Assembly (NCBI GenBank): GCA_019119415.1
Contig: DWXB01000010.1
Coordinates: 1 to 64,000, forward strand
Length of the DNA stretch: 64,000 nt
Source of the DNA: Candidatus Ligilactobacillus avistercoris
GTDB taxonomy: Bacteria; Bacillota; Bacilli; Lactobacillales; Lactobacillaceae
Direction: 5' to 3'
In this document: positions 1 to 64,000 of the stretch, piece after piece
How the letters are laid out: each line of letters opens with the position of its first letter
Position numbering within the stretch: position 1 is the stretch's first letter
Made by a program: the position numbers and the translations under genes
The notes under the pieces: model-generated
The model's input: only the letters and a program-made list of their open reading frames with translations
Told to the model about the DNA's origin: nothing
Database searches by the model: none

Positions 1-52
1 AACTTATCTTATTTTGCTTAAACAATCTTGGCCCGTAAACTGCATAACTCAT
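1..52 (-). CDS. MobV/Pre plasmid relaxase, N-terminus only (partial at window edge)
   Basis: The reverse strand reads M-S-Y-A-V from an ATG at 52, the usual first residues of MobV/Pre relaxases of small Gram-positive rolling-circle plasmids. The frame continues off the window edge after 17 residues. A strong ribosome site (AAAAAGGAG) lies about 10 bases upstream, and the typical MobV origin of transfer follows. Residues after MSYAV diverge from the usual CRMQK, so this copy may be mutated or frameshifted. MobV proteins nick oriT for conjugative mobilisation. The call leans on context because so little of the protein is visible. Confidence 0.55.
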   Translation of the reverse strand, partial: MSYAVYGPRLFKQNKIS

Positions 53-74
53 ATGTAAATCGCTCCTTTTTAGG

Positions 75-146
75 TGGCACAAATGTGAGGCATTTTCACT
101 ATTTCCGGCAATTACTTCCATGTAAAGTATACACACTATACTAACT
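75..146 (-). other. Plasmid oriT / RSA recombination site of the pMV158-pUB110 type
   Basis: On the reverse strand this contains AGTATAGTGTGTATACTTTA, an inverted repeat very close to the oriT core of pMV158 and pUB110-type plasmids as I remember it. It is followed by the conserved stretch GGAAGTAATTGCCGGAAATA and by CACATTTGTGCCACC just before the relaxase start. In plasmids of this family the same DNA is both the MobV nick site and RSA, the site for Pre-dependent cointegration. Its presence in a chromosomal context points to plasmid integration. Confidence 0.75.
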
Positions 147-704
147 AATACAACACAGTTGTAACACAACTTGTAGCACACTTATATCACGTGCCACATT
201 TGTATCACTTTTCAAAAACTAAAATTTATTTTTTGTGGGACAAACGTCTTACAATTATTTTTCTTCCAGTTTCCTTTTTTCTTACGAAAAAAACTGGAAG
301 AAAAATTTTCTCTGCTATATAAATATTATAAAAATAAAAAAAGAGCTTAAAAAACTAAGCTCCTCAAAAAACATTAAAAAAATTTGGTCGTCACAAATGT
401 GATGGTTATTTTTTATAGCATTTTAAAATTGTTTAACAAATGTTTTACGTAAAATAAGCGTAAAACAAAGTGTAAATTAGTTGTAAAACAAGTGTTAAAT
501 AGCTGTGTAACAAGCGAGAAAATTTGGTCATTGAGAGAATGCCGACACTGTCGGCTCATCCGCCTACGGATGACCATTCTCACTTATGCTCTTTAGCTTA
601 GTTGTACAGAATGCAGAGCTTCGTTTTACAACTTAGCTAAATGATTTTGTAGTTTTGCTTCTTTCGTTTCGTTTTTCAAAAAATCATTTTCAAGCTCTTA
701 AAAA
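147..704. other. Non-coding AT-rich plasmid remnant with strong hairpins
   Basis: No gene is visible. A 15-bp perfect inverted repeat (TTTTTCTTCCAGTTT at 258-272, complement at 291-305) encloses a second small hairpin. At 535-581 a GAGAATG/CATTCTC stem encloses two short hairpins (542-554 and 557-572), a cloverleaf-like fold such as single-strand origins of rolling-circle plasmids adopt. CACAAATGTGA occurs at 79-89 and 391-401, and an inverted version lies near 195-204. Which hairpin, if any, is the single-strand origin cannot be told by eye. Confidence 0.5.
331..362 (-). terminator. Intrinsic terminator downstream of rep
   Basis: GAGCTTA (343-349) and TAAGCTC (356-362) form a stem. Read on the reverse strand it is followed by a run of seven T, so it fits as the transcription stop for the reverse-strand rep gene that ends at 705. 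Confidence 0.6.
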
Positions 705-1262
705 TTATTCTATCCAGTTCACATAATTTTTTACTTCGTTATTCCAAAGAAAAATAATTTTTTCTGTTTCGGCAGCAGAAGTATTTTCTCCATCAACGTG
801 TACTAAATCATCTTCATGATCTTCAAGTTTTAATTCTTTTCTGATTGCTTTAAACTCTCCACCAAATGAAAGTTGACGTTTATGAAATAAAGCTTTTTCT
901 AATTCCTTTAAAAATTCCAAGTCACTTTCAACATCTTCAGTGATATAATCAGAACTCTTAACTTGATATTTTGCAACTTCTTTCGCACTCGCAACAAGGC
1001 TTTTATCTTTCTTACTGTCTGAAACAGTCTTAATATTTACCACTGGTTTATAATCTAATTTCCGTGCTTTCTGCCACAATTTAGACCAATTATCTTGAGA
1101 TAAATAATGACCCTTTTTAAAATATGTTGGCGATACTGCTAAAAGAATATGTATATGCTGATGAAAACTTTTCTCTTTTCGATTAACTGTGATTTCTGTT
1201 GAACGTACGTATCCTAACAGATCCTTTTGAACTTTTTTATACTGAAAAAGCTTATATAAAGC
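705..1262 (-). pseudogene. rep: Rolling-circle replication initiator Rep (Rep_1 family), 5' end lost
   Basis: The reverse-strand frame is open from the edge of the ISL3 element (1262) to the stop at 705, about 185 codons. Reading it through gives HQHIHILLAV, the metal-binding HUH motif of pC194/pUB110-type Rep proteins, then LWQKARKLDYKP, and EVAKYQVKSSDY with the presumed catalytic tyrosine. All are landmarks of the Rep_1 family. The N-terminal part is missing because the frame runs into the insertion sequence, so the protein cannot be made intact. AT-rich composition and the neighbouring MobV/oriT remnant show that the segment is plasmid-derived. Confidence 0.85.
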
Positions 1263-1308
1263 GGCTCTTTGTCAAATCCTGTTGATGGAGAGATTGCGTC
1301 GCCTATTT

Positions 1309-2571
1309 TTAGGCGGCGTTTTTTGGTATCTTCGCATTCTCAAGTAACATAATACGGCGGATAAGCTGATCATAATTGCGGAAACCATAGGCCACCCGTT
1401 GGAGCTGTTTAATTTTCCGAATCGTGCCCTCCAAAGCACCATTTGAGTACGGCGAACATGCGCCATTAATGACATACTGGTAATTATGTTTTAGACTTCG
1501 TAAAACACCCTGCATTTGGGGGCCGACGTGGTGCGTTTGGTTTAAGCACGCCGCGAGGCGCTGGTGGTCACGCTGTCGTAAGGCATGGTTAATCTCCTGC
1601 ATAACATCGTATGTATTACTTAGCTGTTCATTAAGTTGAAGGCCATTATTAACGTGTTCTACGGGTGACATCCATTGTTGAAGATGGACATCATAGTAGT
1701 TGTGCGTACTTAATTGGTCGCTGGCAATCAAATACTGTTTCCAGCCAAACTTAAGGTATTTGTAGGCTCGCGAGTGAGGGTCAAACTCTTTGGTAATCTG
1801 GGCGCGTAGTTGATTAAAAGCCCGATTAACCATTTGGCAGAGGTGGAAACGATCCAGAACAATCATCGCATGTGGAAAAAGACGCTTAATAATCGTTTGA
1901 TAATGGTAGTTGAGGTCGAGCGTAATCGTTTGAACCTGAGCGCATTCAGCCGCTGAGAAGCCGTTAAAGTAATCCAAGAGTGACCGTTGGTCGCGTTGAC
2001 CCAGAATTTGATAAATCCGATGGGTATCATTGTCTAAACAAATAAAATGTAACTGGTGGCCAACGCCGCGAAACTCATCGAAGGCCAAGTTTACTGGTAA
2101 ACCGGCTCGTTTGACTTGCGGAAAGGCAGTGACAGTCGCCAATTCACGGGCTACTGTACTAGGAGAGACGCCCGTATCCGCCGCAATTTCCGTCATTGCC
2201 AATTGACGGGTTAGTTTAATCCGCACTTTTTGTTTAACGGCATTACTAATATGACAATGACGATCAACGAGCGGTGTAGTCGCCATCATCGTTGCGTGAC
2301 AATGTTGGCAACGTAAGCGTTCTTTACGTAAATCAAGATAAACTGGTCGCGAAGCGTCCACCGTCAGATATGGCATTGACACGTGAGCACTTCCGTTATG
2401 AACGAGCGTTGAAAAGCCACATGACGAACACCGTTTAGCTGTCGTTTTAAGGGTGCCATAATAGACTTTCACTCGCCGGCTACGTCGTAGTTCTGTTTTA
2501 TAACCAGTAAAAACAATATTATTGTCTTCAATATCGAGCGCAAAGTGGATATAATCGTTAATGGAGTTCAT
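1309..2571 (-). CDS. tnpA: ISL3-family transposase
   Basis: This 420-residue protein is the only gene of the surrounding insertion sequence and has full family length. The N-terminus carries a zinc-finger-like set of cysteines (CSSCG near residue 47, CQHCH near residue 88). A helix-turn-helix region follows (TEIAADTGVSPSTVARELA), then the DDE domain of ISL3 transposases (LAFDEFRGVG, TITLDLN, VLDRFHLCQ) and the C-terminal signature YSNGALEGTIRKIKQLQRVA. It should catalyse cut-and-paste or copy transposition of the element. No frameshift is visible, so it may be active. The start is the first methionine, 132 bases inside the right end. Confidence 0.93.
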   Translation of the reverse strand: MNSINDYIHFALDIEDNNIVFTGYKTELRRSRRVKVYYGTLKTTAKRCSSCGFSTLVHNGSAHVSMPYLTVDASRPVYLDLRKERLRCQHCHATMMATTPLVDRHCHISNAVKQKVRIKLTRQLAMTEIAADTGVSPSTVARELATVTAFPQVKRAGLPVNLAFDEFRGVGHQLHFICLDNDTHRIYQILGQRDQRSLLDYFNGFSAAECAQVQTITLDLNYHYQTIIKRLFPHAMIVLDRFHLCQMVNRAFNQLRAQITKEFDPHSRAYKYLKFGWKQYLIASDQLSTHNYYDVHLQQWMSPVEHVNNGLQLNEQLSNTYDVMQEINHALRQRDHQRLAACLNQTHHVGPQMQGVLRSLKHNYQYVINGACSPYSNGALEGTIRKIKQLQRVAYGFRNYDQLIRRIMLLENAKIPKNAA

Positions 2572-2610
2572 AGTATCAAGTCCTTTGTTTGGGTATTGGT
2601 GGATTTTGGG

Positions 2611-2702
2611 TACTATGGCTCTTTTTTATTGGTCATAGTACTCAAAAATCCTGTTGATATAGTTTAACATTTAACCATATCAACAGGATTTAGTGTAGAG
2701 CC
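2611..2702. repeat. Subterminal inverted repeats at the ISL3 right end
   Basis: AAATCCTGTTGATAT (2646-2660) is repeated in inverse as ATATCAACAGGATTT (2677-2691), giving a near-perfect hairpin next to the right terminal repeat. The same core, AAATCCTGTTGAT, is in the left terminal repeat. An extra GGCTCTTTT at 2617 lies inside a TACTATG/CATAGTA repeat. The block therefore looks like a second, nested element end. It may hold additional transposase binding sites or be a trapped miniature end-to-end fragment. Confidence 0.6.
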
Positions 2703-2724
2703 ATGATTGTGAGGCACTTTTTGT

Positions 2725-3258
2725 ATGGTTAAATATAATCCCGAATTAAAGGCGCAGATTGTTCATGAATATCTTTCAACTACGCAAAGTACCAATGATT
2801 TAAGTAAGAAATACCATATTGGGAAAAGTCAAATCGCTAGGTGGATTCATCGATATCGGTTGAATGGCCCTGATACCCTCAAACGGCGGCGGCATAAACG
2901 GAATTTTACTGCTGATTTCAAATTAAATGTGATAAACTACTACCAAACTCATGAGGATTCGACGACTGAAGTGGCGGCCCGCTTTGATATTTTGCCGTCA
3001 CAAGTTTCTGCCTGGCATTTAAGGTTTGAACGGGAAGGAATTACTGCCTTGAATCCTCAACCGAAAGGTAGGCCACCGAAAGTGAACCATTCTAAAAAAC
3101 AACGTCGTCAGCCGGCATATCAAAGTGAGCTTGACCGCTTAAAAGAAGAATTGGCTAAGAAAAATCAAGAACTCTATGAAACTAAGATGGAGCGCGACAT
3201 CTTAAAAAAATCGCTGACCCTGTTCGGACCCTCAAAGCCCGGAAGAAAACGCAAATAG
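2725..3258 (+). CDS. IS3-family transposase OrfA
   Basis: The protein has 177 residues, with two helix-turn-helix units (residues about 20-50, KKYHIGKSQIARWIHRY, and about 75-105, AARFDILPSQVSAWHLRF) and a C-terminal coiled coil (about 130-165) ending in the DILKKS segment. This is the usual OrfA layout of the IS150 group: end recognition and dimerisation. The last codons contain AAAAAAA at 3203-3209, the expected slippery site for a -1 shift into the overlapping OrfB. The ATG is 22 bases after the ISL3 boundary with only a weak ribosome site (GAGG). Confidence 0.9.
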   Translation: MVKYNPELKAQIVHEYLSTTQSTNDLSKKYHIGKSQIARWIHRYRLNGPDTLKRRRHKRNFTADFKLNVINYYQTHEDSTTEVAARFDILPSQVSAWHLRFEREGITALNPQPKGRPPKVNHSKKQRRQPAYQSELDRLKEELAKKNQELYETKMERDILKKSLTLFGPSKPGRKRK

Positions 3259-4154
3259 TGGATCAGATCAGGGACGACCAAACATCACTACCTAAGAAGC
3301 AACGCTATAAGATTGGCGATCTACTTAAGGTGATTATGTTGCCCAAGGCAACTTATCACGACGAGCGTAAACGGATTGCCAATCCGCATGATAAATACGT
3401 CAAAGCGAAGAAAATGATTCTTCAAATCGCACAACGGTTTCAGGTTCGGGGGCGTTGGACGGCGGGCTATCGCCGGATTCAAGCCGAATTAGATAAACAG
3501 GAATTACACTTGTCGGGCGATACGGTTCGTAAGCTAATGGGTGAATTGAACGTTCAAGTCAGTCTTTATAACCGCCACCGTAGCGGCAAATATTCGTCCT
3601 ATCATGGCACGGTAGGTAAGATCGCGGCTAATAAACTGAATCAGGAATTTAATGCGCACCAACCTTACCAGGTCATTCACACTGATGTTACGCAAGTCCG
3701 GCTGGCTAACCATCAATGGGCTTATATTTCAGTAATGATTGATGAAGCCAGCCAAGAGATTCTCGCCTTCCAGCTTAGTACTAGTCCAAATAAAGAACTA
3801 ATTATGCGCACCCTTGAAGAATTAACTGATAACCTACCTGATGGTGCCCAGCCAATCATTCATTCCGACCAAGGCTGGCATTATCAGTTGGCTTACTATA
3901 CCCAAAAACTCGCGGATTATCACTTTATTCAAAGTATGTCCCGCAAGGGAAACTGTTTAGATAACGCTCCGGTAGAAAGTTTCTTTCATTTGTTCAAAAC
4001 AGAATTACTGGCGGGCTTTCCACCATGTAAAGATATGACAGAACTACGGAAACTTTCTCAAAATTACGTTCAGTATTTTAATAATGTTAGAACGACTTTA
4101 AAAACAAACGGCATGACTCCGGTTGAATACCGAAATCACGCCTTAGTAGCTTGA
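3258..4154 (+). CDS. IS3-family transposase OrfB (DDE integrase core)
   Basis: OrfB lies in the -1 frame relative to OrfA. Its frame is open upstream to the A7 run at 3203-3209, so the true product is probably the OrfAB fusion made by programmed -1 frameshifting; the GTG at 3258 is a convenient label. An N-terminal HTH_21 segment (GRWTAGYRRIQAELDK) precedes the rve integrase domain with the catalytic triad in HTDVTQV, HSDQGWHYQ and NAPVESFF. It is full length at 298 residues with no internal stop. Its job is strand cleavage and joining of the element. Confidence 0.9.
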   Translation: MDQIRDDQTSLPKKQRYKIGDLLKVIMLPKATYHDERKRIANPHDKYVKAKKMILQIAQRFQVRGRWTAGYRRIQAELDKQELHLSGDTVRKLMGELNVQVSLYNRHRSGKYSSYHGTVGKIAANKLNQEFNAHQPYQVIHTDVTQVRLANHQWAYISVMIDEASQEILAFQLSTSPNKELIMRTLEELTDNLPDGAQPIIHSDQGWHYQLAYYTQKLADYHFIQSMSRKGNCLDNAPVESFFHLFKTELLAGFPPCKDMTELRKLSQNYVQYFNNVRTTLKTNGMTPVEYRNHALVA

Positions 4155-4240
4155 TAATTTAATCTTGTCTAACTTTTGTCTTGCACTTCATTTATCGCCC
4201 GGTTCTTTTATTTTATAATCGGAGTAAGGAAGTGATTCAA

Positions 4241-5008
4241 ATGGAAGCAACGGTTTTGCGTGATGGTTTAACCTTGCGTGGTTTTTATGATGTTCCTGCG
4301 GGGAAGCCAGCGTTTGATTGTGCCATTATTTTTCACGGATTTACGGGAAACTGTGGGCGGCAGAAGAAACGGATTGAGTACCAGGCGGCCCAAACGTTAC
4401 TGAATGCCGGGATGGCCGTGGCCCGGTTTGACTTTAACGGGCACGGAAAAAGCGATGGTCGCTTTGAAGACATGACGGTGTTAAACGAACTGGATGATGC
4501 GCGCGCGATCCTCCGTTTTGTCCGGCAGCAACCCGGTGTTCAACGGATTATGCTGGTGGGCATGTCTCAGGGTGGGGTGGTTGCTAGTATGCTGGCTGGT
4601 TACTACCACGACGCGATTGATCAGGTGGTGTTAATGTATCCAGCCGCAACGCTCAAGGACGATGCCCAGCACGGTGAAATGCAGGGGTTGCACTATGATC
4701 CCCAGCAGATTCCCGCCGTTCAGGTCTGGCATTCGGATCACGGTGATTTTTCAGTTGGTGATTTTTATTTTCGGACGGCCCAGACGCTGCCGATTTATGA
4801 GGTGGCGAAGCAGTATCGTGGCCCGGTTTTGCTTATGCACGGGGATGCGGACCCAATCGTTCCCCGGAGCGCCTCAGAACGGTACTTGTCCGGGTACCAG
4901 CATGCTGAGTACCACGTAATTCCGGGTGGTGACCACGGGTTCCACGCTCCTGGGGCCCGGAAAGAAGCACTGCGGTTGCTTGAAGAGTTTGTGGAGAAAA
5001 ATAAATAA
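4241..5008 (+). CDS. Alpha/beta hydrolase, cinnamoyl (feruloyl) esterase-like
   Basis: The 255-residue protein closely resembles Lj0536-type cinnamoyl esterases of lactobacilli, which release ferulic and other hydroxycinnamic acids from plant esters. The visible triad is Ser109 in GMSQGG, Asp204 in HGDADPIVP and His232 in GGDHGFH. HGFTGN (32-37) supplies the oxyanion region, and the inserted lid ends in QTLPIYEVAKQY. The nucleophile elbow has Met where the family often has His (GHSQGG). The ATG at 4241 has the ribosome site AAGGAAG; an upstream TTG in frame lies inside the insertion element and is rejected. There is no signal peptide, so it is cytoplasmic. Substrate is inferred from similarity. 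Confidence 0.85.
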   Translation: MEATVLRDGLTLRGFYDVPAGKPAFDCAIIFHGFTGNCGRQKKRIEYQAAQTLLNAGMAVARFDFNGHGKSDGRFEDMTVLNELDDARAILRFVRQQPGVQRIMLVGMSQGGVVASMLAGYYHDAIDQVVLMYPAATLKDDAQHGEMQGLHYDPQQIPAVQVWHSDHGDFSVGDFYFRTAQTLPIYEVAKQYRGPVLLMHGDADPIVPRSASERYLSGYQHAEYHVIPGGDHGFHAPGARKEALRLLEEFVEKNK

Positions 5009-5034
5009 GTTAATCGTTAATTTGACGAAAAATA

Positions 5035-5075
5035 AAAGAGGAATTCGGGAAAGTTTATTTTCCGAATTCCTCTTT
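5035..5075. terminator. Bidirectional terminator between convergent genes
   Basis: AAAGAGGAATTCGGGAAA (5035-5052) pairs with TTTTCCGAATTCCTCTTT (5058-5075) in a long stem with A and T flanks on both sides. It can stop the esterase transcript and the convergent small gene. Confidence 0.9.
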
Positions 5076-5093
5076 ATCTAATAGATAGTCTTC

Positions 5094-5381
5094 TCACAAT
5101 CCGATTTCAGCGAGGGTGTTAACCGCCGCCCGAATTTCATCACGCTGTTTTTCACGTTTGGCAATTGGACCATCAACCTCCGTCATTACGATCCGGACGA
5201 TGTTTGTCCGGCGCAGATCAACGAGTGTTTTATCGTTAATTTTAAGGCAAATAAAATCGTCATCATAGCTCTCAACGGCATCGTGCCAGATATCCGCTCC
5301 GGTTTTGGCAGAAACAATGCCCCGCTTAATAATTGTTGCGCCGTCGACGGTGTGGAACTTAACGTTATAGAACTTTTCCAT
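5094..5381 (-). CDS. Conserved-looking small protein of unknown function
   Basis: The 95-residue soluble protein begins MEKFYNVKFHTVDGATIIKR. The start chosen has an AAAGGACC ribosome site a few bases upstream; the longer frame back to 5447 has none. Visible features are an N-terminal beta-rich half, an acidic patch (ESYDDDF, residues about 38-44) and a charged helical end. There is no signal peptide or membrane segment. I do not recognise the family. It is a single gene, back to back with the fluoride-responsive promoter and convergent with the esterase. Confidence 0.65.
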   Translation of the reverse strand: MEKFYNVKFHTVDGATIIKRGIVSAKTGADIWHDAVESYDDDFICLKINDKTLVDLRRTNIVRIVMTEVDGPIAKREKQRDEIRAAVNTLAEIGL

Positions 5382-5480
5382 GTGATCAGGTCCTTTCAGT
5401 AACCGTTTTCTACCATTAATATACCATTTTTGATAGAGAATGAACATTTGAGGATATTATTATAAACGGTGTTGTTTAAG

Positions 5481-5508
5481 TTGCATTATAAAAAAAAGAT
5501 GTTAGAAT
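5481..5508 (+). promoter_or_regulatory. Promoter of the fluoride-riboswitch transcript
   Basis: TTGCAT (5481-5486) and TAGAAT (5503-5508) are separated by 16 bases. Initiation about 7 bases later would place the aptamer at the very 5' end of the RNA, as riboswitches require. Confidence 0.65.
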
Positions 5509-5516
5509 GAGGATGT

Positions 5517-5570
5517 ATCAAGGCAATGACGTTTGCCATAACCGCTTAATAAGCTGATAACGTCTATCAA
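5517..5570 (+). ncRNA. Fluoride riboswitch aptamer (crcB motif)
   Basis: The RNA folds as the crcB motif. GGCAA (5522-5526) pairs with TTGCC (5533-5537). The loop GACGT (5528-5532) forms the pseudoknot with ACGTC (5560-5564). The second stem is GCTT/AAGC (5544-5547 with 5551-5554). The conserved joining bases ATAACC and TGATAACGTCTATC match the Thermotoga petrophila aptamer in order and position. Fluoride binding in this class turns gene expression on. It sits directly before an expression platform and an enolase gene, a known target of crcB-motif RNAs because enolase is inhibited by fluoride. Confidence 0.93.
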
Positions 5571-5632
5571 CCTGAGGGGTTGGTGGACGGTTGTCTGGCA
5601 ACCTCCTCAGGATTTTCGGGGAGGTTTTTTTA
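5571..5632 (+). terminator. Fluoride riboswitch expression platform: terminator versus antiterminator
   Basis: The terminator stem is AACCTCC (5600-5606) with GGAGGTT (5620-5626), followed by a T run. A competing stem pairs CCTGAGGGGTTG (5571-5582) with CAACCTCCTCAGG (5599-5611), so only one can form. The 3' arm of the terminator is also the enolase ribosome site (GGGGAGG, 9 bases before the ATG). The OFF state would therefore both end transcription and hide the ribosome site on any read-through RNA. Confidence 0.88.
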
Positions 5633-5633
5633 A

Positions 5634-6920
5634 ATGGTTGCAAAAATCGAAGAAGTTAAGGCACGGGAAGTTTTTGATTCACGTGGGAATCCGACCGTTG
5701 AAGCTGATGTAATTTTAAGCGATGGAATAATGGGGCGGGCGGAAGTTCCTTCTGGTGCTTCTACCGGTGAAAAGGAAGCCATTGAGCTTCGTGACGGTGG
5801 TAGCCGGTTAATGGGTAAAGGAGTATTACAAGCTGTAAAAAATATCAATACGGAAATTAATACTGCTCTCCATGGGTTAAACCCATTAGCCCAAGCTCAT
5901 GTTGATCAAACGATGATTGCCCTTGATGGTACTTCGAATAAAGCGCGACTAGGAGCTAATGCAATTCTTGGTGTTTCCATGGCCGTTGCACGGGCGGCAG
6001 CGAACGAAACCAAACAACCGCTTTACCGCTATTTAGGTGGAACGGACTTGGAGTTACCCCAGACATTTCATAATGTCATCAATGGAGGAGAACACGCTGC
6101 TAATGATATTGACATGCAGGAATTTATGATTACGCCAGTTCAGCGGACAAGTTTTCGGGATGGGTTTGAAAAAATTGTAAATACGTATCATACCCTGAAG
6201 CAAATCCTTGAAGAACGAGGGTACTCAACTGGTCTTGGTGATGAAGGGGGCTTTGCGCCTAACCTGAAATCTTCCGAAGAAGCACTCCAGTTATTGCATG
6301 ATGCAATTAAAGTTGCCGGCTATGTTCCGGGAAAGGAAATTGCAGTAGCGTTTGATGCGGCAGCGTCTTATCTATATGATTCTCAAACGGGAAACTATCG
6401 GTTAGAAGGAAAAACGTACACACCGGATGAATTAGGTAAGTATTATGGCGCCCTACTTGATAAGTATCCAGAGATTATATCGATTGAAGATCCGTATGGT
6501 GAGGACGATTGGGAAAACTTTACGCGTTTTACTAAACAATACGGCCACCGCGTCCAATTAGTAGCCGATGATCCGGTGTGCACAAATCCTATTTTGGTGC
6601 GAAAAGCAATTAAAATGGGAATGGGGAATAGTATTTTAATTAAGTTGAATCAAATTGGAACAGTAACAGAGACGTTGGAAACAATTCGGCTTGCACGCAA
6701 AAATGGGTATACAACGATGATGTCACACCGGTCGGGGGAAACGGGCGATACCTTTATCGCTGACTTTACGGTTGCTACTAACGCTGCTGAATTAAAATCA
6801 GGCGCACCTGCCCGCTCCGAACGGGTTGAAAAGTACAACCAGTTACTCCGAATCGAAGAGGAGCTCGGTGAGGATGGAACGAGACTTGCGCATTATCCAA
6901 ACGATGTTGATAAGGATTAA
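5634..6920 (+). CDS. eno: Enolase (fluoride-responsive copy)
   Basis: Enolase (428 residues) converts 2-phosphoglycerate to phosphoenolpyruvate. All active-site residues can be found: the GASTG loop (41-45), His154 (GGEHA), Glu163, Glu204 (GDEGG), Asp241, Glu285 (IEDP), Asp312, Lys337, His365-Arg366-Ser367 and Lys388. Some motifs are unusual: VADDPVCTN replaces the common GDDLFVTN, and HAANDIDMQ replaces HADNNVDIQ. This copy is therefore probably a divergent second enolase rather than the housekeeping one, an inference that needs the rest of the genome. It follows a fluoride riboswitch and precedes the ATPase by 66 bases, as one stress unit. Substitution may lower fluoride sensitivity. Confidence 0.95.
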   Translation: MVAKIEEVKAREVFDSRGNPTVEADVILSDGIMGRAEVPSGASTGEKEAIELRDGGSRLMGKGVLQAVKNINTEINTALHGLNPLAQAHVDQTMIALDGTSNKARLGANAILGVSMAVARAAANETKQPLYRYLGGTDLELPQTFHNVINGGEHAANDIDMQEFMITPVQRTSFRDGFEKIVNTYHTLKQILEERGYSTGLGDEGGFAPNLKSSEEALQLLHDAIKVAGYVPGKEIAVAFDAAASYLYDSQTGNYRLEGKTYTPDELGKYYGALLDKYPEIISIEDPYGEDDWENFTRFTKQYGHRVQLVADDPVCTNPILVRKAIKMGMGNSILIKLNQIGTVTETLETIRLARKNGYTTMMSHRSGETGDTFIADFTVATNAAELKSGAPARSERVEKYNQLLRIEEELGEDGTRLAHYPNDVDKD

Positions 6921-6936
6921 GTTCATAATGAATTGG

Positions 6937-6986
6937 CCCTGATTAGGGGGCAATCTCCTGTCAGGGAACTGATGGGAGGTTTTTTT
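6937..6986 (+). terminator. Intergenic attenuator-like hairpin with the ATPase ribosome site in its stem
   Basis: CTCCTGTCAG (6955-6964), a GGAA loop and CTGATGGGAG (6969-6978) form a continuous 10-bp stem followed by G and seven T ending at the ATPase start codon. GGGAGG, the ATPase ribosome site, is its 3' arm. An upstream segment, CCCTGA (6938-6943), can pair with TCAGGG (6961-6966) and break the hairpin. No known aptamer fits in the 66 bases available. Confidence 0.75.
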
Positions 6987-9254
6987 ATGAATCAGGGGTT
7001 GTCTAGCAAAGTTGCAGCTCAAAGATTAGCTACGGACGGTCCGAACGAAGTAAAAATGAATAAAACTAATTTATGGACTTTGATTGGACGACGGTTATGG
7101 GAGCCCACTGCGTGGATAATTGAAGGTGCGTTGGTTATTGAATTAATCGCGGGAAACATGCTCCAAGCTGGTTTTATCGTTGCATTGTTATTTTTTGCGG
7201 CTATTAATGGCGCACTCCAAAATCAGCGGGCGGTTCGAGCGCTTGCTCCATTAACCAAACAGGTTGTTCCGGATGTTAGTGTTCTTCGCGATGGACAGTG
7301 GAAAATGATTCCAGCGCGCTTACTTGTTAGGGATGATGTGATTAATTTACGGAGCGGAAACTTGGTTCCGGCTGATGTTCAGATTATTGATGGAATGATT
7401 GCAACAAACGAGAGCCTTATTACCGGAGAGAGTGAGGCAATTCAACGGAGTGTTGGGATGACGTTGATGGCTGGTACTCAGGTTGAACGCGGGGTTGCAA
7501 CTGCTATTGTTCTTAGGACAGGGGCAGCAAGTCAGGTAGGGAAAATCACCCAGTTAGTGACTACCTCCCATGCACCCGGACGATTACAACATCTTCTTCA
7601 GCGAATTATTAATTTACTTGCAGCTGTTGATGCGGTTCTGGTGGTGGTTTTGGCTGGGGCAGCGTTGATGCGGCATGAACCACTGCTTAATTTGCTACCG
7701 TTAATTGGCGTCCTTTTTATTGCAACAATTCCAATCGCGATGCCTTCAAGTTTTAGTGTGGCTAATTCACTGGAAGCGCGAAAGTTGAGTGATGAACGTA
7801 TTATTGTTCGTGAGTTGAATGGAATTCAAACGGCGGCAACGGTTGATACGGTTCTCTTTGATAAAACGGGAACGCTAACTACAAATAAGCCAGTGATTGA
7901 CCAGATGGTTAATTTAAGTGATTATCCAGATAAAATTATTATTGCGTTTGCACAAGCGTTAACTGATTGGCGGCAACCCAGTCGTGTTGATCAAGCATTG
8001 CAGAATCTATCAAATCCAGTAAAGGATGAAGTTACGATAAAAGATTATCAGGAGTTTAGCACCCTTACAGGATATTCAGCGGCGACGATTATGTGGAACC
8101 ATCATCAATATAATGTCCAGTTAGGGGCACCACGGATAGTTCATAATGGATCGTATTTAGTAACGATGAAGTTTAAGCGGCCGGTGGTAGGACAGGTAAT
8201 TGTTCTTACGATTAATAACCGACCAGCAGCACTTTTTGCACTTGATGATCAACTGCGATCAGATGCCCAAGAAACTATTAATCGATTAATAGCCAATAAA
8301 ATTCATCCCGTAATGGTTACGGGCGATAGTATTCAAGCAGCGCGAATAGTTGCTAAAAAGCTCGGAATTCCCGGAAGGGTTATTACAGGAAACGAATTGG
8401 CAAGGATAAAATTATCTGACGTAGGTTGTGTTGCGGAGGTATTACCGGAAGGAAAACTGGCACTTGTTCAGCAGTTTCAAGCTGCTGGACACGTTGTTGC
8501 AATGACAGGAGATGGGGTGAACGATGCACCCGCATTGAAAAGAGCAGACGTAGGAATCGCGATGTATAATGCATCGGCGGTTGCTAAGAGAACGGCTAAA
8601 GTAACAATGCTTGATGCAGGACTCTTACCATTATTACGTTTGTTTGCGAGTGGTCATCGGGTCTATCAACGAATGATGACGTGGACGATTACTAAACTAG
8701 CACGCACCGCTGAATTAACTGTCATTTTAACATTAGGGTACGTAATAGCGGGAATCCTACCTGTTAGTTTAAATGCGATTATAATGTTAGCCATTTTAAA
8801 TGATGTAGTTACAATGGTTTTGGGGACCGATCGGGTTCAGGTAACATTTCAACCCGAAAAATGGAACTTTAAACGTCTAACATTAATTGCAGGGTTATTC
8901 ACCGTTTTTTGGACTGCCTTAGGATTAGGATTGTTTAGCTGGCTCTACTATGGCGTTTATGTACAACCAACGACGATTGAAACAGTTATGTACCTGTATT
9001 TAATGTTCACCGCAATGGATACGATTTGGATGACGCGGACAACGGGGTTATTTTGGAAAGAGATCCCTAGTGCAGCCGTTATATACACTACTTTAGGGAA
9101 TTGTTTATTATCGTTTGTTTTTGCGGTAGGAGGAGTTGTGTTAGCACCAGTTCCTTGGCAAGTGGGGGTAATTATTTTTGGAGGATGTCTTCTTTTAAGT
9201 TTTGTAGTTGATGGATTAAAGGTGATGTTTTATCGCCGTGAAATCAAAAATTAA
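6987..9254 (+). CDS. P-type cation ATPase, P3A (plasma-membrane H+-ATPase-like)
   Basis: The 755-residue pump has the P-type core: TGES actuator motif (146-149), phosphorylation site Asp292 in DKTGTLTTN, and the hinge MTGDGVNDAPA with Asp509. About ten membrane segments are arranged as in P3A proton ATPases. The likely role is ATP-driven proton (or other cation) export from the cytoplasm. The nucleotide-binding domain is divergent: the usual KGAP reads LGAP (near residue 384), and the canonical FDPxxKR segment is not recognisable. The ATG at 6987 has GGGAGG upstream; an upstream TTG in frame lies before the hairpin and is rejected. The gene is co-transcribed with enolase under fluoride control, which suggests a role against HF-driven acidification. 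Confidence 0.88.
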   Translation: MNQGLSSKVAAQRLATDGPNEVKMNKTNLWTLIGRRLWEPTAWIIEGALVIELIAGNMLQAGFIVALLFFAAINGALQNQRAVRALAPLTKQVVPDVSVLRDGQWKMIPARLLVRDDVINLRSGNLVPADVQIIDGMIATNESLITGESEAIQRSVGMTLMAGTQVERGVATAIVLRTGAASQVGKITQLVTTSHAPGRLQHLLQRIINLLAAVDAVLVVVLAGAALMRHEPLLNLLPLIGVLFIATIPIAMPSSFSVANSLEARKLSDERIIVRELNGIQTAATVDTVLFDKTGTLTTNKPVIDQMVNLSDYPDKIIIAFAQALTDWRQPSRVDQALQNLSNPVKDEVTIKDYQEFSTLTGYSAATIMWNHHQYNVQLGAPRIVHNGSYLVTMKFKRPVVGQVIVLTINNRPAALFALDDQLRSDAQETINRLIANKIHPVMVTGDSIQAARIVAKKLGIPGRVITGNELARIKLSDVGCVAEVLPEGKLALVQQFQAAGHVVAMTGDGVNDAPALKRADVGIAMYNASAVAKRTAKVTMLDAGLLPLLRLFASGHRVYQRMMTWTITKLARTAELTVILTLGYVIAGILPVSLNAIIMLAILNDVVTMVLGTDRVQVTFQPEKWNFKRLTLIAGLFTVFWTALGLGLFSWLYYGVYVQPTTIETVMYLYLMFTAMDTIWMTRTTGLFWKEIPSAAVIYTTLGNCLLSFVFAVGGVVLAPVPWQVGVIIFGGCLLLSFVVDGLKVMFYRREIKN

Positions 9255-9266
9255 TAGGATCATTGT

Positions 9267-9308
9267 AAAAAAGCGGCTGAAATAGTGTTTCTATTCCAGT
9301 TGCTTTTA
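9267..9308. terminator. Terminator after the ATPase, also facing the decayed pump gene
   Basis: Bases 9269-9307 form a long stem (AAAAGCGGCTG and AATAG paired to CTATT and CCAGTTGCTTTT with G-T pairs and one mismatch), flanked by A and T runs. It can act in both directions. Confidence 0.8.
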
Positions 9309-9319
9309 GTTAAGTTAGT

Positions 9320-10495
9320 TTATTCGTCAGTAAGAGTAACGTCGTGACTTTCTGGTTCCTTTTTCAGTGAAAGGGCGATCAAAACCCCAACCACCGTCAA
9401 AACAACGGTAAATGCCATCCCAAAGTGAACCCCGTTAGTGAATGCTGCAGCGTGGTTAGCGCCGTGGTAAGCTGCCGTCCCCAGTCCTAGAAAACTTGTT
9501 GCTAACGCCGTGGCGATGGCGCCGACAATTTGCTGGAGAGTATTAATAATTGTACTTCCATCCGCAGATTCAAATAGTTGCAGGGCGTTAAGCGCGTGCG
9601 TTTGGGCGGGTGACATTGCTAATGGACATCCCACCATTAAAATAACGTGGGCGGCAATGACGTACCAGCCGGCAGAATGGGGTGTAACGCAGGCAAGCAT
9701 CACGGCCCCCACGGTGGCAATCAGGAACCCGAGTGTCGTCAGCATCTTCGCACCGTAGTTATCAAAGAGGCGGCCGGCAAGGCCTGAAACCAGTGCGTTC
9801 ACAATTCCTCCCGGAAGCATAATAATTCCCGTGAGGGCGACCGGAAGGAGCAGGCCGTTTTGGATGTACTGGGGTAACAGGTACATTGCGGATAAAATCA
9901 CCCCAAAGTTAATCATTACAAGAAGCGTCCCCTTAGTAAACGCACTGTTTGCAAAGATTCGGAGGTTTAAGATCGGGTGCTGCTGGGTTAACTGCCGGTG
10001 CGTGTATAACCCCAGGACGATGATCCCAATTAGTAAGCATCCTAAAACAATGATGGAAGTCCAGCCGAAGCGCGCTGCAAAGCTAAAGCCCATTACAACC
10101 AGCCCGAATCCGCAAACAGAGAGAATGACTGCGAGGAAGTCCACGGGTTCACGGGTCAGTTTGCTGATGTTTGGTAAGAACTTGAGGTCAAAGAATAAAG
10201 CAATCAGCAGGAATGGGACAAAGAGCCAGAAAATCCAGTGCCACGAAAGCTTGGCCAGGATAAGTCCTGTCAGTGTCGGTCCAACCGCCGGGGCAAACAT
10301 AATGGCCAGTGAGCAGGCGCCCATGGCTGTTCCGAGCTTTTCAGGCGGGAAAATGTTCATCGCCACGGTGAACATGAGGGGCAGGATTGTTCCTGTTCCG
10401 ATTCCTTGAATCATCCGTCCAGCAAGGAGGAGAGAAAAGTTAGGGGCAAGTGCTGAAATAATTGCTCCACTTGATGTAAGTTTTTTTGATGGTGG
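9320..10495 (-). pseudogene. DHA2 (EmrB/QacA) drug-efflux MFS gene lacking its 5' end
   Basis: The frame encodes the membrane segments of a DHA2 pump from SGAIISALAPNFSLLLAGR onward, including motif C-like APAVGPTLTG, through to a normal C-terminus. Compared with the intact relative at 20899-22263, roughly the first 90-95 residues (membrane helices 1 to about 3, with motif A) are missing. Upstream in frame the similarity stops near 10475-10480 and a stop occurs at 10496-10498. An internal ATG at 10414 could start a 364-residue product, but it would lack essential helices. A 5' deletion is the simplest explanation. Confidence 0.8.
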
Positions 10496-10540
10496 TTTAA
10501 AAATAATTGGCTTTGGCTAGTCAAGGAGTTTTTTTCCCAC

Positions 10541-10566
10541 TATAATGGAAATAATTTGATTGGAGG
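10541..10566 (+). promoter_or_regulatory. -10 box and ribosome site before the ypmR-like gene
   Basis: TATAAT at 10541-10546 precedes the GGAGG ribosome site at 10562-10566, which fixes the ATG at 10574. No clear -35 box is at proper spacing. Confidence 0.5.
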
Positions 10567-10573
10567 AAACGGG

Positions 10574-11503
10574 ATGCGGCTGGTTAAACGGGTAGCTCAA
10601 TATTTAGGATTCCTCGCGGGACTGGTGGCAGTTTTCTTTGCGCTGGGATGGTTGCTAATGCGCCCAGCCCGGCATTCCCAATCGAGGCACCCCGTAAGGC
10701 GCCAACCAATTCAGCTGGTTGCTGTTGGTGATTCCCTTACCCAGGGTGTTGGCGATTCACAAACGGCGGGGGGCTTTGTGCCGCTCGTTGCCCACACCCT
10801 TGCACACAACGCGCCGGTTCAGGTAAGCACGGTAAATGCCGGGGAGGCGGGTGATACGACCGCGCGGATATTAACCCGGATTAACCACAATTCGCAGTTG
10901 CAACGGCACCTGCGTCAGGCAAATATTATCACCGTGACGGCGGGTGGAAACGACGCGTTAGGGGCGATTAGCGCAGCCCGCAAAGAGCTTTCCCAAGCCA
11001 ATGCGGAGCACTTGATTGCTCCGGCAGCCGCAACATATACCCAGCATTTGCGGGCTCTTTTAGAACGAATTCGGCAACTGAACAGTACCGCTCCCGTTTT
11101 CGTGCTGGGGGTTTACAATCCGTTTTACGTAGAACTGGCAACGAACCCAGTTTTAAATACCGGGGTGACAACTTGGAACCAAGCAATTCGGCGGGTTACG
11201 CGGCAGCAGCGGAACATGTACTACGTCGATATTAGTAGGATAGGATACGGTCAATACGGGGAAACGCGGTCTTCCCACCGGTTACGTCAATTTGCGGCGG
11301 CCAACACACCACTGCTTGCTAGTGCGAGTGTTTCGCAGTTGCTGGTAACTGCTCAGGGGAAGAATGCATGGCTTTCCCCAGCAGACCGGCTCCACCCTAA
11401 CGCACGGGGATACCGCTACATTGCCCAGCAGGTTGCCCATCGGATTAACCAACAACAAAGGAAGTGGCTTCATCATGGAACAACGACGACAGCAAGGCCG
11501 TAA
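10574..11503 (+). CDS. SGNH/GDSL-family lipase-acylhydrolase (YpmR-like), membrane-anchored
   Basis: The 309-residue protein has an N-terminal hydrophobic anchor (residues about 8-30). Its SGNH hydrolase domain shows block I GDSLTQGVGD with Ser54, the block III asparagine (Asn126 in AGGNDA) and the catalytic Asp271/His274 in DRLHPNARGY. It should face the cell surface and hydrolyse an ester or lipid substrate that is not known. The 3' end overlaps the next gene by 29 bases. The order ypmR-ypmS-yozE is conserved in Firmicutes, which supports the name. Confidence 0.85.
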   Translation: MRLVKRVAQYLGFLAGLVAVFFALGWLLMRPARHSQSRHPVRRQPIQLVAVGDSLTQGVGDSQTAGGFVPLVAHTLAHNAPVQVSTVNAGEAGDTTARILTRINHNSQLQRHLRQANIITVTAGGNDALGAISAARKELSQANAEHLIAPAAATYTQHLRALLERIRQLNSTAPVFVLGVYNPFYVELATNPVLNTGVTTWNQAIRRVTRQQRNMYYVDISRIGYGQYGETRSSHRLRQFAAANTPLLASASVSQLLVTAQGKNAWLSPADRLHPNARGYRYIAQQVAHRINQQQRKWLHHGTTTTARP

Positions 11504-12086
11504 ATCCCGGCAGGTGAACCCGTGGAAGTGGGCGTTTACCATCTTGGTAGCACTGATTATTGCGGGGGGAGCACTCCTCTTTTGGCGGATTACGACCCCA
11601 AGCGTCCCGCAAAATGAAAGTAAAACTAGTGTCCCGGCAACGGGCGCTTCGCTGACAACGACGTTAAATAATAATCAGCTCACGGCAATTTTAGACTGTT
11701 TTTTAAACCAGCAAACGGACGGAAACATCCGGTATCATGTGCAGTTAACTCCGAATGAAGCATTAATCACGGGGCGAACCAGGGTGATGGGGCAGGCGGT
11801 CACCTTTACGATTACAACGGTTCCCACGACAACCCGGCAAGGGAATTTACGGCTGGCTGTTCACCGGATTACGTTTGGTCGGGTGGCGGTTCCCATTGGG
11901 CTAACAATGCGGTACTTTAAAAACAATGTTGCTCTCCCGGCATGCCTTATCATTCAGCCAGCTAAAAAGCAGGCAATTCTTAATTTAAATCGCCTTGCGC
12001 CCAAACAGCGGTTTAGTGTGCGGATGACGCACCTTGACCTTAAGAATGGCCGGTACCGCGTTTTGGTTGGCTTACCGCGAAAATAA
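11475..12086 (+). CDS. YpmS-family (DUF2140) membrane-anchored protein
   Basis: The protein has 203 residues: a short basic N-terminus (RRQQGRKSRQVNPWK), one membrane segment (about 18-38) and an extracellular domain of the DUF2140/YpmS type. The start ATG lies inside the end of the lipase-like gene, preceded by AGGAAG; a longer frame from 11364 is only overlap. The family's function is unknown. Tight coupling to the SGNH hydrolase suggests that the two act together at the membrane surface. Confidence 0.8.
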   Translation: MEQRRQQGRKSRQVNPWKWAFTILVALIIAGGALLFWRITTPSVPQNESKTSVPATGASLTTTLNNNQLTAILDCFLNQQTDGNIRYHVQLTPNEALITGRTRVMGQAVTFTITTVPTTTRQGNLRLAVHRITFGRVAVPIGLTMRYFKNNVALPACLIIQPAKKQAILNLNRLAPKQRFSVRMTHLDLKNGRYRVLVGLPRK

Positions 12087-12098
12087 AGGAGGACGTTA

Positions 12099-12326
12099 AT
12101 GAAGTACCGTCAAAGTTTTTACCAGTACCTGATGACCCAGCGAAACCCGGATGACCACCGGGCATTGGCGGAATTTGCCAACCGGGCCTTCTATGACCAG
12201 AGTTTTCCTAAGCAGTCCTGTGATTACGACGAGCTCTCCCAGTACCTCGAGTTGAACGGAAGTTACCTTCCTGGGATGACCGTTTTTGATGAGGCGTGGC
12301 AGAAGTACCTTGCTCAAATGGAATAG
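12099..12326 (+). CDS. yozE: YozE family (SAM-like, UPF0346) small protein
   Basis: The 75-residue protein has the YozE signature: SFYQYLMTQR at the start, then the AEFANRAFYDQSFPKQS and YDELSQYLE segments and a closing EAWQKYLAQ. It forms a small helical SAM-like fold in the family. The biochemical role is unknown. A GGAGG site is 7 bases before the ATG. It ends the ypmR-ypmS-yozE operon, 49 bases before rbgA. Confidence 0.9.
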   Translation: MKYRQSFYQYLMTQRNPDDHRALAEFANRAFYDQSFPKQSCDYDELSQYLELNGSYLPGMTVFDEAWQKYLAQME

Positions 12327-12375
12327 TAAATGTCCCCGAATGATTATAGATTTTTAAGGTGAAAGGGTGGTTAGT

Positions 12376-13224
12376 ATGGCAAATATTCAGTGGTTTCCGG
12401 GCCACATGGCAAAGGCGATGCGGCAGGTAAAGGAAAATCTGCGGCTAGTCGACATTGTCCTTGAATTGGTGGATGCCCGGTTACCGGAGTCTTCCCGGAA
12501 TCCCCAGATTGCATCGGTGTTAAAAAATAAACCAAGTATCATTGTCCTTACCAAGCGGGACCTGGCGGATCCTCAGATGACCAAGCGGTGGGTTGACTAC
12601 TATGAACAACACGGGCAGCCGGCCATGGCGTTTGATAGTACCCGGGATAATCTCCGGTCGCTTGAAACTAAGATCCGGGAGGTGCTGGCCGACAAGCTGG
12701 CACAGCGGGCTGCACGGGGAATCAAGTCCCAACGGGTGAAGGTAATGTGTTTGGGAATTCCTAACGTGGGAAAGTCAACGTTACTGAACCACCTTGTTCA
12801 TAAGAAGATTGCCCAGGTTGGAAACCGCCCCGGAGTAACGAAGTCCCAGCAGTGGTTAAAGGCGGGGGATAGCCTGCAACTGCTGGACACACCTGGAATC
12901 CTGTGGCCGAAGTTCGAGGATCCGGTTGTTGGCAAAAAGTTAGCCCTAACTGGCGCCATTAAGGACACGCTGTTCGCCAAGGATGATGTTGCCCTGTACG
13001 CCCTCGAACACTTCGTTAACCACCATGCCCAACTACTTGAGAAGGTCTACCACCTCACACCGGAGGAATTGGATCAGCCGACCGTTGAGGTTCTGCTGGC
13101 CCTGACAAAGCGGATGGGTTTCCGGGATGACTATGATCGGGCCAGTGAGCGGTTAATCTTTGACTGCCGGAAGGGAAAACTTGGCCGGTATACGCTTGAC
13201 AAAATTCCTGCAAAGAAGGGGTAA
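12376..13224 (+). CDS. rbgA: Ribosome biogenesis GTPase RbgA (YlqF)
   Basis: RbgA (282 residues) is a circularly permuted GTPase needed for late assembly of the 50S subunit. The permuted order is visible: N-terminal WFPGHMAKAM, then G4 (LTKRDLAD), then G1 (GIPNVGKSTLLN), then G3 (DTPGILWP), with the RNA-binding ANTAR-like helical C-terminus. The ATG at 12376 has AAAGGG upstream and is preferred to an in-frame GTG nine bases earlier. In many lactobacilli rnhB and dprA follow rbgA; here an EbsA-like gene follows after two bases. Confidence 0.95.
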   Translation: MANIQWFPGHMAKAMRQVKENLRLVDIVLELVDARLPESSRNPQIASVLKNKPSIIVLTKRDLADPQMTKRWVDYYEQHGQPAMAFDSTRDNLRSLETKIREVLADKLAQRAARGIKSQRVKVMCLGIPNVGKSTLLNHLVHKKIAQVGNRPGVTKSQQWLKAGDSLQLLDTPGILWPKFEDPVVGKKLALTGAIKDTLFAKDDVALYALEHFVNHHAQLLEKVYHLTPEELDQPTVEVLLALTKRMGFRDDYDRASERLIFDCRKGKLGRYTLDKIPAKKG

Positions 13225-13226
13225 AG

Positions 13227-13640
13227 ATGACAAAGAAACTCTACGTTCAACCGGATTGGCCGACAAGTATCATTTGCTGGGCTTTTTCGCTGATGATTCT
13301 TGATATGAGTTTATTACTATGGCTTGAAATTACGGTCTTTCAGGTGTGGACTGTGCTGGCATTTTTGTTGTTTATTGCGGTTGCCGCCGTTCAAGTTATC
13401 GGACGGTACGTTGTTTTTGGAGAAGACGTTCTGACCGTTCATACCGTGATTAGCTTTAATTCCAAGAAGATTAGGTATGATCAGATTAAGCAGGTAACGG
13501 TGTTGCGGACCCAGGTAATAATTACGGGGCGGTACCAGACGATTAAGGTGCTTGCTTCTAAAAAGGTCCGGCAGCAAATTGTTGATGGGATACAGAAACA
13601 CGCTCCTTCAGTGAAAATCACGAACAATTTTGCGAAGTAA
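13227..13640 (+). CDS. EbsA-like membrane protein
   Basis: The 137-residue protein has two N-terminal membrane segments (about 15-33 and 38-58) and a cytoplasmic, PH-like beta domain (VLTVHTVISFNSKKIRYDQI). Length, the ...SIICW start and the layout resemble EbsA-family proteins of lactobacilli and enterococci. Their exact role is unclear; ebsA was named from enterococcal surface-exclusion work. The gene begins two bases after rbgA, so it is translated from the same RNA. Confidence 0.6.
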   Translation: MTKKLYVQPDWPTSIICWAFSLMILDMSLLLWLEITVFQVWTVLAFLLFIAVAAVQVIGRYVVFGEDVLTVHTVISFNSKKIRYDQIKQVTVLRTQVIITGRYQTIKVLASKKVRQQIVDGIQKHAPSVKITNNFAK

Positions 13641-13741
13641 TGCCAAATAAATTCGGAAAACCAAAACATAACGGTTAAATCCATGGTATGCTAATGGTGA
13701 CGATAAGGTCACTTTGAGGAACACACCGAGGAGGAACGCAC

Positions 13742-15394
13742 ATGAACGACATTGAAATTGCGCAGCAGGCCACGATGAACCCAATCACGAAGATTGCGGA
13801 CCAGGCTGGGTTTGCCCCTGAGCAGGTTGAACAGTACGGAAATTACAAGGCGAAGTTAACGGTTGACCCAAATAAGCCACTTCGGGGAAAACTGATTTTG
13901 GTTACTGCCATTAACCCCACCCCAGCAGGTGAAGGGAAATCAACCGTTTCAATCGGGCTGGCGGATGCCCTACAACTGGCAGGGAAGAAGGCTATGCTGG
14001 CTTTGCGTGAACCTTCCCTGGGTCCTGTAATGGGGATGAAGGGTGGCGCCACTGGTGGGGGTTACTCCCAGGTGCTTCCGATGGATGACATTAACCTGCA
14101 CTTCACGGGTGATATGCACGCATTAACGGCGGCTAATAACACGTTGGCAGCGCTTATCGATAACCACATTTACCAGGGCAACGAATTAAACATTGACCCG
14201 CGGAACGTAACGTGGAAGCGGGTCCTTGATATTAACGACCGGGCTTTACGGCATACGGTAATTGGCCTTGGCGGACTCAAGCAGGGGGTCCCGCGGGAGG
14301 ACGGGTTTGAAATCACCGTTGCTTCCGAGTTGATGGCCGTTCTGTGCTTAGCCACTGATATGGCTGACTTAAAGGCCCGGATTGGCCGGATCGTAATTGG
14401 GTATACCTACGATGGTGATCCCGTTACCGTCGAACAGCTGGGGGTAGTTGGCGCCATCGCAACGCTTTTAAAGGACGCCATCAAGCCAAACCTGGTGCAG
14501 ACCATTGCCCACACGCCGGCGTTGGTTCACGGTGGTCCGTTTGCCAACATTGCACACGGGTGCAACAGCGTGATTGCGACGCGGACGGCCCTGCAGTACG
14601 CTGACTATGCCGTTACGGAGGCCGGCTTCGGGGCGGACCTCGGGGCCGAGAAGTTTTGCGACATCAAGGTGCCGGTTCTCGGGAAGACCCCGGATGCCGT
14701 GGTTGTTGTGGCAACGGTCCGGGCTCTGAAGATGAACGGCGGGGTTGCGAAGGATCAGCTTGAAACTGAGAACGTTGCTGCTGTCATGAAGGGAAGCAGC
14801 AACCTCATCCGCCACATCAAGAACATGCAGCAGTACGGGGTAAACGTGGTGGTTGCGCTGAACCGCTTTACCAGTGATACGCAGGATGAAATTAAGGCTG
14901 TTCAGGACGCGTGCGCTTTACTCGGAGTAATGGCCCACGTTGCTGACGTATGGGGCAAAGGCGGTGCTGGTGCACAGGAACTTGCCCAGGCGGTCATTGA
15001 TGCGTGCGAGCAGCCGCATTCGTTTGAAGCGGTCTACGCGGCTGACGACGACCTGCAAACAAAGATTGAAAAAATTACGAAGAAGATCTACCACGGAGCG
15101 GCGGTTGAATACGGTCCGAAGGCTAAGCGGCAACTACGTGAATTTGCGGCTCACGGATGGGATCACCTCCCGGTCTGCATGGCAAAGACGCAGTACTCGT
15201 TTACGGATAACGCGAAGTTACTTGGAGCACCAACCGACTTTACGCTTCACGTTCGGGAGTTCATGCCAAAACTCGGGGCAGGTTTCATTGTTGCCCTAAC
15301 TGGGAACGTTCTGACGATGCCGGGGCTGCCAAAGGTACCGGCCGCAAATGGAATTGACGTGGATAATAACGGCCGGATTAGCGGGTTGTACTAA
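13742..15394 (+). CDS. fhs: Formate-tetrahydrofolate ligase
   Basis: The enzyme (550 residues) joins formate to tetrahydrofolate with ATP, giving 10-formyl-THF for purine and fMet synthesis. The P-loop [19 protein letters not shown] (about 59-77) and the family stretches [20 protein letters not shown] and [15 protein letters not shown] are clear. Length matches the family. It has its own leader with a possible -10 TATGCT at 13686 and a GAGGAGG site. A strong terminator follows, so it is monocistronic. It connects with thyA and folA elsewhere in the window through one-carbon metabolism. Confidence 0.97.
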
Positions 15395-15422
15395 ACTAAA
15401 ACGGTTAAACTGAATAATAGTG

Positions 15423-15459
15423 AAAGCGGGACTTGCTGATGGATGGCAGGTCCCGCTTT
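15423..15459 (+). terminator. Terminator of fhs
   Basis: AAAGCGGGAC (15423-15432) pairs with GTCCCGCTTT (15450-15459), followed by T residues. Confidence 0.9.
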
Positions 15460-15528
15460 TGGTATGGCGGGGTTAGTCTAAATTACGGCGGGGAACCATT
15501 TTTTGACACCATTCTAACAATTTATCCG

Positions 15529-15576
15529 TTGACACGGCTCTCCTAATTGATATACTAAAATCAGAACATATGTTCG
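15529..15576 (+). promoter_or_regulatory. Consensus promoter with a LexA/DinR-type SOS box at the start point
   Basis: TTGACA (15529-15534) and TATACT (15551-15556) are 16 bases apart. Seven bases past the -10 lies GAACATATGTTC (15564-15575), a perfect palindrome with the GAAC-N4-GTTC core of Gram-positive LexA sites. A repressor there would cover the transcription start. A second TTGACA at 15503-15508 has no matching -10. This strongly suggests DNA-damage control of the next gene. Confidence 0.8.
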
Positions 15577-15634
15577 ATAATAAAGTTGATGCTTTCCTGG
15601 TTAAGGGAAGCAGGCGAAAGGGGAGCAGACCTGA

Positions 15635-16147
15635 ATGACAAAGATTGATGCGGCTGGATTTACCCCAACGGAGCACGCGGTTAAGCGCCTTAATCAGCGG
15701 TTTAACGTTCCTAAGTGTGATGCTCACCGGTGGGTGCGGCGCTTTATGGTGGATGCGACGGCAATTGATGACCCATCTAATAACAACCCGAAAGCACGGT
15801 TATTTCGTCGGGGACAGTGCATTGCGGTTGTCAACCTGACACAAAAGCGGGTGATTACCGTTTACCAGTTAACTCCAGTTAATAAGGTTAGTAGTTGGGG
15901 GCAGCGCTTAATTCCCTATCTGCAGCCGTACGGAAAGCGGATTTGCCGGCATTACCAACGCGACCTTGCCGCTAATTTATGCCGGTCGTTCATTGGGCTC
16001 GTCTGGGGTGCCATTGATTACCAGTTCATGCACCATGATGAGGATGTGCTTACGGCACTGAGCGAGCGAGCAGGGCAGCTACGTGATACGCTAGCGATGG
16101 GCGCCGATGACCTGCAGATGTTTCGGCAGTTGTTTCGGACAAAATAA
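15635..16147 (+). CDS. Uncharacterised protein, probably SOS-regulated
   Basis: The protein has 170 residues with no signal peptide or membrane segment. The N-terminal half (TEHAVKRLNQRFNV, then RLFRRGQCIAVVNLTQKRVITVY) has the helix-then-beta look of small RelE/DUF4258-like folds. The C-terminal half is helical and basic, then acidic. I do not recognise the family, and the toxin resemblance is weak. It stands alone: fhs and its terminator lie upstream, a convergent permease downstream. The LexA-type box on its consensus promoter is the main clue and points to a DNA-damage role. A GGGGAGCAG ribosome site precedes the ATG. Confidence 0.75.
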   Translation: MTKIDAAGFTPTEHAVKRLNQRFNVPKCDAHRWVRRFMVDATAIDDPSNNNPKARLFRRGQCIAVVNLTQKRVITVYQLTPVNKVSSWGQRLIPYLQPYGKRICRHYQRDLAANLCRSFIGLVWGAIDYQFMHHDEDVLTALSERAGQLRDTLAMGADDLQMFRQLFRTK

Positions 16148-16182
16148 AAAGCACCTCCGGTTAACCTCAGAGATGCTTAGTA
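16144..16182 (-). terminator. Terminator of the amino-acid permease gene
   Basis: Read on the reverse strand, a stem around GGTTAACC with flanking AGCATCTC and GAGGTGCT ends in TTTTTATTTT. The forward direction lacks a T run, so it serves the reverse-strand permease. Confidence 0.65.
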
Positions 16183-16200
16183 GGTCATCTAACGCCGTCA

Positions 16201-17646
16201 TTAATTAGTTGCTTTCCGGCGGAGTTCCAGTTTCCGCAGGAGTGGTAACAGGAATCCAAGGACAATCAAGAAGCCAACGGTTACAAAGTTCATGATTAAC
16301 TGGTGGTTAAAGGCGGCTGTTCCCGGATTAGCGTCCTGTGGGATAAAGCCGAGGGTGGCGCATACAAACGTGAAAATGAAGCACCATAGTCCCATTGCGA
16401 GGGCACCCGTTCGGTTCTTGATATAAACGTAGTCTGAATGGAATTCCTTTTCGTGCCATCGAATGGCAAGGAAGGCCACGAAGACCAGGGCCGTCTTGTA
16501 CGGCGAAACAATTCCGTTCAGGTTTAGTAACCAGTTATAAATTGAGTTAATGCTTGGAAGGGTGCCACTCAGGAGAAGGATTAACAGGCTAATCCCGGCA
16601 GTTAGGATGTAACTGTTAACGGGTTTGCCGTTCTTATTCTTCTTGGTTAACCACGTTGGCATGTATTTATTAGCCGTGTCACTCGCAAAGACCCGGGCTG
16701 CCGCATCGATTAGGATTGCTAGCTGAGCGAGCATAAAGAGTAACTGAACAACGGCAAAGACGTACATGAGCGACTTTCCCAGACCACACTGTTCTCCAAG
16801 AAGGCGGAAGGCGTAGTACGGTCCGTTCATCTTGAAGTCGTGCGGAATGTGGTTGGCGTTGAAGAAGACGGCGAGGGCTAACGTCCCAAAGATTGTTAGG
16901 AACGCCGTCATGAGTGCCAACGCCCACATGGCCTTGGGAAACTCTGACTTCGGGTTCCGGAGACGGATAATGTACGGTGCGGCCAGCTCAGCCCCGGACA
17001 TCGCAAAGATTAATAGTCCGGTTGTTGAGAAGTAGTGGAGGCTAAAGCTTGGCTTAAATGCTCCCCAGCTGAAGTGGGTGGCAATGTGGGCGCCGTGCAG
17101 CAGGGCCCAGCCCGTCATGAAGACAAACAGCATTGAAATGAGGAACATTGCGCCCCCACCGATGAGTGACAGAATTTCCAAAGAGTTCTTAACCTTGTTT
17201 TCAAAGAGAATAAATAACAGGATGATGATGAAGGTCATCAAGCCGAACGTCGTTGTCGACATGTGCTTGTTCAGGGTGTTGTTCCCGAGAATAATCCAAC
17301 TAATGGAGACAACGACGGAGTTTGAGACGTCCACGAGGTACGGAATCGTTTGGGTCCAGTACATCCAGGACGTGATGTAACCAAACAGGTCGCTGTGGGT
17401 TCCCCGCCGAATCCATGAGGCAAGTCCCCCAGACTGGTTATCAAACGTTAACCCAAGCTGCGTCGCGATCAACGCGTAGGGAATAACGTATGAAAATAGC
17501 AGGAACAGCCACGAGATGACGACTGATAATCCCTGGTTTTGAAACGGATAAAAAATGTTTTCAAAGCTAATGATGGTGACGAAGTCTAGCAGTGCTAGTA
17601 CTGGCCAACTCATGTAATGTTTTTTTGGTTGTAGTGTGTTTTCCAT
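16201..17646 (-). CDS. APC-superfamily amino-acid permease, probable ornithine/amine antiporter
   Basis: The 481-residue integral membrane protein has about 12 hydrophobic segments and the APC look (ALLDFVTIISFENIFYP in helix 1, FAMSGAELAAPYIIRLRNPKSEFPKA near helix 6-7). The start at 17646 is set by AAAGGAAGGACA just upstream; the ATG 15 bases earlier has no site. It diverges from a PLP-dependent ornithine-type decarboxylase. In such pairs the permease usually brings in the amino acid in exchange for the amine. The transported pair here is inferred from that neighbour and not visible in the sequence. Confidence 0.75.
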   Translation of the reverse strand: MENTLQPKKHYMSWPVLALLDFVTIISFENIFYPFQNQGLSVVISWLFLLFSYVIPYALIATQLGLTFDNQSGGLASWIRRGTHSDLFGYITSWMYWTQTIPYLVDVSNSVVVSISWIILGNNTLNKHMSTTTFGLMTFIIILLFILFENKVKNSLEILSLIGGGAMFLISMLFVFMTGWALLHGAHIATHFSWGAFKPSFSLHYFSTTGLLIFAMSGAELAAPYIIRLRNPKSEFPKAMWALALMTAFLTIFGTLALAVFFNANHIPHDFKMNGPYYAFRLLGEQCGLGKSLMYVFAVVQLLFMLAQLAILIDAAARVFASDTANKYMPTWLTKKNKNGKPVNSYILTAGISLLILLLSGTLPSINSIYNWLLNLNGIVSPYKTALVFVAFLAIRWHEKEFHSDYVYIKNRTGALAMGLWCFIFTFVCATLGFIPQDANPGTAAFNHQLIMNFVTVGFLIVLGFLLPLLRKLELRRKATN

Positions 17647-17661
17647 TGTCCTTCCTTTCAT

Positions 17662-17890
17662 GGCTCCTAGTAACGAATAAATAGAACCATGCGGGGCGGA
17701 TGGTGGTTAAACCGCGACAACGAGCAGTTCAATGTCTTTCCCTCACTCTCTTTTTCATTTAATGAAAATTGATTATGAAACAATCAACGCCTATTTTACG
17801 GCACGGGTCCGCCGTCCGCAACGGTTGAAATGGCCTATGAGCGGGCAAGTGCGGTAAGATAGGGGTAGTTTACTGAAAGAAGGGTGAAGG
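17662..17890. promoter_or_regulatory. Divergent control region between the permease and decarboxylase
   Basis: This 229-base gap holds start signals for both genes. An inverted repeat TTGATT (17769-17774)/AATCAA (17782-17787) is a candidate operator. A possible forward -10 is TAAGAT (17855-17860), but no well-spaced -35 goes with it. AAGAAGGGTGAAGG before 17891 is the decarboxylase ribosome site. Confidence 0.4.
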
Positions 17891-20026
17891 ATGAAGTACC
17901 TTAAGATTGCGGTGACTCCTGGGATGGAACGGCTAGTACCACCGGATTGGGAATCCGTAGCGCTAGCGCCAACACTTAATCCGGCGGAACTAGCAACGAT
18001 TGTCGTTACGGATGCCGCTTCGGCTGCCATGGCTCAGCGGTTGGTTGAACAGTCAGGGTTATCAGTGCCCGTTGTTCGGGTTGATGTGGCAGCGCAGCCA
18101 GCAACCGTTCAGCAGCAAATTGCGGATACTGCGGCGGAATACGTTCACCAGAACGTGCCGGGGTTCTTACGTGACCTTGTGGCGTTTGCTGACCAACGAC
18201 CGGTAAGTTTTACCACTCCGGGACACCACAACGGGCAATACTACGGTCTTCACCCGGCCGGCGTTGTCTTTAACCGGTTCTTTGGAAACAACATGTTGTA
18301 TGCTGACACGAGCGATACGGTTGCTGAGTTAGGCGATACAATGACGCATGCCGGAACCCCCCTGGAAGCGGAGCAAAAAACGGCGGCGGTTTATCACGCG
18401 GATAAGGCGTACTTTGTGCCTAACGGGACAACGGGGTCAAACGATATTTGCGTGAGTGCGGTGGTGCGGCCCGGTGACTTGGTTTTGTTTGACCGGAACA
18501 ACCATAAGTCGTTGTATAACGGGGCGTTGGTGATGAATGGGGCCCAGCCGGTTTACGTTCCCACCGATCGGAATGCGCACGGGTTAATCGGTGGCATGGA
18601 TCCTGCAATGCTGACCCAGGAAAAACTGCGGGCGGCCGCCGCTCAGGTTGACCCGCAAAGGGCTAAGCAACCGCGGCCGTTTCGGATGGCGGTTGTTCAG
18701 TTGGAGACGTATGATGGGGTGTTTGCGAATGCCCAGTGGCTCCTTGACCGCATCGGACAGTTATGTGATTATGTGTTGTTCGACTGTGCCTGGGGTGGGT
18801 ACGAGCAATTTGTTGACGTGCTTGCGGACCTAACACCGTTGACCCGCACGTTTGGCCCCGAAGATCCGGGGATTCTCGTCACCCAGTCACTCCACAAACA
18901 GCAGCTTGGAATGGGGCAGGCTTCCCAAATTTTAAAGAAGGATGCGCACATTAAGGGGCAAAAACGGTACGTCGACCACCTGCATTTTAATAACGCATAC
19001 TTAAAGTACGTAACGTCGAGTTATAACTATCCGCTCTACGCCTCAATGACGGTTAATCCGTACGTAGCGGGGAGTTCGGCCAACCACGACTGGTGGCAAG
19101 CGGTGATGCAGCGGGGGATTGCGGCCCGAAAACGACTTTTACGGGAGTCGACACTCTTTAAGCCGCTAGTTCCATCAACGATTGACGGGCAACCGTGGGA
19201 ACAGGTTCCTGACGACCGGCTTCTGCACGACCCACAATGTTGGGAGTTAACGCCAGCAGGCCAATCCTGGCATGGTTTTAAGAAGGTCGCGGGAGGACAG
19301 GCCCGGATTGACCCGCTGAAGTTGACGATTACCACGCCGGGAATTGACGAAGCTACGCAGACGTACACTTCTTCCGGAATTGCGGGGGACATTGTCGCGG
19401 AATACCTCACGGAGCACGGGATCTTAAAGGCTAAGGCGGACCTCAACTCCCTCCTGTTTTTATTGACTCCAGGTGACACAACTGCGGATTTGGATCAACT
19501 TGTAGACGCTTTATTGGCCTTTGAACGGCTTTACAATGAAGATGCCCCGCTTGAAGAAGTCCTTCCACGGTTAACGGCCCGCTATCCGCAACGGTATGCG
19601 GGATATTCGCTTCGTCAACTGTGCGATGAAATGCACGCATATTACCGGGCTCACCAAACGTTTAGTCTGCAGCAACAGCTATTTAGTAAGGATAAGATGC
19701 AGGAATACGCCCAAACACCGGCGCAGGCTGACCTGGAGTTTCGGCGGAATCACGATGAGCTGGTTGATCTTGATCAGGTTGTGGGCCGAATTGCGGCTGA
19801 AGGGGCGTTACCGTATCCGCCAGGCGTGTTTATCGTGGCACCGGGGGAAAGGTGGCGGCCAGTTGACCAGCAGTACTTCCAGGTTTTAGTTGGTGCGATG
19901 GAGCGGTTTGCTGGTTTTGTGCCCGAAATCCAGGGAGTCCATTATCAAGAGTGCCCAGACGGTCACATTACTGTCAAATGCGCTGTCTTAATCGAAGAAG
20001 AAACGCTACCCAATTCAGACGACTGA
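17891..20026 (+). CDS. Orn/Lys/Arg-family PLP decarboxylase, probable ornithine decarboxylase
   Basis: The 711-residue protein has the layout of the bacterial inducible ornithine decarboxylases (fold type I), the form known from Lactobacillus 30a. An N-terminal wing-like domain (about 1-105) is followed by the PLP domain (SFTTPGHHNGQYY; TNGTTGSNDICVSAVVRPGDLVL; QLETYDGVF), Schiff-base Lys336 in TQSLHKQQ, and a C-terminal domain with FIVAPGERW. It would turn ornithine into putrescine and CO2, using up a proton, which gives acid tolerance together with the divergent permease. Substrate is inferred from size and similarity; lysine cannot be excluded. The gene is cytoplasmic and apparently monocistronic. 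Confidence 0.85.
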   Translation: MKYLKIAVTPGMERLVPPDWESVALAPTLNPAELATIVVTDAASAAMAQRLVEQSGLSVPVVRVDVAAQPATVQQQIADTAAEYVHQNVPGFLRDLVAFADQRPVSFTTPGHHNGQYYGLHPAGVVFNRFFGNNMLYADTSDTVAELGDTMTHAGTPLEAEQKTAAVYHADKAYFVPNGTTGSNDICVSAVVRPGDLVLFDRNNHKSLYNGALVMNGAQPVYVPTDRNAHGLIGGMDPAMLTQEKLRAAAAQVDPQRAKQPRPFRMAVVQLETYDGVFANAQWLLDRIGQLCDYVLFDCAWGGYEQFVDVLADLTPLTRTFGPEDPGILVTQSLHKQQLGMGQASQILKKDAHIKGQKRYVDHLHFNNAYLKYVTSSYNYPLYASMTVNPYVAGSSANHDWWQAVMQRGIAARKRLLRESTLFKPLVPSTIDGQPWEQVPDDRLLHDPQCWELTPAGQSWHGFKKVAGGQARIDPLKLTITTPGIDEATQTYTSSGIAGDIVAEYLTEHGILKAKADLNSLLFLLTPGDTTADLDQLVDALLAFERLYNEDAPLEEVLPRLTARYPQRYAGYSLRQLCDEMHAYYRAHQTFSLQQQLFSKDKMQEYAQTPAQADLEFRRNHDELVDLDQVVGRIAAEGALPYPPGVFIVAPGERWRPVDQQYFQVLVGAMERFAGFVPEIQGVHYQECPDGHITVKCAVLIEEETLPNSDD

Positions 20027-20070
20027 TGATAAGATGATTAGCGGAAAACGGATAGGAGAAGGGTGAGAAA

Positions 20071-20835
20071 ATGGCAAATAAGAACCGCGCCACCTGCGTA
20101 ATGTGTGGCAAATCATATACAGTGTTGGAAGGCTTCTTCATTAAGAGTCTGGGCAGGGACTTAGTGGAAGCAATTAAGGAACGCAACCCGCAGGTGCGGC
20201 CGTCTTCGTTTATTTGCCTGAATGACCTTCAGCGCATTCGGCTGCACAAGATGGAACAAACCATCAACCGTGACCTGGATTCAAACCGAAAGATTAACGA
20301 TAAGCTCGAAAAGGAACTTAATAGCAACACCTACGTCATTAAGAACACCAACGAAATGAAGGTGACGGTTGGTGATAAACTGGCCGACTTAATTGCGAAG
20401 TACGGTGGGTCGTGGTGGTTCATCATCGGCTTTTGTATTTTCCTGTTCTGCTGGATGACGGCCAACACGCTGCATATCTTTGGGATTCACTTTGACGAGT
20501 ACCCGTTCATCCTGTTAAACCTGTTTCTGAGTTGTTTGGCGGCCTTCCAGTCCCCAATCATCATGATGAGCCAGAACCGGCAGGCTGAACGTGACCGTTA
20601 TGACGCTGAAAACGACTACCGGACGAACATGAAGTCGGAGATGGAAATCCGGAACCTGCACGAAAAGATTAACCAGTTAAACGAAGTGCAGTGGCCCCAC
20701 TTGTTGGACATTCAAAAGACGGAGATTGAAGTTTTAAACGAAATCGAACTAGAAATCCAGCAGTTAAAGGTTCGCCAGGATGAGCTGGTAAGAAGCAGGC
20801 AGCGGCAAACACGCCACCGAAGCAGGCGAGAATAA
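20071..20835 (+). CDS. DUF1003 family membrane protein
   Basis: In this 254-residue protein a cysteine pair (CVMCGKSY, residues 10-17) resembles half a zinc ribbon. DUF1003 follows, with two membrane segments (WFIIGFCIFLFCWMTANTL about 112-130, and PFILLNLFLSCLAAFQSPI about 142-162) and the conserved MMSQNRQAERDR. The last 80 residues form a coiled coil (NLHEKINQLNEVQ...LEIQQLKVRQDEL). The family's function is unknown. An AGGAGAAGG ribosome site and a terminator after the stop make it a single-gene unit. Confidence 0.85.
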   Translation: MANKNRATCVMCGKSYTVLEGFFIKSLGRDLVEAIKERNPQVRPSSFICLNDLQRIRLHKMEQTINRDLDSNRKINDKLEKELNSNTYVIKNTNEMKVTVGDKLADLIAKYGGSWWFIIGFCIFLFCWMTANTLHIFGIHFDEYPFILLNLFLSCLAAFQSPIIMMSQNRQAERDRYDAENDYRTNMKSEMEIRNLHEKINQLNEVQWPHLLDIQKTEIEVLNEIELEIQQLKVRQDELVRSRQRQTRHRSRRE

Positions 20836-20853
20836 ATTACTGGATTTAAGCCT

Positions 20854-20896
20854 AAAAAACAGGAGGTGATGACGAAAGTCACAATCTCCTGTTTTT
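20854..20896. terminator. Bidirectional terminator
   Basis: AAAAACAGGAG pairs with CTCCTGTTTTT around an inner GAC-GAAA-GTC hairpin. It serves the DUF1003 gene and the convergent efflux gene. Confidence 0.9.
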
Positions 20897-20898
20897 GT

Positions 20899-22263
20899 CT
20901 ACTTCGTTTGAGTTTGTTTTTCCCGCATAAGGTACCACGAGAACAGCACGATAATCCCCACCGCAAGGCTACTGATAATTGCGACGGCCAAGTGGGTTCC
21001 CACGGTTAGGGAGCGGGGAATTCCTGCCAGAACAACGCACAGGGTAACGGCAATGGCCCCTGCCACCTGCCGGAGGGTGTTGTTCAGCGCAGTTCCGTGA
21101 CTGTTTTCTTCTGGTGTTAGGTCCCTAAACGCCTCGGACATCGCCGGTGAGAAAATCAGGGAGTTTCCCGCCAACCGGACCGCGTAGTCAGCCGTAATTA
21201 ACCAGAGTGGGGTGTGTTTGTTCATCCATACGAGTGGAAGCGTCGCAACCAAAATCAGCGCGGCGCCGAGGAATACGGGATACTGCGGCCCCGAGTTGTC
21301 GTACCACCGTCCAGCAAAGACGGCGACCGTTGCGTTGACAAGCGCTCCCGGAAGAATTACTAACCCCGCGACAAAACTTGAGGTTCCCGTAACGCCTTCC
21401 GTAAAGACCGGAATAAGCTGTTCGGTTCCTAAAAGAATCATGAATGCGAGAATGCAGATGACTGTCATGGTTGAAAAGGAGCGGTATTTAAAAATCCGGA
21501 GCTGCAGGACCGGATTGGTTAACTTAAACTGCCGGACCGCAAAAATACTGAGGAGAATGACCCCACCGATCAGAAGAAGCCATGCCTGGTGAGCATTGGT
21601 GGTAAACGTGGTGATGCTGGTCAGGGCCATGCTGGCGCCAACGAGGGCCAACCCAACGGAAAGCACGTCAATCTTGATATTGCGGGTCGGGGAGAAGTTG
21701 GGGAGTTTTACGAACCCAATCACCCACACGACGATCATCACGGGCAGGACGATGATAAACAGCCAGCGCCACGATAAGACCTGCAGGATGAATCCCGCCA
21801 CGGTGGGACCGATTGCCGGTGCCGTGGAGACGATCAGGCTGGAAATTCCCATAATGGTTCCCCGTTTTTCCGGCGGATAAATCGAAATCAGGGCCGTCAT
21901 GGTGTACGTCATTAAGATACCGCTTGCGCTGGCCTGAACGAGGCGGGCTAGCAGAAGAAGCCAAAACTGGTGAGCCCAACAGCCCATGAGGGTTCCGGTG
22001 ATAAACGTGCCGATGATGCCAAGAAACACGGTCCGGTTCGTGAACTTCTCGTAGAGGTTGGATGAAAGGGGGGTAACGATCCCGATTACCAGGGTATACC
22101 CCGTTGTCAGCCACTGCGCGGTATCAAGGGTAACGTGCATTAAGTGCTGGATTACCGGCAGAGCGGTGACCATCATTGTTTGACTGGCAAGGCTAAAGAA
22201 GGTTGCAGTCAACAGGATTGCCGCCACGATAATTCGGGTTTGCTTACTAATTGTTTTTTGCAT
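20899..22263 (-). CDS. DHA2-type (EmrB/QacA) multidrug MFS transporter
   Basis: The 454-residue pump starts MQKTISKQTRIIVAA and has about 12-14 hydrophobic segments, with WLTTGYTLVIGIVTPLSSNLYEKF (motif A region) and APAIGPTVAG (motif C of drug exporters). AAGGATTTTCC upstream sets the ATG at 22263; the frame continues back to 22311 without a start signal. It follows another DHA2 gene on the same strand after a 142-base structured leader that contains its own terminator. Its expression is probably controlled at that leader. The likely role is proton-driven drug or metabolite export; substrate unknown. Confidence 0.88.
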   Translation of the reverse strand: MQKTISKQTRIIVAAILLTATFFSLASQTMMVTALPVIQHLMHVTLDTAQWLTTGYTLVIGIVTPLSSNLYEKFTNRTVFLGIIGTFITGTLMGCWAHQFWLLLLARLVQASASGILMTYTMTALISIYPPEKRGTIMGISSLIVSTAPAIGPTVAGFILQVLSWRWLFIIVLPVMIVVWVIGFVKLPNFSPTRNIKIDVLSVGLALVGASMALTSITTFTTNAHQAWLLLIGGVILLSIFAVRQFKLTNPVLQLRIFKYRSFSTMTVICILAFMILLGTEQLIPVFTEGVTGTSSFVAGLVILPGALVNATVAVFAGRWYDNSGPQYPVFLGAALILVATLPLVWMNKHTPLWLITADYAVRLAGNSLIFSPAMSEAFRDLTPEENSHGTALNNTLRQVAGAIAVTLCVVLAGIPRSLTVGTHLAVAIISSLAVGIIVLFSWYLMREKQTQTK

Positions 22264-22405
22264 GGAAAATCCTTTCTTGGTAAGGGCTACACAAAAAAAG
22301 AACCCACCCACACAAAAGTGAATGCGTTCTTAGGAAGTTGTGGGTAGCACCAGATAACCGTAATTGCTACGGTCATTCTACCAGTAATTACGGCAGTGAT
22401 GCAAC
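22264..22405 (-). promoter_or_regulatory. Structured, attenuator-like leader of an efflux gene
   Basis: On the reverse strand GGTAG and CTACC bracket a CCGTA/TACGG hairpin. ACCCACA (forward 22340-22346) follows, then a terminator (AAGAAC to GTTCTTTTTTT, forward 22293-22331). ACCCACA can also pair with TGTGGGT inside the terminator, so the two folds exclude each other. CCGTAATT also recurs as the inverse AATTACGG. This has the shape of a transcription-attenuating riboswitch or protein-bound leader. I cannot match it to a known class. Confidence 0.6.
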
Positions 22406-23965
22406 CTAGTGCTGGTCGAGGGGAACGTCACTGGACGGCTTCCGCTTCAGGAGGAACCAGCAAACCACCGTTGACAGGACAAAGATTACCGTGATGACAC
22501 ACAGAAGGCGGTGGACCCCATCATAGTACGCGTGCTGGATGAGCGGCAGAATGTGTGGCACCCGGGCGAGGTGCTTGGCAAGTGCCATTCCGGCAAACGG
22601 CCCGGCGGTGACGATGTGCTGGGCGAGGACGGAATGGTGAAGGCCGTTTATGATACTGGTCCGGTAGCCAGCACTTAGAATTAATCCCTGAACAACGATT
22701 CCAAAACAGTTGCCAAGCTGCCGGAACACGCTGTTGATTCCAGAAGCCATCCCCATGTTTTGGGGGGCAATGTTTTCCAGGGCCGCGTTTGAGATGGCAG
22801 GATTAATCCCCGCATTTCCCAGTCCCATAAAGATAAAGGCAGGAATTAAAACCGTCCAGGTAAGGTGGTAGCCCAACATGACGTGCATCAGGAAAAAACC
22901 GATTCCTTCAAGGAAGAGGGCGGCGCACGCAATCAGCCGGTTTCCAATCCGCCCGACCAGGTAACCAACAAACGCGCCAAGGACCAGGGGGAACGCGCTG
23001 ATTAATAGCCGTTGGCACCCGACTGCCAGTGGTGAGTAGCTCATGTAGTCCTGCATGAGGATTGTCATGTAGGTGAAGAAGGCGAAGAGGCCGAAGGAAA
23101 TCGTGGCGGCCGCAACACACGAACCGACAAAGGTCCGTTCCTTAAAGAGGGCGAGGTTCATCATCGGGTGTGGCACGTGGATTTCCCACAGGATGAAAAT
23201 GCCTAGCAAGACGACTCCGGCAACCAACCATCCAGCAATTTGGGGTGTCAGCCAACTTTGGCTCAGGTCGTTTTCCTTGTTAAGCAGGCCAATGACGATG
23301 CAGGCGACGGTCAGGGTACTCAGCACCATCCCTAAGAGGTCCACGTGCCGGTCCGTTGCGTGGAATTTTTCGGTAATGTGCCGGATTCCCAGGTACATTG
23401 CAATCAGGCCGACCGGAATGTTAATCAGGAAGATTGCCCGCCAGTTAAAGTACTGCACGAGAACCCCACCGACTAACGGGCCGACCGACGTCCCAAACCC
23501 GACGATACTCCCCCAGATACCGAGGATAAAGGCTCGCTGTTTTCCTTCATAGTTATCACCGACTAGGGCCATTGAAAGGCCGAGAATGCCGGCGCCACCG
23601 ACACCTTCAATTCCCCGGGAAACATTGAGAAATAAACTGTTGGGGGCCACTGCACACAGGAGCGATCCGAACGTAAAGACCGCCATGGAAAGCAGGAAGA
23701 ACCGTTTCTTTCCATAGAGGTCGCCGAGTTTACTAATCATAAGGATACTAATGGCGTACGTGGCGGTGTACGCGTTCACGATCCATTGCGTGCTGATAAA
23801 ACTCGTGTGAAATTCCTGCTGGATGGTTGGAAGCGCCACGTTGACGATGGTGACGTCAAGCATTGCCATCAAAACCCCCAGGCCAATTGAAATGAGAATC
23901 AACCAGCTAGCCTTATGGGGCTGCTGGGTTTGGGTTGATTCCGAAACATCTTTGTTATGCATCAT
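22406..23965 (-). CDS. DHA2-type 14-helix multidrug MFS transporter
   Basis: The 519-residue pump, EmrB/QacA subfamily, has the helix-1 motif LDVTIVNVALPTIQ (D of motif D1), motif A (KLGDLYGKKRFFLL) and motif C (GPLVGGVLVQYFNWRAIFLINIPVG). The start at 23965 has GGAGAG nine bases upstream; GTG 23971 is too near that site. The promoter carries a palindromic operator across its -35 box, so a repressor encoded elsewhere probably controls it. It is the upstream member of two tandem pumps separated by a leader with a terminator. Substrates are unknown. Confidence 0.9.
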   Translation of the reverse strand: MMHNKDVSESTQTQQPHKASWLILISIGLGVLMAMLDVTIVNVALPTIQQEFHTSFISTQWIVNAYTATYAISILMISKLGDLYGKKRFFLLSMAVFTFGSLLCAVAPNSLFLNVSRGIEGVGGAGILGLSMALVGDNYEGKQRAFILGIWGSIVGFGTSVGPLVGGVLVQYFNWRAIFLINIPVGLIAMYLGIRHITEKFHATDRHVDLLGMVLSTLTVACIVIGLLNKENDLSQSWLTPQIAGWLVAGVVLLGIFILWEIHVPHPMMNLALFKERTFVGSCVAAATISFGLFAFFTYMTILMQDYMSYSPLAVGCQRLLISAFPLVLGAFVGYLVGRIGNRLIACAALFLEGIGFFLMHVMLGYHLTWTVLIPAFIFMGLGNAGINPAISNAALENIAPQNMGMASGINSVFRQLGNCFGIVVQGLILSAGYRTSIINGLHHSVLAQHIVTAGPFAGMALAKHLARVPHILPLIQHAYYDGVHRLLCVITVIFVLSTVVCWFLLKRKPSSDVPLDQH

Positions 23966-24027
23966 ATTCACTTTCTCTCCGAAAAAAATTAGCCGCGGGG
24001 GTTAGCGCCGCCCGCGATTCATTGAAT

Positions 24028-24060
24028 ATAATACTCGTCACTTTGTTGCCAGTCAACAAA
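24028..24060 (-). promoter_or_regulatory. Efflux-gene promoter with a palindromic operator over the -35 box
   Basis: On the reverse strand TTGACT (forward 24051-24056), 17 bases and TATTAT (forward 24028-24033) form a near-consensus promoter. TTTGTTG (24042-24048) and CAACAAA (24054-24060) form a perfect 7-bp inverted repeat with a 5-base spacer across the -35. This is the arrangement of a TetR- or MarR-type operator. No regulator gene is adjacent. Confidence 0.75.
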
Positions 24061-24168
24061 ATAGCGGTGAAATAAAGGAAAAGCTTCCGTGAAGTTTGCG
24101 CGGAGGAATGGGCGCTCGCGCAGGGAAATAGTATACTAAAGGAAACACTTAATGAAGGGGGCTTTTTG

Positions 24169-27100
24169 GTGGGCTTAACGGTAGTATACGGGGATGCAAC
24201 GCGGGACCACGACCGCGCGGCATTAGCATTGCTTCAGCAGGAACGGACGAGCCATCCGCAGGACCAACTGTTTATCGTGGTTCCTGACCAGGTAAAGTTT
24301 GAAGCGGAAGTGCATTTCTTACAGAGCCTTGCGGGGAATTCCGGGGAACCGTTTGCGGCGGGAAACGTCCAGGTCTTTTCGGTGAGCCGATTAGCATGGT
24401 ATTTTTTACGAAACGATCCGGCAATGCAGCGGTCAATGTTTAGTAGTGCGGGGTTGACCATGCTGGTCAGCGACCTTCTGCAACAAATTCCAGCGACTCA
24501 GCTACGGGTTTTTGCGGGGGAACGCAATCATCCGGGGTTTGCTAAGCAGCTTGCTAACCAGTTAATTGAATTGCGGCAGGGGGGCTTTACCCCCGCAGAC
24601 TTGCAAATCCTGCAGTCCCAGGTAACGGATTCCACCCTGCAAGCAAAACTGGCTGATTTAACGACCGTGTACACGGCGTTTGTTCACGTGGACCTGGAAA
24701 ACTACGTGGACCCGACGACGGTGACCCAGCGATTGGTGGACCACCTTAAGCAGCGGACGGATCTTCAGCAGACCAGCATTGCCTTTTTAGGATTTGATCA
24801 CTTTTCAGCCGTAGAGCACGAATTGATCCGGGTACTCCTCTCCCGGATGCGGCAGGTAATTGTTAGCTTAGTAATGTCACCAGCAGCCCGGCAATTAGTA
24901 GAAGACCAGGAGACGGTGGCACCGACTTACCTGTATTACCAACCGGTGCGGCTTGCCCGGCGACTCCGGGCAAGTGCGCGGCAGGCCCACGTGGCGGTTA
25001 CCTGGAAGATGGCTCCTGTCAGGACGTTGGCGCCGGTGCTCCAGCAGATTGCCCACCAATGGGAAAAACGTTATACGGGTCAAACGCCGCGCCCAACCAG
25101 CACGCCAGCAAGCGCTGATTACGGCTTGACCGTAACGCAGTTGATGGACCGTGCCCATGAGGTGAAGTGGGTCGCCGGTCAAATTCGGCAATTAGTGGCC
25201 ACCCGACACTTACGGTACCGCGATATTGCGGTGTTTGTGCCGACAATGGCCCCGTACGCTAACCTAATTGAACCCTTCTTTACGCAACAGGACGTCCCCG
25301 TTTTCGTTGACCAGCAGCACCAGATGGGCGGGCATCCCCTCGTTGCCCTGATTACGACGCTCTTGGCGATATATAACGATGGTCAGCATTACGACTTTAC
25401 GCTGACGATGATGATGCGCCTATTAAAAACTGAGCTGCTGGTCCCGGAGTTCGGCGATGATGATGCCGATAACCGGCACAACCTCGGGACGTTCCGGGCA
25501 ACGTTGGACGTTGTTGAAAACTACCTGTTGGCCCGGGGAATTAATCACCTTGCGGTCTGGCAGCAGGAGTGGACGGTGGTTCCGGTTGAAGTTGGAATGA
25601 ACCCCGCAGACCGACGCGCCGCTGACCGGGTTAACGCCAATGCGAACGTTATCCGGCAGACAGTGGTGGACTGGTTATTGCCGTTTTTTGATCAGGTGAA
25701 AACGGCCAAAAGCGGAACTGAATTTGCCCAGGTTCTCATGGACTTCTTAGTGAAAAGTGGTGTTCAAACGCAGCTGGAAGGATGGCAACGGACAGCGGAA
25801 TACGTGTCCACGACTGCCGAAGAACACTTTGGGTTCGGCGGTGCCACCGCTGATCCAACCCGGTCAGAGCAGGTATGGAACCAACTATGTCGGTTACTAG
25901 ACGAATACGTGGTTACGCTGGGTGACCGCCCGTTTGACGTGGTGGCCTTCACGCAGTTGTTTACGGACGGGTTTGCAACTGCCACGTACAGCCGAATTCC
26001 GGCCATGCTTGACCAGGTAATTGTTAGCCCCCTGAACGGGATGCACCTTCGTAACAAGAAGGTGGTTTTCATCATGGGCGTAACGGCCGCGGACCTTCCC
26101 GGAACGGTGACGCAAAATACCATTTTAAGCGCGGATGACCGGACGGCGTTGGCTGCCCAATTACTGGAGGATGATGGTCCCCAGTTAGCGGACGGCGCTG
26201 ACCTCAAGATGGCAACGGCTCCGTACCGGTTGTTGCGGGATTTGTTGGTGGCAACGGATGCGCTGTTCGTTACTTTCCCGGTAAACGGCCGGGATGGGGC
26301 GACCTATGATATTGCCCCGATGATTGCCCAGATTACGACGTGGTTAAACGTGACGGTCAACCAGGTGCGGGCAATTCCTGCGCCGACTGATTCGTTGTTA
26401 CCGTACGGGGGAACGGCGCAGGGAATGCTCGGCGAACTTATTGCGTTGTGTCGGCAGGCCCTCCAAGAAGGCACACCAACGCTCAGTGACGGGTGGCGGG
26501 CGCTCCTTCACCGCCTCGGGACCATCCCTAAGGCGCGGGCTGCCCTTGCCGGGTTAACCTACGTCAACGCAGTGCTCCCGGCGAGTGCACCCGTTAAGGG
26601 AGAAATATCGTTTGATCCGGCGGGGGACAAGCAGTTGGCCCCGGCGTTGGTTCCGTTGCTTTACGGGGAACGGTTTCGGGGATCAGTTTCAAGTATTCAG
26701 GAATTTTGGCAGAACCCGTACGCCTTTTTCCTCAATCATGGGTTGCGGTTGCGCCCCCGGCCCGTTTTTAAGGTTGACCCGCTAAATACGGGTAATTACC
26801 TGCACCGGGTGATGGAAGTCTTTGTAAAGGAGGTCGTTGCGGCGGGCGCGACGCTGCGGACGCTACCGCACCACGAGTTTGACCGGTTATTTGCGCAGGC
26901 CATTACGCAGGTGCAGCAGGAGGATGACTTTGCCGTTTTCCACAATTCAGCACGGAACCGGTACCTCCAGCACCGAATGAACCAGACGCTTCACGGCTTA
27001 ACGGGCGCTTTTTACCGGCAAGAACGGCGCCAGCCCCTCTTTCCGGTGGCGGCAGAAACGAAGTACGGTGGGCATAACGCTCCGTTGCGGGCCCTGCACC

Positions 27101-27996
27101 TGGGAAGTGGCTCCCGGCAAATGAACGTTAACGGGAAAATTGACCGGATTGACGTGGTAACGACCCTAACTGGGCAGTTGTACTACAACGTGGTGGACTA
27201 TAAGTCGAGTAACCCGGCCAATAACTACCTCGACCACTTTATTGTGCGGCTGAAAAACGGGCTATCGCTGCAGCTACTTACGTACTTAAACGTTTTGCGC
27301 CAGCCCAATAACCAGGCTAAACTGCACGAATTAATTGAACAAGCGGGGATCCCCGCGTTTGTTCCCCATAATACTTCGCCCAAACTTTTGCGGGGCAGTG
27401 GAACCTACGTAACGGTGCGGAGTCCCCGGGTGGGGCAGTCCACCGTTAAATCAGGAACGACGCCGCTTACCGTGTTAAACGACCAGTTCAAGTACAGTGG
27501 ATTATTTACGGCGGACAAGGATGACAGCTTCCTCAACGCGCTGACGGCGACTACCCTGAACATTACGGATGACGGGCAGATTGTGACTCAGGTAACCACC
27601 ACGCCGAACGTTGAGCAGTATGGGCTGGGAACGACTAAGAATAACGTGTTTAAGGGTCAGGGAAAGAACCTGATGCTGACGCCGTCAGACTTTGCAATGC
27701 TCCTGGATTATGACCTGTATAAACTTGACGCGGCCCGGCAGCTAATTTATGACGGCGTGATTTCCATGTACCCGTACCGGCTGCGTACGAGTAACGCGGT
27801 GCAACAATCGGATTACCAGCAGGTAATGTTGTTTGATCCTGGACTGGGGAATACGTACCACGACCTGGAGCAGGAGGTCACGGCCCAACCTAACAAACTA
27901 GCCGCCCAGTTACAGGCGCTCGAGAACGACGAACGGTTTATTCAGTTCAAACAGCATACCTGGAAAGAACAGGAGGACGCGACGGATGACAAGTAG
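24169..27996 (+). CDS. rexB: ATP-dependent helicase/nuclease subunit RexB (AddB type)
   Basis: The 1275-residue partner of RexA is the AddB/RexB subunit of the double-strand-break resection enzyme that loads recombinase at Chi sites. It has the RexB start (LTVVYGDATRDHDRAAL), a helicase-like fold without a working Walker A, DRIDVV near residue 992 and the RecB-type nuclease motif VVDYKSS with Asp1010/Lys1012. No iron-sulphur cysteine set is seen, as expected for RexB. The GTG at 24169 has GAAGGGGG seven bases upstream. A -10 TATACT sits at 24132. The last 11 bases overlap rexA. Confidence 0.93.
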   Translation: MGLTVVYGDATRDHDRAALALLQQERTSHPQDQLFIVVPDQVKFEAEVHFLQSLAGNSGEPFAAGNVQVFSVSRLAWYFLRNDPAMQRSMFSSAGLTMLVSDLLQQIPATQLRVFAGERNHPGFAKQLANQLIELRQGGFTPADLQILQSQVTDSTLQAKLADLTTVYTAFVHVDLENYVDPTTVTQRLVDHLKQRTDLQQTSIAFLGFDHFSAVEHELIRVLLSRMRQVIVSLVMSPAARQLVEDQETVAPTYLYYQPVRLARRLRASARQAHVAVTWKMAPVRTLAPVLQQIAHQWEKRYTGQTPRPTSTPASADYGLTVTQLMDRAHEVKWVAGQIRQLVATRHLRYRDIAVFVPTMAPYANLIEPFFTQQDVPVFVDQQHQMGGHPLVALITTLLAIYNDGQHYDFTLTMMMRLLKTELLVPEFGDDDADNRHNLGTFRATLDVVENYLLARGINHLAVWQQEWTVVPVEVGMNPADRRAADRVNANANVIRQTVVDWLLPFFDQVKTAKSGTEFAQVLMDFLVKSGVQTQLEGWQRTAEYVSTTAEEHFGFGGATADPTRSEQVWNQLCRLLDEYVVTLGDRPFDVVAFTQLFTDGFATATYSRIPAMLDQVIVSPLNGMHLRNKKVVFIMGVTAADLPGTVTQNTILSADDRTALAAQLLEDDGPQLADGADLKMATAPYRLLRDLLVATDALFVTFPVNGRDGATYDIAPMIAQITTWLNVTVNQVRAIPAPTDSLLPYGGTAQGMLGELIALCRQALQEGTPTLSDGWRALLHRLGTIPKARAALAGLTYVNAVLPASAPVKGEISFDPAGDKQLAPALVPLLYGERFRGSVSSIQEFWQNPYAFFLNHGLRLRPRPVFKVDPLNTGNYLHRVMEVFVKEVVAAGATLRTLPHHEFDRLFAQAITQVQQEDDFAVFHNSARNRYLQHRMNQTLHGLTGAFYRQERRQPLFPVAAETKYGGHNAPLRALHLGSGSRQMNVNGKIDRIDVVTTLTGQLYYNVVDYKSSNPANNYLDHFIVRLKNGLSLQLLTYLNVLRQPNNQAKLHELIEQAGIPAFVPHNTSPKLLRGSGTYVTVRSPRVGQSTVKSGTTPLTVLNDQFKYSGLFTADKDDSFLNALTATTLNITDDGQIVTQVTTTPNVEQYGLGTTKNNVFKGQGKNLMLTPSDFAMLLDYDLYKLDAARQLIYDGVISMYPYRLRTSNAVQQSDYQQVMLFDPGLGNTYHDLEQEVTAQPNKLAAQLQALENDERFIQFKQHTWKEQEDATDDK

Positions 27997-30900
27997 TTTT
28001 ATGGACCGGGCAACGCCTGCCCAGAAAAAGGCGGTTCTTCATGGCGGTCATGATATTTTGGTAGCGGCTTCTGCTGGCTCGGGGAAAACCCGGGTGCTTG
28101 TTGAACGGGTGATGCACCTCCTGACAACGAAGGACGAACAGGGCAAATACGGTGATTTGCGGCGGATGCTGATCACCACCTTTACGAACGATGCGGCCGC
28201 AGAAATGCGCACCCGACTGCAGGCGGATTTAGAGGAGCGGTTAGCAGCACTGAACGCTGATCCGCAGGCCGACGCGCAGCTGGTGGCCCACCTCCAAGAC
28301 CAGTTGACCGCCGTCAACGTGGCGGATATTAGCACCCTCCACGCCTTTTGTTTACGGCTGTTGCAACAGTATTACTACGCCGTTAACCCCACCGGTGAGC
28401 CCAACGCCACCCTCGACCCAGATTTTCGGTTGTTGGCGGACGATGCCGAACGGGAAATCATGTGGGATGACGTATGGGAGAAGGTGCGCGAACGCTTTTA
28501 CCAGGGAGCCCTGCGGCACTTGGATGATGAGGGCTTACCCGTCGATGAACTGGGCCAATCCTACGCAGACGTCTTAAACCTGTTAAGCGGCGACCGGGAA
28601 CAAGCTGACGAAGCGTTGACGGAGGTGGTGGCGGCTTTAGATGCCGCTGCGGGGGCGACCGCTCACCCGGACAAGTGGTTGCAGACCGTTCCGCGCCGGC
28701 TATACGCCATTCCGGAAAACGGAACGATTAATGATACCGCTTTTTGTCAAACCGTGGTGGCGCCGCTGTTTACCGCCACCATTAGCCGGACCAGGGAATG
28801 GATTGCGCCAATCACCGCGGGACTTGCGGCTTTGGCGGGGGCGACCGTCGAGAAGCCTACTAAGGCGGTTAAGAAGATTCAAGAAGAGGTCCTTCCGGCC
28901 ATGCAAACGGCGTGGGCGGACCTAGAAAAACGAATGATGGCGTGGGACGCCACTATGACCCCTGACTGGGATACGATGGTGGCGTTTGTTAACCAGATTA
29001 GGGAAATCCCGAACCCGCTTAAGAATCTTAGTGTCAGGACCAAATTGGTTAAGGATCACCTTGATGATGTGTTATCGCCGGTCATTGTTGCGGCCGTTAA
29101 CTTCTACCGGGCGTGGGGATTGGACGACAAACTACCAGGAGGAAAGACGCAGGTTATGGAAGTGTACGGGAATGCTCCTGCCAAGGATCGACAGGCAACC
29201 GCTGATCCGGTGGGGCAGTACCTGCAGCTTTCGGCAACCCACCTGACGACTTTAACCCGGCGGATGGCGGCGGTAATCGACCTGCTGACTACGCTCACCG
29301 AACAATTCCGGGCGGCTTTTTTGCGGGAAAAGCTACGGCGGCACGTGCTGGAATTTGATGATTTGGAACACTACGCCCTGCAGTTACTGGAAAACGACGA
29401 GCTGTGTGCCTCCCTCAAGCAAAAGTACACGACAATCATGGTTGACGAGTATCAGGATACCAACGGGGTACAGGAAGCCCTTATTCAGCGTTTAGCCACC
29501 CACAACGTCTTTATGGTGGGGGACAATAAGCAGTCAATTTACCGTTTCCGGCAGGCGGACCCACACCTTTTCCAGCACAAGTACGATACGTTCCAATCAG
29601 CAGAAGACGGGCAGTTGCCAGCGCAGACTCCGGGGGAGTTGATTGTGCTGCAGCAGAACTTCCGGTCAGTGAAAAACGTAGGGCAGCTGACAAACTTCCT
29701 CTTCCGGCAGTTAATGGATAACCAGATTGGGGCGTTAACGTACGATGACCAGGCGCTGATGGATAACGCCAACCCGGTTTACCAAGCAGCAGGAAGGGCG
29801 GTGCAACAAACCCCGGCAGAGGTTCTGTTATATGCAGAGGCGCCTGTTTCGGCGGACGATGCCGCGGACCCTGATTTGCAGGGAAACCAGGGCCAATTGG
29901 TGATGGTTGCCCAGCGGATTCGGCAAATGTTGGATCAGCATGAGACCATCTTTGACCGCCAGACTAAGGAACGGCGGCCGGTAACGGCGGGCGACATTGC
30001 CGTGTTAGCATCAACCCGGACTAGCGGGGAAGCCCTGACGACGGTCTTTAAACAGTTTGATATTCCGGTGGCAGTTGACGAAACCACCAACTTCTTCCAG
30101 ATGACGGAAATCAAGATTATGCTTGCGCTCCTGCAGGTGATTGATAACCCGCACCAGGATATTCCGCTGGTGGCGGTACTTCGGTCACCGTTATACGGGA
30201 TTGACGAGAACGAGCTGGCGTTAATCAAGGTCAATGGGCGCCAACAAACCGATTTTTATACGAAACTGACGCGGTATGCGTACCTCGTTAAGCACGACCG
30301 CAAGCAACTGGTGGACTACCACCCGGATTGGGAAGAAGATTTAATCGCCAAGGTTCAGCGGTTCTTGGATGACCTGACGGCTTACCGGGTTCAGGCACAC
30401 CGGGGCGACATTGCCACTTTGATTTGGACCATCTATAATCATTCGGGTTTTCTGGATTTTGTGGGCGGCATGCCAAACGGACCCCAGCGGCAGGCAAACC
30501 TGCACGCGCTGTATGAGCGGGCCCAAGAATACGAGCAGACCAGTTTTAAGGGGCTATACCAGTTTATTCGGTTCGTCCACCGGTTGGAAGACCGGCAGCG
30601 TGATTTATCCAGCCAAAATCCCCAGGAAGAGGCGGATAAGGTCCATTTTATGACAATTCATAAGAGTAAGGGGCTGGAATTTCCGGTGGTCTTTGTAATC
30701 GATACTGACCGAAAGTTTCGTCTTGGGGAGCGGGACCCGTTTATTATCAACAAGGATATTGGAATGGGTCTGCGCCTTGCCGTGGATGGCGGAGCCGAAC
30801 CGGAGTTGGCGGGATTGGCCGTTAACGACGACGACACGGAAGCTGGTCGGGAAAACGAACACCTCATCGTCCGGTTTGCACTTCCCCAGATGCATTACCT

Positions 30901-32155
30901 GCAGCAGCAGGAAAAACTGCAGCTGTTAGCCGAAGAAATGCGCAAGCTGTACGTGGCGGTTACCCGGGCCGAACAGAAGGTCATCATTACCGGGCGGCTG
31001 CGGAGTAAGCCAGAAAAAGTGACGCAGGACCTTGCTGACCGGCTAGCGGTTGCGGGCCAAACCAGTGCTGAGGTTCTCCCGTACGAGCGCCGGGCGACGG
31101 CAAAGTCGTATTTAGACTGGCTTTTACTGTGCTTAGGCCGAATGCCGAACGGAACCTCCCAGATTACGGTTCACCAGGTTAAGGATGGGGAGATGACCAC
31201 CACAACGGGGCTTCCGGGATGGGAGCAAACAACAGTTCCACCGTTCTTTGCCACCCACGCGCCCCAACTAAAAATGACCGTGTGGGACCAACCATCCCTT
31301 GCGCAGGCCATTGCCCCGCAGAATCAGGGAACTACAGCGTACCAGCACCAGCAGCACGCCGCTGAATGGTTGCGGGCGCAGGATACGCTAGCGCCGTTAC
31401 CGGAGTCCATCCAGCAGGTTCTGGAATTCACGTATCCTAATGAGGCGGCCACGCGCACGGCGGCATATCAGGCGGTAACGAGTATCAAGCACTACTTCGA
31501 TGATCCGGATAAGGCGGTAATGCCTGAATTAACGGTGACTGATCGGGTTCACCATCCTGGTCGGCGGGCGCCACGGTTTAACATGCCCCGCTTTTACCAG
31601 GACCCAACGGAACAAAAGGAAGTGCCATTAAGCGCGCAAACGCTGGGAACCGCAACACACTTGGTATTCCAAAACGTTCCGCTTGAGCAGCCGGTAACGC
31701 CGCAGGTGGTTGAGCAAACCTGTGCCCGGTTGGTCGCCCAGCGGCAACTAACCAAGCGGGTTGTGGCCGCCCTTGATGTTGAAGGAATTACCGCCTTTTA
31801 CCGAACGTCAATCGGCAAGCAGCTGCGGCAGTATGCTGCGGTTGCCCAGCGGGAAGCGCCGTTTGCGATGCTGTATCCGGCGAACCAGCTGTTTAACGAT
31901 TCAACACTTCCGGACCAGCCTGTTTTAATTCATGGGATTATTGACGGGTATATTCCGACTAAGGAAGGAATTGTCCTGTTTGACTATAAGACCGACCAAC
32001 TCGCCACGAAGCCGGGCGGGTTGGAGCAACTCGCAGCCGAATACCAAGGGCAGCTTAACCTGTACGCCCAGGCCCTAACTTTAATGACCGGACAGCCGGT
32101 TATTACCAAGGCGTTATATGCGGTCGGCGCGCGTCAGAGCGTTACGATTAAGTAG
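27986..32155 (+). CDS. rexA: ATP-dependent helicase/nuclease subunit RexA (AddA type)
   Basis: In this 1389-residue UvrD-like helicase with a RecB-family nuclease end, Walker A is AASAGSGKTRV (Lys34), Walker B is VDEYQDTN (about 486-493), motif III region MVGDNKQSIYRFRQADP, and motif VI YVAVTRAEQ. The nuclease motif GIVLFDYKTD has Asp1333/Lys1335. With RexB it unwinds and trims broken DNA ends. AGGAGG lies nine bases before the ATG inside rexB. The two are translationally coupled and should be made in equal amounts. Confidence 0.95.
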   Translation: MTSSFMDRATPAQKKAVLHGGHDILVAASAGSGKTRVLVERVMHLLTTKDEQGKYGDLRRMLITTFTNDAAAEMRTRLQADLEERLAALNADPQADAQLVAHLQDQLTAVNVADISTLHAFCLRLLQQYYYAVNPTGEPNATLDPDFRLLADDAEREIMWDDVWEKVRERFYQGALRHLDDEGLPVDELGQSYADVLNLLSGDREQADEALTEVVAALDAAAGATAHPDKWLQTVPRRLYAIPENGTINDTAFCQTVVAPLFTATISRTREWIAPITAGLAALAGATVEKPTKAVKKIQEEVLPAMQTAWADLEKRMMAWDATMTPDWDTMVAFVNQIREIPNPLKNLSVRTKLVKDHLDDVLSPVIVAAVNFYRAWGLDDKLPGGKTQVMEVYGNAPAKDRQATADPVGQYLQLSATHLTTLTRRMAAVIDLLTTLTEQFRAAFLREKLRRHVLEFDDLEHYALQLLENDELCASLKQKYTTIMVDEYQDTNGVQEALIQRLATHNVFMVGDNKQSIYRFRQADPHLFQHKYDTFQSAEDGQLPAQTPGELIVLQQNFRSVKNVGQLTNFLFRQLMDNQIGALTYDDQALMDNANPVYQAAGRAVQQTPAEVLLYAEAPVSADDAADPDLQGNQGQLVMVAQRIRQMLDQHETIFDRQTKERRPVTAGDIAVLASTRTSGEALTTVFKQFDIPVAVDETTNFFQMTEIKIMLALLQVIDNPHQDIPLVAVLRSPLYGIDENELALIKVNGRQQTDFYTKLTRYAYLVKHDRKQLVDYHPDWEEDLIAKVQRFLDDLTAYRVQAHRGDIATLIWTIYNHSGFLDFVGGMPNGPQRQANLHALYERAQEYEQTSFKGLYQFIRFVHRLEDRQRDLSSQNPQEEADKVHFMTIHKSKGLEFPVVFVIDTDRKFRLGERDPFIINKDIGMGLRLAVDGGAEPELAGLAVNDDDTEAGRENEHLIVRFALPQMHYLQQQEKLQLLAEEMRKLYVAVTRAEQKVIITGRLRSKPEKVTQDLADRLAVAGQTSAEVLPYERRATAKSYLDWLLLCLGRMPNGTSQITVHQVKDGEMTTTTGLPGWEQTTVPPFFATHAPQLKMTVWDQPSLAQAIAPQNQGTTAYQHQQHAAEWLRAQDTLAPLPESIQQVLEFTYPNEAATRTAAYQAVTSIKHYFDDPDKAVMPELTVTDRVHHPGRRAPRFNMPRFYQDPTEQKEVPLSAQTLGTATHLVFQNVPLEQPVTPQVVEQTCARLVAQRQLTKRVVAALDVEGITAFYRTSIGKQLRQYAAVAQREAPFAMLYPANQLFNDSTLPDQPVLIHGIIDGYIPTKEGIVLFDYKTDQLATKPGGLEQLAAEYQGQLNLYAQALTLMTGQPVITKALYAVGARQSVTIK

Positions 32156-32195
32156 TAGCAAGATGCCAGGATTTGACCGGATAGGGGATGATGAG

Positions 32196-33593
32196 GTGTC
32201 AGTTAGAAAAAACGGGGTTGCGGTTGTCAGTGCCAGCTGCCTTGGATTTATTGGGATTTTGTTAGGGGCGTCATTGGTGGTGACGTTTCCCACGTTAATG
32301 CGGCAGTTTGCCGTTCCGCTGACGGTCGTTCAGTGGCTTTCAGCGGGTTATTATTTGGCGGCAACCATTACGATGAGTACGACGGCCTATCTGATGAAGC
32401 GGATGGCGTTACGCCGCCTCTTTTTAATGGCGGGGGTGCTCTTCATTCCGGGATGTTTGTTGAGTGCGGTGGCACCGTCGTTTAGCGTGTTGCTGGTTGG
32501 AGGCCTGTTGTGTGCGGTGGCAACCGGTCTGGCAACCCCGTTAATGTATCAGGTGGTGTTTGCGGTCATTCCGCAAACCGAATTTGGCAAGTATAACGGA
32601 ATTGTGACGATGATTAAGTCCTTCGGGCCGGCATTTGGTCCGGCATATGGGGGCTTGCTGGCGTACTGGTTATCGTGGCGGGTCCTTTTCTTGGGCGTGC
32701 TGCCGCTGTTGGCATTGGCTTTAGTGGCGGGGATGCGGACGCTTCCGGCTACCCGACCAGTTGTAAAGGAAACTGCGAAGTTTAACTGGGGTGGTTTACT
32801 GTTCTTTGGCGGCCTGTTAGTCACGCTAAGCCTTGCCATTAACCAGGTGGGGACGCATTTTCATGACCTGACAAGTGCTTGGTTATTCCTCCTTGGTGCG
32901 GTGGTTTGTGGGGGATTGCTTACGGTTAATCTGCGGCATAGTTCCCGGCAGTACCTCAACTTTGGCCTTCTCAGGCGGCCGGTGGTGGCGTTGCGGGCAG
33001 CGTGCTTTTTTGGTCTGCAGTTTGTTAACCTGAGTTTGGTCTTTGTGATCCCGCTGTATGCAGAGGTGGTCTTGCACTATAACTCTCTGTTAGCTGGTTT
33101 TCTGCTACTTCCAGGGGCTGTCTTGGGGGCGCTCCTTTCGCCATTGGCAGGACGGTTATATGACGTACGTGGCGGATTTTTCACGTTGATGTTGGCGAGT
33201 GTCCTGTTGTTTAGCGGTACCGTGTTGTACTGCGGGTTATTCCGGTGGCTGAACGTCGGGTTGATTATTGGAATTTACGTGATTTTCCGGTTGGGCTACA
33301 CGTTTGGTTTTGGCAACATTATTACTGACGCGGGAAAATATGTCCCCCAAAACGAACGGGGCGGGGTCAGCTCGCTGTTTAACGTTTTTCAACAGTATGC
33401 CGGAACGATTGGAAACAACGTGGCCGCCTCAATTGAAGCAGCACTGGAAGCATGTGGTGTTACCTCCACGGTTGCGCTACTGCGGGGCGGTCAGTGGGAT
33501 TTGCTTCTGCTGGTCGTGATGACGGCGGTGATTATGCTCCTGGTTGGGATTAGCCGGCGTTTTACAAAAGCGCCCGCTAACCGGGAAGAATGA
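32196..33593 (+). CDS. DHA2-like MFS efflux transporter
   Basis: The 465-residue pump has about 14 hydrophobic segments and DHA2 features: VVQWLSAGYYLAATITMSTTAYLMKR near helix 2 and FGPAFGPAYGGLLAYWLSWRVLFLGVLP for motif C. It starts 40 bases after rexA. GTG 32196 is preferred because AGGGGATG lies eight bases upstream; ATG 32163 in the same frame lacks a ribosome site. It may be co-transcribed with rexAB by proximity only. Substrate unknown. Confidence 0.85.
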   Translation: MSVRKNGVAVVSASCLGFIGILLGASLVVTFPTLMRQFAVPLTVVQWLSAGYYLAATITMSTTAYLMKRMALRRLFLMAGVLFIPGCLLSAVAPSFSVLLVGGLLCAVATGLATPLMYQVVFAVIPQTEFGKYNGIVTMIKSFGPAFGPAYGGLLAYWLSWRVLFLGVLPLLALALVAGMRTLPATRPVVKETAKFNWGGLLFFGGLLVTLSLAINQVGTHFHDLTSAWLFLLGAVVCGGLLTVNLRHSSRQYLNFGLLRRPVVALRAACFFGLQFVNLSLVFVIPLYAEVVLHYNSLLAGFLLLPGAVLGALLSPLAGRLYDVRGGFFTLMLASVLLFSGTVLYCGLFRWLNVGLIIGIYVIFRLGYTFGFGNIITDAGKYVPQNERGGVSSLFNVFQQYAGTIGNNVAASIEAALEACGVTSTVALLRGGQWDLLLLVVMTAVIMLLVGISRRFTKAPANREE

Positions 33594-33594
33594 T

Positions 33595-33623
33595 TTCGCA
33601 TTTGGTAACTTTTTGCGTATAAT
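33595..33623 (+). promoter_or_regulatory. Promoter of the orphan guanine riboswitch
   Basis: TATAAT at 33618-33623 is perfect. TTCGCA at 33595-33600 gives a 17-base spacer. The RNA would start near 33630. Confidence 0.6.
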
Positions 33624-33647
33624 AAAAACGATGAATGATTTGTTCTT

Positions 33648-33729
33648 CATCGTCCTGGTGGTATATGACTATGGATAAGGCTGGTCGTTTCTACCTGAAG
33701 CCGTAAACTTCAGACTACCTCGGGTGATG
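33648..33729 (+). ncRNA. Purine riboswitch aptamer, guanine type, with no gene downstream
   Basis: P1 is CATCGTCC (33648-33655) with GGGTGATG (33722-33729). P2 is GACTA/TGGTC with loop GATAAGG. GTTTCTACC follows, then the perfect P3 CTGAAG/CTTCAG around loop CCGTAAA, and GACTAC. GATAAGG with CCGTAAA is the loop-loop pair of the class. The C in GACTAC is the base that selects guanine over adenine. An upstream CGATGAA (33629-33635) can pair with TTCATCG (33646-33652) and compete with P1. The next forward gene is over 1 kb away past two convergent genes. Confidence 0.9.
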
Positions 33730-33748
33730 GTGAAGTTCGTGATTGCAT

Positions 33749-33779
33749 GCGGTGGTCGCAGGACTGCCGCTTTTGTTTT
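33749..33779 (+). terminator. Terminator of the orphan riboswitch
   Basis: GCGGTGGTC (33749-33757), loop GCAG and GACTGCCGC (33762-33770) form a continuous 9-bp stem with two G-T pairs, followed by TTTTGTTTT. Confidence 0.88.
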
Positions 33780-33820
33780 ATCGTCTTTAGACCTAGTTAA
33801 GCACAGAAACCGTGCGCAAT

Positions 33821-33851
33821 AAAAACCACGCCTAAAAGACGTGGTTTTTAC
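33821..33851. terminator. Terminator after the VOC gene
   Basis: AAAAACCACG and CGTGGTTTTT form a stem around CCTAAAAGA. It is placed to end the reverse-strand VOC transcript. Confidence 0.85.
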
Positions 33852-33863
33852 TTTTACGTTTCC

Positions 33864-34247
33864 TTACTTGTACGAGGCAATTTCAATTAGGTTGTCATCT
33901 GGATCACGCAGGTAGATGGAATGCATTTGTCCCTCCGATCCCTGCTTGGCAACCGGTTCACTTTCAATCTTCACGTAGTAGCTCTGGAGGTGCCGGTAGA
34001 CGTCTGCCAGGTCATCGCGGGTAACGATGCACAAATCAGCACTGCCGACGGTTGGGTGGGTAGCTTTACGGGCATTCCGGTCGGCCTCCTGCAGACGAAT
34101 AAGTTGGTGCCCGCACCGCAGTGTCGTTACTTCTGCGGTACTCTGTTGTTGGATGACCGGCATGTCAAAGACCTCGTGGTAAAACCGGGTCGCCTGCGCT
34201 ACGTCGCTTACCGTCAGGACAATGTGATCAATACGACTAATCTTCAT
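33864..34247 (-). CDS. VOC (glyoxalase/dioxygenase) superfamily protein
   Basis: The single VOC domain, 127 residues, opens with ISRIDHIVLTV (His8, the usual first metal ligand) and closes with DPDDNLIEIASY (Glu ligand), as in small glyoxalase-fold proteins such as those of the YwbC/ fosfomycin-resistance-like group. Two copies pair in a dimer to make the active sites. Substrate cannot be read from the sequence. AAGGAAGGATTTTCC precedes the ATG. It is 18 bases downstream of the GNAT gene and probably co-transcribed with it. Confidence 0.85.
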   Translation of the reverse strand: MKISRIDHIVLTVSDVAQATRFYHEVFDMPVIQQQSTAEVTTLRCGHQLIRLQEADRNARKATHPTVGSADLCIVTRDDLADVYRHLQSYYVKIESEPVAKQGSEGQMHSIYLRDPDDNLIEIASYK

Positions 34248-34265
34248 GGAAAATCCTTCCTTTGG

Positions 34266-34796
34266 TTAATGATTATCAGTTGGGGTGAGGAGTTGCTCGT
34301 ACGCAATGCGGTTGGGGTCAGTGGGTTCGTCAATGATTTTGATAAATCCACACTGGATAAACCCCGCGTTTACCGCTGTTTTTTGCATTGGGAGGTTAAG
34401 CCGGTGCGTGTCAATTCGCACGCTGTGGTAGCCATTTTGCTGGGCGCGGTCAACCAGTAACTTTAAAAACGGGGTGGCCATTCCCTGGCCGCGAACGCTG
34501 GGTGCGAGGGCAACCCGGTGAATGGTGCAGTAGTCAGCACCTGAGGTGAACCACTGGCCGTCAATGTGCTGGTAATTTGGGTCGGCCCCACCAACCATGG
34601 CGGCATAACCAATTACCGTTTGCTCCTTCTCAAGGACGTACGCAACGTGGTGTTTAATATCAGCGGTAATGGTCGTACTATTCGGGTAACCGTTTTGCCA
34701 TTGGGGATTGCCAGCCTGCTTTAGGGCAGCGATGGCCCCGTTGATAATTTCCATTATTGCTGATTGATCATTAGGCGTTGCTAATCGAAGTTGCAA
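34266..34796 (-). CDS. GNAT-family N-acetyltransferase
   Basis: In this 176-residue enzyme the N-terminal LRLATPNDQSAIMEIINGAI is a typical GNAT start, and VALAPSVRGQGMATPFLKLLVDRA is the acetyl-CoA-binding motif A (R/Q-x-x-G-x-G/A). The TTG start at 34796 has GAGGAGG seven bases upstream; earlier ATG codons (34826, 34844) lie in the promoter, where TACAAT forms the likely -10. Acceptor substrate unknown. It heads a two-gene unit with the VOC protein. Confidence 0.85.
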   Translation of the reverse strand: MQLRLATPNDQSAIMEIINGAIAALKQAGNPQWQNGYPNSTTITADIKHHVAYVLEKEQTVIGYAAMVGGADPNYQHIDGQWFTSGADYCTIHRVALAPSVRGQGMATPFLKLLVDRAQQNGYHSVRIDTHRLNLPMQKTAVNAGFIQCGFIKIIDEPTDPNRIAYEQLLTPTDNH

Positions 34797-34863
34797 TCCA
34801 ATTCCTCCTCGGTTGTAAACTGTCATCATTGTACACAGGCCCACGTTATTACTGCAAGCGCCG

Positions 34864-34892
34864 TTGCCGTTCTGCCTAAGAATTCGTATAAT
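34864..34892 (+). promoter_or_regulatory. Promoter of the DUF554 gene
   Basis: TTGCCG (34864-34869), a 17-base spacer and TATAAT (34887-34892) form a near-consensus promoter. Confidence 0.75.
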
Positions 34893-34925
34893 TTAGGGGA
34901 GATTAAACGAACGGAGTTAAGAATT

Positions 34926-35609
34926 GTGCTGTACGTTATTTTGGATTTAGTGGGAATTGTGATTGCCAGCTTACTGAGTCAGCCGTTGAAACACGTGTTA
35001 ACGACCACCCAAACAAGTGCGATGCTGGACGCGGCAACGCTGTGCGTGGGCATTATCGGAATTCAGGGAGCCATTACCACTAAGCAGCCGCTCCTCATGT
35101 TGGTTAGTCTTGTTTTAGGAACACTGGTCGGCTATTGGTTGGATATTGACGGCCGATTTACGGGAGTCGGTCACGTACTGGAACGCCGGCTTCACGCGGC
35201 AAACGAAGATTTTGTGACCGGGTTTGTCGCTGCGCTGATGATTGAGTGCATTGGTTCAATGGCGATTATCGGCCCGCTTAACGAAGCGTTAAGCCATAAC
35301 CCGAATATCATGTTGATGAAAATCGTCCTGGACGTGCTGGCGTCGTTAATTTACGGGGCGGCATTTGGCCCGGGCGTGTTGTTTGCAGGACCATTTGTTT
35401 TTGCTTACGAGGCGGTCATTTATTGCGCGGCTGCGGCGTTCCACCCGTTCCTAACGACAGCGGTTATTACGGAAATCGGGGCGGTCGGTTCGGCCCTCCT
35501 TGTTGCGTTAGCCATCGATGTATTAAAAATTCGCAAACTGAAGGTGGCAAACATGTTGCCCGCCCTGTTGGGCCCGCTTCTTTATGGGTTATTGCTTGGG
35601 TTAAGGTAG
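34926..35609 (+). CDS. DUF554 (YqgA-like) membrane protein
   Basis: The protein has 227 residues, six to seven hydrophobic segments and the DUF554 pattern (GIQGAITTKQPLLMLVSLVLGTLVG, FVTGFVAALMIECIGSMAIIGPLNEAL). A GTG start at 34926 has GGAG nine bases upstream; the frame extends further 5' but across the promoter. The role of the family is unknown; transport has been suggested from fold alone. It is a single gene. Confidence 0.85.
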   Translation: MLYVILDLVGIVIASLLSQPLKHVLTTTQTSAMLDAATLCVGIIGIQGAITTKQPLLMLVSLVLGTLVGYWLDIDGRFTGVGHVLERRLHAANEDFVTGFVAALMIECIGSMAIIGPLNEALSHNPNIMLMKIVLDVLASLIYGAAFGPGVLFAGPFVFAYEAVIYCAAAAFHPFLTTAVITEIGAVGSALLVALAIDVLKIRKLKVANMLPALLGPLLYGLLLGLR

Positions 35610-35647
35610 TTGAAGGGTTTGCTGCCGGTGTTTTTCCGGGGGCGCGC

Positions 35648-35653
35648 TATACT
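35648..35653 (+). promoter_or_regulatory. -10 box before the dprA-like gene
   Basis: TATACT at 35648-35653, with AAGGGAG (35671-35677) ten bases before the GTG start of the next gene. A -35 is not clear. Confidence 0.5.
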
Positions 35654-35686
35654 AAAAACGGAAACTAAGTAAGGGAGTGCAGCATA

Positions 35687-36682
35687 GTGGAACCACTAGA
35701 TTATTCACGGTTGATTATGGCGTTGGAAATGATTAAGGGAGTGGGGCCGAAAACTGCCCGGCAAATTCTAGCCCGGATTCCCGCTGCCCGGCTTGCGCAG
35801 GCAGGCTGGATCCCGGGGTGTCGGGTTGCAGCGGTCCGCAAGCAGTATTTGGCCGGCAACCTCGACCCGCATAAGTGGCTCGATATTCAACAGGACGCCG
35901 CCGACTTACTGGCCAAGACGGTTAAGGATGGCGCCCAGGTAATTAATTACCAGGAAGAGGCGTACCCGCAAAACATGCGACGGTTGGTGAACTTCCCGCT
36001 GCTCCTGTACGTCAAGGGGGACGCTGCGGTGCTTAATACGCCAAGCGTGGGCTTCATTGGTACCCGGCGCCCAACGGACCTCGGGGCGAAGATGAGCCGG
36101 CGGATGGCGCAGAAGTTCGCAACGGACGGCTACACGGTGGTAAGTGGCCTTTCAATTGGCACAAATACCGCTGCACACCGGGGCGCCTTGGATGTGCCTG
36201 ACGGGAAAACCGTTGCGATCCTAGGGGAGAGTCTGGAACAACCGATTTATCCGCCAGAAAACGAACCCTTGGCGGATGAAATCATTGCCCGGGGCGGAGC
36301 GCTAGTGTCATCCTTCCGCTACGGGACGGCTGCGCGTCGGCAGTTCCTTGCGGCCCGCGATGAGTGGGAAAGCGGGATGAGCGACGGCTTGGTGGTCGTT
36401 GAAACTGATCAAAACGGAAAAACCGAAATGGCGCTACAGCATGCGTTTAAGCAGCACCGTCCGGTTGCCATGCTGGATCATAGTCAGTGCCCGCAGATTG
36501 ACGACGTTACCAAGATCCCTGAGGCTCTGGGTAATCAGGAATTCATTAAGGCCGACCGGGCCATGCCGCTCTGGCAGGAGGATAGTTTGGAAGTCTTTGA
36601 ACGGCGGATGGCGAGTGCCCGGCGTCGGCGGTTAGCAGAACGACCGGCAACGCCGCAAAGCCGTCAAATGCACCTATTTTAG
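35687..36682 (+). CDS. DprA/Smf-like protein with altered nucleotide-binding motifs
   Basis: The 331-residue protein has an N-terminal helix-hairpin-helix (LEMIKGVGPKTARQIL, about 11-26) followed by a Rossmann domain of the DprA/SLOG type. Expected DprA motifs are changed: SGLARGIDTAAHRGAL reads SGLSIGTNTAAHRGAL, the LAGGLDxIYPxEN region reads LGESLEQPIYPPEN, and the SEYPPG turn is SSFRYG. Canonical DprA loads RecA on incoming single strands. This copy may be a specialised paralogue. It is nine bases upstream of a DNPH1-like gene, with which it forms an operon. The C-terminal winged helix of long DprA proteins is absent. Confidence 0.75.
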   Translation: MEPLDYSRLIMALEMIKGVGPKTARQILARIPAARLAQAGWIPGCRVAAVRKQYLAGNLDPHKWLDIQQDAADLLAKTVKDGAQVINYQEEAYPQNMRRLVNFPLLLYVKGDAAVLNTPSVGFIGTRRPTDLGAKMSRRMAQKFATDGYTVVSGLSIGTNTAAHRGALDVPDGKTVAILGESLEQPIYPPENEPLADEIIARGGALVSSFRYGTAARRQFLAARDEWESGMSDGLVVVETDQNGKTEMALQHAFKQHRPVAMLDHSQCPQIDDVTKIPEALGNQEFIKADRAMPLWQEDSLEVFERRMASARRRRLAERPATPQSRQMHLF

Positions 36683-36691
36683 GAGGGAATC

Positions 36692-37111
36692 ATGGAAATC
36701 TACTTTGCTGCTTCGATTCGGGGTGGACGGGATGACCGCCAGCTATATGAACGGCTCATTACGTTTTTAAACCAGCAGCACCACGTCTTAACCGAACATA
36801 TTGGAAACCCTAACTTAACGGCAAATGGGGAGGGTGAACTAAGCGACCAGGAAATTCGGGACCGTGACATTGCGTGGCTAACAGCTAATGATGTGGTGGT
36901 GGCCGAAGCAACGCACCCCAGTCTGGGAGTAGGCTACGAACTGGCAATGGCGGAGCAGTTGAAGAAGCCGACCATTATTCTGTACCGGCCGCAAGTCGCG
37001 CGCTTATCCGCAATGATTGCGGGCACGTCCTTCTTTAACCGAATCTATGAGTACGAAACGGTCGAAGAGGCGGCGAAGATTTTGGAAAGGGAACTGGCAC
37101 GGTTAAAGTAG
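36692..37111 (+). CDS. DNPH1/Rcl-like 2'-deoxynucleoside 5'-phosphate N-hydrolase
   Basis: The protein has 139 residues of nucleoside deoxyribosyltransferase fold. It follows mammalian DNPH1 (Rcl) block by block: YFAASIRGGRDDRQLYERLI, VLTEHIG, DRDIAWLTANDVVVAEATHPSLGVGYELAMA and YRPQ...RLSAMIAG. Rcl cleaves the base from deoxynucleoside 5'-monophosphates, removing unusual nucleotides. The VVVAE glutamate is the presumed nucleophile. GGAGGG overlaps the end of the dprA-like gene, so the pair is co-expressed. A plain deoxyribosyltransferase is the alternative, but the SIRGGR and LSAMI segments favour DNPH1. Confidence 0.8.
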   Translation: MEIYFAASIRGGRDDRQLYERLITFLNQQHHVLTEHIGNPNLTANGEGELSDQEIRDRDIAWLTANDVVVAEATHPSLGVGYELAMAEQLKKPTIILYRPQVARLSAMIAGTSFFNRIYEYETVEEAAKILERELARLK

Positions 37112-37244
37112 GGGTTTATTGTGAAAGACAATAGGATTGTACTTAGAGAATCACAATCGAAAGGTTACAACAGAATTAGGTTTAGAGTGAATTAATTATT
37201 CTCTTTACTAAGATAATAAATATCAGTATGAAGGAGATAGGAGT

Positions 37245-37823
37245 TTGAAGAGGAATAGGTGGATTATTGTTTTTGTGTGCGTGTTGATGTTTTTTACCCC
37301 AACCGTTGCATTGGCACGCGGCTTTCACGGAGGCGGCCATATCGGCGGGGGCCATTTTGGTGGTGGACACACCACGCATACGTTTCATGACGATGAAGGA
37401 ACGGGAGGCCATGCCTTTCATGACGATGATGAAGATGAGGATGGAACGCACACTCATTTAGATGATGACGAAACGGATGATGAGCCGCAATCGTTTGGAT
37501 CAAGGGTAAAGGATACTGTTAATTATTTGATTCCGCGAAGCTGGCATGGGCACCACTCTCGGTACTATCACGTCGATAGCGCTACATACTATGATAACCA
37601 GGAAACGGCACTGGACCAGTTGATGGACTGGCTGGAAGACTTATGTGTTGTTTACTTTGTATTTGCTGTAGTATGGGCGTTTATCCCGGAAAAGTGCAGG
37701 CTAAAGGTAGCGGTGAAGCGGATAAAAAACATGGTTAGCGAGTCAATCAGTGGTTTGTTTGGCTATAATGGTGCTGCGCCTGGGAAACATTCGATGAATG
37801 ATAATGGAAGCGATGGCGAGTAA
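37245..37823 (+). CDS. Secreted histidine/aspartate-rich protein with a C-terminal membrane segment, unknown
   Basis: The 192-residue protein starts with a clear signal peptide (residues 1-25, ending PTVALA). Glycine-histidine repeats follow (HGGGHIGGGHFGGGH), then alternating His/Asp runs (FHDDE, FHDDDEDEDGTHTHLDDDE), and a hydrophobic segment at about 134-150 (LCVVYFVFAVVWAFIP). The His/Asp part looks able to bind divalent metals outside the cell; this is inference. The start is TTG at 37245 with GAAGGAGAT upstream. The end overlaps the next gene by 26 bases. I do not recognise a family. Composition is more AT-rich than in flanking genes. Confidence 0.7.
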   Translation: MKRNRWIIVFVCVLMFFTPTVALARGFHGGGHIGGGHFGGGHTTHTFHDDEGTGGHAFHDDDEDEDGTHTHLDDDETDDEPQSFGSRVKDTVNYLIPRSWHGHHSRYYHVDSATYYDNQETALDQLMDWLEDLCVVYFVFAVVWAFIPEKCRLKVAVKRIKNMVSESISGLFGYNGAAPGKHSMNDNGSDGE

Positions 37824-38856
37824 GTTGCGGGCTTCTATTAAAGGGAAAAAACGTCACCCATTTTGGTGGTTGATAACAATGATTGAAGAAAAACGAGAAT
37901 TAAAGAACCAACGTGGTGGTGAGAATCGCTCACCATTATCTAAAAAGCTATTCATTAGTCTTGTAATTGGGTTTATTTTGACCGGGTTAGTTGGTTCGCT
38001 ATGGTGTGCACGGTATGTCCTAACTGGTGCTGGTCCCTGGATATTGATTTTGACTTTAGGCGGAGCATACTTAATTTACATTATTCCGGAAATTTTAATG
38101 GGGATTACGCTAATAAATAAGAGTAAGCTATTGATAATAGTTTCTATAATTATTAATATTATTTATTTGTTTGTTTTTAATGGTCTCTTTCAACGCCCAC
38201 TTGTTTATGATGACGAGGGTGGAATTCAGTATCATTACGCTTTTACCTTGCGTTCTGTTTCATTGAGCTGTTTGATTATTAGTACCGCGTTAGGAATCAT
38301 TTTATTGATCTTAATTAATCGCTCGAAGTGGTCACGGAAAAAGAATTGGGTTGCTTTATGGGCAACTGTAATTATTAGTTATGGATTAATTGAGGGGATT
38401 GGAATGATAACTACAACCCAACGGCAATCAACATTAGTAATGATGAAAAAACAGTACGCTAAAAATCGAAGCTTATACGAAAATGATCAGTTGTCAGGAC
38501 TGAGTTCCTATGTAACCGGGATTAAAACAGCAAAGTTTGCAGTCATTCCAACTTCAAAAATTACTTTGAACGCAACAGATGTATGTAGGGATGATAGGGA
38601 TGTGCAAAATCTTCAAAGTAATGTTGTTTTAATTGAAATCAACGGTAAGTCACTTTCAAGTTATGATTATGACTATCTAACTGGTGACGCCAGCGAACAC
38701 GAACCATTTAGTAAACGGCAAGAATTGGCCGCTAAATATAACTTAACAATGCGGCAGCACGGAAAAAAGGATCGTCAAGCAGAAAAACACATTAAAAAGA
38801 CGGAAATTCATTGGACGAAAAAGCAAATTGATAATTATCAGGGAATCGGTAATTAA
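37798..38856 (+). CDS. Multi-spanning membrane protein with soluble C-terminal domain, unknown
   Basis: The protein has about 352 residues and five hydrophobic segments (about 50-70, 78-100, 104-125, 145-165 and 175-195), followed by a hydrophilic domain of about 150 residues (TLVMMKKQYAKNRSLYEN...YQGIGN). Three ATG codons (37798, 37804, 37813) are possible and no ribosome site decides between them. Translation is probably coupled to the overlapping His/Asp-rich gene. No family is recognised. The AT-rich coding sequence fits an acquired accessory island. Confidence 0.7.
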   Translation: MIMEAMASKLRASIKGKKRHPFWWLITMIEEKRELKNQRGGENRSPLSKKLFISLVIGFILTGLVGSLWCARYVLTGAGPWILILTLGGAYLIYIIPEILMGITLINKSKLLIIVSIIINIIYLFVFNGLFQRPLVYDDEGGIQYHYAFTLRSVSLSCLIISTALGIILLILINRSKWSRKKNWVALWATVIISYGLIEGIGMITTTQRQSTLVMMKKQYAKNRSLYENDQLSGLSSYVTGIKTAKFAVIPTSKITLNATDVCRDDRDVQNLQSNVVLIEINGKSLSSYDYDYLTGDASEHEPFSKRQELAAKYNLTMRQHGKKDRQAEKHIKKTEIHWTKKQIDNYQGIGN

Positions 38857-38950
38857 AGAGTAGAAGAATATCTCTTCGAGTAGCGATTAAAGTGCCCCCA
38901 ATCTTGGAAGTTTGATCCACGATTAGGGGCATAGCATCACTGCCAGTTAT

Positions 38951-39408
38951 GGCTCTTTGTCAACAAACACTGATGAGTGATTTTCGAAATAGTTTAACGG
39001 ATTTCCGTTAAGCTATTTTTTGTGTATTCAGGTGGTCAAAATCAATGTATTCGTTCCGACAGGATAAAAGGGATCCGGCTCCGGAAATGATCAAAGTTCC
39101 GGTAACCATACGCAACCCGTTTAATCACTTTGATTTTATTGTTAATGCCTTCAACCGGGCCGTTTGAAAGCTGACACTTAAAGCTAGCGATAATCTCAGC
39201 GGCATGTTTGCGAAAGGTACGCTGAACCCGTTTTAATGCCTCCGGAAGGCGCTGAAGTGAGCTGTTTAAAACGCTCAGCATCACGATGATGCACACAGAA
39301 TAAGCTAAGATGGCGGTTAGCGTTTGGCCCATCCCTAATTTTATAAATCATGATAGCAAAAACAGCACCGGTGGATTTTTTTCCATCAATGCTGAATATT
39401 ATAGAGCC
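38951..39408 (-). mobile_element. Internally deleted ISL3-family element
   Basis: The ends are GGCTCTTTGTCAACAAACAC (38951 onward) and the complement of GGCTCTATAATATTCAGCAT, ending at 39408. The element keeps both ends and the last part of a transposase in only 458 bases, so about a kilobase of the gene is gone. It differs from the ISL3 element at 1263-2702. It divides the AT-rich island into two gene pairs. Confidence 0.75.
39042..39332 (-). pseudogene. ISL3-family transposase, C-terminal fragment
   Basis: The C-terminal part reads LQRLPEALKRVQRTFRKHAA and LSNGPVEGINNKIKVIKRVA, matching the end of ISL3 transposases (compare YSNGALEGTIRKIKQLQRVA in the complete copy of this window). The first about 25 residues of the open frame are unrelated sequence fused by the deletion. 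The DDE residues are lost, so the product is inactive. Confidence 0.85.
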
Positions 39409-39431
39409 AATATTATAGATCTGAATCTTTT

Positions 39432-40028
39432 CTATTGACCATTAATTAATAAGATATGAACTTTTTTATTGTCATTCAATGTGTCTGGTTGGTAAGTTAA
39501 GGTAGTCTTATTTCCCTTTGAGCTAATGGGTACTTGTCCAACTAAGTCCTTAGTTAGCGAAGCTCCCTTATCGAGATCACCACTTCCCATCTCATCAATT
39601 TCATCCATCGAAACAATATCGGGAGTTTTTGAATTTCCGTTAGTATCAAACGCCCAGTCTAGTTCGTTGTAGGAAATTGAACTGTGACTATGGTTGGTGA
39701 TAGTTACATTGGCAACTATGTACCGCTTACCGTTGTCAGGCTGATTAACATCATCACCGTTATTGAAATGGATGTTATTGACTTTAACCGAAACGCCATT
39801 ACTTATTTTTATGGTATTTCCAACTGCAAAATCTTTATGGAACACGCTGGTATTGTGCTTTTTAGCGGGCTTATGAGCAACTGTGTGTGTATTCGCAGAA
39901 TGATTGCTTGACGAATTACTGTCTGGATTGCTAAACAATTTAAAAGCACCGATAAAAACAACTACAACAACGAGTGCCCAAAGCCACCAGCGTTCATACC
40001 ACTTTTTTGATTGACTATTGTTGTTCAT
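39432..40028 (-). CDS. Membrane-anchored DUF4352-type extracellular protein
   Basis: The 198-residue protein has a basic, Trp-rich N-terminus, one membrane anchor (WALVVVVVFIGAFKLF, about 17-32), a Ser/Asn/His linker and a C-terminal immunoglobulin-like DUF4352 domain (ISNGVSVKVNNIHFNN, GKRYIVANVTITNHSHSSISYNELDWAF). DUF4352 domains are common on surface proteins and immunity-like proteins of Firmicutes; the exact role is unknown. The start overlaps the end of the upstream small membrane gene by 14 bases, so the two are coupled. Confidence 0.75.
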   Translation of the reverse strand: MNNNSQSKKWYERWWLWALVVVVVFIGAFKLFSNPDSNSSSNHSANTHTVAHKPAKKHNTSVFHKDFAVGNTIKISNGVSVKVNNIHFNNGDDVNQPDNGKRYIVANVTITNHSHSSISYNELDWAFDTNGNSKTPDIVSMDEIDEMGSGDLDKGASLTKDLVGQVPISSKGNKTTLTYQPDTLNDNKKVHILLINGQ

Positions 40029-40398
40029 GCGTTGATCCTCCGTTGTTCTTAACAGAATGCTGCTGAAATAGGAATACGCAGGAAATAACTAGTAAGATGA
40101 TGGCTGGAAATGCAAGGGCGGCAGTTAAACCGAAGCAAACGTTACCGATTGTTCCTAGGATACCGCCCGTCATTTTAATTCCATACTTGTGAGACTGGTA
40201 AATGCAGATAGCATTTAAAATAACACCGACCCAAGCCATGGCATAAAACAAGCCAGCGGCCCCGTTGGTTGCTCCATTAGTAGCGCCAAAAGCGTCACTA
40301 AACGCTGCTCCAAATATGACAAACCATGAAATGGTAAATAAAACGCAGTTTACGATGTTTAAAATCGCTGTCCACGTATTGATTTTCAGCTTTTTCAC
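40015..40398 (-). CDS. Small four-helix membrane protein (DUF4064-like)
   Basis: The 127-residue protein starts at GTG 40398, nine bases after AGGAGG; a longer frame to 40419 covers the ribosome site and is rejected. Hydrophobic segments lie at about 6-32, 43-63, 70-90 and 92-112. Layout resembles DUF4064-type proteins, though the match is weak. It precedes and overlaps the DUF4352 gene, and the pair may form one surface module. Confidence 0.6.
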   Translation of the reverse strand: MKKLKINTWTAILNIVNCVLFTISWFVIFGAAFSDAFGATNGATNGAAGLFYAMAWVGVILNAICIYQSHKYGIKMTGGILGTIGNVCFGLTAALAFPAIILLVISCVFLFQQHSVKNNGGSTHEQQ

Positions 40399-40419
40399 TG
40401 AAAACCACCTCCTAAACAA

Positions 40420-40957
40420 GTTTTTTCGTAGCTTTTAACGTCATCAACTATTGGACGATGGGTAGTTATTAATTTGTTCTCTTATCAAATTCTCTAAATG
40501 AGCCGGTATCGATAAGCATTCCATTAAAGTGTTAGCGCTCACTTTAGAGCTATCCCTTTCTCTAAAGTAGAACAGGTTAATCACTATTAAGTTGGTTCTT
40601 GCTCGGCTCTTATGTGAATAGTGTATTTAAATGTAACCGCAAGCGTTTAGTTCGTACGTTAACTAGAACGGCGTCAATGTTGCATATCTTTTAATGAATA
40701 CGGTATTATTTTACATTGACCTGACTTAGTATATATGAAATAAAACGCTATTACAACGGTAATTAATGACATGTTTACACCAAGTATAAAATGAATAATT
40801 TCAAACCATAATTCAATTAAATTATGTTTGGAAACAATACGTAAGGACAAAAAGGAATAGTCCATCATAGTTGCTGATATGGTTATGCTTCCCACTAGCG
40901 TAACCCCAAAACGTGCTATAATGAAACAACGCATAACAGTAAAGAAAGGACGATGGC
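40420..40957. other. AT-rich intergenic region with a 9-bp palindrome
   Basis: ACTTTAGAG (40541-40549) is repeated inversely as CTCTAAAGT (40560-40568), a candidate operator or hairpin for the reverse-strand pair. A reverse open frame at 40674-40934 could encode an 86-residue hydrophobic peptide, but it has no ribosome site and covers the forward -10 TATAAT (40917-40922) of the TPR gene. I treat it as unlikely. Nothing else is seen. Confidence 0.5.
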
Positions 40958-42217
40958 ATGAGCTTTTCAGAACAGACGCTGGACCTTCTGACGGCGGGTC
41001 AGTACGAAGAAGCCAAAAAGAAGTTTGCGTGGGCCCTGCGGAAGGACGACGATGAGATGGTCCACAGCCTGGCCGAGGAGTTGGCGGCCCTCGGGTTCAC
41101 CAACATGGCCAAGCGGGCGTACGAGAAACTGCTGGAGCGCTATCCGGACGAGGATGAACTCCGGGTGGACCTGGCGGAGTTGGCGGTCAGTGCCGGGGAT
41201 GACGACCAGGCACTCGACTACCTGGCGCAGGTTCCCCCAACGTCACCGGCGTACCTGCAGTCGTTGCTGGCAGCAGCGGACTTGTACCAGACGCAGGGGC
41301 TGTTTGAGGTTGCAGAACAAAAGCTCCTGAAAGCCCAGCGGTTAGCGCCGGACGAGCAGGTCATTCAGTTTGCCTTAGCGGAGCTGTACTTTGACATCAA
41401 GCAGTACCGCAAGGCGGTGGCGTACTACCTGGACCTAATTAAGCAGGGGGTCACCCATTTTGCGCAGGTTAACCTGGTTCAGCGGCTGGGCGTGTCCTAC
41501 GCTGAAGCCGGAAAGTTTGATCAGGCGCTCGGGTACCTCGAACAGATCCACGAGGAGGACCTCGATGCGGATGCCCGCTTCCAGCTGGCGTTCACGCAGC
41601 TGCAGCTCAAGCACTACGACGATGCGCGCAAGAACTTCGAAAAACTGCGTGAGCTCAATCCGGACTACGCGACGCTGTACCCGTATTTGGCTGACATTTA
41701 CGTGCACCAGGGGGATCCGCGCCAGGCGTTGGCCACCCTGCAGGAGGGGATTGGTGTGGACGAGTACAATCCGCAACTGTACGAGCGGGCTAGTCGGTTG
41801 GCCGAACAGCTTGGGGATGGCAAGCTCGCCCGGCAGTACCTGCAGACCATCGTGGACCAGGACCCGGACAACGTGACGGGCGTGCGTTTGCTGAGTGACT
41901 TGTTGGTACGACAGGGCGATGCGGCGGCCAACCGTGAACTGCTGACGACATACCTGAAGGATGGCAGCCCGGATGCTCATCTGTTGTGGAACCTCGGCCG
42001 GACTGACGTGGCGCTCGACGACTACGATGCGGCCTTGCAGCACTACGATGCCGCCCGGGCAGAGTTGATGACCGATGCGGCGTTTGTGCGGGATGCGGCG
42101 CTCTTTTACCGCAATGCGGGCCGCCGGGATGATGCGCGCGAGTGCGTGGCCGCGGCTCTGCGGTTCGAGCCGGATGATTCGGACATGCTGCGGTTACAGG
42201 ACGAACTGCTTGATTAG
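40958..42217 (+). CDS. Tetratricopeptide-repeat protein (YpiA-like)
   Basis: The 419-residue soluble protein consists of about eleven TPR-like helical repeats (QYEEAKKKFAWAL, NMAKRAYEKLLERYPDEDEL, LFEVAEQKLLKAQRLAPDE, QYRKAVAYYLDLIKQG and so on). It should be a protein-binding scaffold; the partner is unknown. YpiA of Bacillus has a similar build. TATAAT at 40917 and AAAGGA before the start give it its own promoter. GC content jumps at this gene, which marks the return to core chromosome. Confidence 0.85.
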   Translation: MSFSEQTLDLLTAGQYEEAKKKFAWALRKDDDEMVHSLAEELAALGFTNMAKRAYEKLLERYPDEDELRVDLAELAVSAGDDDQALDYLAQVPPTSPAYLQSLLAAADLYQTQGLFEVAEQKLLKAQRLAPDEQVIQFALAELYFDIKQYRKAVAYYLDLIKQGVTHFAQVNLVQRLGVSYAEAGKFDQALGYLEQIHEEDLDADARFQLAFTQLQLKHYDDARKNFEKLRELNPDYATLYPYLADIYVHQGDPRQALATLQEGIGVDEYNPQLYERASRLAEQLGDGKLARQYLQTIVDQDPDNVTGVRLLSDLLVRQGDAAANRELLTTYLKDGSPDAHLLWNLGRTDVALDDYDAALQHYDAARAELMTDAAFVRDAALFYRNAGRRDDARECVAAALRFEPDDSDMLRLQDELLD

Positions 42218-42237
42218 GGACGTTTTAATATAGAAAA

Positions 42238-42273
42238 AACGGAGGACGTGACTGACTGTCGCGCCCTCCGTTT
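42238..42273. terminator. Terminator between convergent TPR and YitT genes
   Basis: AAACGGAGG (42238-42246) pairs with CCTCCGTTT (42266-42274). On the reverse strand it is followed by TTTTTTC, which suits the YitT gene best. Confidence 0.75.
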
Positions 42274-42284
42274 GGGTTTAAGCA

Positions 42285-43181
42285 TTATTTACTTTGAATC
42301 TTATCCTCGGTCCGGTCTTCCGGGGCGTAGGTAAACCCTTCACCGACGACCTCGTTAACATCCAGGATCGAGATGAAGGCCTTGTTGTCGATCCGGTCGA
42401 CAATCCGTTTAACCGTGGTGAGTTCACCCTGGTTCATCACGCAGTAGACGGCCTTCCGCTGTTTGCCGGAGTAGGCACCCTCGGTCATCAGGTAGCTGGC
42501 GCCCCGGTTGGTTTCGTCCATGATGGCGTGGGCGATCTTTTCCGGAAACTGAGTCATGATAATCATCCCGCGGGCACTGTACGCCCCGTCCTGGATGAAG
42601 TTGACGATCCGGGAGAACACGAAGGATGCCAGCAGGGTGTACATCATCCGCCGCAAATCAATGTAGGACAGCGAGGCGGTCAGGACGCACGCGTCCAGGG
42701 CAAAGAGGGTTTGGCCCATCGGAATCCCCATCTTATGCTCGAAGATTTTGGCAATCACATCGGTGCCGCCGGTTGTGCCCCCAAACCGGTAAACCAGCCC
42801 GGAGCCACCCCCGCCGAGAATCCCGGCCAGCACCCCGGCGATGAAGAGGTCGTGGTGGATGTTGATGTGGATGGCGGGGAATCGTTGCCAAATCCAGATC
42901 CACAGTGATAGCATGACCGTCCCGTAGACGGTGTAAATCAAAGACTTTTTCCCGAGGTAGTGGTACCCAATGATAATCAGGGGAATGTTGATTAACAGCG
43001 TTGAGTAGGCCGGGTTAATGCTGAACCAGTACCGCAGGATTAGCGTGATTCCCGTCACGCCTCCCTCGGCTAACCGGTTGGCGATGTTGATAAACACCAG
43101 CCCAAACGCGTAGATGGCGGTCCCCGCACAAATCATCAAAAAGTCCACGAGGCGGAGCCGTTCGTCCGTTGTTGTCGTCAT
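42285..43181 (-). CDS. YitT family membrane protein (YitT_membrane plus DUF2179)
   Basis: The 298-residue protein has five to six membrane segments in the first 180 residues (FLMICAGTAIYAFGLVFI, GILGGGGSGLVYRFGGTTGGTDVIA) and the C-terminal DUF2179 domain (MIMTQFPEKIAHAIMDETNRGASYLMTEGAYSG), which in related proteins resembles a regulatory ligand-binding fold. Function is unknown. AAAGGAGG before the ATG sets the start. Confidence 0.9.
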   Translation of the reverse strand: MTTTTDERLRLVDFLMICAGTAIYAFGLVFINIANRLAEGGVTGITLILRYWFSINPAYSTLLINIPLIIIGYHYLGKKSLIYTVYGTVMLSLWIWIWQRFPAIHINIHHDLFIAGVLAGILGGGGSGLVYRFGGTTGGTDVIAKIFEHKMGIPMGQTLFALDACVLTASLSYIDLRRMMYTLLASFVFSRIVNFIQDGAYSARGMIIMTQFPEKIAHAIMDETNRGASYLMTEGAYSGKQRKAVYCVMNQGELTTVKRIVDRIDNKAFISILDVNEVVGEGFTYAPEDRTEDKIQSK

Positions 43182-43328
43182 AGAAATGCCTCCTTTATTT
43201 TTAGTCGCTTTGCATATCGTATCATACGGGGCAGCTCGCGGCTAGCAAAGGGGGACTGCCGGGGACGAAGCGGACGGGGTGTGCTAAAATGAAAGGCAGT
43301 GAATTATGCGGAACGGAGGGACGAATTA

Positions 43329-44543
43329 ATGAAGATTACGAACCTACCACCAGCCTTTGAGAAGGCCAAACCGGTGTTAGCCACGATTGAGCAGGGCGGC
43401 TACGAAGCGTACTTTGTCGGCGGGTGCGTCCGCGACACGCTGCTGGGGATTCCGCTCCACGACGTTGACATTGCGTCGAGCGCCTACCCCGCCGAAATTA
43501 AGCAGCTCTTTAAGCACACCGTTGATACTGGTATCGAACACGGAACGGTGATGGTGCTGGATCACGGGACGGGCTACGAGGTCACGACCTTCCGGACGGA
43601 ATCGGCGTACCAGGATTTCCGCCGGCCCGACCACGTGGAGTTTGTCCGCTCCCTCGGCGAGGACCTGAAGCGGCGCGACCTGACGATTAACGCCTTGGCC
43701 ATGCGGCTGGATGGGACGGTGGTGGACCATTTTGATGGGTTGACCGACCTCAAGCACGGCATTATCCGCGCGGTGGGCGAACCCGCCGAACGGTTCCACG
43801 AGGACGCTCTCCGGATGATGCGGGCGGTCCGGTTTGGCAGTCAGCTGGACTTCCGGATGGACCCGGCGACGTTTGCGGCCATTAAGGAAAACGCCCCGCT
43901 CCTGGAAAAGATTGCGGTCGAACGAATCCACGTGGAGTTTATTAAGCTCCTATTAGGGAAAAACCCGCGCCAGGGAATCGACCAGTTCACGCAGGCTGAG
44001 CTGTACCGGTACTGTCCGGGAATGGCACAGGCCCGCCCAGCACTGGAGCGGCTGGCGCAGTTGCCGGCCATTGATTTACCGGACGAAAACGCGGCGTGGA
44101 CGCTCCTGACAGCGGTGATGGGGCTGAACGAGAAGCAGACCGCCAAGTTTTTACGGCAGTGGAAGTGTGCCAACGACACCATTGCGGCGGTGAGCGCTGC
44201 CCGGATGGCATTGACTAAGTTGCAGGCAACCGGCGAGGATGCGTGGACGGCGTACACGGTGGGCCGGTCAGCGTTGGAACGGGCTAAAGTGGTTGCGGAA
44301 TTGCTTGGCATTGCCGTTCCGGAAGATTTGCTGGCGCAGTACGATGCCTTACCGATTAAGGACAAGCATGAATTACGGCTAACCGGGCAGGACTTGATGA
44401 ATGAATTAGGGGTGCGGCCGGGGCCGGCGTTTGGCCGGGTGCTTGCGCAGGTGGAGCGGCGCGTGGTGGCCGGCGAACTCCCGAACGACCACGTTGCGCT
44501 GGTTGCGTTTGCCCAAACCGCCTTAAAGGAGATGAGCGACTAA
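43329..44543 (+). CDS. cca: CCA tRNA nucleotidyltransferase
   Basis: The 404-residue class II enzyme adds CCA to tRNA 3' ends. YFVGGCVRDTLLG and the catalytic HDVDIA (DxD) lie near residues 23-45, followed by RRDLTINALA and the base-selecting EDALRMMRAVRFGSQL. GGAGGGA precedes the ATG at 43329; an earlier TTG in frame has no site. The stop codon overlaps the first base of the ABC-F gene, which gives coupled translation. Confidence 0.95.
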   Translation: MKITNLPPAFEKAKPVLATIEQGGYEAYFVGGCVRDTLLGIPLHDVDIASSAYPAEIKQLFKHTVDTGIEHGTVMVLDHGTGYEVTTFRTESAYQDFRRPDHVEFVRSLGEDLKRRDLTINALAMRLDGTVVDHFDGLTDLKHGIIRAVGEPAERFHEDALRMMRAVRFGSQLDFRMDPATFAAIKENAPLLEKIAVERIHVEFIKLLLGKNPRQGIDQFTQAELYRYCPGMAQARPALERLAQLPAIDLPDENAAWTLLTAVMGLNEKQTAKFLRQWKCANDTIAAVSAARMALTKLQATGEDAWTAYTVGRSALERAKVVAELLGIAVPEDLLAQYDALPIKDKHELRLTGQDLMNELGVRPGPAFGRVLAQVERRVVAGELPNDHVALVAFAQTALKEMSD

Positions 44544-46444
44544 TGCAAACGTTACGGGTGGAACACCTGACGAAGACCTACGGTGAAAAGACGTTGTTTG
44601 ACGACCTGAACTTCATCGTGAACGAACACGACCGGATTGGCGTGATTGGGACGAACGGGTCCGGGAAAACAACGCTGATGAACGCCCTGAGTGGGGTGGA
44701 CCCGGCCGATTCTGGGCAGCTGGTTAAACCCAACGATTACCGGATTGGCTACCTGATGCAGACCCCGCAGCTGGATCCGGATAAAACGGTGCTAGCTGCC
44801 GTCTTTGACGGGGCAGCGCCGGTGTTTCAAACCATCCGCGAATACGAAGCAGCGGTCGCGGCGTACGGGGAACACCCCAATGATCCGCAGGCGGAGCGGC
44901 GCTACGTGCGGGCAGAAGAACGGATGAACCAGGAAGACGCGTGGAATGCGGATAACGAAGCCAAGGCTATTCTTACGCAGCTGCACATTAAGGACTTTGA
45001 CCAGCGGGTGGGGACGTTGTCAGGCGGGCAGCAAAAGCGGATTGGCATGGCGCAGGTCCTCCTGCAGGCGCCCGACCTCTTAATCCTGGACGAACCGACC
45101 AACCACCTTGACTTTGATTCGATTGCGTGGTTGGAGGAGTACTTACAGGGATACAAGGGGGCGCTGATTATCGTCACCCACGACCGGTATTTCCTCGACC
45201 AGGTGGCAACGCAGATTTTTGAGCTGTCGTTCGGGAAGCTGTACCAGTATACCGGGAACTACGAGGATTTTGTGCGGCAAAAGGCGGCGCGGGTTGACCG
45301 GGAGTTGACCCAGGAGCACAAGCAACAGCAGCTCTATAAGAAGGAGTTGGCGTGGATGCGGACCGGGGCCAAGGCACGCTCAACCAAGCAGCAGGCGCGG
45401 ATCAACCACTTTCATGAACTGGAAGACAACCTCGGCCAAGTACAGGTCGACGGCCAGGTCAACATTAACCTCGGCCAGCAGCGGCTCGGCAAAAAGGTGC
45501 TGGAGTTAAAGGACGCCGCGCTCACGCTGGGTAACCACCGCATCATGCAGGACTTTAACCTGCTGATTCAGGGCGGGGCCCGGATCGGCATTACCGGGAT
45601 GAACGGTGCCGGCAAGACCAGCTTCTTGAATGCGTTGGTTGGCACGCAGCCCCTTGATGCGGGGGAAGTTGTTCGCGGTGAGACCGTTCGACTTGCCTAC
45701 TACAAGCAGCACATGGAGAAGTTGCCACCGGACAAACGGGTCATCAGTTACCTAAACGAGGTTGGCCAGAGCGTTGTTAACAAGAACGGCGAACGAATCA
45801 GCACGACGCAGCTACTTGAGCAGTTCTTGTTTCCGCGCTTCATGCACGGGACGCTGATCCGGAAGCTTTCCGGGGGTGAGCAGCGCCGGTTATACCTTCT
45901 TAAGCTGTTAATGAGCCAGCCAAACGTCTTGGTACTGGACGAACCAACCAACGACCTGGATGTCGGGACCTTAACCGTGTTGGAGGATTACCTGGAGCAG
46001 TTTAAGGGAACTGTGATTACGGTTTCCCACGACCGCTACTTTCTGGATAAGGTCGTGGACCAGCTCTTAATCTTCGACGGGGACGCGCGCATTGAACGTT
46101 ACACCGGGCGCTTTACGGAGTACCTGGCGGCTAAGCAAAATGCAACCCAGGAGAAGGAAAGGGCGCAGGCCAAACCAAAGGCAGCGGTAAAACCGAACGA
46201 CCCGGCACCGCAGGACACGTCAAAGAAGAAGCTGACCTACGCGGAGCAGCTGGAGTTTGATAAACTAGAAGATGAGATTGACGCACTTGAGGAGCAAAAG
46301 CAGGCCGTAACGCAGGAGATGACGGCCAGTGCAGGTGATGATTACCCTCACCTGGCGGCCCTCCAGCAGCAGCTTGACGACCTCAACGCCCAGATCGACA
46401 CCAAGATGGCGCGCTGGGACGAATTAAGTGCGTACGTCGACTAA
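44543..46444 (+). CDS. ABC-F family ATPase (Uup/YfmR-like)
   Basis: The 633-residue protein contains two ABC domains and no membrane segment. Walker [10 protein letters not shown] and GMNGAGKTS; signatures LSGGQQKRI and LSGGEQRRL; Walker [13 protein letters not shown] and [12 protein letters not shown]. An inter-domain linker rich in Lys/Arg and a C-terminal coiled coil (about 560-625, [15 protein letters not shown]) match the Uup/YfmR group. Such proteins act on ribosomes, helping stalled translation or assembly. It follows cca with a one-base overlap. Confidence 0.93.
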
Positions 46445-46461
46445 CGAAAGGGGTAGGATGC

Positions 46462-47418
46462 ATGGCAATTGTTGAAACGCCGTACTTGGAAATGATGCGG
46501 GACGTGTACGAACACGGATACAATAAGGACGATCGGACGGGGACGGGTACCCGGAGCCTGTTTGGCTACCAGATGCGCTTCCACTTGGCGGATGGCTTTC
46601 CGCTGTTGACCACCAAGCGGGTCCCACTGGGGCTGATTAAGAGCGAGCTTCTGTGGTTCCTGCACGGGGATACGAACATTCAGTACTTGCTGAAGCATAA
46701 CAACCACATTTGGGACGAGTGGGCCTTTGAAAAGTGGGTGGCTAGTGACGAGTACCAGGGGCCGGACATGACCGACTTTGGGCTGCGTTCTCAGCGTGAT
46801 CCGGTGTTTAACGAGGAGTACCAGAAGCAAAAGAAGCTGTTCTGTGAGCGGATCGTAAACGACGATGCGTTTGCGGCAAAGTACGGCGACCTCGGCAACG
46901 TCTACGGCGCGCAGTGGCGCCACTGGCAAACCCGGCGGGGAACAACGATTGACCAGATTGCCAACGTGATTGAACAAATTAAGACGAACCCGACCTCCCG
47001 CCGGCTGATCGTGTCAGCGTGGAACCCGGAGGACGTCCCGGCAATGGCGCTCCCGCCGTGCCACACGCTCTTCCAGTTCTACGTGGCTGACGGTAAACTC
47101 AGCTGCCAGCTGTACCAGCGGAGTGGGGACATCTTCCTGGGCGTGCCGTTTAACATTGCCAGTTACGCCCTCCTCACGCACCTGGTGGCCCGGGCAACGG
47201 ACCTCGAAGTTGGCGACTTTGTGCACACGCTCGGCGACGCACACATCTACAAGAACCACTTCAAGCAGGTGGAAGAACAGCTGAGCCGCAAACCGGTGGA
47301 TGCTCCGACGCTGTGGCTTAACCCGGAGAAGCATGACTTGGCTGACTTTGACCTGGATGACATCAAGGTTCAGGATTACCATCCGGCCGGCGCAATTAAG
47401 GCGCCCGTGGCCGTCTAG
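46462..47418 (+). CDS. thyA: Thymidylate synthase
   Basis: ThyA methylates dUMP to dTMP using methylene-THF. At 318 residues it carries the internal insertion (about 85-135) known from the Lactobacillus casei enzyme. Catalytic Cys200 lies in ALPPCHT, with [17 protein letters not shown] and [10 protein letters not shown] around it. It is placed 17 bases after the ABC-F gene and 11 before folA, so dTMP synthesis and the recycling of the dihydrofolate it makes are linked. Confidence 0.97.
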
Positions 47419-47429
47419 GAGGGATTGGA

Positions 47430-47939
47430 ATGCTTGCGTTTATTTGGGCAGAGGATTCTGCGCACCACATCGGGGTGGATGGCCACCTCCCGTGGCGGTT
47501 GCCGGATGACCAGCAGTATTTTAAGCACACGACGCTCAATCACCCGGTTGTGATGGGGCGGCGGACGTTTGAGAGCTTTCCGCACCCGTTACCGCACCGC
47601 CACCACGTGGTATTAACGCACGACCGGCAGTTGGCCGCCCAGTATGCGGATAACCCGCAAGTTGAGTTTGTGTTTGACCAGAACCAGCTGGATGACTGGC
47701 TGGTAGCACACGGAGACGAACTGGTTTTTATCATTGGCGGGGCCACGCTTTTCCGCATGTACGCAAAGCACGTGGACCGGCTGTACGTTACGCAGATTGA
47801 AGGAACGTTTCCGGCTGATACGACGATGCCGGCGCTTGATTATAATCAGTTTGAGGAAGTACGCCGGGTTAAAGGCAAGGTCGATGAGCGAAACCACTAC
47901 GCCCACACTTTTGTGGTCTATCAGCGAAAGCCGGAGTAG
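47430..47939 (+). CDS. folA: Dihydrofolate reductase
   Basis: The 169-residue enzyme reduces dihydrofolate, the thyA by-product, with NADPH. It shows the DHFR start (LAFIWAEDSAHHIGVDGHLPW), the acidic residue in LPDDQQYF, the cofactor-binding VVMGRRTFES, and IGGATLFRMY. AGGAGGG before the ATG overlaps the end of thyA. A terminator follows. It is the trimethoprim target; no obvious resistance change can be named by eye. Confidence 0.96.
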   Translation: MLAFIWAEDSAHHIGVDGHLPWRLPDDQQYFKHTTLNHPVVMGRRTFESFPHPLPHRHHVVLTHDRQLAAQYADNPQVEFVFDQNQLDDWLVAHGDELVFIIGGATLFRMYAKHVDRLYVTQIEGTFPADTTMPALDYNQFEEVRRVKGKVDERNHYAHTFVVYQRKPE

Positions 47940-47968
47940 TTGATCTGCGATTCAGAGAAGAAGGATTA

Positions 47969-48005
47969 AGCTAACCGTACGGTGGTGTGCGGTTGGCTTT
48001 TTCAT
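47969..48005 (+). terminator. Terminator of the thyA-folA unit
   Basis: GCTAACCG (47970-47977) pairs with CGGTTGGC (47990-47997) and is followed by TTTTTC. Confidence 0.85.
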
Positions 48006-48070
48006 TTAGGAGTGGTTTGGTATAATGAATCAGGAAATTAGTACGAATAATCAACTATGGGAGTGATAAC

Positions 48071-48880
48071 ATGACTGATTTAACGAATAGGGTCGCGATC
48101 GTCACGGCCTCCAGCCGGGGGATTGGCTTTGCGATTGCGCAGGAAATGGTGGCGGCGGGGGCCGTTGTTTACATGGCGGTCCGGGACAGCGAAAAGAACC
48201 GCAACCTGGTAACGAAGCTCCACGCGGAAAACGACCGCTACCGCCACGTGATTTACAATGCCTTTGAGTTCGACACGTACGAACCAATGATTAAGGAAGT
48301 GGCTGAAAAGGAAGGCCATGTCGATATTCTGGTGAACAACTTTGGCCGGACGGATACTGATAAGGACCTGACGGTGACAACGGGCGATCCGGAGATGTTT
48401 TTCACGATTCTCAAGACGAACGTGGCGAGCGTTTACTACAGCTGCCGGTACGCCATTAAGCAGATGCAGCAGCAAAAGACCGGGGGGAGCATCATCAACA
48501 TTTCATCGGTTGGGGGCGCGATGCCGGACGTGGCCCGGACGGCATACGGGACGTCCAAGGCGGCGATTAACATGCTGACCCAGCAGGTCGCCACGCAGTA
48601 CGCCCACGACGGCATCCGGTGCAACGCCATTATGCCGGGGCTGATTGCGACGGATGCAGCCGTGGAGAACATGTCCGGCCAGTTCTGGGACACGTTTATC
48701 AAGAACGTGCCGCTTAACCGACCAGGCAAGCCGGCAGACATCGCAAAGGCGGCAGTCTTTTTGGCAAGTGACGACTCGTCCTACATTACCGGTCAACTCC
48801 TACCAGTGGCTGGTGGCTTTGGGATGCCGACCCCGATTTATAACGCAACGCTGGGGAAGGATAATCATTTTGAAAAGTAA
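48071..48880 (+). CDS. Short-chain dehydrogenase/reductase (SDR)
   Basis: The 269-residue classical SDR has cofactor loop TASSRGIG, NNFGRT in place of NNAG, catalytic Ser (ISSVGG), Tyr159-Lys163 (YGTSK), and IRCNAIMPGLIATD. The end reads GFGMPTP, with an extra tail of about 12 residues. It resembles 3-oxoacyl-reductase and hydroxysteroid-dehydrogenase-type SDRs; substrate cannot be deduced. It has its own promoter (-10 TATAAT near 48022) and terminator. Confidence 0.85.
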   Translation: MTDLTNRVAIVTASSRGIGFAIAQEMVAAGAVVYMAVRDSEKNRNLVTKLHAENDRYRHVIYNAFEFDTYEPMIKEVAEKEGHVDILVNNFGRTDTDKDLTVTTGDPEMFFTILKTNVASVYYSCRYAIKQMQQQKTGGSIINISSVGGAMPDVARTAYGTSKAAINMLTQQVATQYAHDGIRCNAIMPGLIATDAAVENMSGQFWDTFIKNVPLNRPGKPADIAKAAVFLASDDSSYITGQLLPVAGGFGMPTPIYNATLGKDNHFEK

Positions 48881-48883
48881 CCT

Positions 48884-48922
48884 AAGGAAGGGAAGAGGCC
48901 GCTTGTGGCCCTTCCTTTTTTC
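48884..48922 (+). terminator. Terminator of the SDR gene
   Basis: AAGGAAGGG and CCCTTCCTT form a stem with an inner GGCC pair, followed by a T run. Confidence 0.88.
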
Positions 48923-48966
48923 GGCTGCACACATCTTTTTATAAATGTAATCGTTCTGCCGAATGA

Positions 48967-49776
<810 letters not shown>

Positions 49777-49777
49777 A

Positions 49778-50341
49778 ATGAAGGTTACGGATCCAGTATT
49801 AAAAGACGCACAGGAAAAAATGAAGAAGGCTGAGCAAAACCTCCAGCGCGAACTCGGAAACATCCGTGCTGGCCGGGCGAACGCCAGTCTCTTAAACCGG
49901 ATTATGGTGGAATACTACGGCGCACCAACGCCGCTGAACCAGATTGCCCAGATTACCATTCCGGAAGCCCGGGTGCTCTTAGTTACACCGTTTGACAAGA
50001 GTTCCTTGAAGGACATCGAAAAGGCCATCCTGGCATCTGACCTGGGAATTGCGCCGATGAATGATGGGTCGGCTATCCGGCTGGTAATCCCGCAGTTGAC
50101 CGAAGAGCGGCGGAAGGAGCTCGCCAAGCAGGTGAAGGCAACCGGTGAAGAGGGGAAGATTGCTGTTCGGCGTGTCCGGCGGGAAATGATGGACAAGCTC
50201 AAGAAGGCCCACAAGGCCGGTGACCTAACGGATGACGACCTGCACGACCTGGAAGATCAGGCCCAACAGCTTACCAACGAAGGAATCAAGCAGGTTGAGG
50301 ACATCGTTGCCGCTAAGGAACAGGAAGTCCTCGAAGGGTAA
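49778..50341 (+). CDS. frr: Ribosome recycling factor
   Basis: RRF (187 residues) splits ribosomes with EF-G after termination. It shows [44 protein letters not shown], and [24 protein letters not shown]. The ATG at 49778 has GTGGAGGG upstream and lies one base after pyrH; coupled translation is likely. Length and motifs are ordinary. Confidence 0.97.
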
Positions 50342-50351
50342 AAACGAAAGT

Positions 50352-50386
50352 AACGGGGGCCGGTCTCAGCTGACCCCTGTTTTCTT
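50352..50386 (+). terminator. Terminator-like hairpin between frr and uppS
   Basis: ACGGGGG (50353-50359) pairs with CCCCTGT (50374-50380), followed by TTTCTTTT. It may reduce read-through into uppS. Confidence 0.6.
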
Positions 50387-50412
50387 TTGCGTTGGTTCAA
50401 AGGAGGAATGAG

Positions 50413-51198
50413 ATGGAACTCGGGTTTAAAAACCACCGCCAAGGTGCGCCAACTCCGGTCCTTGACCGTGAGCGAATCCCACACCACGTGGCAATTATTA
50501 TGGACGGAAACGGCCGGTGGGCCCAGAAGCGCCACCTTCCCCGGGTTGCGGGGCATAAGCGCGGCATGGAAGTCGTTAAGGAGATTACGAAGGCGGCTAG
50601 TCACCTGGGAATTAAGGTACTGACGCTTTATGCGTTTTCAACGGAAAACTGGAAGCGGCCGGATGCTGAGGTCAACTACCTGATGGACTTACCAGTAAAG
50701 TTTTTCAGTACGTTTGTCCCGGAATTAATTGAAAATAACGTGCGGGTCAACGTGATGGGCTACACGGACCAATTGCCGGCAAGGACGCAGAAGGCCGTCA
50801 ACGACGCGATTGCCCAGACCGCCCACTGTACGGGCATGGTGCTCAACTTTGCGCTGAACTACGGTGGTCGCGCGGAAATCGTCACCGGGGTGCAGCAGAT
50901 TGCCCGCGAAGTGCAGGCTGGGAAACTTACTCCGGATGAGATTACTGAAGAAACGCTCAGCGCCCATATGATGACGGCACCGCTAGCCCCGGACGCCGAT
51001 CCGGACGTTTTAATCCGGACGAGTGGCGAGGAGCGGATCTCTAACTTCCTGTTGTGGCAGTTAGCCTACAGTGAACTGGTCTTTACGGACGTGTACTGGC
51101 CGGACTACACTCCCGATGAACTGGCGCGCAACATTGCTGCGTTCCAGCAGCGGAACCGGCGCTTTGGGGGACTTGATGACGGAAAGGACGAAAAATAA
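50413..51198 (+). CDS. uppS: Undecaprenyl diphosphate synthase (isoprenyl transferase)
   Basis: The 261-residue cis-prenyltransferase makes the C55 lipid carrier for cell-wall synthesis. Asp31 in IIMDGNGRWA is catalytic; HKRGMEVVKEI, YAFSTENWKRP, and IRTSGEERISNFLLWQLAYSE complete the family pattern. AGGAGG at 50401-50406 selects the ATG at 50413. One base separates it from cdsA. Confidence 0.96.
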   Translation: MELGFKNHRQGAPTPVLDRERIPHHVAIIMDGNGRWAQKRHLPRVAGHKRGMEVVKEITKAASHLGIKVLTLYAFSTENWKRPDAEVNYLMDLPVKFFSTFVPELIENNVRVNVMGYTDQLPARTQKAVNDAIAQTAHCTGMVLNFALNYGGRAEIVTGVQQIAREVQAGKLTPDEITEETLSAHMMTAPLAPDADPDVLIRTSGEERISNFLLWQLAYSELVFTDVYWPDYTPDELARNIAAFQQRNRRFGGLDDGKDEK

Positions 51199-51984
51199 AT
51201 GAAACAACGTGTGATTACGGCCATTGTGGCCATGATTATCTTTATCCCGCTGCTGATTTGTGGCGGGACGCCGTTCAGCATCCTGGTAGTAGCGATGGGG
51301 CTGGTGGCAATGTCGGAAATGTTGACGATGAAAAAGAAGCTCCTGGTTTCTCCGGAAGCCGGTCTGAGTTTTCTAATGATGGCGGGCATGCTGGTGCCGG
51401 ATTCATGGTTGCGGGTTATTCCGGGAATTACGCACCTTGATTTGCTGTACTTCTTTGCCCTGATTCTGTTACTGTACACGGTGGCGTCCAAGAACCGCTT
51501 CTCGTTTGATGATGCCGGGGCGCTGGTCCTGTGTGCCGTATACGCCGGGTTGGGCTTTCACTACATGATTGCCGCCCGGAACGTCGGGTTAACAACGATC
51601 TTATACGGCCTATTAATTGTGTGGATCACCGACAGTGGGGCTTACATGATTGGGCGGCAAATTGGCAAACACAAGCTGGCCCCGAAGATGAGCCCGAACA
51701 AGACCTGGGAAGGGTCAATTGGCGGAACCGTTGCGACCGTGATTTTGGTCGGAATCTACCTGTTCTTCTTCCCGCTGAAGAAGTACTCCTTACCGGTGAT
51801 GCTGCTGATTACGCTGGTGCTGTCAGTTGCCGGCCAAATCGGCGACCTGGTCGAATCAGCCTTTAAGCGGCACTACGGGGTTAAGGACTCCGGGAAGATT
51901 TTGCCGGGGCACGGGGGTATCCTGGACCGGTTTGACTCGTTACTGTTCGTCTTACCGCTGATGCACCTCTTTGGTTTGATTTAA
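51199..51984 (+). CDS. cdsA: Phosphatidate cytidylyltransferase
   Basis: CdsA (261 residues) makes CDP-diacylglycerol from phosphatidic acid and CTP. It has about eight membrane segments, and the family signature near the end is complete: SAFKRHYGVKDSGKILPGHG followed by GILDRFD. It lies directly after uppS and 15 bases before rseP, the normal order for Lactobacillaceae. Confidence 0.95.
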   Translation: MKQRVITAIVAMIIFIPLLICGGTPFSILVVAMGLVAMSEMLTMKKKLLVSPEAGLSFLMMAGMLVPDSWLRVIPGITHLDLLYFFALILLLYTVASKNRFSFDDAGALVLCAVYAGLGFHYMIAARNVGLTTILYGLLIVWITDSGAYMIGRQIGKHKLAPKMSPNKTWEGSIGGTVATVILVGIYLFFFPLKKYSLPVMLLITLVLSVAGQIGDLVESAFKRHYGVKDSGKILPGHGGILDRFDSLLFVLPLMHLFGLI

Positions 51985-51999
51985 CGGGGGACGCCGAAA

Positions 52000-53271
52000 A
52001 TGATTATTACGATTATTGCGTTTGTTATTGTTTTCGGGGTGCTGGTCACGGTGCACGAATTCGGGCACTACTACGTTGCGAAGCGGTCCGGAATCCTTGT
52101 GCGCGAGTTTTCCATCGGAATGGGCCCCAAGCTCTTTGCGTACCGGAAAAACGGCACAACGTACACAATCCGGATTCTCCCGCTGGGCGGTTACGTCCGG
52201 ATGGCGGGGTTGGACGATGAGGACGCCCTTCAAAAGGGAATGGCTGCCCTTTTAACGATGGATGACGATGAGGTCGTTCGAACCATTGATCTGCGCCGCG
52301 ACCACCCGAGTTTAACTGGTTTGCCGTTGGAAGTGACGGACTGGGATTTGCAGGACAAGCTGTGGATTAAGGGGTATGAAACCGGTGCCGGCGAAGAGGT
52401 GCACCGGTTTAAGGTTGCGCGCGATGCGACGGTGGTTGAACCGGACGGCACGCCGGTGCAGGTTGCGCCGCGGGACGTTCAGTACCAGTCGGTGAGCGTG
52501 TGGAAACGGATGCTGACGAACGTGGCGGGGCCGTTCAACAACGTGTTGTTAGCCATTGCGGCGTTTATGCTCGTCGCGTTCCTGCACGGCGGTGCTCCTC
52601 AGATCACCAATGCCGTCGGGCGCGTTGAGCCCCATTCAGTTGCCCAGAAGGCGGGCTTGCGCGCCAACGACCAGATTCTTCGGGTTGCCGGCCACAAAAC
52701 CACTAACTGGACGGAACTAACACGGGCAATCGAGCAGCGCGGTGGTCAGAAGACGACGTTTATCGTCCGCCGGTGTCACCGGGTCCGGAAGATGACGCTG
52801 ACGCCCAAGGTGGTTAAGCAAAACGGGAAACGGCTGGGTCAGATTGGCATCATGGGAAAGGTGGTCTTAAACCACCATTTCTTTGCGATGGTCGGGTATG
52901 GCTTTACCCAGACGTGGACGATGACCAAAGCGCTCTTCGGGGCGTTGGGCACAATGATTACGCACGGGTTCCACCTCAACGATTTAGGGGGGCCGGTGGC
53001 CATGTTCTCGTACACCGAACACGCCGCCAAGCAGGGGCTTATCAGCATTGTGAGCCTCACGGCGTTCCAATCAATCAACCTGGCGATCATTAACCTGCTA
53101 CCGATTCCAGCCCTTGACGGGGGGAAAATCCTGTTAAACCTGATCGAGGCGGTTCGGCGGAAGCCGATTAGCCAGAAGGTGGAGGAGACCCTGACGTTGA
53201 TTGGGTTTGGGTTTTTGATGGTGCTGATGTTCCTGGTAACGTGGAACGATTTGCGCCGGTACTTCTTTTAA
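52000..53271 (+). CDS. rseP: Site-2 protease RseP (RIP metalloprotease)
   Basis: The 423-residue intramembrane zinc protease has the active site in helix 1, HEFGH (His19, Glu20, His23). The third metal ligand is Asp373 in NLLPIPALDGGK. A PDZ domain (about 210-285, GRVEPHSVAQKAGLRANDQIL) lies between. It cleaves membrane-bound anti-sigma factors or leftover signal peptides. In most relatives proS follows at once; here a terminator and an opposite-strand cassette intervene. Confidence 0.95.
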   Translation: MIITIIAFVIVFGVLVTVHEFGHYYVAKRSGILVREFSIGMGPKLFAYRKNGTTYTIRILPLGGYVRMAGLDDEDALQKGMAALLTMDDDEVVRTIDLRRDHPSLTGLPLEVTDWDLQDKLWIKGYETGAGEEVHRFKVARDATVVEPDGTPVQVAPRDVQYQSVSVWKRMLTNVAGPFNNVLLAIAAFMLVAFLHGGAPQITNAVGRVEPHSVAQKAGLRANDQILRVAGHKTTNWTELTRAIEQRGGQKTTFIVRRCHRVRKMTLTPKVVKQNGKRLGQIGIMGKVVLNHHFFAMVGYGFTQTWTMTKALFGALGTMITHGFHLNDLGGPVAMFSYTEHAAKQGLISIVSLTAFQSINLAIINLLPIPALDGGKILLNLIEAVRRKPISQKVEETLTLIGFGFLMVLMFLVTWNDLRRYFF

Positions 53272-53288
53272 TTAAATAAAGTGTAACG

Positions 53289-53327
53289 AAAAAAGGTTGG
53301 GACAATAACGAAATCCCAACCTTTTTT
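53289..53327. terminator. Bidirectional terminator between rseP and etfA
   Basis: AAAAAAGGTTGGGA (53289-53302) pairs perfectly with TCCCAACCTTTTTT (53314-53327). Confidence 0.95.
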
Positions 53328-53345
53328 GTGTTGTATGTGTTCTTA

Positions 53346-54296
53346 TTACCACGCTTTGCATGCCGCCTGCATGAACGTAACCGCATCACCTACGTAGCGG
53401 TAGTCCGCGTAATCAAAGATTGGTGCGTGGGGGTCGGTGTTGACTGCCACGATGGTGCCGGTATTCTTAACACCCGCTAGAAACTGGGATGACCCCGAGA
53501 CACCCAGGGTGATTAGCAGGCGCGGGTGCACTGTTTGCCCCGTTAAACCAATCTGGGCCTGAACGCCAAAGCCCGGAAGGAGGGACACTGGCCGGGTGGT
53601 CATAACGGCCGCGTTCAGCTGGTGGGCCAGTTGCTTAGCGAGCCGGATTCCTTCAGGCGTTGCCGCGCCCCGTCCTAATGCAATAATGCGTGAGGCGTCC
53701 TTTGGTTGGTGCGGGGACGTCGGCGCAGTCGCCGTTGTTTCGCCAGTCAACTGACTTAGCGGCACGGGAAACGGGGTAACCGTGACCGTGGTCGGCGTCG
53801 GGACCGGTGTGGTGGCAGCGGGGAACACGCCCGGCCGGATACTTGCCATGGCCGGGGAAGTGGTGGTCGTGATGGTACAGACCACGTTGTCCCCGTACGC
53901 TGGTTTGGTCTGAACAAGCTGGCCGTTCCTAAATTCAAGGTCCGTACAGTCCGCACTTAATCCGGTGTGGAGGAGCCCTTGAACGTACGGGGCAACGCTG
54001 CGGCCAAGCGGGGTGGCGCTAAAGAGGGCAAACACGGGGTTAACCTCCCGGATGTGGGCGGCTAACACGGCGGCCTGTTGGGCAACGGTGGCGTTGTCCG
54101 GTATTGGAATAAGCGTAGCGTGAGCGATTCCCGTGCCCTGAAGCTGCCGTTGGAGGGTGGAGTGGTCCTCAGTCGCACCAAGGACTGCCATGTTCAGGGT
54201 CACCCCGGCCCACTTCTGGGTGTGGGCGGCTAATTCCAGCACGCCCGGGGCGAAGTGGCCGTTATGATATTCACCAAAAAGCCATCCTGTTGTCAT
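53346..54296 (-). CDS. etfA: Electron transfer flavoprotein, alpha subunit
   Basis: EtfA (316 residues) carries the electron-shuttling FAD. The C-terminal FAD domain is recognisable: GRGAATPEGIRLAKQLAHQL, TTRPVS (arginine), QIGLTGQTVHPRLLITLGVS, then GSSQFLAGVKNTGTIVAVNT and DPHAPIFDYADYRYVGD. The common GAIQH reads GSSQF, a change near the flavin. Overlap with etfB is four bases. ETF genes are not part of the usual lactobacillus core, and no normal acyl-CoA dehydrogenase is adjacent. The electron donor and acceptor are unknown. Confidence 0.93.
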   Translation of the reverse strand: MTTGWLFGEYHNGHFAPGVLELAAHTQKWAGVTLNMAVLGATEDHSTLQRQLQGTGIAHATLIPIPDNATVAQQAAVLAAHIREVNPVFALFSATPLGRSVAPYVQGLLHTGLSADCTDLEFRNGQLVQTKPAYGDNVVCTITTTTSPAMASIRPGVFPAATTPVPTPTTVTVTPFPVPLSQLTGETTATAPTSPHQPKDASRIIALGRGAATPEGIRLAKQLAHQLNAAVMTTRPVSLLPGFGVQAQIGLTGQTVHPRLLITLGVSGSSQFLAGVKNTGTIVAVNTDPHAPIFDYADYRYVGDAVTFMQAACKAW

Positions 54297-55087
54297 TTGA
54301 TTACCTCCCGTGATTGTTGAATAAGGGTGCTTAGCTGGTCCACGGCAGTCGGGGCATCCTCCGCCAGGGCAGTTGCCGTACGTTTAGTAGGGTGCACCGG
54401 CGTCAGCGCAGTAACCGTGGTTGCGGACCCTTTTTGTCCAACCGTTGCTGGGGCACACCCAATCGTAGCGGCGTCCCATGTTTGGAGCTGGTGAGCCGGG
54501 TCAACCGCTGCTGCCTGAGCGACTGTCATGGCTGCGGGGGCAAACGTTGCCGCCGGTCCCACCGTCAGGACCGCCTGGGTAGTTAAAGAAACCGTTGTTG
54601 CGGTGGTACCGAGTTGGCTGGTAACCACCGCCGGTTCGTCCGGAACAATGCGCGTAATGTTGGGAAGAAGTTCCCAGCCTAACTGGGCGGCGATGTTTCC
54701 GCCCACCTGACCGGTATCCGCATCGGTGGATTGGGTACCGGTAATCACCAACCGGACCCCATCACAGTGCCGGATGGCGGCGGTGAGGGCGGTCGCGGTT
54801 GCTAGCGTATCCGCCCCCGCAAACGCCTTGTCAGTTAGTAAAACTGCGCGGGTGGCCCCCATGGCCAGGGTTGTTCGGAGAAGCCGTTCATTATCCGGCG
54901 TTCCCATGCACAGTGCGATGATGTCCTCATCCGGCGTGGTGCGTAGCATCTTCGCTGCGGCTAACGCGTACCTGTCGGCCGGGTCAAGGTGGGTTGCCGT
55001 TGTGGTCCGTTCAAGGTGGTGGGTTTGTGGGTCAATGGCGACGTGGTCACTGACCGGCACTCCCTTTACGCATACAATAATACTCAT
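54293..55087 (-). CDS. etfB: Electron transfer flavoprotein, beta subunit
   Basis: The protein has 264 residues. IIVCVKGVPVSD at the start and the beta-subunit signature GTQSTDADTGQVGGNIAAQLGW (split over about 116-137) are clear. The D-x-DTGQVG form is closer to that of anaerobic, clostridial-type ETFs than to the mitochondrial form, an impression that a tree should test. AAGGAGGTCC lies upstream of the ATG. It is the middle gene of the three-gene operon. Confidence 0.93.
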   Translation of the reverse strand: MSIIVCVKGVPVSDHVAIDPQTHHLERTTTATHLDPADRYALAAAKMLRTTPDEDIIALCMGTPDNERLLRTTLAMGATRAVLLTDKAFAGADTLATATALTAAIRHCDGVRLVITGTQSTDADTGQVGGNIAAQLGWELLPNITRIVPDEPAVVTSQLGTTATTVSLTTQAVLTVGPAATFAPAAMTVAQAAAVDPAHQLQTWDAATIGCAPATVGQKGSATTVTALTPVHPTKRTATALAEDAPTAVDQLSTLIQQSREVIK

Positions 55088-55105
55088 GTTTTAGGACCTC
55101 CTTAA

Positions 55106-55837
55106 TTAACGTTGACGGTGCATCGCGGCAAACGTCACTGTTGCTGCCCGGTGGTCGTCAAGCACCATCAGGGTTTGCAGCAACTGACTGCCAGCGACCC
55201 AGCTAGTCCACTGGTTCTGGTTGCGGATCCCAAACGCCTTGAACGTCGCTGCCATCCGGGTGGTGATGATTCGTTGGTTCATTCCCGCCGTAATCATGGC
55301 AACGGCCAAGGCCTCGTCCTGATTATCATCCTGGTCCGCCGTTGTCAGCGTCAGTGGGTTCAGGAAAGCGGCGTGGCGGGATGTGCTGGCCGCCATGGCG
55401 GTTAACTGGGCAATCTGGTGCTGCATGGCGGGTTGCATGGCAAGGTTTCCGTTTTGTTGGGGAACGTTTTTTCCGTATTCGACCAGGTACCCCGTCATTG
55501 CCTGCTGGAGGGCGGCCGTAATGGTGACCAGCATCCGTTCAAATTCCCGCTGGTTTTGGGGGGCGGCGTCATCCAGTGCAGCCTGAAGCATCGGGGCTGT
55601 CACTGGAGGATTGAGGCCCAGCTCCCAGTGCGCTGCGAGGTGGATGCTCCACCGGGGAACCACCGGAGCGGTTCGTTCAAGCAGGGCCGTTTTTACCGCG
55701 GCCGGTGGCTGGGCGAGAAACCCGCGTTCCTTTGCTCCCTCCCAGAGGGAAGCTGACTCAGGGAGCGTTGGCGTTGCCGTCAGGTAATCGTCAACGAACT
55801 GGGTGATCAGCGGGTTGATTAAGTCGCTTGCAATCAT
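55106..55837 (-). CDS. Short acyl-CoA-dehydrogenase-like helical protein, first gene of the etf operon
   Basis: The 243-residue protein starts at ATG 55837 after GAGGAGGAATT. The C-terminal half resembles the four-helix end domain of acyl-CoA dehydrogenases (MLVTITAALQQAMTGYLVEY, QHQIAQLTAMAASTSRHAAF, EALAVAMITAGMNQRIITTR). It is far shorter than the usual about 380 residues, and the middle beta domain is not visible. A normal flavin site seems unlikely. It may be a degenerate dehydrogenase or a new ETF partner. The family call is tentative; the operon with etfB and etfA is certain. Confidence 0.45.
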   Translation of the reverse strand: MIASDLINPLITQFVDDYLTATPTLPESASLWEGAKERGFLAQPPAAVKTALLERTAPVVPRWSIHLAAHWELGLNPPVTAPMLQAALDDAAPQNQREFERMLVTITAALQQAMTGYLVEYGKNVPQQNGNLAMQPAMQHQIAQLTAMAASTSRHAAFLNPLTLTTADQDDNQDEALAVAMITAGMNQRIITTRMAATFKAFGIRNQNQWTSWVAGSQLLQTLMVLDDHRAATVTFAAMHRQR

Positions 55838-55957
55838 TTTAATTCCTCCTCGTTTATCTTGGTAAATCAATTATCCCATGATCCTTTGGTGACGGAAAAT
55901 ATCTTGCCTGGTAATTCCGGGGTGGCTGGAGGAAGGCGGTAAAATTTGGTATCATAG

Positions 55958-57709
<1,752 letters not shown>

Positions 57710-57726
57710 GAATTATGATAAACGGT

Positions 57727-57767
57727 AAGTCTCGGGGTAGGGCCTGTTTTGGTCAGCCCGGGACTTT
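57727..57767 (+). terminator. Terminator-like hairpin between proS and polC
   Basis: AAGTCTCGGG pairs with CCCGGGACTT across a 20-base loop, followed by TATGTTT. The short T run makes it a weak stop. Confidence 0.55.
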
Positions 57768-57791
57768 ATGTTTCTGAAGGAGGCAACGTGA

Positions 57792-60700
57792 ATGGCGCTT
57801 GATAAGCACGCTCTTTTTGAAAAATTATGTACGCAGGCTGAGTGGAATGCGGCGGAGGATCCCACGGGCGCGCTGATGGCCGCAACGGTTAACCAGGTAA
57901 TCGTCCACGAGCATTCTAAGCGGTGGGAAATCGTTTTGGGGGTTCAGCGCGTCATCCCGTTTAAGGTGTTTCTGCGCTTTCACCAGCAGGTTAACGCGGC
58001 GTTTCAGGGAATTGCGGATGTTACGCTGCGCATCGAACCCGGTGACCCGGCAGTGACGGAACAGGAAGTGCAGGACTACTGGCCGTTTGTGGTGGCGCAC
58101 AGTGCCGCCAACGAGCAGGTAGTCAACCAGGTGTGCGGGCATGCGCCTAAGCTGACGGGAAAAACGCTGAGTCTACAGGTGGCCGGGGATAATCAGGCGG
58201 CGCTGCTAAGTGCCGCCACGTTGCAGGGTCTTGCAGCTGGATACCAGCAGGTGGGCTTCCCTAAGTACACGATTAAGCCGGTGGTTGTCGCTGGTGAACA
58301 GCCAAATCACATCAAGTATCAGGAAAAACGTGCGCAAAGTGACGCGGAGCTTACCAAGAAGGCCATGGCTGCCATTCAGCAGCAAAGCCAGCAGCGCGCT
58401 GCCAAGAAGAAAAAGAAGGCGGTGCCGAAAGCCGAAGGGCCAGTCCTGTTAGGACGGAAAATTAAGGATGACATACCCGTAACGCAGATGGTCGCAATCA
58501 CCGAAGAGGAGCGTTCCGTTGTTGTTCAGGGGTACGTCTTTAACGCTGAGGTGCGGGACCTGCGTTCCGGGCGGAAGATTATCACGCTCGAAGTGACGGA
58601 TTACAGTTCATCGTTTGTCATCAAAAAGTTCTCCAATAGTGAGGAGGACGAAGCCCAGTTTGCTAACCTGACGGCCGGCAAGTGGGTCAAGGTCCGAGGA
58701 AGCGTGCAGGAAGACTCTTACCTGCGGGACCTGGTCATCATGGCCCGTGATATTAACGAGGTCCACCACGAAGAACGGCAGGACACGGCGGAGGGTGATA
58801 AGCGCGCGGAGCTGCACCTTCACACGACGATGAGTACGATGGACGCCACCAACTCTATTTCTGATTACGTGGCTCAGGCCGCTAAGTGGGGGCACAAGGC
58901 GATTGCGGTCACCGACCACGGCGACCTGCAGGCCTTTCCCGAAGCCCACTCTGCCGGGCAAAAGCACGGGGTGAAGGTGCTGTATGGACTGGAAGCCAAC
59001 GTGGTCGACGGCGGCCAAAACATTGCGTACAACGACGCCCACGTGAACCTCAAGGATGCCACCTACGTTGTTTTTGATACCGAAACGACGGGGTTATCAG
59101 CCCAGTACGATAAGGTGATTGAACTGGCGGCTGTTAAGATGAAGGGTGGCACGGTGATTGACCGGTTTGAAGAATTTATCGATCCGGGTCATCCGCTGTC
59201 GCAAACAACGATTAACCTGACAAGCATTACCGATGACATGGTACGCGGCTCCAAGTCGGAGGGCGAGGTTTTTCGGATGTTTAAGGACTTCTGTGCGGGC
59301 TGCGTGATTGTCGGGCATAATGCTACGTTTGACGTGGACTTTATGAACACGGGGTACGCCCGCCACGACCTTGGTCCGATTGCCGAACCGTGGATTGATA
59401 CGCTGCCGCTGGCCCGGTTCCTGTACCCGGAAATGAATGGGTTCCGGCTGAACACGCTGGCGCGGAAACTGAACGTGACCCTGGAGCACCACCACCGGGC
59501 GATTTACGATGCGGAAGCTACGGGTTACATTTACTACGCGATGCTGAAGGACGCGGAGGAGCAGTACCAGATTACGTTCCACGATCAGCTCAATGATCAT
59601 GTGGGTGAAAACGAGGCGTACAAGCACGAGCACCCGTTCCACGCCATTATCATTGCCCAAACGCAGGCCGGAATGAAGAACCTCTTCAAGCTGGCTTCGG
59701 CGTCAATGACCGAGTACTTCTACCGCGTGCCGCGGGTGCCGCGCGCACTTTTAGAAAAGTACCGGGAAGGTTTGCTGGTGGGGTCAGCATGTGCGGACGG
59801 CGAAGTTTTTACCGCAATGATGCAAAAGGGGTACGCGGTTGCCCGGGAAAAGGCAAAGTTTTACGACTACCTTGAGGTGCAACCAAAGCCCGTGTATGCG
59901 CCATTGATTGAGCAGGAGTTGGTCAAGGACGACGCCCGTCTTGAAGAAATTATCGCTAACATGGTAAAGCTGGGCCATGAGTTAGATAAACCCGTGGTCG
60001 CAACCGGGGACGTGCACTTCATGAACAAGGAGGACGCCATTTACCGGCGGATTCTAATTCATTCCCAGGGCGGGGCCAACCCATTAAACCGCCTTAAGGA
60101 CTGGCCGGACCTGCATTTCCGGACGACGGATGAGATGCTGGATGATTTTGCCTTTCTGGGGGATGAGACGGCGCACGAAATCGTCGTCGCCGCACCGCAA
60201 CAGGTTGTTGCCATGGTTGATGATGACGTTTCCCCGGTAACGGATAAGACCTACCCGCCGAAAATGCCGGGGGCCGAAGACGATATTAAACGAATGACGA
60301 TGGACCGGGCGCACGAGCTGTACGGGGAAGAATTACCGGCAATCGTTGCTGACCGGCTTGACCGGGAACTGGACAGTATTATCGGAAACGGGTTTGCCGT
60401 CCACTACCTGATTGCCCAAAAACTGGTGGCGAAATCCAATAAGGACGGCTACCTGGTCGGATCCCGGGGGTCCGTTGGTTCTAGTTTAGTGGCGACGATG
60501 GCGGGAATCACTGAGGTTAACCCGTTACCGCCGCACTACCGTTGCCCGAAGTGCCAGTGGACTGAGTTTTATACCAAGGGAGAATACGGTTCCGGGTACG
60601 ACCTGGAAGACCGTGATTGTCCGGAATGCGGGGCGCCCCTGGTGAAGGACGGCCAGGATATTCCGTTTGAAACCTTCCTGGGCTTTAAGGGAGATAAGGT

Positions 60701-62135
60701 GCCTGATATCGACCTGAACTTCTCCGGGGACTACCAGCCGATTGCGCACAACTACATGAAGGTCCTCTTCGGGGCGGATAACGTGTACCGGGCCGGAACG
60801 ATTGGGACGGTAGCTGATAAGACGGCCTACGGGTTCGTGAAGGCGTACGAACGGGATACCGAACAAAACCTGCGGGGGGCTGAGGTGGACCGCCTTGCCA
60901 AGGGAGCAACCGGGGTCAAACGGACGACCGGACAGCACCCGGCCGGGATCCTGATTGTGCCGGCGGATAAGGAAATCTACGACTTTACACCGATTCAGTA
61001 CCCGGCGGATGACCAGAACGCTTCGTGGGAAACGACCCACTTTGATTTCCATTCCATCCACGACACGCTCTTAAAGATGGATATTCTGGGGCACGATGAC
61101 CCGACGATGATTCGGATGCTGCAGGATTTGTCGGGGGTTGACCCGCAGTCAATTCCGACCGACGATCCGGGCGTGATGCAGCTGTTCCAGGGAACGGAAG
61201 TCTTAGGCGTCACCCCAGAACAGATTCACTCCAAGACGGGGACGCTGGGCATTCCTGAATTTGGGACCCGTTTTGTTCGCGGAATGCTGGAGGAAACGAA
61301 GCCGAAGACGTTTGCGGAACTGCTGAAGATTTCTGGCCTTTCCCATGGAACCGACGTGTGGTTAGGCAATGCCGAAGACCTAATCAAAAACGGGGTAATT
61401 ACCATGCCGGAGGTTATCGGGTGTCGGGATGACATCATGATGGACCTGATTCATTGGGGCGTGCCAAACGACGTGGCGTTTAACACGATGGAACACGTGC
61501 GGAAGGGGCGCGGCATTCCGGAAGAATGGCAAAAGATTATCCGGGATGCCGGGGTCAAGGAATGGTACCTGGAAGCCTGCTTGAAGATTAAGTACATGTT
61601 CCCGAAAGCCCACGCTGCCGCCTACGTGCTGATGGCGCTGCGGATTGCCTACTTCAAGGTTTACTTCCCGCTGGTGTACTACTGCGCCTACTTCTCCGTG
61701 CGGGCACGCGACTTTGACATTGTCGCGATGGCCCGGGGAAAGGACGCCGTCAAGGAGCGGATGCAGGCCATTGAAGAGCAGGGCAACGACGCTCCGGCTA
61801 AGGATAAAACGCTTTTGGTTGTCCTTGAGCTCGCGAACGAAATGCTCGAGCGCGGCTTTAAGTTCCAGATGGTTGATCTGGAACGGTCCGCCGTTTCGGA
61901 GTGGCTAATTGACGGTGATACGTTGATTGCGCCGTTCTCGGCAATCCCGGGATTGGGTGAAAACGCTGCTAAGCAAATCGTGGCGGCGCGGGAAGAAAAG
62001 CCGTTCCTGTCAAAGGAAGACCTGATGAAGCGCGGCCACGTGTCGCAGACGATTATTGACTTTATGACGGAAAACCACGTTTTGGATCAGTTGCCGGACG
62101 AAAACCAGCTGAGTTTGTTTGATAATATGTTTTAA
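57792..62135 (+). CDS. polC: DNA polymerase III PolC
   Basis: The 1447-residue replicative polymerase is of the Gram-positive type. Order of domains: N-terminal domain, OB fold (about 235-330), PHP domain ([16 protein letters not shown]), an inserted 3'-5' exonuclease (FDTETTGL with Asp429/Glu431, ending [12 protein letters not shown]), PHP remainder, the zinc site Cys918, Cys921, Cys943 and Cys946, and the palm with [11 protein letters not shown] (Asp972/Asp974). A helix-hairpin-helix ([21 protein letters not shown]) closes it. GGAGGC precedes the ATG. Confidence 0.97.
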
Positions 62136-62139
62136 TAAG

Positions 62140-62600
62140 GTGCGAAGCCGTTAGTAAGGTGCGGAGCCGGACCACCGGGCAAATAAATTAAGGCGCGACG
62201 CTGAGCGGCAAAGCCGGTCAAGGAGGGGCTTATTATTTGCGCATGGGTGGTCCAAGCGAAGCCTGATTAGAAAGGTGCGGAGCCGAACCACCGGGCAAAT
62301 AAATTAAGGCGCGACGTAGAGCGGCGAAGCCGTTCAAGGAGGGGCTTATTATTTGCGCATGGGTGGTCCGAGCGAAGCCTGATTAGCCGAACCACCGGGC
62401 AAATAAATTAAGGCGCGACGCTGAGCGGCAAAGCCGGTCAAGGAGAGGCTTATTATTTGCGCATGGGTGGTCCGAGCGAAGCCTGATTTAACAAGGTGTG
62501 GTCCCATAACGGTAATTAGACGCAGGGCGCGGAACGCGCGTTCAAGGAAGATTGCGCTGTGGGGGTTAAAGGGCGTGAGCGAAGCCCGATTAAGAAGGCG
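62140..62600. repeat. Tandem array of hairpin-forming repeats (three copies plus one decayed)
   Basis: Each unit opens GACCACCGGGCAAATAA (or AACCACC) and closes TTATTTGCGCATGGGTGGTC, so the ends pair in a long imperfect hairpin around GGCGCGACGCTGAGCGGC and GCCGGTCAAGGAG. Units start at about 62170, 62286 and 62390 (spacing 116 and 104), and each is followed by AGCGAAGCCTGATT. A fourth unit (62494-62597) keeps only GTGGTCCC, TTCAAGGA and GAGCGAAGCCCGATTA. The frames crossing it are not genes. The array may be a REP/BIME-like element or a structured RNA. Confidence 0.85.
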
Positions 62601-62682
62601 CAGCACGCCAGCCCTTTTTACTGTCCTTTCGCGTCTTTCCGCGGCATAATAAAGGGGAGTTTATAACGAGGAGGAACTAGCG

Positions 62683-63666
62683 ATGTTAGGAGCAACGTTA
62701 CTCGGAACGGGCGGGAGCATTCCGCTCCCTGACCGGTATTTATCATCGGCCGTCTTAAACTACAAGGGCCGGGAGATTTTAATGGATGCCGGCGAGGGAA
62801 CTGGGGTGTCCATGCGGGCTGCACGAACGGGCTTTAAGAACCTGGATGTAATTTGCATTACCCACCTTCACGGGGACCATGTAATCGGGTTACAAGGAAT
62901 TCTGGGAACGACAAGTAATACCGGTCGGACCGAACCAATTACGATTATCGGGCCGAAGGGGATTAAGGATGTGATGAAGGGCTTCCGGGTGATCATGCCG
63001 TGGTTGGCCTACGACATTAACATCATCGAGGACCCGGAACCGGGGAAGCCGATTGTGATTAATAACAAGTACATTCACGGCGACCTCAGCATTACGCCGC
63101 TTCCCGTTAAGCATACGCGGCCGTGCTTTGCTTACCGGGTTGACATTAAACGGGCCCCGAAGTTTGACCCGCAGCGGGCGCGGGAAAATGAAGTCCCGCA
63201 ACAGCTGTGGGGAAAGCTCCAGAAGAGTGGCGCGCCAGTTGAACTTGACGGCCAAACGTACACCCCGGAGATGGTTTTAGGGGCGCCGCGGAAAGGGCTG
63301 CGGTTCGTGTGGATTACCGATACCCGGCCGGTTCCGGAACTGCCGGAATTCATGAAGGATGCTGACATGATCTTCAGTTGTGCTAACTTTGGTGCCAACG
63401 AAGATGAGGATAAGGCTAAAAAGAAGCTCCACATGACCTTTGCGGATGCGGCCACCAACGCCAAGAACGCCCATGCTAAGGAGCTTGTTTTGACGCACTT
63501 TTCCCAGGCAATGCGTCATCCCGAACAGTATAAGGAAAACGCAACGAGCATCTTCCCGAATACCATTATCGGGAAGGACCACATGCACTTCGACCTGAAT
63601 TTTGACCAGGATTTTGCGGAACCAACGATCATCGAAACCCGGGTTGAAGGGGAAGACGAGGAATAG
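62683..63666 (+). CDS. rnz: RNase Z family metallo-beta-lactamase-fold hydrolase
   Basis: In this 327-residue protein the metal-binding HLHGDH (about 66-71) follows MDAGEGTGVSMRAA, the RNase Z counterpart of DCGEGTQHQ. Later ligands are in PLPVKHTRPCFAYRV, WITDTRPVP and VLTHFSQ. RNase Z trims tRNA 3' trailers. The sequence departs from typical rnz at many conserved spots (GTGGSIPLPDRYLSSAV for GTGAGxPSKxRNVSS), so it may be a paralogue with another nuclease or hydrolase role. It has a GAGGAGG site and its own terminator. Confidence 0.7.
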   Translation: MLGATLLGTGGSIPLPDRYLSSAVLNYKGREILMDAGEGTGVSMRAARTGFKNLDVICITHLHGDHVIGLQGILGTTSNTGRTEPITIIGPKGIKDVMKGFRVIMPWLAYDINIIEDPEPGKPIVINNKYIHGDLSITPLPVKHTRPCFAYRVDIKRAPKFDPQRARENEVPQQLWGKLQKSGAPVELDGQTYTPEMVLGAPRKGLRFVWITDTRPVPELPEFMKDADMIFSCANFGANEDEDKAKKKLHMTFADAATNAKNAHAKELVLTHFSQAMRHPEQYKENATSIFPNTIIGKDHMHFDLNFDQDFAEPTIIETRVEGEDEE

Positions 63667-63684
63667 TTAAAACATAAATGATTT

Positions 63685-63720
63685 AACCCCGTTGTTCTTA
63701 AAAGGACAGCGGGGTTTTTG
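63685..63720 (+). terminator. Terminator after the RNase Z-like gene
   Basis: AACCCCG (63685-63691) with CGGGGTT (63710-63716) plus an inner TTGTTCTT/GGACAG stem, then TTTTTG. Confidence 0.92.
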
Positions 63721-63863
63721 TTTTGCAAAAGTGATGGTATGGATAAAAAATTTAAATGAGAAAATGTTGCCTAAAGGATTGCATTTTTGAAAGTACCGTG
63801 TAAAATGTGATTAAAATATGATTAGTATTCATATTAAATTCTTATTGAAGGAGTGATGACAAA

Positions 63864-64000
63864 ATGCACAGTGCGGGACAAGCAGTTGATTTTCAATGGG
63901 GTGGCCGGCAAAAGCGGAACGTTATTCTGTATCTCTGGATTTATGGCCTTTTGGGTGCGGTAACGGGAATTACGAATAACGCAATGATGTCGTATTATCA
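63864..64000 (+). CDS. Start of a membrane protein, possibly an MFS transporter (partial)
   Basis: Only 45 codons are in the window. GAAGGAGTGA sets the ATG at 63864. After about 18 polar residues (HSAGQAVDFQWGGRQKR) a hydrophobic first helix begins (VILYLWIYGLLGAVTGITNN). It resembles the start of MFS carriers, but too little is present to be sure. The preceding 140 bases are AT-rich and hold the promoter. Confidence 0.5.
   Translation, partial: MHSAGQAVDFQWGGRQKRNVILYLWIYGLLGAVTGITNNAMMSYY

Follow-up and report, generated by a model that had tools for sequence, protein, structure and literature searches.

A fluoride riboswitch ahead of a second enolase and a proton-pump-like P-type ATPase in Candidatus Ligilactobacillus avistercoris

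What would a bacterium gain from having a second enolase and an ATPase that resembles proton pumps, and no exporter, in the operon of its fluoride riboswitch? The question is raised by nucleotides 5481–9254 of the 64,000 nt stretch of Candidatus Ligilactobacillus avistercoris DNA analysed here (the window; all features below are on its forward strand). Bacteria are known to export fluoride through a passive channel, Fluc, or by a proton antiporter, CLC-F, and each of these relies on the proton motive force, which is undermined by HF and by the inhibition of F-ATPase by fluoride. That enolase can be under a fluoride riboswitch is already known. A fluoride riboswitch linked to a P3A-type ATPase was not found in the literature searched (the gene lists of the founding Science 2012 paper were outside its scope). 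The term ‘proton-exporting ATPase’ was absent among the matches listed in that search, and the word ‘ATPase’ is absent from the main text of a review of the field (PMC11139923). [A candidate precedent, PMC11477304, was set aside: in the available part of that paper a manganese riboswitch controls the ATPase.]

The riboswitch leader

The aptamer, of the crcB motif, is at 5513–5573 and matches the RF01734 covariance model with 50.4 bits (gathering score 34, E 5.2e-11), so the model search suggested for 5517–5570 gave a score well above threshold. Its pseudoknot, in which 5528–5532 (GACGU) pairs with 5560–5564 (ACGUC), is conserved by compensatory change. In an alignment of 25 sequences all 125 of the 125 cells are paired and three of the five pairs show changes on both sides. 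The original prediction of a complete aptamer is borne out. It is the only fluoride riboswitch that an RF01734 scan found in the genome, and the single full match to a regular expression for the aptamer was the window copy itself. A likely sigma-70 promoter, TTGCAT separated by 16 nt from a TG-extended TAGAAT (5481–5508), was read by eye; it is absent from the list given by a strict consensus scan.

An expression platform had also been predicted, and folding yields both a putative terminator and a putative antiterminator. The fold of the whole leader (5513–5640, z −5.4) has an intrinsic terminator at 5600–5631, with its stem formed by 5600–5608 and 5618–5626 and a U-run at 5625–5631; the ribosome site GGGGAGG (5618–5624) is inside its 3′ arm. 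This terminator is missing from the terminator scan list, and the loop limit of that scan is 8. The antiterminator, 5571–5611 (−28.1 kcal/mol, z −3.8 against shuffles), forms when the aptamer strand is withheld, and recurs when the aptamer bases are held unpaired. Minimum free energy folds of growing transcripts give a further hairpin, 5556–5595, in which the 3′ part of the aptamer (5556–5573) is taken up by pairing to 5577–5595, with no U-run behind it.

These predicted folds suggest how fluoride could control the leader. In the absence of fluoride, hairpin 5556–5595 would capture the aptamer's 3′ strand, leaving 5600–5626 free to form the terminator, which would hide the ribosome site. With fluoride bound, the aptamer would keep its 3′ strand and the released bases would form antiterminator 5571–5611, with the terminator blocked and the ribosome site exposed. 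While the combination of aptamer, pseudoknot and terminator-type platform ahead of stress genes is that of RF01734 riboswitches, the arrangement differs from that of the Bacillus cereus fluoride switch, in which, in the accessible part of the report (PMC11077080), the terminator itself incorporates the pseudoknot strand. The same is the case for 22 of 32 other leaders folded, where the equivalent of hairpin 5556–5595 has a U-run behind it. For the remaining 10 the script halted at an early U-run or returned a non-overlapping hairpin (L116, L118) or none (L244). In the window leader the hairpin that takes up the aptamer strand lacks a U-run and there is a separate antiterminator and terminator instead.

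The second enolase

The first gene, 5634–6920, encodes an enolase of 428 aa (TIGR01060, 578.7 bits, cut-off 300). The genome-wide check for another copy found an enolase of ordinary type, 53% identical to the window enolase and encoded behind genes that by eye resemble gap, pgk and tpi. In a tree, ordinary enolases and those of the window type (‘F-type’) are split with 100% SH-aLRT, and a riboswitch is ahead of 40 of the 69 F-type rows versus 0 of the 21 ordinary ones. Recruitment of an enolase in Chloroflexi looks separate, since the riboswitch-controlled enolase of locus L240 is closer to the ordinary type (57%) than to the F-type (53%).

The unusual residues noticed earlier near the active site are real. 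P319 is present in 69 of 69 and F374 in 67 of 69 F-type rows, while ADDPVCTN and GETGD are common within the clade and not universal. The window enolase is potentially less sensitive to fluoride than the ordinary enzyme. The alternative is that it supplies an extra dose of a fluoride-sensitive enzyme, for which we would give somewhat less than an even chance. The motifs that we take to be catalytic or metal-binding (GASTG, QEF, GDEGG, IED, DD, IKLNQ, SHRSGE and the K of LKSG) are unchanged in the window enolase, as dosage alone would allow, and some riboswitch-linked enolases retain ordinary neighbours, for example GDDIFVTN or GETED. The extra enolase of the Enterobacter cloacae FRM operon, induced 176-fold by fluoride, was interpreted, in the portion of that paper available, as additional copies of the inhibited enzyme (PMC5533749). 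In Lactobacillaceae, however, the fluoride-linked enolases form a clade of their own, in which changes close to the metal site are shared, and they are not copies of the ordinary enolase.

The P3A-like ATPase

The second gene encodes a P-type ATPase of 755 aa (6987–9254). Its start is most likely ATG 6987, seven nucleotides behind a ribosome site in the form GGGAGG-U7; the rule of taking the first start of the open reading frame gives TTG 6933. The prediction of a proton-pump-like enzyme held for likeness and not for family membership: the best PDB sequence matches are AHA2 and Pma1 and the best NCBIfam model is that for P3A pumps (TIGR01647), but the 408.7 bits are below the equivalog cut-off of 615.5, so that family membership does not define the cargo. 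With AHA2 and Pma1 it shares the fold, DKTGT, TGE, TIPIAMP in helix 4 and ILND in helix 6. It differs in length (833 aa in the solved AHA2 chain) and in that most of its relatives have LGA or LGS where P3A pumps carry what we take to be a characteristic KGAP-type motif.

Within the ILND of helix 6, D606 aligns with what is presumably its equivalent, D684 of AHA2, the P3A helix-6 aspartate. Residue 606 is D in all 63 of the 63 ATPases that are riboswitch-linked or have a riboswitch somewhere in their locus, versus 36 of 64 others (raw counts, kin included). Two clades of relatives have lost this aspartate. For the residues that we take to be its polar partners in helices 2 and 5, AHA2 N106 and R655, the position is less uniform. 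N74 is present in the window ATPase at a position variable among relatives, and K570 and R573 are kept in linked ATPases, with an alignment to R655 that is not one to one.

From its sequence relationships, the ATPase would move protons. Transport of another cation (e.g. Mg2+, K+ or Na+), repairing an ion imbalance caused by fluoride, is unlikely. The failure to reach the P3A equivalog cut-off and the variability of position 74 would accommodate it, as would the fit of the AlphaFold2 model (mean pLDDT 81.7), whose TM-scores with Ca and Na,K pumps equal that with AHA2 (0.84–0.85). Against this, the proton pumps are the best matches in sequence and take Foldseek E-value ranks 1–4 (Pma1, AHA2, Pma1, Pma1), helix 4 has no carboxylate, and the helix-6 aspartate is invariant in the linked copies. 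P-type ATPases are inhibited by metal-fluoride complexes, which makes such an enzyme an odd tool against fluoride unless it is unusually tolerant.

Recurrence of the linkage

The two-gene fluoride unit foreseen for this locus recurs. Loci were counted with our own aptamer model, R1, made from 25 aptamers and having five base pairs and no pseudoknot; it was built partly from loci later counted with it. By this measure, and with near-copies included, the order riboswitch–enolase–ATPase is present in 30 of 80 Lactobacillaceae ATPase loci, a riboswitch is directly before the ATPase in 15, and one or other arrangement is found in 43. Ten of the 15 direct riboswitches exceed the Rfam cut-off, two (L113, L126) are below it and three (L073, L079, L110) are not in the Rfam listing. 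In 12 of the 80 loci the ATPase is directly under a riboswitch and has no enolase match nearby. L064, L112 and L114 have a separate riboswitch for each gene. As a control, 20 loci that hold other P-type ATPases were scanned, and none had a fluoride riboswitch. Across 397 genomes scanned, the ATPase is linked in 39 of the 89 that bear the riboswitch. In four loci (L016, L131–L133) the middle of the ATPase is gone and matches to enolase, riboswitch and crcB remain, which makes the pump dispensable in these loci.

The clade to which the ATPase belongs has members in Lactobacillaceae, Clostridia, Chloroflexi and Proteobacteria and in an archaeal MAG. Outside Lactobacillaceae 12 of 39 ATPase loci have a fluoride riboswitch, and homologous ATPases are directly behind riboswitches in Anaerolinea, another Chloroflexi bacterium and a Bathyarchaeota MAG. 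Thermoplasmata ATPases gave no fluoride riboswitch in 16 loci with R1 or in 14 with Rfam.

Between the two window genes there is a 13-pair hairpin followed by a U-run (6952–6986, fold z −3.9), with the ribosome site GGGAGG at 6974–6979, and this terminator-like element could cut ATPase expression. The terminator scan that revealed it found five such sites in 4 kb, where 3.5 are expected. In a local alignment (5595–5640 with 6940–6990) it resembles the leader terminator. No one of 2000 shuffles reached the score of this likeness, but it is weak evidence since two of 2000 random window stretches did, and the draws can overlap the element itself. Were the hairpin to end most transcripts, the enolase alone would be fluoride-controlled and the ATPase a passenger. 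Ligilactobacillus aviarius, which carries the same unit, does have a hairpin at this position, and of five intergenic stretches folded from other genera two (L062, L082) have strong ones. We consider a passenger ATPase quite improbable, however, as the other three (L066, L075, L116) have no hairpin with a U-run and in 15 of the 80 loci the ATPase has a fluoride riboswitch of its own.

Fluoride exporters elsewhere in the genome

In the window no crcB or CLC gene was found, and its riboswitch operon has no exporter gene, as had been noted. For the genome the claim of no fluoride exporter fails. The matches are on contigs C18, C16 and C11 (the window is on C8), and the search for crcB and CLC-F that had been proposed revealed a tandem crcB pair on C18, with no riboswitch match in its 8 kb locus. 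[Two CLC proteins, carrying GSGIP or GSGVP, and GREGP, which we take to be chloride-type motifs, were considered as a hidden CLC-F and not counted.] The crcB pair rules out tolerance instead of export, and with it the reading of target replacement plus proton export in place of fluoride export: the unit works beside an exporter. The same pattern extends to relatives. A crcB gene is present in 40 of 40 genomes whose ATPase is fluoride-linked versus 24 of 34 in which it is unlinked (raw counts, kin included), from which it follows that the ATPase does not replace the known exporter. Within this genus crcB is present in 24 of 26 genomes, with or without the ATPase, and in 16 of the 80 Lactobacillaceae ATPase loci it is near the unit.

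Could the ATPase be a primary pump that exports fluoride or HF directly? Its position immediately under a riboswitch in the 12 loci that have no nearby enolase match, and in the two Chloroflexi and the Bathyarchaeota MAG, would suit such a role. Yet crcB is in every tested genome with a linked ATPase and we know of no P-type ATPase that moves a halide, and direct export is accordingly rated very improbable indeed.

A proposed role for the unit

We think it probable that fluoride switches on a backup enolase together with an electrogenic proton pump, by which protons brought in as HF would be removed and the exit of F− via Fluc assisted. The spare, clade-specific enolase would perform better in fluoride and sustain glycolysis while the ordinary enolase is blocked. 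Entry of HF brings in one proton per fluoride. By exporting protons, the P3A-like ATPase would take this proton away and make the inside more negative, and the voltage would drive F− out through the pair of CrcB (Fluc) channels whose genes are outside the window. Working together, pump and channel would amount to ATP-driven removal of HF.

Proton handling has company among fluoride responses. In the part of the review available, Na+/H+ antiporters rank second only to exporters among the classes linked to the riboswitch, and pH homeostasis is given as the reason (PMC11139923). Raised F0F1-ATPase in Streptococcus mutans led to higher fluoride tolerance, but the tolerant strains, in the accessible part of that report, contained more intracellular fluoride (PMC8841791), an outcome more in line with pH repair than with fluoride removal by voltage.

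Two known operons are similar in part. That of E. cloacae FRM (ppaC-uspA-eno-gpmA-crcB-orf5249) is also riboswitch-led with an extra enolase, but in the available description (PMC5533749) has its exporter inside the operon; here crcB is elsewhere with no riboswitch, and a full-length P3A-like ATPase follows the enolase as second gene. A Listeria plasmid operon (DUF190-crcB-crcB-eno-cation:proton antiporter) shares the riboswitch, an enolase related to the F-type and a proton-handling transporter. It uses a Na+/H+ exchanger, whereas the window has an ATP-driven pump.

The related pumps under fluoride riboswitches in other microbes point to a component of fluoride defence that is driven by ATP and has been overlooked. 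That the whole P3A-like clade is a dedicated, riboswitch-controlled fluoride-resistance pump, the engine of HF removal via Fluc or by moving HF itself, is a tentative proposal to which we give just short of even odds. If true, an ATP-driven pump switched on by fluoride would provide the energy step that fluoride export otherwise lacks, and the need for it would be greatest in fermenting bacteria without respiration. The clade offers a testable setting for how a P-type ATPase and an enolase work in fluoride, of relevance to organofluorine biotechnology and to oral and food bacteria.

The riboswitch and its leader

The fluoride riboswitch aptamer of the original prediction is borne out by RF01734, which scores it at 50.4 bits (cut-off 34) at 5513-5573 on the + strand, and no other fluoride riboswitch turned up in the assembly (1.31 Mb, 98.7% complete). 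In energy folds of the free whole leader, 5577-5595 pairs with 5556-5573, the aptamer's 3′ portion, and the terminator is 5600-5626, followed by seven U. With the aptamer strand unavailable for pairing, the remaining leader forms an antiterminator, 5571-5611, which captures the terminator's 5′ arm, and the ribosome site GGGGAGG is freed. By folding, the terminator in 22 of 32 other leaders is a hairpin that begins within the aptamer (the remaining 10 gave no verdict on such a hairpin as terminator). The window leader differs from these 22 in that its aptamer-starting hairpin has no U-run, and on this model it would act via a relay.

There is also a purine riboswitch (RF00167, 53.6 bits) at 33639-33737 on the + strand. 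For about 1 kb no purine gene is evident on its strand, the next long non-overlapped + ORF, at 34791-35609, is membrane-protein-like, and the riboswitch is possibly an orphan switch.

A distinct enolase

Control of enolase by fluoride riboswitches is already in print (PMC11139923), and experiments have been done on an E. cloacae fluoride operon that includes enolase and crcB (PMC5533749). The window enolase is at 5634-6920 on the + strand. A second enolase, which had been left to a whole-genome search, does exist: the source genome has two, the ordinary one being on another contig, at 53% identity, with genes resembling gap, pgk and tpi by eye upstream. Tree building with 90 enolases separates 69 rows of the window type from 21 rows of the ordinary type with SH-aLRT 100%, and a riboswitch is upstream in 40/69 rows of the former and 0/21 of the latter.

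Window-type enolase retains the residues that we take to be catalytic. The unusual active-site neighbours noticed earlier are partly clade-wide: near the metal site, position 319 is P in 69/69 window-type enolases versus T in 21/21 ordinary ones, and position 374 is F in 67/69 versus T in 20/21. The replacements of ordinary GDDLFVTN by ADDPVCTN and of GETED by GETGD are common, not universal, in the window type. A search of 78 genomes found this type as the sole enolase in 16 (G001 and G023 in this genus). It must therefore be functional in glycolysis, and in those lineages the housekeeping function seems to have passed to it. The fetched copies of this kind, loci L164 and L165 among them, have no riboswitch match. 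The ordinary enolase has apparently been replaced by the window type in more than one lineage. Separately, a chloride-type CLC gene is immediately 3′ of the ordinary enolase in one locus (L022, 6632-8254), and a CLC gene is within 3 kb of it in about a dozen of 21 genomes examined.

Linkage to the ATPase

The P-type ATPase gene is at 6987-9254 on the + strand. Its top PDB sequence matches are the plant pump AHA2 and the fungal Pma1. An AlphaFold2 model (mean pLDDT 81.7) has its best Foldseek E-values with Pma1 and AHA2; judged by TM-score, the match to Ca and Na,K pumps is equally good. The best-scoring model is P3A, at 408.7 bits under its cut-off of 615.5, and at what we take to be the KGAP motif position most of its relatives have LGA or LGS. 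Because of the sub-threshold score, the altered KGAP in most relatives and the ambiguous TM-score, sequence and structural model together make it P3A-like rather than a tested P3A member.

Fluoride riboswitch matches occur in 89 of 397 Lactobacillaceae genomes (79 above cut-off), and in 39 of the 89 the ATPase is linked to it. Linked genomes total 42, two with fragmentary ATPases and three detected by our own aptamer model alone. Among 80 ATPase loci (drawn from the better matches, one plasmid and the window, each with an ATPase match that starts near its N terminus, near-copies retained), the order riboswitch, enolase, ATPase is found in 30, so that the proposed two-gene unit is recurrent. 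The riboswitch is directly 5′ of the ATPase in 15 (10 also above the Rfam cut-off), either arrangement is present in 43, crcB is nearby in 16, and 22 have neither arrangement nor nearby crcB. Enolase and ATPase each have their own riboswitch in L064, where they are divergent, and in L112 and L114, where they are in tandem. Twenty loci (8-10 kb) of other Lactobacillaceae P-type ATPases yielded no fluoride riboswitch at E up to 1, nor did an Rfam scan of 14 of them.

Counting against the reading of a two-gene unit is a terminator-like hairpin between the window enolase and ATPase genes. Also weighing against the overall reading are four loci, plasmid L016 and short-contig L131, L132 and L133, where the middle of the ATPase is missing and the enolase, riboswitch and crcB matches are retained.

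Transposase-like genes (by eye, one - and two +) are upstream of the fluoride unit at 1309-4154, and IS3 genes are near plasmid copies L016 and L020, hinting at mobility.

The link is wider than the original prediction saw. Species genomes gave 105 ATPase loci, and in the best 80 of them (many shared with the Lactobacillaceae set) the riboswitch is directly before the ATPase in 13, before enolase-ATPase in 24, and anywhere in the locus in 49. Outside Lactobacillaceae, 12 of 39 ATPase loci (37 scanned by Rfam, two by our own model alone) have a fluoride riboswitch above the Rfam cut-off. It is directly 5′ of the ATPase in two Chloroflexi, Anaerolinea and one other, and in a Bathyarchaeota MAG. 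In the rest, among them Desulfosporosinus, a Clostridium MAG, Ornatilinea, Sphingobium, Pandoraea and Variovorax, it is at another place in the locus. Neighbouring genes in these islands encode, among others, MutS_V, Na_H_Exchanger, Voltage_CLC, MFS, histidine phosphatase and enolase proteins. A FastTree of 127 ATPases puts every riboswitch-linked row within a single 110-row clade, 47 of whose rows are unlinked; Thermoplasmata ATPases, also unlinked, are outside it. A P3A-type ATPase-fluoride riboswitch link was not found in a partial literature search, to which the founding 2012 paper was external; PMC11139923 places Na+/H+ antiporters second among the riboswitch-linked classes.

One Listeria plasmid operon (L019) has two ion riboswitches: at 5264-5307, at the start of the Na+/H+ exchanger gene that ends its fluoride-riboswitch operon, is a Na+ riboswitch match (RF03071, 40.9 bits, cut-off 40.5).

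A proposed partner for fluoride export

Metal fluorides usually poison P-type ATPases, which counts against a fluoride role for the pump. All 63 ATPases with a riboswitch linked or in the locus have the helix-6 aspartate aligned to the proton site of AHA2, versus 36/64 others. The 28 lacking it (N in 27, S in 1), which fall into two clades and include L060, L068, L069, L072 and L083, have no riboswitch link, so their cargo may have changed. crcB is present in 40/40 linked versus 24/34 unlinked genomes (Fisher p 1.8e-4, kinship ignored), against a background of 24/26 genomes in this genus. Both associations are compatible with, and no proof of, a proton pump working alongside Fluc. In S. mutans, raised F0F1-ATPase gave more fluoride tolerance yet higher internal fluoride (PMC8841791), a result more in keeping with pH repair than with removal of fluoride. 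The idea that the unit makes do with no exporter falls, for the source genome has a crcB exporter, a tandem pair on another contig, so the pump is best read not as a substitute for fluoride export but as its partner in energy or pH.
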